Origin: Verrucomicrobiaceae bacterium
GTDB lineage: Bacteria > Verrucomicrobiota > Verrucomicrobiia > Verrucomicrobiales > Verrucomicrobiaceae
NCBI GenBank assembly: GCA_947477755.1
Contig: CANJVS010000002.1
Location: 1-44,234, forward strand
Direction of reading: 5' to 3'
Length of the DNA: 44,234 bases
Made by a program: the position numbers and the translations under genes. Each line of letters begins with the position of its first letter. Position 1 is the stretch's first letter. Shown one piece after another: positions 1-44,234 of the stretch. The notes under the pieces are model-generated. The model saw only the letters and a program-made list of their open reading frames with translations, was not told where the DNA came from and ran no database searches.

Positions 1-645
1 CGGGCGCTGGTGATCAGGCCTCGCTGCCTGCTGCTGGATGAACCGCTGTCGAATTTGGACGCAAAGCTTCGCCATGAGATGCGCACAGAGATTCGGCGTA
101 TCTGCAAGGAGTTCGGCCTGACGGCGATCTACGTGACCCATGACCGCGATGAAGCGCTGAGCATAGCGGACAGGCTGGCGGTGATGGTGGCCGGGCGTCT
201 GGAGCAGGTGGGCACCCCGCAGGAAGTCTACCGGAATCCGGCATCACGCGTGGTGGCTGAGTTCATCGGCGAGACAAATTTGATTGAGGCCACAGTCCAG
301 AGGCAGAGTGCGGACACGGGATTCTTTGAGGTGAAGACTGCCTTTGGTACGCTGAGCGCGCGGCCAAACTGGCCGGAGTGGCGGCCGCCATCAGGCACTG
401 CGGTGATTCTTTCGGTTAGGCCTGAGGCACTGACTTTCGATCATGCCATGAACTCGCCGAATCACTTTCCATGCCGCATTGTTAACACCGTATATTTGGG
501 TGCGACGGCACAGTATGAACTGCAATTAGTCGGCGGGTCGCAGATGAAGGTTTGTGAGATGAATCCCACAGCGATCCGCCAACCCTCGGAGGTGGAGAAT
601 CGCCTGATGGCAACGCCGATGGATGTGGTGATGCTTCCGCGTTGA
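1..645 (+). CDS. ABC transporter ATP-binding protein, MalK/UgpC/PotA type, 5'-truncated by window edge
   Basis: Reading frame open from base 1 (RALVIRPRCLLLDEPLSNLDAKLR...); Walker B/D-loop LLLDEPLSNLDAKLR, H-loop YVTHDRDEAL, C-terminal TOBE-like region. Confidence 0.9.
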   Translation, partial: RALVIRPRCLLLDEPLSNLDAKLRHEMRTEIRRICKEFGLTAIYVTHDRDEALSIADRLAVMVAGRLEQVGTPQEVYRNPASRVVAEFIGETNLIEATVQRQSADTGFFEVKTAFGTLSARPNWPEWRPPSGTAVILSVRPEALTFDHAMNSPNHFPCRIVNTVYLGATAQYELQLVGGSQMKVCEMNPTAIRQPSEVENRLMATPMDVVMLPR

Positions 646-647
646 CT

Positions 648-2015
648 CTAGACGCTGGTCTTGCGCTCTTGGTTCAGGCCCATCTTGCGGTAGAGTGTGG
701 CGATGCTGATGCCGAGCATGCTGGCGGTTTTTTCACGGGAGCCGTTGTTGTACTTGAGCGTCTCCTGGATGAAGACGCGCTCCTGCCCAGTGATGAAGTG
801 ATCAAGCGTGGTGCCGATCGGGAGCTGAGTGGTGCCGGCTGCCGAGGCGGAAGTTGCCACCTCGATTTGCTGACTGACCTTGGTTGGCAGATCTGCTGGG
901 CGGACGCGATCACCATTGGCAAAAGCGCAGGCGCGCTCAACGGCATTGCGCAGTTCGGAGATATTGCCTGGCCATGGATATTTTTCCAGGAACTCAAATG
1001 CGTAAGTGTCCAACCCCTTGATTTTGGAATCGGTGCGATCGGCAAGTTCCTTGAGGAAGTGTTCAGCGAGGGGTTTGATGTCTTCCCGACGCTGACGCAG
1101 GGGCGGGATATGGAGAGGGATGACAGAAAGCCGGTAGAAAAGGTCTTCGCGGAAAGCTCCTTTTTTGGTGAGTTCCTCTAGGCTTAGTGTGGTGCTGACG
1201 ATGAGGCGGAAGTCGGCCCCATTGGTATTCCAGGCGCTTCGGCGGGACTGAGCTTCATCGAGAAAAGTGTTGAGCTGGGCCTGGATGCGCAAAGGTAGCG
1301 CGTGGATTTCAGCAAGATGTACAGTTCCTCCGTTGGCTCGGCTGAAGATGCCTCCCTGACCGAGTGTGTGGCCGAAAAGCTCGGCTTCCAAAACACTCTC
1401 TGGCAGGGCACTGCACTGAAGCTCCTTGTATGGGGCGCTGCTGCGGAGGCTGGCATCATGCAGGGCACGCGCGACCATGTGCTTGCCGACTCCGAATTCG
1501 CCTTCCAGAAGCACTGGGCTGTCGTTGTCAGCTATGCGGCGCACGATCTCATAAATGCGCTGGATGGCTTCGCTATGGCCAATAAGTTTGGGCGGCGAAT
1601 TGGAGCGAATGGAAGACAGCGGTGCTAGCGCTGCGGCTTGAGAGTTTTCGAGCTTGGTGTGGGCCAGTCCCTGATTCACCGTTTTAATCAGGTCGCCAAG
1701 ATCAAAGGGTTTTGTCAGGTAATCGAATGCTCCGAGTCGCATGGCCTCCACTGCAGTCTCCACACTGCCATGACCTGTGACCATGATGACGGCGGTGTTT
1801 GGGAACTGCTCCCGGCACATGCTGACCAGATCGAGCCCATTCATGTCGCCGATGCGCAGGTCCACAATAACGAGGTCAGGCGCCTGACCTCGGATGGCGG
1901 CCATTCCTTCAATGCCCGTGGTGTAGCCAAAAACCGTGTGTCCATCGGCCCGGCAGAGCTTGCTCATGAGGTCCAAAATTGCGGCCTCGTCGTCGATGAT
2001 TACCAGTTTTGCCAT
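648..2015 (-). CDS. NtrC-family response regulator (REC - AAA+ - Fis HTH) with degenerate AAA+ domain lacking GAFTGA
   Basis: REC: IIDDE, VIVDLRIGDMNG, VTGHG, TKPF; Walker A GEFGVGKH; FREDLFYRL arginine-finger region; C-terminal Fis-like HTH NNGSREKTASMLGISIATLYRKMG. Confidence 0.92.
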   Translation of the reverse strand: MAKLVIIDDEAAILDLMSKLCRADGHTVFGYTTGIEGMAAIRGQAPDLVIVDLRIGDMNGLDLVSMCREQFPNTAVIMVTGHGSVETAVEAMRLGAFDYLTKPFDLGDLIKTVNQGLAHTKLENSQAAALAPLSSIRSNSPPKLIGHSEAIQRIYEIVRRIADNDSPVLLEGEFGVGKHMVARALHDASLRSSAPYKELQCSALPESVLEAELFGHTLGQGGIFSRANGGTVHLAEIHALPLRIQAQLNTFLDEAQSRRSAWNTNGADFRLIVSTTLSLEELTKKGAFREDLFYRLSVIPLHIPPLRQRREDIKPLAEHFLKELADRTDSKIKGLDTYAFEFLEKYPWPGNISELRNAVERACAFANGDRVRPADLPTKVSQQIEVATSASAAGTTQLPIGTTLDHFITGQERVFIQETLKYNNGSREKTASMLGISIATLYRKMGLNQERKTSV

Positions 2016-2065
2016 AAGGTTGTCAGAATTTGAGAGTCAAAATTGATTGTTAGGGAGGCTAAAGG

Positions 2066-2121
2066 AAACGGCCCGCTGCGTCAACGAGCTTCTCAGTTCT
2101 CGTCGAGACGGCGGGCCGTTT
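2066..2121 (-). terminator. Long hairpin between the polysaccharide operon and the response regulator; probable terminator of the minus-strand operon
   Basis: Perfect 11-bp arms AAACGGCCCGC (2066-2076) / GCGGGCCGTTT (2111-2121) with nested CGTC/GACG and ACGAG/CTCGT pairing; followed on the minus strand by T-rich CCTTTAG. Confidence 0.6.
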
Positions 2122-2150
2122 GGATGCCCCTGAGTTATGAAAGCGGCTCT

Positions 2151-4748
2151 TTAAAGCTCCTCATCCGGGCCCCGTGGCTCAGGTGCACTTGGGCGCTGGA
2201 TGTTGTCCTCAGCTTCCTGCGGGTCGATGTCCATGAAGGAGGCTGATGACGGGGTGTTTTTAATAATTTGATACAGCAGTTCCCATGAGCCGCGCATGTC
2301 TCCGGAATCGGCGAGGACGGACGCCATTTCACGTTTGAGAAAATCGGGGGTTACAGGCAGCTTCATCACCCTCTCCAGAGTTGCCCGGGCTGCCTTGATG
2401 TCACCACTCACGCGCTGGGCGTAATAAAGCTCCACGCCCGGGAGGGAATCGATGGGATTAAGCAGGTGAGCGCGTTCCAGGCGGGGAATATCGGCTGCGG
2501 TGAGTGTGGCGGAGCGGGCGGGCATGGGCAGGTTTCGGGATGCCAGACGCACGGCTGCATCAAACTTACCTGATTGTGCCAGATCTTGAGCTTGGAGTTG
2601 CCAGCAAATGGCTTGAAGCGGGGGGTATTTTTGCAGGTAATCGAACATTTCCCGCTTGTCATCCCACCTGCGCCAGAGTTGGACAAAGTACAGAACCTGC
2701 TGTCTGTGCAGATCAACAAGGCCCGGGTGCTGGGTGAGAAATTCACCCTTATAAGTCGTCCACTGGCCTGGGTCGCTAATGTAGGCAAGGCAGATCAGTT
2801 GGAGAGAAGTGCTACTGGCCAGCCGCCAGAGGTCGGGAAAAAGTTCCGGGTAAGATTGGGCTGCATTGACGATGCCGAAATATTGAGGGACCTCCGTCGG
2901 GTAGCGGCGCATGCCTTCACGCCAGGGAACGAGCGCCATCGGTGGATCAAAGTGCAGCCAGTATCGGCCTTCCTCCATGCACATGGGGCCGTAGCGTGGT
3001 TCGATGTGGCGAGCACGACCAAAATCAAGCAATGCAGCCTGTGATCCGTGACGCATCGCCAGATGAAGTTGGGCGCGCAGGAAATAGAAATTGAAATCCA
3101 ATGGAGTGAGGTCAATGGCGCGCTGGACCAGATGCAAGGCTTCTGCGCGCCGGCCTTGCGCTGCCTCAGTGATCGCCTTTTCCTGCAAGCGGGTGGCTGC
3201 GGATGACAAACCGAGGTCGGTGAGTCCGGCTGCGAGGGCCAGCGAATGGAGACCCAGAGCAATGAGAGTGATGCCGCCCAGGCGGAACAGCCAGACTTGA
3301 AGTGGGCCGGTGAGTGATCCCACATAGCGCGGCCGCACTGCCAGGGCTGCCACCAGGGAGAATGTGACCATGTAGCCCAAGCCATGCATCGGCACGTCAA
3401 AGATTGAATGCACCAGTGCCAGAGTGGCGGCGATGGCAAAAGCCTTTCGGATACGCCTGCCGGAACGGCTGTCACGGCTCCTTTTCCGATGTTTGGAAAA
3501 CCACGGACCGGTGGTGCTCAAGAGCCAAAAAATAAACATCAGGCAGGGAATCAGAGTGAGCATGCCTGCCTCAAAAAGAAGCCAAAGCACATCGCTTTCA
3601 GGGTGGAGCGGGCGGAGTTCAGGGAAGGGAGTTGTTCCTACCAGAGGAATGATTTTCTCATACATCCCCAGCCCCTGTCCTATCCACGGAGCCTTCGCTG
3701 ATGCGGTCAGTGTTTCCTCCGCCAGCCACCAGCGCAGATCGGAACCGAGCATTTCCGACACGGGTTGGGAGGTGAGGCGTTTCCCCAACTGCCCACCGGC
3801 GACAAGTGCGACCGAAAGAATGGTCATGACCAATGCGGTGCTGACGGCCGCTTTGCGCAACAGCCCCCGCTTCATGGCCGCCGTGGCCAACCAGAGTGTG
3901 ATGCCGAGGAAAAAGAGAGCCAATCCGGCGCGGGACGTGTTGACCATGATGCAGATCAGCAGCACCAGCACACCGGGTCCGAAAATAATCCACCAGCGTG
4001 ACTGGCGGCGGAAGGCGTCATAAGCCGCCGCTGCACAGAGCACGCTGGAGAGGGCAAAGTAACTGGAAGCATGGTTGTGATTGGCAAACGGGCCCATGCC
4101 AACCTGTCTGGGCTTAACGGTGTTGATCGGCCACCAGGGAATTTGCACGATGTTCCAGACATCCAGCAGTGACATGATTCCAATGATGACTGCCGCCACC
4201 CCGAGGATGCGCAGCGTCACACGCCTGCCACCATCACTGAAGTTTTGGCCGAGGCAGCTCCACAGCCAAATGACCACAGTGAGCATCAGAACCCAGGCCT
4301 CCAGAGTCGTCCACATTTCAGGTGAAACAGAACTGGAGAGCGGCACTGACCATTCCGTGGTTAAGTTCACCCGCCACTCCTCAAGGGGGCCAAACCAGCT
4401 CGCGGGCAGCAGGCCAATGGCCGGAGCCAGGGCAAGCCAGATCAAAGCCACCAGGGGTATTTTGCGAAGCCGGTGACGAGGCGGTGCCAGGATGATGGTC
4501 CCGCCCATGAGCACCAACGCCAATCCCACGGCCCAAGTTTCGCACGCTGTACCAAAGAAGATGACCAGGGCAGCGGTGAGTGCATAGAGCCAGGCGCGTG
4601 GATGCTGCCGGACTCCACCATCCGCTGAATCCGAATCCTCGGCGGCTTCGGTATCCGCGTCTGAGCCATCATCGACTTCAGGCCGGACTGAGATATCGAC
4701 AGGCGGCAGTTCCCCGTCGGGGGCGGTTTCTGGCGGCACAGGCATCAT
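2151..4748 (-). CDS. O-antigen ligase/polymerase-like (Wzy_C) multi-TM protein with C-terminal TPR-like region
   Basis: About 12 hydrophobic segments, FANHNHASSYFAL loop and IGQGLGMYEKI...LHPESDVLWLLFEAGMLTL typical of Wzy_C/WaaL; about 330 aa helical repeat tail. Confidence 0.8.
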   Translation of the reverse strand: MMPVPPETAPDGELPPVDISVRPEVDDGSDADTEAAEDSDSADGGVRQHPRAWLYALTAALVIFFGTACETWAVGLALVLMGGTIILAPPRHRLRKIPLVALIWLALAPAIGLLPASWFGPLEEWRVNLTTEWSVPLSSSVSPEMWTTLEAWVLMLTVVIWLWSCLGQNFSDGGRRVTLRILGVAAVIIGIMSLLDVWNIVQIPWWPINTVKPRQVGMGPFANHNHASSYFALSSVLCAAAAYDAFRRQSRWWIIFGPGVLVLLICIMVNTSRAGLALFFLGITLWLATAAMKRGLLRKAAVSTALVMTILSVALVAGGQLGKRLTSQPVSEMLGSDLRWWLAEETLTASAKAPWIGQGLGMYEKIIPLVGTTPFPELRPLHPESDVLWLLFEAGMLTLIPCLMFIFWLLSTTGPWFSKHRKRSRDSRSGRRIRKAFAIAATLALVHSIFDVPMHGLGYMVTFSLVAALAVRPRYVGSLTGPLQVWLFRLGGITLIALGLHSLALAAGLTDLGLSSAATRLQEKAITEAAQGRRAEALHLVQRAIDLTPLDFNFYFLRAQLHLAMRHGSQAALLDFGRARHIEPRYGPMCMEEGRYWLHFDPPMALVPWREGMRRYPTEVPQYFGIVNAAQSYPELFPDLWRLASSTSLQLICLAYISDPGQWTTYKGEFLTQHPGLVDLHRQQVLYFVQLWRRWDDKREMFDYLQKYPPLQAICWQLQAQDLAQSGKFDAAVRLASRNLPMPARSATLTAADIPRLERAHLLNPIDSLPGVELYYAQRVSGDIKAARATLERVMKLPVTPDFLKREMASVLADSGDMRGSWELLYQIIKNTPSSASFMDIDPQEAEDNIQRPSAPEPRGPDEEL

Positions 4749-6241
4749 GGCGTGGTGGTCAGCGATGGATTGAGGTCGATCACGTCAGAGAGTCTCTCAT
4801 CCTGCTCGTTTGCGATGGCGCAATCAGGCAGCGCGCCCCAGCGCTCCAGGCAGCGCTCAAACAGTGTGGAGAAAGCATCAACACGGTTAAACCAGTCAGT
4901 TTTAAGGCCGTCATCCACCGGACAATGCAACACGCACCTTGCACCCGACTTCATGGGTAGGATGACGGGATGTGTATCCGGGGTATGCTTTTCTTTGAAT
5001 CCGATCCATTGGAAACGTTGCCTCAGCACTCTGGTGAACTCCTCAAGATTTTCGCATTTTTCAATGTCGAATTCCAGCACGCGTGCGTGGGCTCTGATGT
5101 GCTCCAGACGGCGACGACGTGCCAGCGCTTGATTGATCTGTTCGCGCAAATTCGAATAGCTTCGCACGTATCCCAGGTAGCGGGCGGCAGCGATGGCCAG
5201 GAGGAACAGGACTGCACCCGCCACTGGCAGGGCAACACCTTTGGTCAGCAGGATGCTGATGCCCACAAGGCTGAGAACCACGCAAACCGAGTACATGGCC
5301 AGCAGTGCACGGCCTTTACTGTATCCCAGAAGGATGAGCCGGTGATGGATGTGCTCTGCATCGGCACTGAATATGGGCACTCCGCGTATGCTGCGGCGCA
5401 GGATGGCAAAGGCTGTGTCCAGAATCGGCACACCCAAGGCAATCACGATGACCAGCATGGCGGCGATGACTGAACCCTTGTTTGAGCTTATCAGCGAGAC
5501 GGAAGCGATAAAGAACCCAATCAGATAGGCACCCCCATCACCCAGAAATATTTTAGCCGGGGGAAAGTTGAAGAACAGGAAGCCACTCAAGGCCCCGGCC
5601 ATCAGCACAGAGATCAGCAGCACCTCCGGCATATAGGAGATATGGCCCACAAACGCCAGGGTTAGGGCAAGGAATAGGCCGAAGCCGCCCGCCAGGCCAT
5701 CCATCCCGTCAATCAGGTTGATGATGTTCGGGATGGCGACCAGCCAAAACAGGGTCAGTGGCAGGCTCCACCAGCCCAGATCAACACTGCCCGCGCCAAA
5801 AGGATTGCTCAGCACATCCACCGAAACCCCCATCGAGTAGAGGATCAGCGCCACACCGATCTGCCCGATGAGTTTTACCCGCGCGCCTAGGGCTTTGAGG
5901 TCGTCAAAAAATCCCACACTGAACATCAGGGCATTGCAAAGCAGGATTGGAGCCCACTCCGTCCATTTCATTCGCCCCAGCATCAGCATCACGATCACTC
6001 CCACCATCAAGGCGGCGAAGATGGGCGCACCGCCCAGACGCGGAATGGGTTTGTCATGCTGCTTACGCCGCTCGTCAGGAGCATCCAGGCCGAGAGTGCC
6101 TTTTTTTTGCATGACCAGCAGCGTGCCTATGAGGCTGATCAAAAGAGCGGCGATAAAATAGCCCGCCATTTCAAGCTTGAGCGGCATGATGAGAGGTGCC
6201 GAAGGCCCCGTCACAGCGTCATATAGGGTGGCTAGATTCAT
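4745..6241 (-). CDS. WecA/MraY-family undecaprenyl-phosphate sugar-1-phosphate transferase with C-terminal cytosolic extension
   Basis: GLDAPDERRKQHDKPIPRLGGAPIF, FFDDLKALGARVKLIGQ, NIINLIDGMDGLAGG, FLGDGGAYLIGF, AEHIHHRLILLG motifs; ATGA overlap with 2151..4748. Confidence 0.93.
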   Translation of the reverse strand: MNLATLYDAVTGPSAPLIMPLKLEMAGYFIAALLISLIGTLLVMQKKGTLGLDAPDERRKQHDKPIPRLGGAPIFAALMVGVIVMLMLGRMKWTEWAPILLCNALMFSVGFFDDLKALGARVKLIGQIGVALILYSMGVSVDVLSNPFGAGSVDLGWWSLPLTLFWLVAIPNIINLIDGMDGLAGGFGLFLALTLAFVGHISYMPEVLLISVLMAGALSGFLFFNFPPAKIFLGDGGAYLIGFFIASVSLISSNKGSVIAAMLVIVIALGVPILDTAFAILRRSIRGVPIFSADAEHIHHRLILLGYSKGRALLAMYSVCVVLSLVGISILLTKGVALPVAGAVLFLLAIAAARYLGYVRSYSNLREQINQALARRRRLEHIRAHARVLEFDIEKCENLEEFTRVLRQRFQWIGFKEKHTPDTHPVILPMKSGARCVLHCPVDDGLKTDWFNRVDAFSTLFERCLERWGALPDCAIANEQDERLSDVIDLNPSLTTTP

Positions 6242-6260
6242 GAAAAAATAGACTGAGTGA

Positions 6261-7484
6261 TCAGCCGGCGGATGTCTGTCCAGCCTCAGTAATCATGTCG
6301 ATCAACCGACCGCGCAAGAGCGTCTGCGAGTTCTCGGCAGCCAGGGCGCGACTCGTCATCGAAGGGGGGAGTGCGCCATCGTTGGCCGCTTCGGACAGGT
6401 TTTTCACCAAAGCACCGACATTGCCATGCCGGACTAGCCGGGCGTAGCGCTTGTCAGGCAACCGTTGTGCGAGGTCAGTGAGATGGCTTTCATCAGGACC
6501 AAGTGCTAGAAATGGCAGACCCAGTGCCAGGATGTTGTACACCTTGCAGGGATGCACAATGCCCACAAAGGGCGCACCCATCACGACGAGATGCAGATCC
6601 GCGCTGGAGAGTGAGGCCGAGAGCTCCGCGAGAGGCTGGTAGGGAAGGGTGGTGATGTTTCCCAAGCCGCGCTCGGTGGCGAAAGTTTTGACTTTGGCGA
6701 ACTCACTGCCGCCGCCGATGAATACAAAAGCGATTCGCTCATCCCCGGCCAGTTGCTCTGCAGCCGCTAGCACGGTGTCCAGTGGGTGGCAGGGGCTGTG
6801 ATTGCCGGAATACATGACCACAAACTTTGATGTCAACCCATGCTTCTCGCGGAAAGCCTCACGACCTGCGGCGTCCCAGCTCACGGCATCATCATGCGAC
6901 CAAGGTGCGTCCACATGGATCACTTTTTCAGCCACTCCCTTGTCCATGAGCCTCCGGGCCATGAAGCGATCCAGCGCCACAATGCGGGCGGCACGCCCGA
7001 AACTCCAGTTTTGCAGGCTGCTCAGAACGCGCTCAGCCAGGCTTCCTGCACGCAGCCATCCGGCAGCGACCGCCTCATCAGGATTCAGATCCATGACCCA
7101 GGGAACCACCGCGCCGCCTTTAAGCGCCGCCACTGCAGTGCCCAGTGTCGAGATCAGTGGTGGAGATGTCAGGCAAACCGTCACATCGAATCGCGGCAGT
7201 CGCATTAGTATCCAGGCGGCGTTGAACCAAAAGAGGCCAAAGTCGACCAATCTCCGCCACTTTGTTTTCCGCCCAAGTCCCGGAGTCCAGATGCGATGAA
7301 TCTCAATCCCTTCCCAGGTTTCTCGCACTGGGTAGCGGGCTTCGGGCTTGTCATATCCGCGGGATGATGCCACCACCGTTACCTCATGACCTGCGGCGCG
7401 AAGGCCCAGCGCCAGATCGGCTAAATACTGTGCCGTCGCCACATAATCTGGGTAAAAACACTGATTGAGTAGCAGGATCTTCAT
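6261..7484 (-). CDS. GT4 glycosyltransferase, WbuB-like
   Basis: MKILLLNQCFYPDYVATAQYLADLALGLRAAGHEVTVVAS start (internal ATG at 7484 overlapping the fcl stop); GT-B C-terminal domain. Confidence 0.85.
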   Translation of the reverse strand: MKILLLNQCFYPDYVATAQYLADLALGLRAAGHEVTVVASSRGYDKPEARYPVRETWEGIEIHRIWTPGLGRKTKWRRLVDFGLFWFNAAWILMRLPRFDVTVCLTSPPLISTLGTAVAALKGGAVVPWVMDLNPDEAVAAGWLRAGSLAERVLSSLQNWSFGRAARIVALDRFMARRLMDKGVAEKVIHVDAPWSHDDAVSWDAAGREAFREKHGLTSKFVVMYSGNHSPCHPLDTVLAAAEQLAGDERIAFVFIGGGSEFAKVKTFATERGLGNITTLPYQPLAELSASLSSADLHLVVMGAPFVGIVHPCKVYNILALGLPFLALGPDESHLTDLAQRLPDKRYARLVRHGNVGALVKNLSEAANDGALPPSMTSRALAAENSQTLLRGRLIDMITEAGQTSAG

Positions 7485-8434
7485 CACTCGATGCGGTTGC
7501 CCTCGCGCAAATGGTGGGCCGCGGTTTCGGACAAAAAGCACGCATAAGCATGGCGGATACCCGTTTTTAGGTCATAGCGCGGTTGCCAGCCCAGCGCGGC
7601 CAGCTTGGACGAATCCATGAGTTTGCGCGGTGTACCATCGGGTTTAGTCGTGTCCCAGATGATCTTTCCGGGATAGCCGACGGCCTCTGCCACCAGCTCC
7701 ACCAGTTCCTTGATGGTCACTTCTGAACCGCTGCCGATATTGATCCAGTCAGGTGGAGATTCCTGCTCCATGAGAAGTGCGCAGGCATCCGCCAAATCAT
7801 CCACGTGCATGAATTCGCGGCGCGGCGCCCCCGTGCCCCACGCTGTTACGACTGGATCATCTGCGAGTTTCGCCAGATGAAAGCGCCGGATCAGCGCGGG
7901 CAGAACATGCGAGTTTTCAGGATGATACTGATCTCCCGGCCCATAGAGGTTTGTCGGCATGGCGGAGTAAAAAAGTACGCCATACTGATGCCGATAAAAC
8001 TGCGCCATTTTAATACCTGCAATTTTGGCAACGGCGTAGCCCTCATTGGTCGGTTCCAGCGGTCCCGTGAGCAAGCAATCTTCCGCCATCGGTTGCGAGG
8101 CGTGCCTTGGATAAATGCAGGAACTTCCAAGATTCAGAAGTCGCTTCACGCCTGCCTGGCGCGCCCCTTCAATGCAGTTCATGGCAATGGCCAGATTGTC
8201 ATACAGAAACTCGGCGGGGTAGGTGTTGTTGGCGTGGATGCCTCCCACTTTTCCTGCCGCGATGATCACGGCGTCCGGCCTCTGCGCTGCATAAAATTCA
8301 AAGACGGCGCGCTGATCCATCAGGTCCAGCTCCAGCCTGCTGCGGGTGATGATTTCCACCCCTTCCTGGTTCTGGAAGCGGCGCACCAGAGCTGCGCCGA
8401 CCATGCCATTGTGTCCTGCGATAAAGAGTTTCAT
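7484..8434 (-). CDS. fcl: GDP-L-fucose synthase
   Basis: SDR fold: FIAGHNGMVGAALVRR, NLGSSCIYPRHASQPMAEDCLLTGPLEPTNEGYAVAKIAGIKM, FYRHQYG, NLYGPGDQYHPENSHVLPALIRRFH. Confidence 0.95.
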   Translation of the reverse strand: MKLFIAGHNGMVGAALVRRFQNQEGVEIITRSRLELDLMDQRAVFEFYAAQRPDAVIIAAGKVGGIHANNTYPAEFLYDNLAIAMNCIEGARQAGVKRLLNLGSSCIYPRHASQPMAEDCLLTGPLEPTNEGYAVAKIAGIKMAQFYRHQYGVLFYSAMPTNLYGPGDQYHPENSHVLPALIRRFHLAKLADDPVVTAWGTGAPRREFMHVDDLADACALLMEQESPPDWINIGSGSEVTIKELVELVAEAVGYPGKIIWDTTKPDGTPRKLMDSSKLAALGWQPRYDLKTGIRHAYACFLSETAAHHLREGNRIE

Positions 8435-9450
8435 CAGACTTTCTTCAAGTTGGCGATTTGCGCCTCATGTTGAGCAAGTTTCAGATCCGCATCAATCATG
8501 AGCCTGACCAGTTCCTTGAACTTCACCTTGGGTTCCCAGCCAAGCTGACGCCTGGCTTTCGCTGGATCGCCGATCAGCAGATCCACCTCCGCGGGGCGTT
8601 CGTAGCGTGTGTCATGGGAGACATATTTTTCCCAATCCAAATCCAGTAGTTGAAAAGCTTCCTGGCAGAATTCACGCACGCTGTGTGTCTCATTCGTGGC
8701 CACCACATAGTCGTCCGGGTTTTCCTGCTGCAGCATCAGCCACATCATCTCCACGTACTCGCCGGCGAAACCCCAGTCGCGCTTTGCATCCAGATTACCC
8801 ATGTAGAGACGATCCTGAAGCCCCATTTTGATTCGTGTTGCCGCGCGTGTGATCTTGCGCGTCACAAAGGTCTCTCCGCGCCGCGGGCTCTCGTGATTGA
8901 ACAGGATGCCGTTTGAGGCATGCAGGCCGTAGCTTTCGCGATAGTTCACCGTCAGCCAGTAGGCGAAAACCTTCGCGCAGCCGTAGGGCGAGCGCGGCCA
9001 GAAGGGGGTCGTCTCCGTCTGCGGCACCTCCTGCACTTTGCCAAACATCTCGGACGATGATGCCTGATAAAAATGAGACTTCTTTGCCAGCCCGGCCTCA
9101 CGGATCGCTTCCAGAATTCGCAGCACGCCCAGGCCATCCACATCTCCCGTGTATTCAGGAATGTCGAAAGACACCTTCACATGGGATTGCGCCCCCAGAT
9201 TGTAGATTTCATCCGGTTGCAGTTCATACAGCAGCTTCACCATCTGCACCGCATCCGCCAGATCCCCGTAGTGCAAAATCAGGCGTGCATTGTCCGCATG
9301 AGGGTCCTGGTAGATGTGATCAATCCGGCCCGTGTTGAAACTCGACGAGCGGCGGATGATGCCATGCACCTCATAGCCCTTTTTGAGCAGCAACTCCGCC
9401 AGGTAAGATCCATCCTGTCCGGTGATGCCTGTGATCAGTGCTTTCTTCAT
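8434..9450 (-). CDS. gmd: GDP-mannose 4,6-dehydratase
   Basis: [105 protein letters not shown]. Confidence 0.97.
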
Positions 9451-9533
9451 GCGTGAGGTTGTCGGGAAAGTTTGGGAGGGTTGTGGAATGCCTAGTTATT
9501 GAGAAGCCTGAATCAAAGACAAGACATGAATGT

Positions 9534-10274
9534 TCAGGCCGGCAACTTCCCTGAAGCTCTGGCGGCTCGGATTTTCAGTATATCCAAAGCCATGAGCCAG
9601 GAATCACGCAGCAAACGCACTTTGCCGCCGGGGGTTTCATGCCAGTCAATCGGCACCTCCTGGATGTGACAGCCTGTGTCCAGTAGCGCCACCATCAGCT
9701 CCACATCAAAGGCAAATCCATGCACTCTCAGCCGGTTTGAGATCTGTGCATAGGCCGCGCGCGGCACCATCTTCAGGCCGCATTGCGAGTCATAAACTGG
9801 AATGTCCAGGATTTCCGAAACCAGCGTGGCATAGATCCGCCCCAGCAGGTGCCGCTTGAACAGGCGATCCACCTGCCGCCCAAGCATCTTCACGCGTGAG
9901 GCAAAAATGGCCGTGTTGCCGTTCGTCATCTTGAGCAGGCGTGCCACTTCAGACGCGGAGCATGAACCATCCGCATCCACAAACGCCAGCCAGTCTGCTC
10001 CGCCATGCTCCGCCCAGCCTGCATACACCGCCCCGCCTTTGCCGAGGTTCCTCGGCAGCACTTTCAGTGGCAGCAGGCAGCCATACTTCCCCCGCAAGTC
10101 TTCAACGATGTCGCTCATACGGTGCACCTCATCAGCATCCGAGCCATCTTCGACAACCAGCACCCGCACGCCCCCCATCGCCTGCATGGTTTGGCAGAGT
10201 TCAGGCAAAAAGCCTCCAATACGTCCACTCTCGCGGAAGCACGGCACCACCAGATGGATGCTTTCAGTGGTCAT
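9534..10274 (-). CDS. GT2 glycosyltransferase, dolichyl-phosphate mannose synthase-like
   Basis: HLVVPCFRESGRI, VEDGSDAD, NLGKGGAVYAGW, FVDADGSCSASEV, YDSQCGLKMVPR. Confidence 0.88.
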   Translation of the reverse strand: MTTESIHLVVPCFRESGRIGGFLPELCQTMQAMGGVRVLVVEDGSDADEVHRMSDIVEDLRGKYGCLLPLKVLPRNLGKGGAVYAGWAEHGGADWLAFVDADGSCSASEVARLLKMTNGNTAIFASRVKMLGRQVDRLFKRHLLGRIYATLVSEILDIPVYDSQCGLKMVPRAAYAQISNRLRVHGFAFDVELMVALLDTGCHIQEVPIDWHETPGGKVRLLRDSWLMALDILKIRAARASGKLPA

Positions 10275-11034
10275 CCTTCAGTCTTTTTTCAATGAGACGC
10301 AGCGCCAGCAGCATCTCTGCGAGCAGCCGTTGCAGCGCGTAGTGCCAGCCGCGCCAGCCATCCCAAAGAGTGCCTTTGATCAGCAGGGTGTAGATGAGGC
10401 TTGCCGGAATGGCCATCCACATGGTTAGGCGAAGCTTGTCCTGCAGGCGCAGTTTGGTGGGATCGGTGGCCGATAGTTTTTGGGCTTCCAGGAGCGCATA
10501 CTTGTCCTGTGAAGACAACCAGCGTGTCAGGGGTTTGCGGTCATCATGATCGATGCGTGTCTGCAAATGGCCCAGCATCCCCGGCACATTCAGAACCTGT
10601 GTGTGACCGTCCTCAACATAGGTGCAGCGGCTTTTTTGAAACAGCACCGCTCGCGGCGGATACAATGACGCACGCAGCGCCTTGCTGAAGACGAGATAGC
10701 GGAATGCGGCATCATAGGCGTCAGCATCTCCCGGCAAACCTGACAACTCCTCTTCAAATCCGGAACCGAGAACATAGTCTGCATCCAGCGCCAGCACCCA
10801 CGTCGTTGCCACCAGATCCACGCCGTGATTCCATTGCGTCGTGTGATCATCAAAGACACGCGTTTCTAACCGAACGTTTGGAAAACTCGTCGCGATTTGC
10901 TGCGTGGCATCGGTGCTGCCACTGTCCAGGACCACAATTTCAGTGGCCCACTGGAGGCGTTTCAGCGTCCGTTCCAGATTCGGCGCCTCATTGAAAGTGA
11001 GCACCAGAGGGGTGATGTCTTGGAGGCTCAGCAT
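10264..11034 (-). CDS. GT2 glycosyltransferase, WaaE/LgtF-like
   Basis: PLVLTFNEAPNLERTLKRLQWATEIVVLDSGSTDATQQIA, TTQWNHGVDLVATTWVLALDADYVL; short overlap with next gene. Confidence 0.88.
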   Translation of the reverse strand: MLSLQDITPLVLTFNEAPNLERTLKRLQWATEIVVLDSGSTDATQQIATSFPNVRLETRVFDDHTTQWNHGVDLVATTWVLALDADYVLGSGFEEELSGLPGDADAYDAAFRYLVFSKALRASLYPPRAVLFQKSRCTYVEDGHTQVLNVPGMLGHLQTRIDHDDRKPLTRWLSSQDKYALLEAQKLSATDPTKLRLQDKLRLTMWMAIPASLIYTLLIKGTLWDGWRGWHYALQRLLAEMLLALRLIEKRLKDDH

Positions 11035-12197
11035 GACGCGATTTTTGATAACACCGTTTGGTAGAGTTCTGTCAGTTTACGGCTCATGGCAGCAAGTGAA
11101 TACTGCTCTTGAGCACATTGTCTGGCAGTATTGCCGAGTCGTTTGCGTTCCACCGGATCTGCGAGCAGGCGGGTTATTGCCGCAGCCAGTGCTTGAGGAT
11201 CCGTCGGTGTGAGCAGCACTGCGCTGGCTGATTCCGCGGCCAGGGCGACTCCGCTCGTGCTGATGCAGGGAAGACCGGAAGCCATGGCCTCCAGCAGGGC
11301 AATGCCAAAATTTTCCGACTCGGACGGCAATACAAAAATCGTGGCTGCGGCAAGTGCAGCCAGCTTTGTTTGACCTGATAAGTAGCCGGCCCAGACCACA
11401 CGGCCCGCCAGATCGGGTTGATGAGTCCGCTCTTCGAGACCTTGCACATACTCTTCCTCGCCACTGCCGGCGATGACCAGACAGGCAGGTGCCGCTACGC
11501 GGGCAAATGCTTCCAGTAAAAGCTCCACATTCTTTTTCCGGTCGAGCCGCGAGAGAAACAACACGATGGGCCGGCCTGCGATCAGTGGGTGCTGCTCCAG
11601 AAACAGGGTGGCATTTGGCAGGCGATCAAAGGGCAGGAGATCAATCCCCAGTGGCACCACCGCTGGAAAGGCCTTGAGGCAGAGCCGCGCGGCGTCATCC
11701 CGTTCTTGATTGCTGGTGTAGTGCATGGCCGAGGCAAGGTTCAGCACCGGCCTGTCGAGCAGACGAAAGGACCAGGCCTTGATCCAGCGCCGACGATTGT
11801 TCATACCCCAGCTGTTGAGCACCCCAAGCGGCCGCACGATGAAGGGCACGCCGCGCAGGGATGCCGACCAGCCTGCGGCCAGCGTGCTGAACGAGAAAAC
11901 CGTGTGAACATGCACCAGGTCGTAATCGCCCGCATGCCTCATCAACCAAAGGAACATGGGCAGTGACACTTTGTAAAACTCGGTCTGCTTCGGAAAATAA
12001 AACACACGAAAACCATCCCGCTCTTGAGGCCCTCCATGCGCGACACCGGACAATCTCCGGCCCATGCCATCATCATCCGTGGTCGCGACATCGATTTGGA
12101 TGCCCCGTTCTGCCAGAGATTTTGCCATCGCCGGCAGCGCCATGCTTGGCCCGCCCTGAGTGGGGGACAGCGATGGAATGACGTGGAGGATTTTCAC
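11028..12197 (-). CDS. GT4 glycosyltransferase
   Basis: MKILHVIPSLSPTQGGPSMALPAMAKSLAERGI; VLFLSRLDRKKNVELLLEAF; VLPSESENFGIALLEAMASGLPCIST. Confidence 0.93.
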   Translation of the reverse strand: MKILHVIPSLSPTQGGPSMALPAMAKSLAERGIQIDVATTDDDGMGRRLSGVAHGGPQERDGFRVFYFPKQTEFYKVSLPMFLWLMRHAGDYDLVHVHTVFSFSTLAAGWSASLRGVPFIVRPLGVLNSWGMNNRRRWIKAWSFRLLDRPVLNLASAMHYTSNQERDDAARLCLKAFPAVVPLGIDLLPFDRLPNATLFLEQHPLIAGRPIVLFLSRLDRKKNVELLLEAFARVAAPACLVIAGSGEEEYVQGLEERTHQPDLAGRVVWAGYLSGQTKLAALAAATIFVLPSESENFGIALLEAMASGLPCISTSGVALAAESASAVLLTPTDPQALAAAITRLLADPVERKRLGNTARQCAQEQYSLAAMSRKLTELYQTVLSKIASC

Positions 12198-12198
12198 A

Positions 12199-12236
12199 AA
12201 CCGGAAAGGAGAAAGCAGAAAGATGAAATCGAATGG
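12199..12236. repeat. Degenerate heptamer tract (R1): ACCGGAA|AGGAGAA|AGCAGAA|AGATGAA|ATCGAAT
   Basis: 7-bp phasing read directly; contains GAAAGCAGAAA shared with other tracts. Confidence 0.6.
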
Positions 12237-13991
12237 CTAACGGTGTTCGAGCCAGCGTTCGAGCATGAATACAGCCCAGCGTTGATACCACGTGGGTTTA
12301 GCGTCGGGAATGCGGGACGTGGCGTCCGCAAAGTCAGTGCCCCATTCGGCGCTCAGCCATTTTTCATACGGGAAGAGAAAGCCGCGTTTGGCCTGGTTCG
12401 TCACCCAGGCCGGCAACTCTGGAACCGCCTCGATCAGCAATTGTTTGCCAGCACGCAGACGCAGCGCAGCGGGAATGCGTGACACTGTTTCAAATAGAAT
12501 TCGATCCACCAGGGGAACACGCAGTTCGAGCCCATGAGCCATGCTCATCACATCGCTGTCTTTGAGGAGTTGGTTGCGCATGTACAGACTCAGCTCACAG
12601 GCGCTGATCTGGTCGAGCACATCGCCATCAGGCAGCGCAATGTCTGGTGCGGCATCCACCGCACTCACATCACATCCCGCGTAGCGTGCCGCCAGGGTCC
12701 GTGCATCCCGGCGCGTAAACAGCCCGCGGAAAGTCCGCCAGGAATGAAGCAGCGTCGGTTCCTGCTGGAGCAGGCTGCCGACGCGGCGCAGCGGCAGGCT
12801 CGGCATGAAGCGCTCCATGGCTGAGCCAAGCGCCGGGACGTGGCTTGCAAGGCGTGCCATCTGCGCCAAATGCGGCACTTTTTGAAAGCTTGGATAGCCA
12901 CCAAACAACTCATCTCCGCCCAGTCCGGACAGCACCACTTTCATTCCCTGCTGTCTGGCAAATCCAGCCACGGTGAAGGTGTTGAAGCCATCAATGCTCG
13001 GCTGGTCCATGTGCGCGAGAAAGTGCTGGAAGCTTTCGGCGGCCAGCCTGGCATTCAGTTTCAGTTCATGGTGCCGGGTGCCGAAATGCTGCGCCGTGCG
13101 CGCCGCCAAGCTGCTCTCATCCAGGCCCGCGTCGTCCACGCCGATGGAAAAGGAGCTGAGTTCACTCTGCCCAGTCTCTTTAGCCAGGGCCAGCAAAGCG
13201 GTCGAATCAATGCCGCCACTCAGAAAGATCCCAACAGGCACATCACTGACAAAATGGTGCCGCACCGAATCCAGCAGTGCAGAGCGCGTGAGATTGACCG
13301 CTTCCTGCGGACTTGTTTCCCCCGGCTCAAACTGCAGTGTCCAGTAGGGACGCTCTTCAACGTGTCCAGCCTTCCAGAACAATTGATGTCCAGCGGGAAG
13401 ACAGCGCACCTCTTTGAGCAGGGTGCGGGGCTCAGCCACACTGCCTGTTTCAAAGAACCCCATCAGCGCAGCGGGATCGAGCTGCGTTCCTGCCTGCCCG
13501 GTCTTTTGCAACACCTTCAATTCCGAGGCAAAAGACAAACGGCCGCCACCAGTCGTGTAATAGAGAGGCTTGATGCCAAAGGGATCGCGCGCCAGGAAGG
13601 CACGCTGTTCACGGGCATCCCAGATGGCGAAGGCAAACATGCCGCGCAGTTTCCCCACCATCTCCGGTCCCTCTTTCTGGTAGAGACGCAGCAGGACTTC
13701 CGTGTCTGAATGGCTGCGAAAAATAACACCATCGCGTTCCAGACTGGCGCGTAGTTCACGGAAATTGTAGATCTCTCCATTGAAGACGATGCTCAGCGCC
13801 GATTCCGGACAGTGCATGGGCTGACGCCCGTCTTCAGAGAGGTCAATGATGGCCAGGCGCGTGTGAACCAGCGTCACCCCGTCCGCCTCCCAGATCCCAT
13901 GCCCATCAGGTCCACGATGCCTGAGCGCCACCAGTGCCTGCACTGCGAAATCAGGGCTTTTCCTGCCGAACTGTCCTGCTATGCCACACAT
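12237..13991 (-). CDS. asnB: Asparagine synthase (glutamine-hydrolysing)-family amidotransferase
   Basis: MCGIAGQFG (Cys2), RHRGPDGHG, FNGEIYNFRELR, LSGGIDSTALLAL PPi loop, GLGGDELFGGYPSF. Confidence 0.95.
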   Translation of the reverse strand: MCGIAGQFGRKSPDFAVQALVALRHRGPDGHGIWEADGVTLVHTRLAIIDLSEDGRQPMHCPESALSIVFNGEIYNFRELRASLERDGVIFRSHSDTEVLLRLYQKEGPEMVGKLRGMFAFAIWDAREQRAFLARDPFGIKPLYYTTGGGRLSFASELKVLQKTGQAGTQLDPAALMGFFETGSVAEPRTLLKEVRCLPAGHQLFWKAGHVEERPYWTLQFEPGETSPQEAVNLTRSALLDSVRHHFVSDVPVGIFLSGGIDSTALLALAKETGQSELSSFSIGVDDAGLDESSLAARTAQHFGTRHHELKLNARLAAESFQHFLAHMDQPSIDGFNTFTVAGFARQQGMKVVLSGLGGDELFGGYPSFQKVPHLAQMARLASHVPALGSAMERFMPSLPLRRVGSLLQQEPTLLHSWRTFRGLFTRRDARTLAARYAGCDVSAVDAAPDIALPDGDVLDQISACELSLYMRNQLLKDSDVMSMAHGLELRVPLVDRILFETVSRIPAALRLRAGKQLLIEAVPELPAWVTNQAKRGFLFPYEKWLSAEWGTDFADATSRIPDAKPTWYQRWAVFMLERWLEHR

Positions 13992-14037
13992 GAGACGCTT
14001 CCTAGCCTAACTAAATCGACTGCTAAAGTCCGCTTTT

Positions 14038-14955
14038 CTAAACTTTACGCAGTGTGGTGATCAGGAACGAGCCCTGCTTGCAGGTATTGGTGATGAATCT
14101 GCACAAGGCGTTCGGAGTCAGACTCATCACCCAATCTTTGAATCTGGAAGGAGGGAGAGGAAAGACTTCCGATTTCTGACCTTTGATTTTGATTTCTTCG
14201 AGCACAAAGCCTTTGGATGCCACCAGATCAGACCATTCCTGTTTCGTGTAAAACCGGGCAATGGCGCCATCGGTGTGAAGTTGCACCAGTTCATGCAGTG
14301 AACTGGTCTTGAGGAATCCGCCTTTTAGAATGCCGCGGAACAGGCCCGTGAAGATGTAGTAATAAAGAAAACTGCGGTAATAGACCATGACGGTGGCCTT
14401 GCCGCCCGGGCGGAGCACACGGTTCATTTCCGCCAGAATCTGCCCCGTATTCGCGGAGTGATGGATGACTCCCCAGGTCCAGATGAAATCAAAGGAGGCA
14501 TCGGGGAAATCCAGTTTTTCGGCGTCCATCTGACGAATCGTCCCCTTGAGACCAAAGGCCTCGAATCGCTTCGTGGTGCTCTGCACGGCATACTCGGTCA
14601 GGTCGATTCCAGTGTAGCTCTTGCAGTGTGGCGCGATGAGTTGGGCATGGCTGCCATTGCCGACGCCGATCTCGAGCACATCCATCTGTGGCAGTTTGGC
14701 AAAGGGAATGATCTCATCGAAAGGGCGTTCTTTCGGGGGCATGTAACGCGAGGAATCAAAGAAAAACCGGCAGTCAATCTCCTCGTAAAACTCGCGTGAA
14801 AACTCAGCCGCAGGGATGCGGTCCCCCCAGTCATAGCGCATGGGATTATTTTGCCACCACGAGCGATTTTGTGCCTGCCATTCGCCCTGCTTTTGCGCGT
14901 CAGGCAGTTCAGTCGGAGAAGAGAAGCCCGGAGGCAATTTTTGATTGGTGTCCAT
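14038..14955 (-). CDS. Class I SAM-dependent methyltransferase
   Basis: VLEIGVGNGSHAQLIAPHCKSYTGIDLTEYAV ... DASFDFIWTWGVIHHSANTGQILAEMNRVLRPGGKATVMVY. Confidence 0.9.
   Translation of the reverse strand: MDTNQKLPPGFSSPTELPDAQKQGEWQAQNRSWWQNNPMRYDWGDRIPAAEFSREFYEEIDCRFFFDSSRYMPPKERPFDEIIPFAKLPQMDVLEIGVGNGSHAQLIAPHCKSYTGIDLTEYAVQSTTKRFEAFGLKGTIRQMDAEKLDFPDASFDFIWTWGVIHHSANTGQILAEMNRVLRPGGKATVMVYYRSFLYYYIFTGLFRGILKGGFLKTSSLHELVQLHTDGAIARFYTKQEWSDLVASKGFVLEEIKIKGQKSEVFPLPPSRFKDWVMSLTPNALCRFITNTCKQGSFLITTLRKV
14163..14198. repeat. Short heptamer-like tract (R2) inside the methyltransferase CDS encoding EIKIKGQKSEV
   Basis: Minus strand GAAATCAAAATCAAAGGTCAGAAATCGGAAGTC; approx. 7-bp phasing (TCAAAAx/TCAAAGG/TCAGAAA/TCGGAAG). 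Confidence 0.45.
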
Positions 14956-14977
14956 GAGTTTAAAGATTGGCGTAATT

Positions 14978-16081
14978 TTATATCGACGGCGCTTGGAGCA
15001 TCCGTGTCCTGGCGATCACTATTTGGCATGCGCTCAGGACTTGATCGACTTCGATTCCTGTGAGGCATTCATGGCTTCGATTGCATACTTGCAGCAGGCA
15101 TCCGGCGCATGGGACTTCATGCCTGATGACTTGATGACCATCCCCGTAAGGGAACCATCTTCCCGGCCAGTCGAGAGCTGAAAAAATCCCGACACAGGGT
15201 GTTTCCATGGCCGCAGCCAGATGCATGACTCCAGTGTCATTGCCCAGATAAAAAATCGCGTTCTTTAGCAGTGCGGCGGATTCTCGAACAGTCAGGTCGC
15301 CGGCGGCACACAGCCCCTTTCCCCATTGGGCGAGCAACTGGTGGCCCAGTTCCCGATCCTCACTCCCGCCAAAGATGACCGGTAGCAGGCCGTGCTCTTC
15401 GATGAGTTTCTTTCCGACCGCCATATACCGCTCTGATGGCCATTGCTTCGATGACCACTTTGATCCAGCACAGACAGCGAACCAGCCACGCGGGGAGAGG
15501 GATGAACCTTGATGATTTACCCACCAAGCATCTGCCTGGGCTTGTTCGTTGGTGGTGATCCCCATGTCCATGCAGCCCGTGCCCGGTTTGATTTCAGGCA
15601 ACCCGCTCGCGGCCAGTCGTTTCAACAATGCATCTGCCTCATGCATGACCGGAACCAGTGAGCCATCCGCAGATCTGGGCAAGGGGTCTTCAGGGTACCC
15701 GTCGAAGCCGAGAGTCTGTCTGATCCCCGCAAACCGAAAGAACCATGCATCCCGCAGGCGTTGTTTTGGGCTTCGAATCGTCGGCAGAAGGTAGGCCACG
15801 GCGTCAAACTTCATCCTCCGCAGGGTCAGGATCGTTAGGAACAGCGACAGCAACCGACCCAGAGATGAGCCGCCACGATACTTGATGTAACGCTGCACCA
15901 GTCCCTCGGGTGGCAGCACCTGTTCTGGCGGGAGTTGATTTCCATGCTGCGGGATCTCGCTGAGCAGCGTGAACTGGGCGTCTTTGAAATGTTCGCGAAG
16001 CAGCCAGAGGCTGGGAAGCGCTGCGATCGTGTCGCCAATCTGTCCGAAGCGGTAGATCAACAGGCGATGGATGTCAGGCAT
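14978..16081 (-). CDS. GT9 (heptosyltransferase-family) glycosyltransferase
   Basis: LLIYRFGQIGDTIAALPSLWLLREHF; VCAGSKWSSKQWPSERYMAVGKKLIEE; YLGNDTGVMHLAAAMETPCVGIFSA. Confidence 0.92.
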   Translation of the reverse strand: MPDIHRLLIYRFGQIGDTIAALPSLWLLREHFKDAQFTLLSEIPQHGNQLPPEQVLPPEGLVQRYIKYRGGSSLGRLLSLFLTILTLRRMKFDAVAYLLPTIRSPKQRLRDAWFFRFAGIRQTLGFDGYPEDPLPRSADGSLVPVMHEADALLKRLAASGLPEIKPGTGCMDMGITTNEQAQADAWWVNHQGSSLSPRGWFAVCAGSKWSSKQWPSERYMAVGKKLIEEHGLLPVIFGGSEDRELGHQLLAQWGKGLCAAGDLTVRESAALLKNAIFYLGNDTGVMHLAAAMETPCVGIFSALDWPGRWFPYGDGHQVIRHEVPCAGCLLQVCNRSHECLTGIEVDQVLSACQIVIARTRMLQAPSI

Positions 16082-16141
16082 GATACGCAGGGGATCTGGA
16101 TCAAATCAGCGGCAATCTGCCAATGGTGAATCCCTTGAGGA

Positions 16142-17644
16142 TCATTCCTTCATCAGCCAGCGCATCAGACTGGTCCCGAAGAAAGAATTCATAGCCCAGT
16201 AGGCAAGGCTGAGGGTAACTAATGAGCCAATAATCTTCACATTAGATGCCTCAAAAGAAAGCACATTGGCAAATAAAATGGCAGTACCAATAGCGACTCC
16301 GAGGAGAGTTGAGTTTTTGTTGCGGCAACACACCCTGTAAATGCTGCCCATCAACAATCCCAGAGCACAGATGGGCAGGTACATCCCGAGGCTGCCAAAA
16401 TCCGCGTAACTCTCCGCCATGTAGCCGATGCCGATCGAGGTTCCTGATTCCATCCCTGCAAGCCTCATGCCAGTGAAGCGTCGGGCACGGGCGGAGTCGT
16501 CCAGAACTTTTTTGTCCGGAAAGAGGATTCGGGGCGTCAACACATGCGTGACGGCTCCCAGCCAAAGCTCCCCATCGGAATGCGACTCGGCGGCAGGAAC
16601 ATGGCTGAGAACAGAACCAAAAAAGCCAATGTAAGACACACGAGCGACGGTGGACTTGAATCCCTCCTCCATCTTTTGTGCATCCATGCGGGAAATGAGC
16701 ATCCTGATGACCTCCAATTTGTCCATGGTGGTTGCGCCACCTTTTTGGCGCCATTGATGCTGCAGATAGTTTCGATAGTCCACCTTGATCACGGACCAGA
16801 ATAATGAGGCAAAGAACCCCAAGGTAATGAAAGCCAGGGCAAGACCACGAATCCGGAGATTCATGCCTCTGGGGAGCCCGACCACCACAATGAGGAGCAT
16901 CATGATGCCTTCCTTAAAGCTGCCAAAGTAACCCGTGAAGCCGCTCAAAAACTCCAGCAGGACAGCGGTCAGGAGGAATCGATAACCTTCATCCCTGACC
17001 AGGACACGATAGGCCAGTAGGTAGAAAAACACCCATTTGATGGTTCCAATAGGTGTTGCGAACTGACGCAAGCTCCCAAATTTCCAGGCAATGGCCATAA
17101 CGGATGAGGCGAGAACGAACGCAATCAACCAAATCACAAATAAACGACCAAGTGGTATCTTCTCCAGTTTGTTTTCCATCTTGGCCGCTATAACAGCTCC
17201 ACGTCCGACCGAGTCGAGTGCTGATCTCATGCCGACCGCCAAGACCATGATCCCGCCGAGACTGAGCCAGGTGGCCCTTTCCAATTCGGGAAAGTCGATC
17301 ACCTTTTCCAGCGGCGTGCTGTAAACGTCAGCATAAAAAACCAATGCCACAACCTGCAACCACTGCATGGCACAGCAGGCGAGGAGAATGGGGGATTCAC
17401 CTTTGATGAACAGCAGGCTGGCCATGATCGGCAGAGAAAGGCAGCAGGCTGCGGTCAGCAGGGGGTAGATGCTCATCCCTCCCCACAAAGCTCCAGCGAA
17501 TGCGACGATCCATACCCAAAGGGGAAGAGGTTGAATCAGTCCAGAGGCACGGGGGCGGATCAGGGGGCCATGATCCCCTCCCCGCATGGGCAGGCGTGTC
17601 ATTCCCGGACGTGGGGAATTGGTTTCACGAAGTTGACCGATCAT
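16142..17644 (-). CDS. Multi-TM protein, putative Wzy-type oligosaccharide repeat-unit polymerase
   Basis: Many hydrophobic helices; GTSIGIGYMAESYADFGSLGMYLPICALGLLMG resembles Wzy C-terminal periplasmic loop + TM; location among GTs. Confidence 0.6.
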   Translation of the reverse strand: MIGQLRETNSPRPGMTRLPMRGGDHGPLIRPRASGLIQPLPLWVWIVAFAGALWGGMSIYPLLTAACCLSLPIMASLLFIKGESPILLACCAMQWLQVVALVFYADVYSTPLEKVIDFPELERATWLSLGGIMVLAVGMRSALDSVGRGAVIAAKMENKLEKIPLGRLFVIWLIAFVLASSVMAIAWKFGSLRQFATPIGTIKWVFFYLLAYRVLVRDEGYRFLLTAVLLEFLSGFTGYFGSFKEGIMMLLIVVVGLPRGMNLRIRGLALAFITLGFFASLFWSVIKVDYRNYLQHQWRQKGGATTMDKLEVIRMLISRMDAQKMEEGFKSTVARVSYIGFFGSVLSHVPAAESHSDGELWLGAVTHVLTPRILFPDKKVLDDSARARRFTGMRLAGMESGTSIGIGYMAESYADFGSLGMYLPICALGLLMGSIYRVCCRNKNSTLLGVAIGTAILFANVLSFEASNVKIIGSLVTLSLAYWAMNSFFGTSLMRWLMKE

Positions 17645-17675
17645 GAGGAACGCGAATTAAATATTGGAAGGGCAA

Positions 17676-18812
17676 TCATCCCAACTTTTGGGCCTGTGAG
17701 GAAGCCATCATTTGGATGAAACCAGAGACAAACTGTTCACTGCTAAAATGCTGCAAAACGTGCGGACGGGCCGCGGCTCCGAATTGACGGCGAAGTTCTG
17801 CATAATCGAGCAATTCCCCCAATTTCGACGCCAGCGCATCCAGGTTCCCGGCTTCGACCAGAAACCCTGTGCCGCCATCCTGGATAATCTCGGACAGTCC
17901 CCCTCGGCGGAAGGCGACGACGGGCAGGCAAAAAAGGGCGGCTTCGATGGCGATGAGACCAAAGGGTTCCTCAAAACAGCTCGGAACGGCGCAGATATCA
18001 ATGTTGGAAAAGATGTGCGCTCGATCTGCGACGAAGCCATGCCAGAAAACGCGGTCAGTGATGTTCAAGACCGCCGCCTGTTGTTTCAGTCGGGTGATAT
18101 AAAGCGGTGAGCCAGAGCCAAAAAAATGCACTTCAGCCTCGGGGTGACTGCCTGCCATTTTGGCGACGGTCTCCAGCAGTAGGTGATGTCCTTTCCATTC
18201 CTCGACCTGCCCGACGATTCCAATGCGAATGCCATCGCCGTTTCGTGGAATCGGACCATTCTCGGGCGCGATGTCCTTCACCCCATTGTACACGACATGA
18301 ATCTTCTCTTCAGGAATGCCAACTCTGAGCAGTGATTGTTTCACGGAATGTGAGACCGCGACAAACCCATGCAGGCGTTTGGAAAACTGGCGGAACACCC
18401 AGCCATAATGCGCTTTGTCGGGAAGCACCTCATGAATCCAATACCAATCCCTGCGGGGGGTGAGAAGCGGAAACAGCAGCAGGAGGTGATGCCAGCTTGT
18501 GTGGATGACATGCTCCGGCTTATCCGCCCGCAGAAGGCGGCGGTAACGCTCCCAAAGCCTTGGCAACCGCAGCATTTGTAAAATCGTCATGCACAGGCAT
18601 TCCCATTGTAGCGTCGCTGAAATGGAACCCAGATCCATGAGGCCCACAGGGAAGCCAAGAGCCGTCAGCCTTTTTTGATAGGTTCCGTCGTTCCAAAAGC
18701 TGGTGACATACTGAACGACATGTCCTTCTCGGCGCAGTCCCTCACCGAGTTCAAGGGTCATGATCTCCTTGCCCGAGACATTCTCGGCACGGCTGACAAT
18801 GGCGATCCTCAT
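17676..18812 (-). CDS. GT4 glycosyltransferase (tandem paralog A); start placed at MRIAIVSRAENVSGKE
   Basis: GIVGQVEEWKGHHLLLETVAKM; VPSCFEEPFGLIAIEAALFCLPVVAFRRGGLSEII; strong colinear similarity to 18974..20128. Confidence 0.9.
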   Translation of the reverse strand: MRIAIVSRAENVSGKEIMTLELGEGLRREGHVVQYVTSFWNDGTYQKRLTALGFPVGLMDLGSISATLQWECLCMTILQMLRLPRLWERYRRLLRADKPEHVIHTSWHHLLLLFPLLTPRRDWYWIHEVLPDKAHYGWVFRQFSKRLHGFVAVSHSVKQSLLRVGIPEEKIHVVYNGVKDIAPENGPIPRNGDGIRIGIVGQVEEWKGHHLLLETVAKMAGSHPEAEVHFFGSGSPLYITRLKQQAAVLNITDRVFWHGFVADRAHIFSNIDICAVPSCFEEPFGLIAIEAALFCLPVVAFRRGGLSEIIQDGGTGFLVEAGNLDALASKLGELLDYAELRRQFGAAARPHVLQHFSSEQFVSGFIQMMASSQAQKLG

Positions 18813-18973
18813 CAGGATTGTCTCCTCCATGATTGATGGCTGCCATATGGACTGGGTCCAAAAGGCAGCAGGTGGGGCATCGCTCTGGGACGAGGGCGGT
18901 CGTGATTCATGGAATGGGGGGGCGGACAGATGCAGCAGAGCCGCGGACTTGCCAAGTCGGAGATGACGTCCGC

Positions 18974-20128
18974 TCACTTACTCATCAAACTAACAAATTC
19001 AGCGACAAATCGATCACGGCTGAAGTGCTTTCTGCTGTGCTTCGCAGCAGCGGCACCCATTCGGTGTCGAAGTTCAGCATCTCCGAGCACCTCGTTCATG
19101 CGTTCCGCCAGTTCAGCGGGTTTGCTGGGATGCACGAGAAAGCCAGTGATCGAGTCTTGCACAATTTCAGGAAGCCCGCCACTTCGGGAGGCGATGACTG
19201 GCAGGCCAAAAAAGGCTGCTTCGATGGCCACGGTTGGCAGGGGGTCGGGAGTTCGACTGGGCACGACGCAAATATCCAATTCTCCATAAATGTCCTTTCG
19301 GTCCGCCACAAAACCGTGCCAAAAAAGGCGACTGCCCAATCCCAGCACCTCCGCCCGCTGCTTTAATTCGGCGACAAAATCCAGGGAACCGTCGCCAAAG
19401 ATATGCAATTCCGAGATCGGGTGTTTGGCCGCGACGAGGGAAAAGGCTTCCAGCAAATCCTGATGCCCTTTCCAAGATCCGATCTGTCCCGCGATTCCGA
19501 AGCGGACTCCGCTCCAATGCCTGGGCGGCACTCCTCCAGCAGGTGCTGGGTCACTCAATCCGTTGTGGATCACATGGATCTTGTCCTCGGGAATGCCGAT
19601 CCGCAGCAGAGACTCTTTGACGGCTTGAGAGACCGGCACAAAACCACGCAGCCGACGTGACAAGGCACCGAGAACTTTTCGATACTGTGGCTTGTCGGGA
19701 ATCATTTCATGGAGCCAAAACCAGTCCCGCCCTGTGTTTAGAAATGGCCAGAGCACCAGGAGGTGATGCCAGTTGGTGTGAATGATTTGGTCAGGGGTCT
19801 CTTTCCTCAAAAAGCGCGCGTAGTCCAGCCAGAGTCCCGGTACGCGGATCAGTTGATCGGCGGTCATTCGCAGGCACTCCAGAGTCATGGTCGCCGAAAT
19901 GAAACCAATCCTCATGCATGCCTTGGTGAAACCCAACTCGTCTAGCCGCGCTCTAAATTTTCCATCTCCCCACAGGCTAGTCACATAGCTGACCTCATGC
20001 CCCGCCTGGAGCAGTCCCTGACCAAGTTCCAGAGCCATCATTTCCTTGCCGGAAAGCAGGCCCGCTCCGCAGATGATGGTTACTTTCACAAGGTACGCGG
20101 GTAGATTTGGATCCCGGATGTTTCTCAA
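18974..20128 (-). CDS. GT4 glycosyltransferase (tandem paralog B)
   Basis: GIAGQIGSWKGHQDLLEAFSLV; VPSRTPDPLPTVAIEAAFFGLPVIASRSGGLPEIV. Confidence 0.92.
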   Translation of the reverse strand: MRNIRDPNLPAYLVKVTIICGAGLLSGKEMMALELGQGLLQAGHEVSYVTSLWGDGKFRARLDELGFTKACMRIGFISATMTLECLRMTADQLIRVPGLWLDYARFLRKETPDQIIHTNWHHLLVLWPFLNTGRDWFWLHEMIPDKPQYRKVLGALSRRLRGFVPVSQAVKESLLRIGIPEDKIHVIHNGLSDPAPAGGVPPRHWSGVRFGIAGQIGSWKGHQDLLEAFSLVAAKHPISELHIFGDGSLDFVAELKQRAEVLGLGSRLFWHGFVADRKDIYGELDICVVPSRTPDPLPTVAIEAAFFGLPVIASRSGGLPEIVQDSITGFLVHPSKPAELAERMNEVLGDAELRHRMGAAAAKHSRKHFSRDRFVAEFVSLMSK

Positions 20129-20139
20129 CTTTTCATTTT

Positions 20140-20745
20140 TCAGCGTTTTCGTAGCACGGCCAAACTATGCACTGTCTCCACCAGTTCGAAGGCGGGGTCT
20201 TTTGAGGCCACTTCGGAAAAAAACTGGGTGGAACCAAGGACTCGATATGGCTCGGAAGGAGGAGTGATGGCATCATGAAGACAGAGTATTCCTCCAGACT
20301 GAATCCTCGGGGCGACGATCCGCCAATCTGTCTCAATCCCTGCTCGTGAATGATCTCCGTCAATGAAGGCAAAGTCGAGATCAGCGGGGATCAGTTCCTG
20401 GGCATTCGAGCTGAATTCCCGAATGATCCTGACCGCATTTCCCACCTTGGAGCGCCTGAAATGGCGCTCAGTGATACTCCAGCAGGAGTTGGGTTTGCCG
20501 CCAGTTTCAGGCCAGGGATCGACACAATAGAGCAGGCCGCCATGAGCGAGGGCACGAACGATGCGGACCGCCGACACGCCTTGAAAAGTACCGATCTCCA
20601 GAGCCACACGCTTTCCTTTGGCGTGACTAGCCAATGCGAGTAACTCGCTTTCAATGGTCTGCGTGCATGGTTGTGCAAGGTGAAGGGCATGAAGCAGGTT
20701 GAGGATTCGGGGGCGTCGATCGAACATGGAAAAAGCTAGAATCAT
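20140..20745 (-). CDS. Class I SAM methyltransferase (Methyltransf_24/CmcI-like)
   Basis: KGKRVALEIGTFQGVSAVRIVRALAHGGLLYCVDPWPE ... LDFAFIDGDHSRAGIETDWRIVAPRIQSGGILCLHD. Confidence 0.87.
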   Translation of the reverse strand: MILAFSMFDRRPRILNLLHALHLAQPCTQTIESELLALASHAKGKRVALEIGTFQGVSAVRIVRALAHGGLLYCVDPWPETGGKPNSCWSITERHFRRSKVGNAVRIIREFSSNAQELIPADLDFAFIDGDHSRAGIETDWRIVAPRIQSGGILCLHDAITPPSEPYRVLGSTQFFSEVASKDPAFELVETVHSLAVLRKR

Positions 20746-20772
20746 TACGATAAGGGCGGAATAAACGAATTT

Positions 20773-21537
20773 TCAAAGGCCTTTTTTTTGACCGAAATAG
20801 GACATGTGTCGGCCAAACGGGAAGGCCAGTCGCCTGGCGAACGAGTTCTTAAATTGCTGGGTGCATAGCTTCGCTGGGTTCACCCTCGGCAAAAGCAGCC
20901 ACTGATGGTGGCTGCTTTCCATGGTTTTGACCGTCAGCCCCGCGTCCCGCAAGTAACCTCGGATCATCCAGAAGAAAAAGAAGTTCTCGCGTGGCTGCAC
21001 GCCTGAACCCGAATTGAAGGGCCTGCCGGTCAGCCATGAATGAAGCCATCCAATAAGCATTCCGTTGAGATAGTTCTCAGTCGTCAGGCAGAACTTTCCA
21101 CCAGGCTTCAACACACGCGCCATCTCACGCGCCATCTGAGGTGGATGCGGGACATGCTCCATGCATTCGCAACTGATGACCAGATCAAACATGGCATCTT
21201 CAAATGGCAGGGCTTCTGCATCCCCTTGCACAAATTCCACCGACGACTCCTGGGTCGTGGCGGACTCTCGGGCGATCTCAATGGCCGTCAGGGAAAAATC
21301 CAAACCCACGATGCGAAACTGCGGAAGCTTTTTCGACAGCCAGACCGCGAAGCCTCCGCGCCCGCAGCCGACTTCCAGCACACGGCAGGCCGGATAATTC
21401 TGGATCTCCCGATACACCGACTTATACCATGGATGCTCCAAGGGAGACGCGGTCTCTCCTGAGGATTTCATCTGCTTGTGCCACTCATCGTAGTCCTTGA
21501 GGATGTCGGCTGGATTTTCCGTGTTGTTGTCTTGCAT
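20773..21537 (-). CDS. Class I SAM methyltransferase (Methyltransf_11); start at MQDNNTENPADIL
   Basis: VLEVGCGRGGFAVWLSKKLPQFRIVGLDFS ... FDLVISCECMEHVPHPPQMAREMARVLKPGGKFCLTTENY. Confidence 0.92.
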   Translation of the reverse strand: MQDNNTENPADILKDYDEWHKQMKSSGETASPLEHPWYKSVYREIQNYPACRVLEVGCGRGGFAVWLSKKLPQFRIVGLDFSLTAIEIARESATTQESSVEFVQGDAEALPFEDAMFDLVISCECMEHVPHPPQMAREMARVLKPGGKFCLTTENYLNGMLIGWLHSWLTGRPFNSGSGVQPRENFFFFWMIRGYLRDAGLTVKTMESSHHQWLLLPRVNPAKLCTQQFKNSFARRLAFPFGRHMSYFGQKKGL

Positions 21538-21550
21538 GAGATGCTCGGAT

Positions 21551-22768
21551 TCAGGAGTTCTTGAGAAGGGCGTAGGCGTCTGCCACGGCCTGCACGCTGC
21601 TTTGGAAGGAAAAACCATCCAGCAACTGAGGGGACACGGTACGGTTCGCTTCTGGCTGGGCCAGTTTGCAGAGGCAGTCTGCCAACGCGCTGCCATCGCC
21701 AAACGAAAAGGTCTGGTTCGGTGGCTGAACGCCCAGATCTTCCGCACTGCCGCAACGGTCACTGATCACGCACGGCAGTCCGCTCGCCATCGCCTCGTTG
21801 ACCACGAGGCCCCAGGTTTCACCATAGTCGCTTGGCAGCACCAGGCAATCGGCGGCCACATAGGCATCGGTGATTTGTGTTTGGTTCAGGAAGCCGGCGA
21901 AGGAAGCGGAGGGCACTTCTGATCTCTGGTTTCTGACCTCTGACTTCTGACTCTCAGCATCGAAGACGACGTGGCAGGCAGCGCGGAGTTCGGGGCCGAG
22001 TTCGCCGGAGCCAGTGAAGAGCAGATGGAGTTTCGGCAGTCGTCCGCTCGCGATCAAAAGCTGGGCCGCTTTCACTAAATCCATTGGCCGCTTCTTGGGG
22101 ATGAACTTGCCACAGAACAAAACGCAGAACGCATCCTCAGGTATGCCCCACCGCCTTTTAATTTCTGCTTTCTGCTTTTCTATTTCAGCTTTCTGTCTGC
22201 CGAACCTCTCATTGTCCACGCAGTAGGGGGCGGATAGAAGTCGGTCAGCCTTGATGCCATGGCTCTCATAGAGTCTGCGATTGGCCTTTCCGATGCAGAG
22301 AAACTTATCCACGCGGACGAACAGCCAGCCCAGCAGCACGCGCTTCACCCGTTGTTTCCAGAGGGAGGCGGGCGGTGCCAGATCGTTGCTCTCGCCGCGC
22401 AGCCAGACTTTCACTCCGGCTTTGCGCGCCTCATGCACCGCCTGCCAGTAACCTGCCACCTGCCAGCCTTGAATCCACAGGGCTTTCGCTCCGCAGGCAC
22501 GCAGCTTTGCGGCGAGTGGTTCACTGGAACGGCACTTCCAAAACGAAGCGGGGGTGACATCCAGCGGCGTCTTCAAAAACTGGTGGGGATAGCCAGCCAG
22601 CATGTCCAAGTCCCAGGCAAAGTGGGCGCCAAACTCCTTGTCATGACTCACGCGTGTGGCGTGATCGCTCAGGTACCAAACTTCAAACGGCACCCGGCCA
22701 TCCCGCGCCAGTGCCTGCCAGAGCGGCACTTGGTATTGGATGGGGTGGGTGGAGAGGATGATCAGCAT
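21551..22768 (-). CDS. GT4 glycosyltransferase containing two in-frame heptamer-repeat tracts
   Basis: FCGKFIPKKRPMDLVKAAQLL; VLPSDYGETWGLVVNEAMASGLPCVISDRCGSAEDL; low-complexity RQKAEIEKQKAEIK and ESQKSEVRNQRSEV. Confidence 0.9.
   Translation of the reverse strand: MLIILSTHPIQYQVPLWQALARDGRVPFEVWYLSDHATRVSHDKEFGAHFAWDLDMLAGYPHQFLKTPLDVTPASFWKCRSSEPLAAKLRACGAKALWIQGWQVAGYWQAVHEARKAGVKVWLRGESNDLAPPASLWKQRVKRVLLGWLFVRVDKFLCIGKANRRLYESHGIKADRLLSAPYCVDNERFGRQKAEIEKQKAEIKRRWGIPEDAFCVLFCGKFIPKKRPMDLVKAAQLLIASGRLPKLHLLFTGSGELGPELRAACHVVFDAESQKSEVRNQRSEVPSASFAGFLNQTQITDAYVAADCLVLPSDYGETWGLVVNEAMASGLPCVISDRCGSAEDLGVQPPNQTFSFGDGSALADCLCKLAQPEANRTVSPQLLDGFSFQSSVQAVADAYALLKNS
21915..21958. repeat. Heptamer tract R3 (minus strand AGTCAGA|AGTCAGA|GGTCAGA|AACCAGA|GATCAGA|AGTG)
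   Basis: Exact 7-bp phasing over about 6 units, within the GT CDS. Confidence 0.85.
22157..22198. repeat. Heptamer tract R4 (minus strand GACAGAA|AGCTGAA|ATAGAAA|AGCAGAA|AGCAGAA|ATTAAAA)
   Basis: 7-bp phasing over 6 units, within the same GT CDS. Confidence 0.85.
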
Positions 22769-22774
22769 GGGTGT

Positions 22775-23641
22775 CTAGGCTTGTGCGACGATCCATGAGG
22801 TGTGCTCCTCCATGGCCCCTGCCTCATAGGCGGCAACCAGCTCTGGAAGATTGTCCAAACGCTTCAGGCAACTGACAAGTCCGTAACTTTGCAAAATCCG
22901 CATCCACCCGTTCCCACGCGCCACCTGATACACGGAAAGTTGCGTGTAGTGCCTTTGCAGAAACTGCACGATTTCCCCATGAGTGTGGGCCGTCAGCAAC
23001 TGCGGGTGAAGTTCCAAAAACAAAGTCGGATGGCAGCGCTCGATCAAGGCCTGAGCGCCCTCGAGGACAGAGCCTTCAAAGCCTTCGACATCAATCTTCA
23101 TGAAATCCACCTGGGGCAGGCTCAATGAATCCAGCCTTCGAACCTCAACGTTCATCGATCCATTTTCCGCCGCATGTGCATTCAAGCCAGGCTCGAAGCT
23201 GATCACCCCGTCCTTACTTCCAGCGGCCACTGGCAGGATGGTGATGCTTGGTTCCAAATGATTTCCAGCCACGTTGGCCCGGAGTTCGATCAGGTTGGTC
23301 GGATCAGGTTCCAGGCAGATGATCGCGCCTTCCCCTTTCAAGTAGGCGGCCAGCATCAAGGCGTAACCACCAATGTTGGCTCCCACGTCCACCAGTATCA
23401 TACCTGGCCGGACAAGTTGCTTCAACAGATGTCGTTCTTCGACGTAACGTTCACCCTGCAACCATAGCAGCTGCTGGGCCTTGGAACGCGAGACATCCAG
23501 AAACAGAGATTTCCCAAAAAAGGGTCGCTTCACCATGGATGGCTCACTCACTCCACGAAAAATGACGGCTGCGATCCTCAGCGCGTGCAGACGATAGACA
23601 AAGGCGACTCCACGCCCCAGATGCCAGAATAGGTTCTTCAT
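22775..23641 (-). CDS. FkbM-family methyltransferase; start at MKNLFWHLGRG (ATGA overlap)
   Basis: MILVDVGANIGGYALMLAAYL ... LEPDPTNLIELRANV ... RRLDSLSLPQVDFMKIDVEGFEGSVLEGA. Confidence 0.92.
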   Translation of the reverse strand: MKNLFWHLGRGVAFVYRLHALRIAAVIFRGVSEPSMVKRPFFGKSLFLDVSRSKAQQLLWLQGERYVEERHLLKQLVRPGMILVDVGANIGGYALMLAAYLKGEGAIICLEPDPTNLIELRANVAGNHLEPSITILPVAAGSKDGVISFEPGLNAHAAENGSMNVEVRRLDSLSLPQVDFMKIDVEGFEGSVLEGAQALIERCHPTLFLELHPQLLTAHTHGEIVQFLQRHYTQLSVYQVARGNGWMRILQSYGLVSCLKRLDNLPELVAAYEAGAMEEHTSWIVAQA

Positions 23642-24849
23642 CCGATTTTCTCGAGAAGGTTGCTCCATCGCCCGCCATAGATTTGCCAACTGAGCCGTTC
23701 ACGGACGGCAAGCACCGCCTGCTGCATCTGTTGACGCAAGGATGCGTCTTGGGCCAGTTTTTGAATTCGCCCGGCCAGCGCATCAATGTCTCCTGCCTGG
23801 ATTAAAAAGCCGGTTGAGCCCTCCTGGATCAAGTCAGCGGCCCCCGCCTCATGCGTGGCGATCAATGGCAGGCCAGTGGCCAGCGCTTCAATCTGAACTT
23901 GGGCAAGGCCCTCAAAAAAACTTGGGAAGACAAACACATCAGCCTGCCGCATGAGGCTCGCCACCTCCTGTCGGTTTTTGGGACCCAGCACCTTGACCGT
24001 CGGTGGCATGGTTGCTGTTTCGCTGGTCGGAATGCCGCCCGATCCGGCAAGCCAGAGTTCTGCGTCAGGCAGGGAGAGTCTCCGCCAAGCTTCCAGCAGC
24101 ACCGGCAGGCCCTTGCGTGCGGTCAGTCCGCCGACAAAGAGAAACACCACCCTCTTTCCGCCGCGTTTCTCAGGCGGATGAAACAAAGCCAGATCGGTGC
24201 CGAAAGGAATGATGCGGATCTTGGATTCATCGACACCTTCGGTCACCAGCGTCTGCTTCACAAAATCACTGGGTACCACGATCACATCTGCCAGCGCATG
24301 CTCCTCACGCTCAACCGCCACGATCTCAGCCGACTTCTTCGGAGCAGAGGTGCTCCATTCGGGGAAACGCTGGCGTAAGTTTTCAAAGATGCGCTCCTTG
24401 GCTGTGGGATGCCCGATGCTTTGATCGAGGATAAATGTCCGTTTCAATGCCTTGGCCCGCCGCCCCAGCAACCAAGCTGACGTATCAAACCCAATCACTA
24501 TATTGGTTGCGAGGATTTCGCGATCTGGAATGGCTTCTTGAAACCGGCGGTTGCGCTCGAAGAAGGCTGCCTCTTCTCCCACCGAGCGTGCTGCCTTGCG
24601 CGCCTGCCAGTCCATGAGTGGCAGGGTGCGGAGCTTTGAACGAGGGATCTCCATCATGCGTTTTCCGAGACGACGGCTGATGTTTGCCGGGCAGAGTTTC
24701 AAGAGCCGCGCGGCCCAGCCATGTTTAGCCAGGGCAAACCCCGTCCAGAAGCGATGCAGCAGCCCGTTCGAACTCAGCTCGCGGGCCAGATGCGGCGCAT
24801 ATTGCGTGCCTGGATGCACGAGCAGAACTTGCGGCTTGGATGCTGTCAC
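23638..24849 (-). CDS. GT4 glycosyltransferase
   Basis: VVFLFVGGLTARKGLPVLLEAWRRL; FPSFFEGLAQVQIEALATGLPLIATHEAGAADLI. Confidence 0.92.
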   Translation of the reverse strand: MTASKPQVLLVHPGTQYAPHLARELSSNGLLHRFWTGFALAKHGWAARLLKLCPANISRRLGKRMMEIPRSKLRTLPLMDWQARKAARSVGEEAAFFERNRRFQEAIPDREILATNIVIGFDTSAWLLGRRAKALKRTFILDQSIGHPTAKERIFENLRQRFPEWSTSAPKKSAEIVAVEREEHALADVIVVPSDFVKQTLVTEGVDESKIRIIPFGTDLALFHPPEKRGGKRVVFLFVGGLTARKGLPVLLEAWRRLSLPDAELWLAGSGGIPTSETATMPPTVKVLGPKNRQEVASLMRQADVFVFPSFFEGLAQVQIEALATGLPLIATHEAGAADLIQEGSTGFLIQAGDIDALAGRIQKLAQDASLRQQMQQAVLAVRERLSWQIYGGRWSNLLEKIG

Positions 24850-24862
24850 TCGTTGATGCCTC

Positions 24863-25720
24863 TCAGGTCTTCGGTTTGCGGAAGGCGATCATGAGTTCGT
24901 GGCCTTCCATCGGCAATAGTTTCGGACTGCCGTCCCACGCTCGGAGTGCTTCCATCGGGTAGGGATGTGTGGCTGCAATGAAAGCGCGGCGATCACTCAT
25001 GCGCTGAATGAACACATCGTCGATCAACTGTGGATGAACGCCGCCCCAGCTCCGATGCCAGCCTTTGGGATTCCTGGCGCGAAGCGCCAGCGACCCGTTG
25101 GGGGTGAAAGCGATGAAGAGCCCTCCGGGGCGCAGCGCCCGTTCTCCGAGTGCGATCATGCTCTCCACCGACGGCACATGCTCGATCACATGACAGGAGA
25201 GAAACACATCACACGACTCCGGGCAGATGTCGGCCAGTTCCACCGTGGCGATCTTCAGTTTTTCTCGCGCATAGTTGGCACGTGGCTTGGAAATCTCAAA
25301 GGCCTCCACCGAGAACCCAGCCTGCTGGAGCTGATGACTGCCGTAGCCCCAGGAGCAGCCAAAATCCACTACATGGCCGCCTGGTGTCCCGCCCAGGGCG
25401 CGGATCACTTCGATGTAGCCAAGGTAGCTTGTGCTGAGACTCGCGAAGTTTTCCCTTTTCAAGGCTTCGAGGTCGGCGTCTGTCGGCAAATCCGTGGTCG
25501 TGCTCTCTTCGTAATCGCTCTGATAAAACTGCTCGTTCTCTTCCTCCGTCGTGGTCGGCGTCCTGAAGAGCAGCGCGCAGTGGTTGCAACGGCGGAACGA
25601 GGTAACCAGCCACTTGCGATCCAGCGCAGGACCGCCCATGCCGCCACAGGAAGGACAGTGGAAACCGCGATTCAAGATCGACTTAATCGCGCACAGGCGA
25701 AGGTAGTGAAGGCTGCGCAT
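24863..25720 (-). CDS. SAM methyltransferase with N-terminal zinc-ribbon-like CPSCGG...CNHC
   Basis: HVVDFGCSWGYGSHQLQQAGFSVEAFEISKPRANYA ... CHVIEHVPSVESMIALGERALRPGGLFIAFTPNG. Confidence 0.9.
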   Translation of the reverse strand: MRSLHYLRLCAIKSILNRGFHCPSCGGMGGPALDRKWLVTSFRRCNHCALLFRTPTTTEEENEQFYQSDYEESTTTDLPTDADLEALKRENFASLSTSYLGYIEVIRALGGTPGGHVVDFGCSWGYGSHQLQQAGFSVEAFEISKPRANYAREKLKIATVELADICPESCDVFLSCHVIEHVPSVESMIALGERALRPGGLFIAFTPNGSLALRARNPKGWHRSWGGVHPQLIDDVFIQRMSDRRAFIAATHPYPMEALRAWDGSPKLLPMEGHELMIAFRKPKT

Positions 25721-25722
25721 GT

Positions 25723-26289
25723 TCAGTCAGAAGTGTGTCTGGTTGGCAGCAGGCGTGCGGGCACGCCTGCGATCACGGACCCTGGAGGGAAACTTTTAGT
25801 GACGACAGCACCGGCGGCCACGACGCAGCCATCACCAAGCTCCACGTCTTTGAGGATGACGGCTTTTGCCCCGATCCAGCAGCGGCTGCCGATCTTGATG
25901 CAGCCCTTCTGCATGGGCTCGTTTCCAGGTGAGAGGCCCAGACCAAAGCTGTGATTGCTGTCCGTCATGTAGATATCCGGGCCGAACATGTTGTCGTCCC
26001 CGATCTCGATCAGGCCGCAGGCGTCGAGCATGACATTGCGGTTGAAGTAATTGCCGTTCCCGATCTTGATGCGGATGCCATCGTGATCGGTGTTCTCCGG
26101 CCAGAGCCAGCAGCCCTGGGTGAAGGCATTCAATTTGCCGATCTCGATCTGCGACACGCGGCGGCAGCGGCCACCGCCTTCCATGCGATTGGGAGAGCCT
26201 TGCTTCATGCCCAACCAACGATAGGCAAAAAGCCTGATCCGGCTCATCAGCCCGCGCGGCGCATTCAGCAGCAGGGATTCAATCTTCAT
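25723..26289 (-). CDS. Left-handed beta-helix (hexapeptide) acyltransferase
   Basis: IGNGNYFNRNVMLDACGLIEIGDDNMFGPDIYMTDSNHSFG ... IGSRCWIGAKAVILKDVELGDGCVVAAGAVVTKSFPPGSVIAGVPAR. Confidence 0.93.
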   Translation of the reverse strand: MKIESLLLNAPRGLMSRIRLFAYRWLGMKQGSPNRMEGGGRCRRVSQIEIGKLNAFTQGCWLWPENTDHDGIRIKIGNGNYFNRNVMLDACGLIEIGDDNMFGPDIYMTDSNHSFGLGLSPGNEPMQKGCIKIGSRCWIGAKAVILKDVELGDGCVVAAGAVVTKSFPPGSVIAGVPARLLPTRHTSD

Positions 26290-28111
26290 GGGCACAGGGT
26301 TCTGTGGTTTCTAGCGGCGGGAAAGGGGCCAGCGGCCTTGTTCCGTGTGACAGCTTTCTGTAGTCCAAGATGGCCCGGGCACTCACCGCCTTGCGGGAAC
26401 AGAGGGCGGCGGGCAGCGCCTGGAGAAACATGCTCAGGCCATCCAGAAACGCCTGCGTCATGCCGTGCCGCCAGGCATGGATGAAATGCCGCCAGGTCCT
26501 GGCGGGCAGAAAAAGAGGCAGCAGCCAGGCCGGTGTGCGCCGCACGGTCATCACGAGGTCATTGCAGACCACAGAGCGGTGTTGTGCGGCAAAGTCACGA
26601 GCCACGCTGGTCTTGTCATGCCAGACGTGAACCCCTGGCAAGGCCATGATCTCATGGCCGGCATTAATCAGCCGAAGACAGAGATCTTTTTCCTCTCCGC
26701 CGTAGCTGCCTGGCACGGCATCATACACACCGACTTGCCGGACCGTCTTCAGCTTCAGGATATGACCGCAGCCGATAAAGATGCCTGTGCGCTGGGCTGG
26801 CTGCCTCTCCACCGGTTCGGCCCGGTCGGGTGAAAGGATGTCATAGGCCACAGCCGCGACGTTGGGGCGTCTCTCCATAAGACTTACGGCCAGCGCGATT
26901 TCATCTTCCCGCAAAAACCATGAGTCGTCATCCAGGCTGACGAAGTAGTCCACGCCTTCGGTGAGCATCCATTGATTGCGCGCAGCCATGTAGCCGCGGC
27001 CAGGTTCCCAGCGAATCCATTCCACTTCAGGATAGCGCTGTGCCAGTTCTGGAGTCGCGTCCGTCGAGCAATCGTCAATGACGGACACGCGCACGCGGCA
27101 GCCTTTCTGAGCGAAAGCGGACTCAATGGCCTTGGGCAGAATCTCAGCACGGTTGTGCGTGACGATGCCCACCAGCACGGAGGGTGGCTTTTGCTGAGGG
27201 TTCTGGTCAGATAACTGGGTGGATTCACAGCCGTCATCAGCGCTTTCCGGCAGGCGTGGTTGACGCGACCTCAGATAAGAAAGAATACCGAGCCGCGGCA
27301 TCGGGCGACGCAGGTGGCGGAATCCCCAAAGGCTGGCAGGGATTCCCCATAAACCTGAGGCAATGCCCGCAAAGCGTCTCTGGCCCGCCATGAACCAGAT
27401 CACATTGGCTACCTGCAGTGCTCCATAAATCCAGAGTGTGATGGGGTAACGCAGCCAGGTCAGCAGCGCCGCATTTTGGATGGTGGCGGTAGTGATCTCC
27501 GGCCGGCTGTGATGGGTCAGTTCGGTGTCGTGGAAGACCCGGAGATCATTGCAAAATCTGATTTGGTGGCCTGAGGTGTGCAGTTGCAGGGACAGGTCTC
27601 GCTCCTCCAGCCCATAGGCATCCGGGCGGTCAACGTATCCGGACAAGGTTCGATAGACAGAGGCTCTCAGGGCATACCCGCAGCCAGTGTAGTCAGTCAC
27701 GATCTCAGACGTTTCCCTCAGGGGCGGCATCCTTTCATTTCTCTGGGAGATCACTGTGGCGAAGCAGGCGGCTTCGGGTGAATCCTGCACATGTTTGATC
27801 AGTCGGGCGAAATAATCGTCATCCACTGGCCAGGAGTCATCATCGAAGGAAGCAAACACTTCATGGCGTCCAGCCAGGAGGCAGCGGTGACGGCCTCCGC
27901 CAGGGCCAACCCGATGCGGTGATGAGATCACCTTCACCGAGGGGAAGACCTGGGCGAGCCTCTGCTCCAGGACAGCATCGCTTGCATCCACATGCAGGAT
28001 GATTTCCGCAGGCACTGGGTCACAGGCCAGGATGCGTTCGATGGCCTGAAACACACGCTCCCCTCGGGAATACGTGGGGATGCCAACTGTGATGGGAACC
28101 GTCGCTGACAT
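26279..28111 (-). CDS. Tandem double GT2 glycosyltransferase (two GT-A domains in one polypeptide)
   Basis: Domain 1 VGIPTYSRGERVFQAIERIL...FASFDDDSWP...GLEERDLSLQL; domain 2 VGIVTHNRAEILPKAIESAF...FVSLDDDSWF...GGEEKDLCLRL. Confidence 0.92.
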   Translation of the reverse strand: MSATVPITVGIPTYSRGERVFQAIERILACDPVPAEIILHVDASDAVLEQRLAQVFPSVKVISSPHRVGPGGGRHRCLLAGRHEVFASFDDDSWPVDDDYFARLIKHVQDSPEAACFATVISQRNERMPPLRETSEIVTDYTGCGYALRASVYRTLSGYVDRPDAYGLEERDLSLQLHTSGHQIRFCNDLRVFHDTELTHHSRPEITTATIQNAALLTWLRYPITLWIYGALQVANVIWFMAGQRRFAGIASGLWGIPASLWGFRHLRRPMPRLGILSYLRSRQPRLPESADDGCESTQLSDQNPQQKPPSVLVGIVTHNRAEILPKAIESAFAQKGCRVRVSVIDDCSTDATPELAQRYPEVEWIRWEPGRGYMAARNQWMLTEGVDYFVSLDDDSWFLREDEIALAVSLMERRPNVAAVAYDILSPDRAEPVERQPAQRTGIFIGCGHILKLKTVRQVGVYDAVPGSYGGEEKDLCLRLINAGHEIMALPGVHVWHDKTSVARDFAAQHRSVVCNDLVMTVRRTPAWLLPLFLPARTWRHFIHAWRHGMTQAFLDGLSMFLQALPAALCSRKAVSARAILDYRKLSHGTRPLAPFPPLETTEPCAHED

Positions 28112-28132
28112 GATCAGATCAACCTTCTCAAA

Positions 28133-28750
28133 CTACTTGCGGCACTCGATCGCCAGACCGGCCACAAACCGCTCCGGATTTTCGACGGCGAGGAATGACT
28201 TGTTGGCGGAATCTCCGGCCTGACACCGGCGAATACCGGTAAATCCTGCCTGCTGAAGCTCGGCAATCATCCCTTTCTCATCCCACATCCAGAGGTGATG
28301 TGAGTTGCCTAGGTGCTCGCGAATGATGGCCTTGATCCCTTTGGGGCGCCTATCACGGCCGAGGTGGGAGTAGCGCAGGAAATTGGAAAGCGCCTCCGGC
28401 TTGGGATTAGACTGATAGGCAACTACAAGTTGCGCAAAATCAGGCACCAAGATACGGCAGGTGCCGCCAGGTTTCAGATAGCTGTGGGTGTTGCGCAGGG
28501 CGATGCGGAAATCCTCCAGCGCCAGATGCTCCAGGATGTGCGAGCAGAAAATGGCCTCACAGGAGTCGGGCTGGAGATTCATGCCGCGTACGATGTCACC
28601 ATAGAATACAGCCTCTGGAAAGCGTGGCTTCAGCCACTTCTTGAAGATCCATCCGAGCAACGGCAGGCGCTGCAATCTCAGCGTCGGGCTGGCATCGCAG
28701 TTGTGCCAGCCGTCTCCCGTGTCCAGGCCGCAGCCGTAGTGCAAATTCAT
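28133..28750 (-). CDS. SAM-dependent methyltransferase (COG4627-like); start at MNLHYGCGLDTGDGW
   Basis: MNLHYGCGLDTGDGWHNCDAS ... SCEAIFCSHILEHLALEDFRIALRNTHSYLKPGGTCRILVPDFAQLV. Confidence 0.87.
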   Translation of the reverse strand: MNLHYGCGLDTGDGWHNCDASPTLRLQRLPLLGWIFKKWLKPRFPEAVFYGDIVRGMNLQPDSCEAIFCSHILEHLALEDFRIALRNTHSYLKPGGTCRILVPDFAQLVVAYQSNPKPEALSNFLRYSHLGRDRRPKGIKAIIREHLGNSHHLWMWDEKGMIAELQQAGFTGIRRCQAGDSANKSFLAVENPERFVAGLAIECRK

Positions 28751-28782
28751 GAGTTTGTGTGCAATTCTGTTAAGCAATCTTG

Positions 28783-29053
28783 TCGAGCCAGTGGCTCGAA
28801 AGAAATCAGCCGGTGGTGAAGCGAGGCTCTGCAAGCGGGAACCACCGGATACCGAATGATTGTGCATTGAGGTGTTTTGCGCTCCGGCATGAGCGCGAGA
28901 ATGATGGTCGCTGCACAGACAGCATTGTTTCGATATGACTTCTCGCGCCCCTCAAGGGCGCGAACCGGCGAACACCTCGGAGGCTCGTATTCCAGGGGTT
29001 ACGCTCGTTCCTTGCGCCACCCCTGGCTAATCTCTTTCGAGCCTTCGGCTCGA
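28783..29053. repeat. Highly structured intergenic element: series of perfect hairpins, ends marked by TCGAGCC-N3-GGCTCGA
   Basis: TCGAGCC/GGCTCGA at 28783-28799 and 29037-29053; GAGGTGTT/AACACCTC 28869-28876/28971-28978; GCGCT/AGCGC 28879-28883/28892-28896; TCGCGCCC/GGGCGCGA 28943-28950/28956-28963; CCAGGGGT/ACCCCTGG 28992-28999/29019-29026. Confidence 0.75.
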
Positions 29054-29095
29054 TCAACAAATAGAGATGGGCATCATGGCTGAACGGCATTGAGA

Positions 29096-30100
29096 TTAAA
29101 CGGGCGTCCCGGAAGCTGGGCGTAGCAGGCGTGAGATCGCCAAACCTTTGCCGTGAAGGTCGCTGAAAAAAAAGGGCCGGGAGTGTTTCTGAACCACTCC
29201 GGCAAATAGTTGAAAGGCCTCCCATAAAAACAGGCGGGCGTAATCCAACAGTCCGGCGCGCTTCAGGATCTGGGTCATGACGTAGTGGCGGTTGATAAGT
29301 TCCATCGCGGAGAGTTCGGCGGGATCGGATTTGTGGGAGCCGGGCTGGCTGTCGTGGAAGATGCGGGCCGTACGCGCATTCGCCAGTTTCCATTTTCGTC
29401 CGACGATGACCGAGAGCGTCACATCCTCCATCAACGAATAGCCCGTGAAGTGAGCAGGAAAGGGCGGCTCAGGCAGCGCCTCACGGCGATACATTGTGCA
29501 GGTCGTGTTAAGCCATTCCACGGGCACGATTTCTGGCAGTTCGGGACGATCTTCCGGCAGCAGATTCACTGCTGGTCCCAGAATACGACCGGCAAAACAT
29601 GTTCCATTTCCACCCATCAACCTGAACATGAAGCGTGAGACCCTACCTGGGTTCTGGTAGCGCTGGTTGGTGATCATGGCATTCACGCCGCCGATCTTTG
29701 GATCTGAGTTGAGCGCTGACCAGAGACGCGCCACACACTCCGGCTCAAGGAGAATGTCATCATCGAAGAACCAGATCACGGGCTGGGTCGCCAGCGTCAC
29801 CCCTTGATTTCGCTGTGCCGCCGCACCGAGTGCTTCTGCACGTCGATAGCTCACTTTACAGAGGCCATTCGTACTGCTTGCAAAAGCCTCGACCACCTCA
29901 TGTGTCGCATCATCCACAGAGCCATCCACCACGATCAACTCCGCGGGCAGCTCACCCTGCTTCACTAATGAGTCCAACGTGCGCACCATCACCTCAGCAC
30001 GATTGCGAGTGGGGACAATCGCACTCATCTCAAAAACCCTTGGTGTTGACGGTGAAAGGTTCACTTTATAGAAAGCCTCAAAACTGACTAATCTCACCAA
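29096..30100 (-). CDS. GT2 glycosyltransferase
   Basis: SAIVPTRNRAEVMVRTLDSLVKQGELPAELIVVDGSVDDATHEVV ... VIWFFDDDILLEPECV. Confidence 0.92.
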   Translation of the reverse strand: MVRLVSFEAFYKVNLSPSTPRVFEMSAIVPTRNRAEVMVRTLDSLVKQGELPAELIVVDGSVDDATHEVVEAFASSTNGLCKVSYRRAEALGAAAQRNQGVTLATQPVIWFFDDDILLEPECVARLWSALNSDPKIGGVNAMITNQRYQNPGRVSRFMFRLMGGNGTCFAGRILGPAVNLLPEDRPELPEIVPVEWLNTTCTMYRREALPEPPFPAHFTGYSLMEDVTLSVIVGRKWKLANARTARIFHDSQPGSHKSDPAELSAMELINRHYVMTQILKRAGLLDYARLFLWEAFQLFAGVVQKHSRPFFFSDLHGKGLAISRLLRPASGTPV

Positions 30101-30136
30101 AAACGTCTGCTAGCGGCAATTCAAGGATGCAGGACG

Positions 30137-30808
30137 CTATGACGCCGGTTTTGTAGCCTCGATGTATAACGATTCAACTTCACGCGAAGCAGTATCGATA
30201 AGCATCCTTGGATCACTACCGACTCCAAAGGTCCGCCGTGTCACCTGAACGAATTGATTCAATTCGAGCAACTGTTTCAGCATGTCAAAATCATGAATGA
30301 ACAAGTGACCATGTGATCGGAAAATTCGATTCACACTCATGATCGGGCTGTAGAGCGACTTGTATGAATCATCCGAAGCGTAGGGTAGCGTAACGTCGGC
30401 TCTTCCATTCATAATCTCGACATAGCGTGACAGATAGATCTGACCATCTGGGACAACGATCCGAATGACGCCTCCAGGCTTGAGTAATCGAAAGGACTCG
30501 AGCAGCACCTGATCTACAGCAGCAAACGGCAGGTGCTCCAGACAGTGTTCTGTATAGACTCCATCAAGAGAACCCGAATCAAGAGGGATACCCTTTGTAA
30601 CATCCCAGCACAGATCAATGTGGGTTCGCCATTCGTAATCCATGTGGATAAAGCCATCATGGGTATTTGGTCCGCAGCCAATCTCTAGATAGTTCTTTCC
30701 TGTGATGCGTTTCCAATCGACAAAAAATCTGCGATTCCGAACGAGTGATCCAATCACTCGGCGAACTTTGACATAGTCCGTGAGCGGACGATTAAAGGAG
30801 ATGCTCAT
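30137..30808 (-). CDS. SAM-dependent methyltransferase (COG4627-like)
   Basis: NYLEIGCGPNTHDGFIHMDYEWRTHIDLCWDVTKGIPLDSGSLDGVYTEHCLEHLPFAAVDQVLLESFRLLKPGGVIRIVVPDG. Confidence 0.88.
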   Translation of the reverse strand: MSISFNRPLTDYVKVRRVIGSLVRNRRFFVDWKRITGKNYLEIGCGPNTHDGFIHMDYEWRTHIDLCWDVTKGIPLDSGSLDGVYTEHCLEHLPFAAVDQVLLESFRLLKPGGVIRIVVPDGQIYLSRYVEIMNGRADVTLPYASDDSYKSLYSPIMSVNRIFRSHGHLFIHDFDMLKQLLELNQFVQVTRRTFGVGSDPRMLIDTASREVESLYIEATKPAS

Positions 30809-31788
30809 TGGTGTTCTTGGGACCTGCCGAGACAGGAAACCTTTCTCGCGATCATGGCTAGTATCTCGGCAGCCTGATAACCCAACACCCTGTAAGCGTG
30901 CCTGTAAGCAGCACTGTAGTTGATTCGCTTTCCGTAACCTCCTGGATCGAAATCTGGCTGAGAAAGGTGAATGGTATCAGCGATCTCCACCGCAAATTTG
31001 CGATCATATTGCCAGACCAACCGAGCCACTTCTAAGCGGGATTGATTGGTGAGATACATCCGCTCATGACTCATGGCTCGGTTTAAATTCAGGAACTTTT
31101 CAGCGTCATTGATGATCTCCAATCGGCGGCGATTGACCTCGCAAAGATCATTCGTGCATACTGATCCGTCACGCCACTGGCGGTACACCGCTCCGTAGTC
31201 CGTGCAGTAGGCAAAGTGGTGACCGGCCTTCAGCATCCTGAGATACAACTCGTGCTCCTGGCAGCAGGGCTGGTCCGCCTTCCATCCACCCACTGAGAGC
31301 ACAGCCTGCTTCCGCCATAGTACGGCACCCGTTTGAGGGAGATCCCAGCGCATGAGAAGACACCAGGAATCAAGAGGCTCCGGCATCAGCGAGACAGCCT
31401 GACGAATCTCGCCGCCAATCTGAGTCTCCACGATGTATCTGCTAAAAACCACATCAACTCCAGGGTTCGCCTCAATGAATTGCATCTGCTTATCGATCTT
31501 GTCTGGTAGCAGATAATCATCGGCATCCAAGTATTGCAGCCAGTCTCCGCGTGAGAGATCTAACAGGCGATTGCGCGCTACATTGCCGCCGCGATTGGGC
31601 CCCGTCTCCCAGCGGATGCGATCTCCGAAACTCTGAATCACCTTCAAGCTCCCATCCGTGGAACCATCATCGACGACGATCAATTCCTTCTCCGCCCAAG
31701 TCTGCGCCAGCGCGCTCTCGATGCACTGCCCGATCCAGCATTCTGCGTTGAAGCAAGGTATAAGGATAGAGACGAGACGTTTGTTCAT
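30805..31788 (-). CDS. GT2 glycosyltransferase; start at MNKRLVSILIPCFNAECW
   Basis: VSILIPCFNAECWIGQCIESALAQTWAEKELIVVDDGSTDGSLKVI ... WLQYLDADDYLLPDKI; ATGA overlap with 30137..30808. Confidence 0.93.
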   Translation of the reverse strand: MNKRLVSILIPCFNAECWIGQCIESALAQTWAEKELIVVDDGSTDGSLKVIQSFGDRIRWETGPNRGGNVARNRLLDLSRGDWLQYLDADDYLLPDKIDKQMQFIEANPGVDVVFSRYIVETQIGGEIRQAVSLMPEPLDSWCLLMRWDLPQTGAVLWRKQAVLSVGGWKADQPCCQEHELYLRMLKAGHHFAYCTDYGAVYRQWRDGSVCTNDLCEVNRRRLEIINDAEKFLNLNRAMSHERMYLTNQSRLEVARLVWQYDRKFAVEIADTIHLSQPDFDPGGYGKRINYSAAYRHAYRVLGYQAAEILAMIARKVSCLGRSQEHQ

Positions 31789-31884
31789 GGACGGACGATA
31801 CTGGATAATTGAACGATAAGTTTTGGCCCATCCCATGAACTGTATGTGTCTTCGCGCATCATCATAATCGGGCGAAAATATGAT

Positions 31885-33111
31885 TTAACTAAGCTGGTTA
31901 TTTTTAGATTCCGCAGCCGCGCAAATAAGGGCTTGTTGGAAAAAGGCGCGAATTGCCTTCGGTTCAAAGTCCCGGTTGCCCGCCTGAATGGCGTTCGAGG
32001 ACAATTGCACCCGAAGATTGGAATCGTCCCTCAATCGAGCGAGTTCTGATGTCCACGACTGTCCATCACGCGCCGTAATTACGATGCAGGAGTTTGGATT
32101 TTTTAAACCCCATTTCACCCCTGTCGCATAGTCTGGTCCTGCGATAAGGAGGGGCATTCCCAAGGCCAAATACTCGGGCAGCTTGCTCGGAAAATGCGTG
32201 CGATAGAGTGCCTGATGCCCATGATTGGCATAGCAATAGGGAAGTAAGACGGCGTCACATTCTTCCTTGAGCGTCTCCCACATGAGTTCCGGAGTGCTGG
32301 CTCTGCCCCTGCTCACCAACACATCTGAGTAAGTCGAGACAGGAAGCGACCCTCCATAAACACGCACTGTAGCTCCAGACTCTCGAAGAACAGGAGCCAG
32401 TTCGATGAGTCTGGGGCCATATCCATAATTAAGTCCACCTGCGTATCCAAGAGTCAGGCTGCCTGGGACTTTCAACGAGATAGAGGACTGTGATGAACGA
32501 TGAGTCGTGTGTTCGCTTCGATTCGGATACATCACCTCGCCGCTGACTCCGTAACGCTCGTGCAGACAGTCTTCGAGTTCAGGTGAAACACACAGTCGGC
32601 GACTTGCATGACGGTAAATGCGTCGGAATCGCTCACGAATGAGATGACGGGCCGATGAGTAACTGGTGTTAAAATCCTCAGGATCATCATGCACAATGAG
32701 AACCAGAGGTGCGCCAGATCGGAGCGAATAGTCGTAGGCAGCTTCTGAATAGCCCAAACTCGACAGGACATGGACGATGACATCAGGTTTAAAGGTGGCA
32801 GGGAGGTGCGTTTCAAGTCTTCCCACTGGCAGTACTTTGAGTGTGCGCAGGAGCCGAACCAGACGGAAGAAGCGAGTTTTTGCCAGCCTTTCAAAGGGCG
32901 GTTCATAAGGGTGAAACTGACAGTTCAAAGCTTCAGTCCCTGACGGCAGAAAAGGTCCAAGGCAAAGCAGCGAGTCCAGAGGCCAACCCCGGAAAAGCCG
33001 GTGCAACAAAATACCCCCGGCTGACCCATAATGAGGAAGATCAATCCCCATGACCAAGACCTTGGGAAACATTCCCACTTCTTTTGGCAAGCTGTCGTCC
33101 TCACCTATCAT
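31885..33111 (-). CDS. GT4-like glycosyltransferase; start uncertain (33111 or 33072)
   Basis: PKVLVMGIDLPHYGSAGGILLHRLFRGWP; LSSLGYSEAAYDYSLRSGAPLVLIVHDDPEDF; FPSKLPEYLALGMPLLIAGPDYATG. Confidence 0.8.
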   Translation of the reverse strand: MIGEDDSLPKEVGMFPKVLVMGIDLPHYGSAGGILLHRLFRGWPLDSLLCLGPFLPSGTEALNCQFHPYEPPFERLAKTRFFRLVRLLRTLKVLPVGRLETHLPATFKPDVIVHVLSSLGYSEAAYDYSLRSGAPLVLIVHDDPEDFNTSYSSARHLIRERFRRIYRHASRRLCVSPELEDCLHERYGVSGEVMYPNRSEHTTHRSSQSSISLKVPGSLTLGYAGGLNYGYGPRLIELAPVLRESGATVRVYGGSLPVSTYSDVLVSRGRASTPELMWETLKEECDAVLLPYCYANHGHQALYRTHFPSKLPEYLALGMPLLIAGPDYATGVKWGLKNPNSCIVITARDGQSWTSELARLRDDSNLRVQLSSNAIQAGNRDFEPKAIRAFFQQALICAAAESKNNQLS

Positions 33112-33113
33112 CG

Positions 33114-33956
33114 TTATGAACTGCGATCCGAATGAGTCACTATCAATCGACGTCTCCTCATGAGTCTGAGTGATAATCGCACCCATTGTTTTAAGGCACG
33201 GCTGAACAGGATCTGACATCTACCCTTGATGGTGTACCAATGAATGAAATTTCCGATCACTCGATTGTCATGGCCGCCTGCACCCCGGAAAGTCTTGAGC
33301 CGATACTTATGGGCGAGCAGTGAGAGTACGGACTGATCGCCTCGATGTTCGACAAAGCCGGGCAAATCCGGCAGCCCACACAGTCGTGCGTTGTCGTATG
33401 AGGCGATTCGTTCATCAAGGGTAAAACTCAAGTATTCCTCCGCCAGTTGGAGCGTGAAGGCATTTTTCTGCAATACGAACCATGTCGCCTGCATGGCAGT
33501 GGCCTGATGATATTCAGGCGTATCAAGACCCATAAAATAGAAGCAATCCCGCTTAGTCCACTTCTGATTAGCATCTCCCCATTGATGGATCAGCGTGCCT
33601 CCGTTGGCGATGCACATCTCAATCAAAGGCGTGACTGAAGTCTCGAACAGATGAGGCCCATCACCTGAATCATAGTAGATCAGAATGTCCCCCTCATTGA
33701 GTTCGTTCAAGATTCGCAGGGTAAGGTAGGGTTTGAATACAAAACCATTGAGATGATAGGGCCTGTCCACGTATGCCTTGTTCTGTCGATAAAAGTCGGT
33801 GGAAGCGAGCATCTCCCAGTTCCATGAAATAACGGAATCGACCCCATGCTTAAGAGCCGACGCAGACAGAGCCTCCTGCGCCTGCCTGAATACCGCACCT
33901 TTATGACCGAAACGATCATCTGCGTAGTTTAGGTGAACTGTTTTTCGTTCAGGCAC
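33114..33956 (-). CDS. Uncharacterised protein, possible GT-A-fold glycosyltransferase
   Basis: Intact 280-aa ORF inside operon; FKPYLTLRILNELNEGDILIYYDSGDGPHLF resembles a GT-A nucleotide-sugar/DxD region. Confidence 0.7.
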   Translation of the reverse strand: MPERKTVHLNYADDRFGHKGAVFRQAQEALSASALKHGVDSVISWNWEMLASTDFYRQNKAYVDRPYHLNGFVFKPYLTLRILNELNEGDILIYYDSGDGPHLFETSVTPLIEMCIANGGTLIHQWGDANQKWTKRDCFYFMGLDTPEYHQATAMQATWFVLQKNAFTLQLAEEYLSFTLDERIASYDNARLCGLPDLPGFVEHRGDQSVLSLLAHKYRLKTFRGAGGHDNRVIGNFIHWYTIKGRCQILFSRALKQWVRLSLRLMRRRRLIVTHSDRSS

Positions 33957-33968
33957 TGGCTGCTTTCA

Positions 33969-34769
33969 TCAAGACCGTTTCTTCAAGCGAGGCACCAGAA
34001 GAAAGTTTTCGGTGACCAGCATCTGCACCTCCATTTCAGACAGGCCTCTGACAGGAATCATGTGCGGTGTGGAGTGGATGTCATATTCGAGCTTTTCTAC
34101 AAGCTCCAGGAGTTCGGATGTGGTGACACCGTAGGATGAAAAATTGGACTCATTCCATTCCATGAGGACGTAGGGTCGCTCGGCAGCAAGGCACTGTGCA
34201 GCTCCCTTGAGAACTCCCAACTCTGCGCCCTCCACATCACATTTGATGATTGAGACCGGAGGAGAGCCAAGCCTTCGCCATTCCTCATCGATGGTCGTCA
34301 TCGGCACCTGGCAAGATTTGGAGGCATTGACGCGTCCAGTGTGCCGCATGCCATCAAACTCAATATTGGTGCCATCTGACAATGTAAACTCAACATAGCC
34401 GAGTTCGGATCCTACGCATTTAGGGACCAACTCCCAGCGACTGCCAAAGGCACACGCTTGCATGGTGCAGCGCAAAAACTGCAATGCATTTTCAGACGGC
34501 TCAAAGGATAGGACGCGGACATTCGGGCAGTCTGCGAGCACGGGGATCGACATCAGGCCCAGGTTGGTGCCAACGTCGATCACCCATGAATTGGGTCGTG
34601 CCAGGCGCCGAAAAAGTTGGATGTTATCCAGTTCGTAAACCCCGTGTTTTTGAAGAGCCAGGTCAGAATATCCGGCGCGCGGGAGATAAACTTTCTGACC
34701 GTGGTACATGCGTGCCTTGATCTTGTTTGGCCAATTACGATAAAAGTAGTTATACAATCTGGAGATCAT
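33969..34769 (-). CDS. FkbM-family methyltransferase
   Basis: SWVIDVGTNLGLMSIPVLADCPNVRVLSFEPSENALQFLR ... VSIIKCDVEGAELGVLKGA. Confidence 0.92.
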   Translation of the reverse strand: MISRLYNYFYRNWPNKIKARMYHGQKVYLPRAGYSDLALQKHGVYELDNIQLFRRLARPNSWVIDVGTNLGLMSIPVLADCPNVRVLSFEPSENALQFLRCTMQACAFGSRWELVPKCVGSELGYVEFTLSDGTNIEFDGMRHTGRVNASKSCQVPMTTIDEEWRRLGSPPVSIIKCDVEGAELGVLKGAAQCLAAERPYVLMEWNESNFSSYGVTTSELLELVEKLEYDIHSTPHMIPVRGLSEMEVQMLVTENFLLVPRLKKRS

Positions 34770-35578
34770 GGAGCCTCATTCTCCTGGTTGGTTACTCGAT
34801 TTGTTTCCTTCAAAAGGGTGGCTGTAGCAAGCAATGCCACATAGCTGTTGCTCAATGGCAGATCATCAGACATCACGATGCGATACTCAGGAAAGGCGCG
34901 ATCTAGAAAGGCATTCCAAAAACGCCGAGCAAGAAGAATTCTGAAAAGTGGTCTCCCGAGTATTTTCAGAGTAAGAGGTAGTTGATCCAGCAAGCGTTGA
35001 GACAGGGCGCTTTGCAAAAGATGAAACGCAGCTCTTGGGCCAGAAGTCACTTTTGCCATGGAGTCCACCTTGAAGCCATTCTCCTCCATCACTGAGCGTA
35101 GGCCTTCGCCCGTCCAACGGAAGAAATCATAGGGGCATCCGTGCTCTTCAAAAAGTCCGTGCGTTGATAAAATGAGTTTGCCGTTTGGCTTTAGAACTCT
35201 GGCAGCTTCACGAAGATAGCGCTCTGGAAAACGGCAGTGCTCCAGCACTTGAGTGGAGAGCACCAGGTCAAAGTGTTGATCTGGCGCGTTGATGTAGCCC
35301 TCCTTGTTAATCACAAAATCAGAACCTGCCCCCTCTAGATCTGCGGTCTTATAGTTGGCATTTGGAAATAAAAATTGATAGGGAGAGCCGCCGGCTCCAA
35401 AATCCAGCATTGTCAGTGGCTCAGCTGATGCATGGGCACGCACTGCCAGCAACAAATCCGAGAAATGCAGGTAATAGTAGTCCGTCCTATTTGGCGTAGA
35501 CTGTTGGCGATTAAAAGCCTCACTGCGCAGATCACGAAGATGCGCTGGCGTTACGCTTGCAGCGTTTAATTCGGTCAT
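34766..35578 (-). CDS. Class I SAM methyltransferase
   Basis: LTMLDFGAGGSPYQFLFPNANYKTADLE ... FDLVLSTQVLEHCRFPERYLREAARVLKPNGKLILSTHG. Confidence 0.9.
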   Translation of the reverse strand: MTELNAASVTPAHLRDLRSEAFNRQQSTPNRTDYYYLHFSDLLLAVRAHASAEPLTMLDFGAGGSPYQFLFPNANYKTADLEGAGSDFVINKEGYINAPDQHFDLVLSTQVLEHCRFPERYLREAARVLKPNGKLILSTHGLFEEHGCPYDFFRWTGEGLRSVMEENGFKVDSMAKVTSGPRAAFHLLQSALSQRLLDQLPLTLKILGRPLFRILLARRFWNAFLDRAFPEYRIVMSDDLPLSNSYVALLATATLLKETNRVTNQENEAP

Positions 35579-35656
35579 GATTTATTAAAAAAGATGAAAC
35601 CCAAAACTACACGCATCAAGCGCGCTGGAATGCCGAAAACATCAGTTCTATTGCAG

Positions 35657-36424
35657 CTAGGGTTTAACAAAAGCCCGCCCACTGTTATCAATGCGGTGCA
35701 TTAAAAGTTTGTCAGGTGTAGATGTCAAAAATTCATCCACAGCTTTTCTGGCACCTTTCCAAAAGCCGTAATCGTCAATGATCAGCACACCTCCACTCAC
35801 CAGTCTGGGATAGAGATTTTTTAGCTCATGAGCCGTGCTCTCATACCAATCGGTGTCGAGCCGCAGAAGCGCGATTTGATCCTGAATACAGGCAGGTATG
35901 GTGGCCTCCACCTTGCCTTGGATATAGTGAATCTTGTCTTCGGGGTAACCTGTGGTGGACATGTTGCGCTTCACCTCCTCAAGGCTTGAAATGGCCCAGA
36001 CGCCACTGGCCTCTTTTGCAGATCCTTCTTCTTCCAATCTCGAAGCGGCGGATTTGGCGGCATGATCCTGATCTGCTTCAGTCGGTGCGGGCATTCCCTC
36101 AAAGGTGTCATAGAGATACAAATCTCTGCTGGTGTCTCCACACTCCATCAAGGTTTTGGCGATCAACATCATGCTTCCGCCGCGCCAGACTCCACATTCC
36201 ACCATCGCACCTGGAATTTTGTGTTTCACCACATGACGGACAGACTGAAGCAAGTGGTAGCGACGCTCCAAACTCGTCATGGTAAAATCTTCGACGGCAT
36301 ACACGGCCAACTTGTCTTCTTCTGGAATGTCGAAGGGTGTGTTCCAGTCATTTAAACATCTGAGATAGCCAAAACGAGTCAGGAACTGATCGAGTTTAAA
36401 GCGGAGAAGGGATCTTAGGCGCAT
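35657..36424 (-). CDS. TylF/macrocin O-methyltransferase-family protein; start at MRLRSLLRFKL
   Basis: GAMVECGVWRGGSMMLIAKTL ... LYLYDTFEGMPAPTEADQD ... IALLRLDTDWYESTAHELKNLYPRLVSGGVLIIDDYGFWKGARKAVDEF. Confidence 0.93.
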   Translation of the reverse strand: MRLRSLLRFKLDQFLTRFGYLRCLNDWNTPFDIPEEDKLAVYAVEDFTMTSLERRYHLLQSVRHVVKHKIPGAMVECGVWRGGSMMLIAKTLMECGDTSRDLYLYDTFEGMPAPTEADQDHAAKSAASRLEEEGSAKEASGVWAISSLEEVKRNMSTTGYPEDKIHYIQGKVEATIPACIQDQIALLRLDTDWYESTAHELKNLYPRLVSGGVLIIDDYGFWKGARKAVDEFLTSTPDKLLMHRIDNSGRAFVKP

Positions 36425-36455
36425 GTGAAGGATGGCGTGCGGGGCATTGTAAGGT

Positions 36456-37724
36456 TCAAGCTGATTGGAGTTCCCATTCCAATAGGGGACGCAAAGCCCC
36501 GGGGAATATTCCGTTGTAATTTTGCCGGGTGATGGAGTCCAGTTCATCAATCACATTGAGGATCAAAGCATCTTTGAGCAGTGCATGAACATGCGTTGGT
36601 TCAAATGAAGTGACGTAAATGGTGATGATGTAGGTTTTACCATTTAGAAAATCAGGCGGCAGGCGCATCCGGCATCTGTATTGGCCAGGATCTCGAGGCC
36701 CCGTGGTGTTTTCGATGGAGGCAAAGGCATAGGCACCATCATCGGTGACAAAGTGCAAATTGATGCGCGGGGACGGTTCGGAACGAAGTAAATCATAGTC
36801 CACTTCAATCCAGGCGCTTTCACTCACGCTGATACTGCCTTGAAGCGTACCCGATGGCCCTCGAATTTGAGCACTTCTCACACGAATCACCTCATCCCCG
36901 GCATTGGGGTCTTTTTCTGTAAACCTAACCTCAAAACCCTGATCAACACTGTCAGCCATATAGGCATGAATGATTTGTTGGGTGTCTCCAGTCTGTACGA
37001 CCTGCCCTGATTTCAAATAGATACCCTTGGTGCATAAAGTGGAGATGGCACCGATGTTGTGACTAACGAACAGGATCGTGCGACCACTGCCCTTCGCAAC
37101 ATCCTGCATTTTACCCATGCACTTCTTTTGAAATTCGGCATCGCCGACAGCCAAAACTTCGTCCACCACCAGAATTTCTGGTTCCAAATGGGCGGCCACG
37201 GCAAAGGCAAGACGCACATACATCCCGGAAGAGTAATGCTTGACGGGTGTATCCAGAAATTTTTCTACTTCAGCAAAGGCCACGATTTCGTCGAATTTGC
37301 CTCTGATCTCCGCCTGAGTCATTCCAAGGATGGATCCGTTGAGAAAGATGTTTTCACGCCCAGTCAGTTCAGGATGAAAGCCGGTTCCAACTTCCAAAAG
37401 ACTCGCCACTCGTCCACATAGTGTCACCCGACCTTTGGTTGGCTCGGTGATTCGGGAAAGTATTTTTAGCAGCGTGCTTTTCCCTGCGCCGTTCCTGCCG
37501 ATGATGCCGACGACATCACCCTGGTTGACTTCAAACGACACATCCTTGAGCGCCCAGAAATCTTCATCGCTTGCAGTTAGACACTGCTTTCTGGATGCAT
37601 GGCTGAAGAGACCCTTCACCTTGCGGGTGATGACATCACGCAAAGCCGTGTAGCGCTCACGCGACTCGTGGTGAATGCGGTAGCACTTACCAACGTTTTC
37701 GACACGGATGATGGGTTCGGACAT
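36456..37724 (-). CDS. wzt: ABC transporter ATP-binding protein, polysaccharide export (Wzt/TagH type) with C-terminal Wzt_C-like domain, copy 1
   Basis: GIIGRNGAGKSTLLKILSRITEPTKG; HYSSGMYVRLAFAVAAHLEPEILVVDEVLAVGDAEFQKKC; beta-rich C-terminal about 170 aa. Confidence 0.93.
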   Translation of the reverse strand: MSEPIIRVENVGKCYRIHHESRERYTALRDVITRKVKGLFSHASRKQCLTASDEDFWALKDVSFEVNQGDVVGIIGRNGAGKSTLLKILSRITEPTKGRVTLCGRVASLLEVGTGFHPELTGRENIFLNGSILGMTQAEIRGKFDEIVAFAEVEKFLDTPVKHYSSGMYVRLAFAVAAHLEPEILVVDEVLAVGDAEFQKKCMGKMQDVAKGSGRTILFVSHNIGAISTLCTKGIYLKSGQVVQTGDTQQIIHAYMADSVDQGFEVRFTEKDPNAGDEVIRVRSAQIRGPSGTLQGSISVSESAWIEVDYDLLRSEPSPRINLHFVTDDGAYAFASIENTTGPRDPGQYRCRMRLPPDFLNGKTYIITIYVTSFEPTHVHALLKDALILNVIDELDSITRQNYNGIFPGALRPLLEWELQSA

Positions 37725-37727
37725 GGC

Positions 37728-38501
37728 CTATCTACTGGATTTTGAAATTAACTCTTGGCTGGACTTAATAGCGATCATTGCGCCTGATAGAAACACAGCG
37801 TTTACCCGCCTGAGATGAGGTGCCCCAGTCGGCCACTCACTGACCTGTTCATAGATTCCAAACAGTCGAAAGCCGTGCGATTCGAGCCCTGATTTCAGAT
37901 CCTCAAAGGGGGCATGATGAAGGTTGTCAGGGTTCATTCCCGCTTCGACTTCCACAAAATCGATTGCCTCACGACTCAGCATCGAATAGGCACCTTTAAG
38001 CACCTCACGATCCATTCCCTCGGTATCTATTTTCAGATAGCTGATGTGTGGTATGGCATTATCAGCACAAAAGCTGTCGAGTGATACAATCTTAACCCGT
38101 TCAGTGGAGTTAGATGCGCGGGAAGCCTCTGCCGTCGTTTGTTTCATTTGGCGATTCATCGGGGACACCCCATCCGAAATCATCTGCACAAAGCCGTTTT
38201 CTAGTCCAAGAGCCAGATGATGACAGTGAACATTGTGAAATGAAAAAACTGACTTTTCTAACAAGCCAAAGGACTCTTTGATGGGTTCAAATGAATGAAT
38301 GTGGGCCTTCGCAAATGAAGTCGCGTAAGCTTTCGCCGATTGTCCAGTATTTGCTCCGACATCAAAAATGACGTTCATCTGATAGTCGCTGAATTCACTC
38401 TGGATGTCCTTGAATTGATCCACCCCACGAGGAAGAACACGGAAGATATGGATCCCCAAAAGTCTCTCAGCGGTGCGGCGGATGAATGATTTAAACGTCA
38501 T
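37728..38501 (-). CDS. FkbM-family methyltransferase
   Basis: NVIFDVGANTGQSAKAYATSFAKAHIHSFEPIKESFGLL ... VSLDSFCADNAIPHISYLKIDTEGMDREVLKGA. Confidence 0.92.
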   Translation of the reverse strand: MTFKSFIRRTAERLLGIHIFRVLPRGVDQFKDIQSEFSDYQMNVIFDVGANTGQSAKAYATSFAKAHIHSFEPIKESFGLLEKSVFSFHNVHCHHLALGLENGFVQMISDGVSPMNRQMKQTTAEASRASNSTERVKIVSLDSFCADNAIPHISYLKIDTEGMDREVLKGAYSMLSREAIDFVEVEAGMNPDNLHHAPFEDLKSGLESHGFRLFGIYEQVSEWPTGAPHLRRVNAVFLSGAMIAIKSSQELISKSSR

Positions 38502-38540
38502 CGGCAGTCAGTGAATTCCATGCTAGAACAAGCCTGCTTG

Positions 38541-39665
38541 TTACTCACTAGGACCGGTTAAGGATTCATATTCATCCACGAATCGTTTGATGGATGCCGC
38601 CAAGGGCATTCCAAGCATTGCCACCTCTTTCAGACAGGTCATCACCATCCTCTTCCATGTCCAGCGTGCGCTCACTTGAGCATTACGAAGACCGATGGCC
38701 GCTATATCCAGACGGCTAGATTCTTCCATTTTTTCAGCAAGACTGGATGCATCACCAGTAGCATAAACAAAGTTGGGCGATTCGGTGAAGTACTCAGCAA
38801 AGCCAGGAATGTCTGGATAAACGAGCGCCTTCCCAAAGGTCATGCCTAAATGGATGATTCCTGAGTTAAGCCCTGACAGACGAGGAACAATGGCTATGTC
38901 GCATGAGTCAATGAATTGAGAAACCTCCTCTTCTGGGACAAAACGAGTCTCCACGGCAGCCTTTCTAGACCACAACCAGCAGCTCCAAAAAAACTTCATC
39001 CACATGATCTGCCACCTGGAGCCAATCAGGCTAAGCTTACCAGCCATTAGAAGCCTCTTCCGATTGATGCGAGCCTTGTCATAAGCCTTTCTTACCAAAG
39101 TCATCTCATCCCAAGAACGTAAAGACCCAAGCACCAGAATAACGAAATCCTTCGAAGATAGATTCCACTTTTGGCGACAATCTCCGCGGCGAATCTGATT
39201 TGCGAGCGTCACCTCATAATTAGCAGGTTGGTGAACCAGGTGATAGTTTTGCCCAGCCACGGGGAACTCTTTGAGAACCAGGTGTTTGGAAGCTTGTGTG
39301 TAATGGGTGACAGCATGGCAATGTTTATAAAACAGTGAATACAACTGATGATACAGCTCACTGGATTTGTGCTGATGCGGATGAAGGTTGTTGACTGTAA
39401 AAATCAAAATACTTTTCTCCCGCCAGTACCTTAACAACCGATCGATCTCCTCCAAGGACCTTGCCGTTGGCACCCGCCATTCGGTGAACTCTTCAGGCCA
39501 TTGAAAATGCACGATGTCATATCGAGCTGCACAGATCCGAAAGTTCAACAGCCCAGTCACAACCTCCCACCCTAGTTTGCGATAGCCTTCGACCATTCCC
39601 ATAGTGAAATTGGGTTCATTGGTCGCGATAAGAACTCGTGGCATAGGCCATTTACTCGAAGGCAT
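38541..39665 (-). CDS. GT4-like (GT-B) glycosyltransferase
   Basis: YDIVHFQWPEEF ... SILIFTVNNLHPHQHKSSELYHQLYSLFYKHCHAVTHYTQASKHLVLKEFP ... DIAIVPRLSGLNSGIIHLGMTFGKALVYPDIPGFAEYF. Confidence 0.82.
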   Translation of the reverse strand: MPSSKWPMPRVLIATNEPNFTMGMVEGYRKLGWEVVTGLLNFRICAARYDIVHFQWPEEFTEWRVPTARSLEEIDRLLRYWREKSILIFTVNNLHPHQHKSSELYHQLYSLFYKHCHAVTHYTQASKHLVLKEFPVAGQNYHLVHQPANYEVTLANQIRRGDCRQKWNLSSKDFVILVLGSLRSWDEMTLVRKAYDKARINRKRLLMAGKLSLIGSRWQIMWMKFFWSCWLWSRKAAVETRFVPEEEVSQFIDSCDIAIVPRLSGLNSGIIHLGMTFGKALVYPDIPGFAEYFTESPNFVYATGDASSLAEKMEESSRLDIAAIGLRNAQVSARWTWKRMVMTCLKEVAMLGMPLAASIKRFVDEYESLTGPSE

Positions 39666-39686
39666 TCAAACTGCACGATGCTGACT

Positions 39687-40475
39687 CTACTTTTTCAAAA
39701 CCAAACACTGGGTCAAGACCGGATAGCCGACACCCATCAAGTATGCTTCAAGCTGAGAAAGCACTTTCTCCGCACTGAATTCATCAAAGCCATACAACTC
39801 AGATTTCTTGCCCTTATGAATGAGAAATGGTGCCTGATCCAAAAGCCATTTGATGTTCATATTGGAACCAAACTCATTGGACAGTCGTGAACAGAAAGGG
39901 ATGAGATTTAAAAACAAATCCACCGTGAGAACGAATACACCGCCTGGCTTTAAGCATCGCCAGACATGAGTCATGATCGTGGTGACTTCATCCAAGGGAA
40001 GGTGCTCCAAAACACTCACGCAATACGCAGAGTCGAAGCTTTCGTCTTTGAATCCTGCATGATCTATCTTTGACGGAATCAATTTCACCTTTGTTCCGAA
40101 CCGAAGGTTGAGCTCAGCAAACTTATTCTGGTTGTATTGCCAAGAGCTTCTCAATTCAGGCTGTCCTGGGTCCACGTTGACAACGTTTCCGCCAGCGCGG
40201 CTAAGCACGAATTGCAGACCACTGAGCCCGCCACCGATCTCTAGCACATCTTTATTGAGACTCTCCAATTCAGAGAATGCCCACGGGTATTCGAAGGATC
40301 GAGTTGTGCTATTGTTCTGAAAACCAAAAGGATCCCAAGAATAGACCTTGTCGATAAGGCCCACTTTCCGAAGCAATTTATTTTTAAATGATCCAGGCGA
40401 GCGAAAACCGAATGGTGCACCGTGGAGATGATTCCATTCGATGTATTTTTGAGGTAGAACGCGAGGTGCTAGCAT
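39687..40475 (-). CDS. Class I SAM methyltransferase
   Basis: NKDVLEIGGGLSGLQFVLSRAGGNVVNVDPG ... FDSAYCVSVLEHLPLDEVTTIMTHVWRCLKPGGVFVLTVDL. Confidence 0.9.
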   Translation of the reverse strand: MLAPRVLPQKYIEWNHLHGAPFGFRSPGSFKNKLLRKVGLIDKVYSWDPFGFQNNSTTRSFEYPWAFSELESLNKDVLEIGGGLSGLQFVLSRAGGNVVNVDPGQPELRSSWQYNQNKFAELNLRFGTKVKLIPSKIDHAGFKDESFDSAYCVSVLEHLPLDEVTTIMTHVWRCLKPGGVFVLTVDLFLNLIPFCSRLSNEFGSNMNIKWLLDQAPFLIHKGKKSELYGFDEFSAEKVLSQLEAYLMGVGYPVLTQCLVLKK

Positions 40476-40501
40476 GGCTAGATTAATCCTACAAACTGAG
40501 T

Positions 40502-41776
40502 TCAGTCAGTGTTTGGAGTCTCCTTGATTGTCGTGACGCAAGGATAGCGAACCCCCCCATGTCCAGTACTGCGCATGGCAATGACTGGGGGGGTTGCGTC
40601 ACTTGGCAGCACGCTCACATAAGCGACGCTGGGCAGATAATCGACCATGCACGAATCACCTGATCTGATTCCTATGTCCAAGGCATAGCTGGTTGGTGCT
40701 AAATGGATCTTATCCACCTTTAACATCGCTTCGCCTCGAGTTCCTTTTTGGATCGAAAAACGACTTCCTGGGATGTCTGAGTCAACACTCATGATCCGAG
40801 TGCCGTCAGGCGAAGAGAACGACAGGGTAAAGGCTACATCAGCCATGCTTTCATAGGCGATGAATGACATTAGAAAACACGCCTGAAGTCCATGGAGCAA
40901 GGGTGTGCCGTTATTAATTGAAAACGAAGTAATTTTTGCCCTGGGGTCTAAATGACCGGGCCTCTTTACCTCCTCTGTGGAAATCGAACAGGCCGAATCA
41001 CCCGACACTTTTCTCAGGTATAAGTCAGTCACTGCCGAAACTGCACCTGTGGTTTTTAACCTGCCGCCATCCAAAAGCATCGCTGAAGCGCACAGGCTGC
41101 GCACTGCTGACATGTTATGACTGACAAAGAGCACCGTCCTGCCGCCACGTGAAACCTCCTGCATCTTGCCGAGGCACTTCTTCTGAAACTCGGCGTCACC
41201 GACGGCGAGCACTTCATCGACCACCAGAATCTCCGGCTCCAGATGCGCGGCGACAGCGAAGGCGAGGCGGACATACATGCCGCTGCTGTAGCGTTTCACC
41301 GGTGTATCGAGAAACCGATCCACTTCAGCGAAGGCGACGATCTCGTCGAACTTGCTTTTGATCTCCGCCTTCGTCATGCCAAGGATGGCTCCATTCAGGT
41401 AGATGTTTTCGCGGCCGGTGAGTTCGGGATGAAAACCGGTGCCTACTTCAAGCAGGCTGGCGATGCGGCCATTGAGCGTGATCCGGCCCTTGGTCGGTTC
41501 GGTGATGCGGGAGAGAATTTTTAATAGCGTGGATTTGCCAGCGCCGTTTCGACCAATGATGCCAACAACATCTCCCTGATTCACCTCGAACGACACATCC
41601 TTGAGCGCCCAGAAGTCTTCATCCGAGGAAGTAGACGGGATATGGGAGGAAGTTTGAAACAGACCCTTCACCTTGCGCGAGATGACATCACGCAAAGCGG
41701 TGTAGCGTTCCCGTGACTCATGGTGAATGCGATAGCATTTGCCCAGGTTTTCGACACGGATGATGGGCTCGGACAT
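40502..41776 (-). CDS. wzt: ABC transporter ATP-binding protein, polysaccharide export (Wzt/TagH type), copy 2 with a different C-terminal domain
   Basis: NBD nearly identical to 36456..37724 (MSEPIIRVEN-GKCYRIHHESRERYTALRDVI-RKVKGLF...); C-terminal about 170 aa not recognisably similar. Confidence 0.93.
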   Translation of the reverse strand: MSEPIIRVENLGKCYRIHHESRERYTALRDVISRKVKGLFQTSSHIPSTSSDEDFWALKDVSFEVNQGDVVGIIGRNGAGKSTLLKILSRITEPTKGRITLNGRIASLLEVGTGFHPELTGRENIYLNGAILGMTKAEIKSKFDEIVAFAEVDRFLDTPVKRYSSGMYVRLAFAVAAHLEPEILVVDEVLAVGDAEFQKKCLGKMQEVSRGGRTVLFVSHNMSAVRSLCASAMLLDGGRLKTTGAVSAVTDLYLRKVSGDSACSISTEEVKRPGHLDPRAKITSFSINNGTPLLHGLQACFLMSFIAYESMADVAFTLSFSSPDGTRIMSVDSDIPGSRFSIQKGTRGEAMLKVDKIHLAPTSYALDIGIRSGDSCMVDYLPSVAYVSVLPSDATPPVIAMRSTGHGGVRYPCVTTIKETPNTD

Positions 41777-41780
41777 GGGC

Positions 41781-41886
41781 GAAATGAGAAATGGGAAAGC
41801 AGAAATGTGAAAGCAGAAAGCAGAAATCTGACAAGAACCACAGAATTGGATTTCCCATTTCTGCTTTCTAATTTCTATTTTTCTTT
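41781..41886. repeat. Paired inverted heptamer arrays, unit R5
   Basis: Plus strand ATGAGAA|ATGGGAA|AGCAGAA|ATGTGAA|AGCAGAA|AGCAGAA|ATCTGAC; minus strand AATAGAA|ATTAGAA|AGCAGAA|ATGGGAA; perfect 12-bp inverted repeat AGAAATGGGAAA (41787-41798)/TTTCCCATTTCT (41851-41862). Confidence 0.9.
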
Positions 41887-42240
41887 GGTGCGGTTGACCA
41901 TGGTGGTCATGATCGCGATGAGTTCGCCAGACTCCCGCTCATGGGGCATGGTCTGCTCAGAAGGGATGCTGCAATCCTCTCTGAGGAGTTCCAACCACAA
42001 CTGCGTTTCGTCGGCTTCTTGAAGTGCTCCGCCGAGCTTGGAGACGAATTCATCATTGGACCTGGCCCTTGAAGTCTCTCGAACATGGGCAGCCACTGAA
42101 GTGCCCGAGCGAAGCATTTGTCGCGCAATGATTCGAACCTCTTCCCGATTCCGTGGCAGCGCGATAAACAACCGAATGCTCTGTGAGGCAAATGCCTTTG
42201 CTCGATCCCGAAACTCTTGTGAAAGGCGTCCTGAATTCAT
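41875..42240 (-). CDS. Four helix bundle protein (23S rRNA intervening-sequence protein / TIGR02436-like)
   Basis: SQEFRDRAKAFASQSIRLFIALPRNREEVRIIARQMLRSGTSVAAHVRETSRARSNDEFVSKLGGALQEADETQLWLELL; stop codon lies inside the R5 right arm; start at MNSGRLSQEF. Confidence 0.88.
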   Translation of the reverse strand: MNSGRLSQEFRDRAKAFASQSIRLFIALPRNREEVRIIARQMLRSGTSVAAHVRETSRARSNDEFVSKLGGALQEADETQLWLELLREDCSIPSEQTMPHERESGELIAIMTTMVNRTKEK

Positions 42241-42248
42241 GTGATTAA

Positions 42249-42342
42249 AATGGAAAAGCTGAAAGCAGAAAACAGAAATGTAAGAGACGGAGGGCTGAAA
42301 TGAATTTCCCATTTCTGCTTTCACATTTCTACTTTTTCTGAG
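42249..42342. repeat. Paired inverted heptamer arrays, unit R6
   Basis: Plus strand ATGGAAA|AGCTGAA|AGCAGAA|AACAGAA|ATGTAAG; minus strand AGTAGAA|ATGTGAA|AGCAGAA|ATGGGAA; 19-bp ATTTCCCATTTCTGCTTTC (42304-42322) identical to 41850-41868. Confidence 0.9.
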
Positions 42343-43654
42343 CCTCCCAGCGCCTGAACTTCCGCCAGATCATGAAGCAGGCGAGCAGCATGGGAGGCAC
42401 TGAGGTGAAGATGTTGAATCCAAGAACTCCTGCGACGCTGGAGAGATCAAAGAGACAAAGGCCTGCGATCTGGGCGGCGATACCGACCGGGATGACGAGG
42501 GTCATGGACTGCACCCAGCCGCGTGCCATGAGCAAACCCCAGGTGATGGTGGAGTAGCCATTCACAATCATGCCCAGCACCGTGAAGCGAAGCTCATTGC
42601 TGAGGTGGCTGTATTGGGGCCCGAGGAGCCAGAGAATCGGAGTTGGAAGCAGGACGGCAAGTCCCAGAATGCCAGTCGCGAAGAGGGCATAGAGAGCACA
42701 CACTTTTCTAAACTGAGCCAGAAGCTGGCGGCGATCTTTGCTGCGTGCAAAACTGGGAATGGCGATCTGAACCAGAGGAGCCCCGGCCAACCCAAAAATG
42801 ACGATCAACCGGCCCAGCGCACCCATATCCGCAACTTGGGCTGAGGCACCAAACAAACTGATGAGCCCCACGCTTAACTGCCCCTGCAGACAGTTGAAAA
42901 TAGTGAAGGGATACATGTGCCGCACCTTCTGCCGGATGTCCGCATCATAGACGCCGGTGGCAGGGATGCCGGGCAACAATATTTGTCCGGATTGCAGCCT
43001 AACTAACAGATAATAAACAAGATTGGAGAGGCAGGCTGCCAGCATCACCCCGATGAAGCAGTAATTGATCGGATAGCTTTCCGGCAGGCTTCCGGACTTG
43101 ATGCCGCCAAACGTGAAAAAAACAGGCAGCAGGCAGGCAGCAGTGAGCGCGAGCCGGGTCACAGCGTTGGCGATCTCCGCGAACAATTGCGGGCGATAGC
43201 GCGAGTGAAGACGATTTACGTTGGCAAGAATTTGAGCGGTGGCCATGGGCCAGGCGATGAGCGCGCCGGCGATTGCAAGGCCGGCGATGCTCCACAAAGG
43301 CGCATTGACTCTAAGCATCAGGATGGTGATCCATGGAAGGGTCACCGCCAGGGCAATGCCGGTCAGCCGTCGCTGGTGACGTCCGACGGCGGCGATTACT
43401 TGGGAGAATTTTAATTGATCCTGCCAGACCTGACCACCAATGGCATTGGTGGCCACACTGATACCTGCATCGGAGAGAAGAACGATCATGGTCAGCATGG
43501 AGCTGGCTACGGTAAACCAGGCGTAGGAGGTCTCACGAGGCAGAGTCCACAGCGCAAGGAATCCGGACATGGCATTGACGCCCATGATGAGCGCCTGTGC
43601 TCCGACCACACCGCTGACGAGAGGCATCCAGCGTCGAACCCATGGTGTGCTCAT
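42329..43654 (-). CDS. Polysaccharide flippase-like (Wzx/MATE-MVF superfamily) membrane protein
   Basis: About 12 hydrophobic helices; N-terminal MPLVSGVVGAQALIMGVNAMSGFLALWTLPRETSYAWFTVASSMLTMIVLLSDAGISVAT typical of polysaccharide biosynthesis proteins. Confidence 0.8.
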   Translation of the reverse strand: MSTPWVRRWMPLVSGVVGAQALIMGVNAMSGFLALWTLPRETSYAWFTVASSMLTMIVLLSDAGISVATNAIGGQVWQDQLKFSQVIAAVGRHQRRLTGIALAVTLPWITILMLRVNAPLWSIAGLAIAGALIAWPMATAQILANVNRLHSRYRPQLFAEIANAVTRLALTAACLLPVFFTFGGIKSGSLPESYPINYCFIGVMLAACLSNLVYYLLVRLQSGQILLPGIPATGVYDADIRQKVRHMYPFTIFNCLQGQLSVGLISLFGASAQVADMGALGRLIVIFGLAGAPLVQIAIPSFARSKDRRQLLAQFRKVCALYALFATGILGLAVLLPTPILWLLGPQYSHLSNELRFTVLGMIVNGYSTITWGLLMARGWVQSMTLVIPVGIAAQIAGLCLFDLSSVAGVLGFNIFTSVPPMLLACFMIWRKFRRWEAQKK

Positions 43655-43691
43655 CAATGATCGATCGATATCCCGTTCCCCTGATCTTACG

Positions 43692-44234
43692 TCAAATCAC
43701 ATCGGCGAAGGTCTTTTCCGTTTTGCGGAAATACCAAACGCCAAGGATGAGAAAGAGAATGCTGAGGGTGGTGGAGAGCAGGAAACTCTCCCAATGCAAC
43801 GTCGTGGTGCCGCAGATCGCCCAGCGAAAACCGTCGATGATGCCGACGATCGGGTTGATGGCCACGATGAGATGTCCCAGATCCCCATAGCGCTCCTGGA
43901 TCACGCTGGTGCTGTAAAACACCGGTGAAACAAAAAGCCCGAACTGCACGACGAATGGGATGATGTAGCGGAAGTCGCGGTACTTCACATTCAGTGCAGT
44001 GAAGAGGAGTCCAGGCCCCATGGCGCTGAGGAATCCGAGCAAAATGAAAACAGGCAGCATGAGCAGCCGCCATGTCGGCATCATCCCGTACCAAACCATG
44101 AGCACCCCCAGAATTACCAGGGAGATGGCAAAGTCCACAAACGCCACGACCACGGCACTGGCGGGCAGGATGAGGCGTGGAAAGTAGATCTTGGAGATGA
44201 GATTTGAATTGCCGACCAGACTGGCGCTGGACTC
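43692..44234 (-). CDS. wzm: ABC-2 type polysaccharide export permease (Wzm/TagG), 5'-truncated by window edge
   Basis: Frame open to window end: ESSASLVGNSNLISKIYFPRLILPASAVVVAFVDF...GPGLLFTALNVKYRDFRYIIPFVVQFGLFVSPVFYS...NPIVGIIDGFRWA. Confidence 0.93.
   Translation of the reverse strand, partial: ESSASLVGNSNLISKIYFPRLILPASAVVVAFVDFAISLVILGVLMVWYGMMPTWRLLMLPVFILLGFLSAMGPGLLFTALNVKYRDFRYIIPFVVQFGLFVSPVFYSTSVIQERYGDLGHLIVAINPIVGIIDGFRWAICGTTTLHWESFLLSTTLSILFLILGVWYFRKTEKTFADVI

Follow-up and report, generated by a model that had tools for sequence, protein, structure and literature searches.

The window analyzed here, i.e., the whole stretch of 44,234 nucleotides from a Verrucomicrobiaceae bacterium, contains a locus that is probably a copy of a widespread, minimal and selfish cassette resembling the intervening sequences (IVSs) of 23S rRNA, in which an Avd-like ring protein recognizes its own repeat arrays. 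Such a cassette consists of a single IVP (S23p) gene flanked by arrays of 7- or 8-nt units in mutually inverted orientation; the sequence of these units is particular to the IVP lineage. The arrangement is general among IVP genes of the phylum and is also found in other phyla.

In the window, the cassette adjoins a gene for a Wzt-type ABC ATPase within a surface-polysaccharide cluster, and no role of the cassette in that pathway is evident. An initial annotation had described a four-helix-bundle gene with a unit of two oppositely oriented heptamer arrays on each side, and its coordinates proved exact (Table 1); the heptamers are of the type GAAANNN. The same was true of a 19-bp direct repeat, ATTTCCCATTTCTGCTTTC, and of the position of two stop codons inside the arrays, namely that of the IVP gene (41875-41877) and that of the neighboring ORF (42329-42331). 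The latter ORF was named Wzx in that annotation; a Pfam search of it gave no match. Read in the sense of the gene, either side is composed of a purine-rich GAAANNN array followed by an inverted, pyrimidine-rich counterpart, so each side is able to form its own hairpin and the distal arms are able to pair across the gene. RNA folding of the whole cassette gave a minimum free energy of -184.5 kcal/mol with a z of -2.6, and the single hairpin units gave z values of -2.6 and -3.6. As in IVSs, the inverted ends form a terminal stem around the ORF in this prediction.

Table 1. Coordinates of the IVP cassette, its parts and the solo arrays in the window
Feature	Position	Strand	Support
Whole cassette; as RNA, predicted outer stem of the paired distal arms, its loop containing the ORF	41777-42342	-	MFE, z
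Heptamer array GAAANNN, ~6.5 units; distal 3′ arm, pyrimidine-rich in gene sense	41781-41826	+	
19-bp direct repeat, copy 1; part of hairpin unit	41850-41868		
Heptamer array, opposite orientation, ~4.5 units; holds the stop codon of the IVP gene	41851-41882	-	
IVP/TIGR02436 four-helix-bundle protein gene, 121 aa; sole ORF of the cassette	41875-42240	-	PF05635, TIGR02436, AF2
Heptamer array, ~4.5 units; directly upstream of the IVP start codon	42247-42278	+	
19-bp direct repeat, copy 2; 454 bp from copy 1	42304-42322		
Heptamer array, ~4.5 units; distal 5′ arm, holds the stop codon of ORF 42329-43657	42305-42336	-	
Solo array, same heptamer family as the cassette; intergenic, without IVP gene	12204-12228	+	
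Decayed solo heptamer array inside glycosyltransferase ORF 21551-22768(-)	21918-21952		
Another solo array (GAAAGCA type) in that glycosyltransferase ORF	22162-22193	-	

The 19-mer is embedded in a 40-nt repeat with 88% identity. Its interpretation as a target-site duplication was rejected, as it is part of a larger, array-made hairpin unit and copies elsewhere vary; it is a by-product of the presence of one hairpin unit on each side. An exact repeated 19-mer is by itself unremarkable in the window, since others exist there, such as AACGACACATCCTTGAGCG, apparently inside duplicated Wzt-type genes.

The product of the window gene matches both PF05635 (E 5e-14, 52.8 bits) and TIGR02436 (E 2e-19, 70.1 bits) above the respective curated cut-offs of 33.8 and 24. 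Its AlphaFold2 model, computed as a monomer, contains four helices (pLDDT 95) and has its best PDB fold matches in 2RLD (TM 0.80) and then 2GSC (Xcc0516, TM 0.76), so that the modeled protein is a four-helix bundle like these two; the next match is Avd of the DGR RNP (4DWL/8UB7). The structural link between IVP and Avd was noted earlier (PMC10053308), and Xcc0516 is cited as a homopentameric toroid in PMC4990558. No recognizable recombinase or nuclease domain was found in the window protein, which counts against the cassette model. The TIGR02436/PF05635 family is present in 100 of 145 genomes of the phylum, with up to 18 copies per genome, and, to our knowledge, it has no assigned function outside rRNA. 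The pN/pS values of IVP proteins mostly range from 0.03 to 0.19; the protein is thus under strong purifying selection.

For a wider comparison, IVP genes were gathered by protein similarity alone, which yielded 140 distinct genes with both flanks. In a flank test, each upstream flank was compared with the reverse-complemented downstream flank, and by the best ungapped match (score ≥14) 119 of the 140 genes had inverted matching flanks, compared with 8 of 140 when flanks were mispaired between different loci of similar GC. About 15% of the sampled IVP loci lack clear inverted arrays, which also counts against the cassette model. A second test searched for tandem periods without an assumed sequence and was calibrated against 219 control genes, which come from these loci but lie more than 1 kb away. 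In this set, which comes mostly from draft genomes of one phylum and was scored with a thresholded detector that misses decayed arrays, strict period-7 arrays occurred upstream, downstream and on both sides of 43, 47 and 26 of the 140 IVP genes, versus 7, 8 and 2 of the 219 controls. The corresponding numbers for period 8 were 16, 18 and 9 versus 6, 2 and 0, and other periods (4-6 and 9-13) were at or near zero in both sets, with at most 4. All 67 elements with clear two-sided arrays had the same period on both sides (7 in 51 elements, 8 in 16, mixed in none). The arrays have a median length of 35 nt, typically 4-5 units, and lie at median distances of 14 nt from the start codon and 16 nt from the stop codon. 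Cassettes between co-directional neighbors were in the sense orientation in 86 cases and antisense in 9.

Other phyla were sampled via plasmids, whose loci may not represent chromosomes. All 15 plasmid IVP homologs inspected, which come from Cyanobacteriota, Chloroflexota, Bacteroidota, Spirochaetota and Bacillota, have inverted period-7 arrays on both sides, each with a unit of its own, albeit weak in one locus (L150) and short in two (L154 and L160). The array-IVP-array plan was thereby found in at least six bacterial phyla. In the initial annotation, homologs elsewhere without repeat association had been named as evidence that would speak against its reading; a search for them revealed instead that the association is general (119/140 and 15/15). 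On cyanobacterial plasmids, heptamers occur elsewhere too, and 39 of the 57 arrays counted lie less than 300 bp from an IVP gene, i.e., in ~15% of the sequence. A phage search returned two weak, unannotated matches.

Local base composition does not produce such arrays. In 40 windows simulated with an order-3 Markov model, no period-7 array reached a score of 14 (maximum 11), versus two scoring ≥14 in the real window (41781-41831 and 21918-21952); for periods 5, 6 and 8-11 there was none. The exact pattern (GAAANNN)3GAAA occurs eight times in the 3.48-Mb MAG, six of them at the cassette locus, with a further copy at 12204 and another on contig 77, and its control has no occurrence; since the MAG is 53% complete, such genome-wide counts are lower bounds. 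Another survey covered 792 kb of a different genome (G080), taken regardless of IVP genes, and detected 23 period-7 and 6 period-8 arrays but none of periods 5, 6 or 9-11. Six of these 29 arrays lie less than 400 bp from the four IVP genes and 18 of the 23 period-7 arrays are away from IVP genes, so that solo arrays outnumber IVP loci in the surveyed stretch, a further point against the cassette model. An inverted partner is present for arrays at IVP genes, whereas most solo arrays have none.

With regard to the location of solo arrays, many of those of period 7 on two contigs of G080 (C1 and C2, L192-L231) seem to overlap long ORFs instead of intergenic DNA, and their units (TCAGGAG, GGAGGAC) are common to the IVP cassettes of this genome. 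In the window, alignment of the glycosyltransferase ORF 21551-22768 to its relatives revealed ~15 extra residues at the first array (21918-21952). This stretch is common to the window protein and that of G004 (71% identical) and is missing in more distant homologs; solo arrays can thus become part of a coding sequence with the reading frame kept.

Comparison of sequences between loci shows that the gene and its cognate array recur jointly at different sites and are inherited and transferred as a unit. The more alike two IVP proteins are, the more alike are their arrays (Mantel r 0.40, with 0 of 1000 permutations as high), the unit sequence being similar in most IVP pairs above ~65% identity and unrelated below 45%. 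Among pairs of ≥65% identity at different sites, defined as having different neighbors on both sides, the array unit is common to 47 and not to 21, while for pairs of <45% identity the numbers are 52 and 3376. The 21 similar pairs with unrelated arrays, which are counted against the model, imply that recognition is either not strict or fast-evolving. The unit GATGAAG is found in both a verrucomicrobial locus (L016) and a chloroflexotal plasmid locus (L148) with IVP proteins 58% identical, and arrays are also common across phyla between Verrucomicrobiota (L022-L028) and Cyanobacteriota (L149). In several pairs, such as L151/L153 and L024/L027, synonymous sites are saturated (dS >1) and the array unit is kept.

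Insertion of the cassette as a unit into an intergenic gap is seen in Nostoc sp. C052. Its plasmid pC052_B has an empty junction (...TTCTAG-ATT-ATG...) with a 3-bp gap between two genes, and exactly in this gap plasmid pC052_D carries a TCAGGAG array, an IVP gene and the inverted array; identity in the flanks is 91% and 98%, and the alignment coordinates give a net insertion of ~418 bp. The suggestion that the locus is an inserted non-autonomous cassette is thus strongly supported by these filled and empty alleles, together with the general association and the recurrence of gene and cognate array at different sites. On the other hand, the initial annotation had expected an empty site with one repeat copy, whereas the Nostoc site has no array copy and at most short apparent microhomology. 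There, the alignments of the two flanks have 10 nt in common at a TTCT...ATT motif similar to the array unit, an overlap that fits duplication and microhomology alike. Further along the same operon, pC052_A has another cassette with TAATTCG arrays, and this site is occupied by ~200 bp of different sequence in pC052_B, in pC052_D and in two further Nostoc strains. In the genus of the window, a cassette occupies the gap between the DUF485 and actP genes in 3 of ~33 genomes; empty sites exist there, with gap sequences too diverged for placement of the junction. The cluster at the window's own site is too variable among relatives for such a comparison, and its closest homolog (L014) has a contig end inside the array. 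Three genomes (loci L185, L188 and L189) have a one-sided TTCGTCA-type array in the DUF485-actP gap without an IVP gene, and these arrays are possible remnants of lost cassettes.

The closest relatives by protein and plan are the S23p-encoding 23S IVSs of Leptospira and Coxiella, which share with the cassettes the protein family, an element size of ~430 nt, inverted ends that pair into a long stem and leave the ORF in its loop, and the sense orientation. The Coxiella IVS has an S23p ORF, a 28-bp terminal stem, RNase III excision and, ahead of S23p, tandem GACAGAT heptamers whose copy number varies between strains, as in the cassettes (PMC4990558). Its authors regarded S23p as probably not expressed there, which counts against the cassette model, and described the ORF as decaying, unlike the protein here, which is under purifying selection (PMC4990558). 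In contrast to 23S IVSs, the cassettes lie between protein-coding genes and both of their arms are tandem 7/8-mer arrays. The gene of the window cassette is located between protein genes and an Rfam search of the window gave no match; lacking the defining rRNA location, the cassette is not classified among the IVSs. REPtrons are comprised of a RAYT Y1 transposase with flanking REP sequences. Like the cassettes, they have a small gene bracketed by short inverted repeats as well as solo repeats elsewhere in the genome, but the cassette has no Y1/HUH transposase (its sole ORF belongs to PF05635), its arms are tandem heptamer arrays instead of single palindromes, and the unit sequence is particular to each cassette. 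Avd of diversity-generating retroelements has the same fold (4DWL, 8UB7), although the cassettes have no linked reverse transcriptase and many IVP host genomes have no RVT_1, including the window's 53%-complete MAG, in which none was found.

That the IVP protein acts on the arrays, the other suggestion of the initial annotation, is indirectly supported by its modeled fold and by the pattern of the repeats: the fold is that of an Avd-like RNA-binding scaffold, the period is fixed while the sequence is free, the unit is lineage-specific, arrays span 4-5 units, and the period is the same on both sides. We infer that the IVP protein may be an Avd-like, oligomeric, nucleic-acid-binding ring, the subunits of which would bind successive units of the cognate array; arrays of mostly 4-5 units would suit a pentamer such as Xcc0516. 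In the transcript, the inverted arrays would pair into a long stem closing a loop that contains the ORF. RNase III could excise this structure as in 23S IVSs, and its removal would make insertion into operons tolerable. By analogy to the RNase III precedent of the Coxiella IVS (PMC4990558), the RNA stem and the sense bias would fit such excision. Movement at the DNA level would proceed via host functions or another partner, guided by array hairpins or microhomology, and solo arrays in the genome may be footprints or independently spread arms.

Several other readings of the locus were weighed against the selfish cassette. The resemblance to RAYT/REP (a gene, inverted ends and dispersed solo copies of the same heptamer) suggests a REPtron-like DNA element, whose hairpin ends would be read in single-stranded DNA and in which the IVP protein would be an accessory, a Y1 (TnpA/RAYT-type) transposase in trans moving both cassette and solo arrays. 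The array units do form hairpins, and Y1 transposases are present in 102 of 145 genomes of the phylum; however, IVP-positive genomes without a Y1 match, several of them nearly complete, were found (G060, G063, G071, G078, G118 and G154), no fixed end sequence or tetranucleotide was observed across elements, and this reading is considered unlikely. It is very unlikely that the IVP protein has a reverse transcriptase as its partner, in the manner of Avd in DGRs, and that insertion occurs through an RNA intermediate: of 145 genomes from the phylum, only 49 gave an RVT_1 match, which is missing from IVP-rich, complete or near-complete ones (G048, G054, G072, G148 and G171). The fold match to Avd in the DGR RNP (8UB7, 4DWL), the IVS-like RNA stem and the 86:9 strand bias argue for this retro-mobility, although the bias is also expected from selection. 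As the reverse transcriptase and the Y1 transposase are each missing in some IVP-bearing genomes, neither is generally required in the host chromosome.

The abundance of solo arrays in G080, their occurrence inside ORFs, including the glycosyltransferase gene of the window, and differences in array length between strains would also be explained if heptamer arrays arose and spread alone by slippage and recombination and IVP genes merely accumulated inside them. This reading is already weakened by the Nostoc filled/empty pair, in which the clean empty site has no array, and is decidedly improbable given that most solo arrays have no inverted partner, that array sequence follows the IVP lineage across sites and phyla, and that the period never differs between the two flanks. 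Another view is that the gene and its arrays are a host regulatory module, retained because it controls the operon in which it lies (polysaccharide, defense or transport), with changes in copy number as a phase switch. Cassettes often lie within operons, among them some with restriction, DISARM and CRISPR genes; the presence of 23S_rRNA_IVP genes in cas loci has been reported previously (PMC3936711), and array copy number varies between Planktothrix strains. Nevertheless, the sites are highly diverse and presence is patchy (e.g., 3 of ~33 genomes of one genus at DUF485-actP), neighboring ORFs stay intact when the array upstream of the IVP start changes, and a regulatory role appears quite unlikely.

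If the selfish cassette is the correct reading, the rule of a gene within inverted tandem arrays of fixed period and element-specific sequence would give the family a candidate nucleic-acid partner, and the 23S rRNA IVS would become a particular landing site within a far broader class of elements. A bolder generalization, which we consider possible rather than probable, is that IVP rings specifically bind 7-/8-nt tandem units and that array-IVP-array elements are a pan-bacterial, transposase-less selfish class and the source of many heptameric repeats, among them the ones found in Xanthomonas, in filamentous cyanobacteria and in Beggiatoaceae. For Xanthomonas and Nostoc, repeated heptamers (GGGAATC and GGGGA(C/T)T) have been reported; in Xanthomonas they are intergenic tandem heptamers, often of 4-5 units, with ~70 convergent inverted pairs per genome (PMC4692102). 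The heptamers of Beggiatoaceae (TAACTGA), cyanobacteria and Bacteroidetes were described as patchy across phyla, with no mechanism evident in that description (PMC4679880), and the cassette class would offer an origin for such repeats. Like the arms of the cassettes, the Xanthomonas/Nostoc heptamers, the Calothrix STRRs and the Beggiatoaceae TAACTGA repeats are intergenic tandem heptamers; in the descriptions given in PMC4692102 and PMC4679880, those of Xanthomonas/Nostoc and Beggiatoaceae appear without a linked IVP gene. Their link to IVP genes is proposed here on the basis of a test that covered plasmids, not those chromosomes. A search of the open-access literature found no published link between TIGR02436/PF05635 and tandem repeats, with prior art elsewhere possible.

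Some individual plasmid loci have additional features. In L155, a Nostoc plasmid locus, more than 30 GCGACTT units form a very long array downstream of the IVP gene. In L152 (Chlorohelix), a hairpin unit of ~110 bp is near-perfectly repeated in direct orientation on both sides of the IVP gene, resembling the repeat with 454-bp spacing in the window, and recombination between the two copies would leave a solo unit. Other IVP cassettes were observed inside restriction, DISARM and cas operons. In the plasmids of L152 and L154 (Gloeocapsa), which belong to two phyla, the IVP cassette is located between DUF1156 and Swt1-HEPN genes, and this conserved position could reflect a host role instead.
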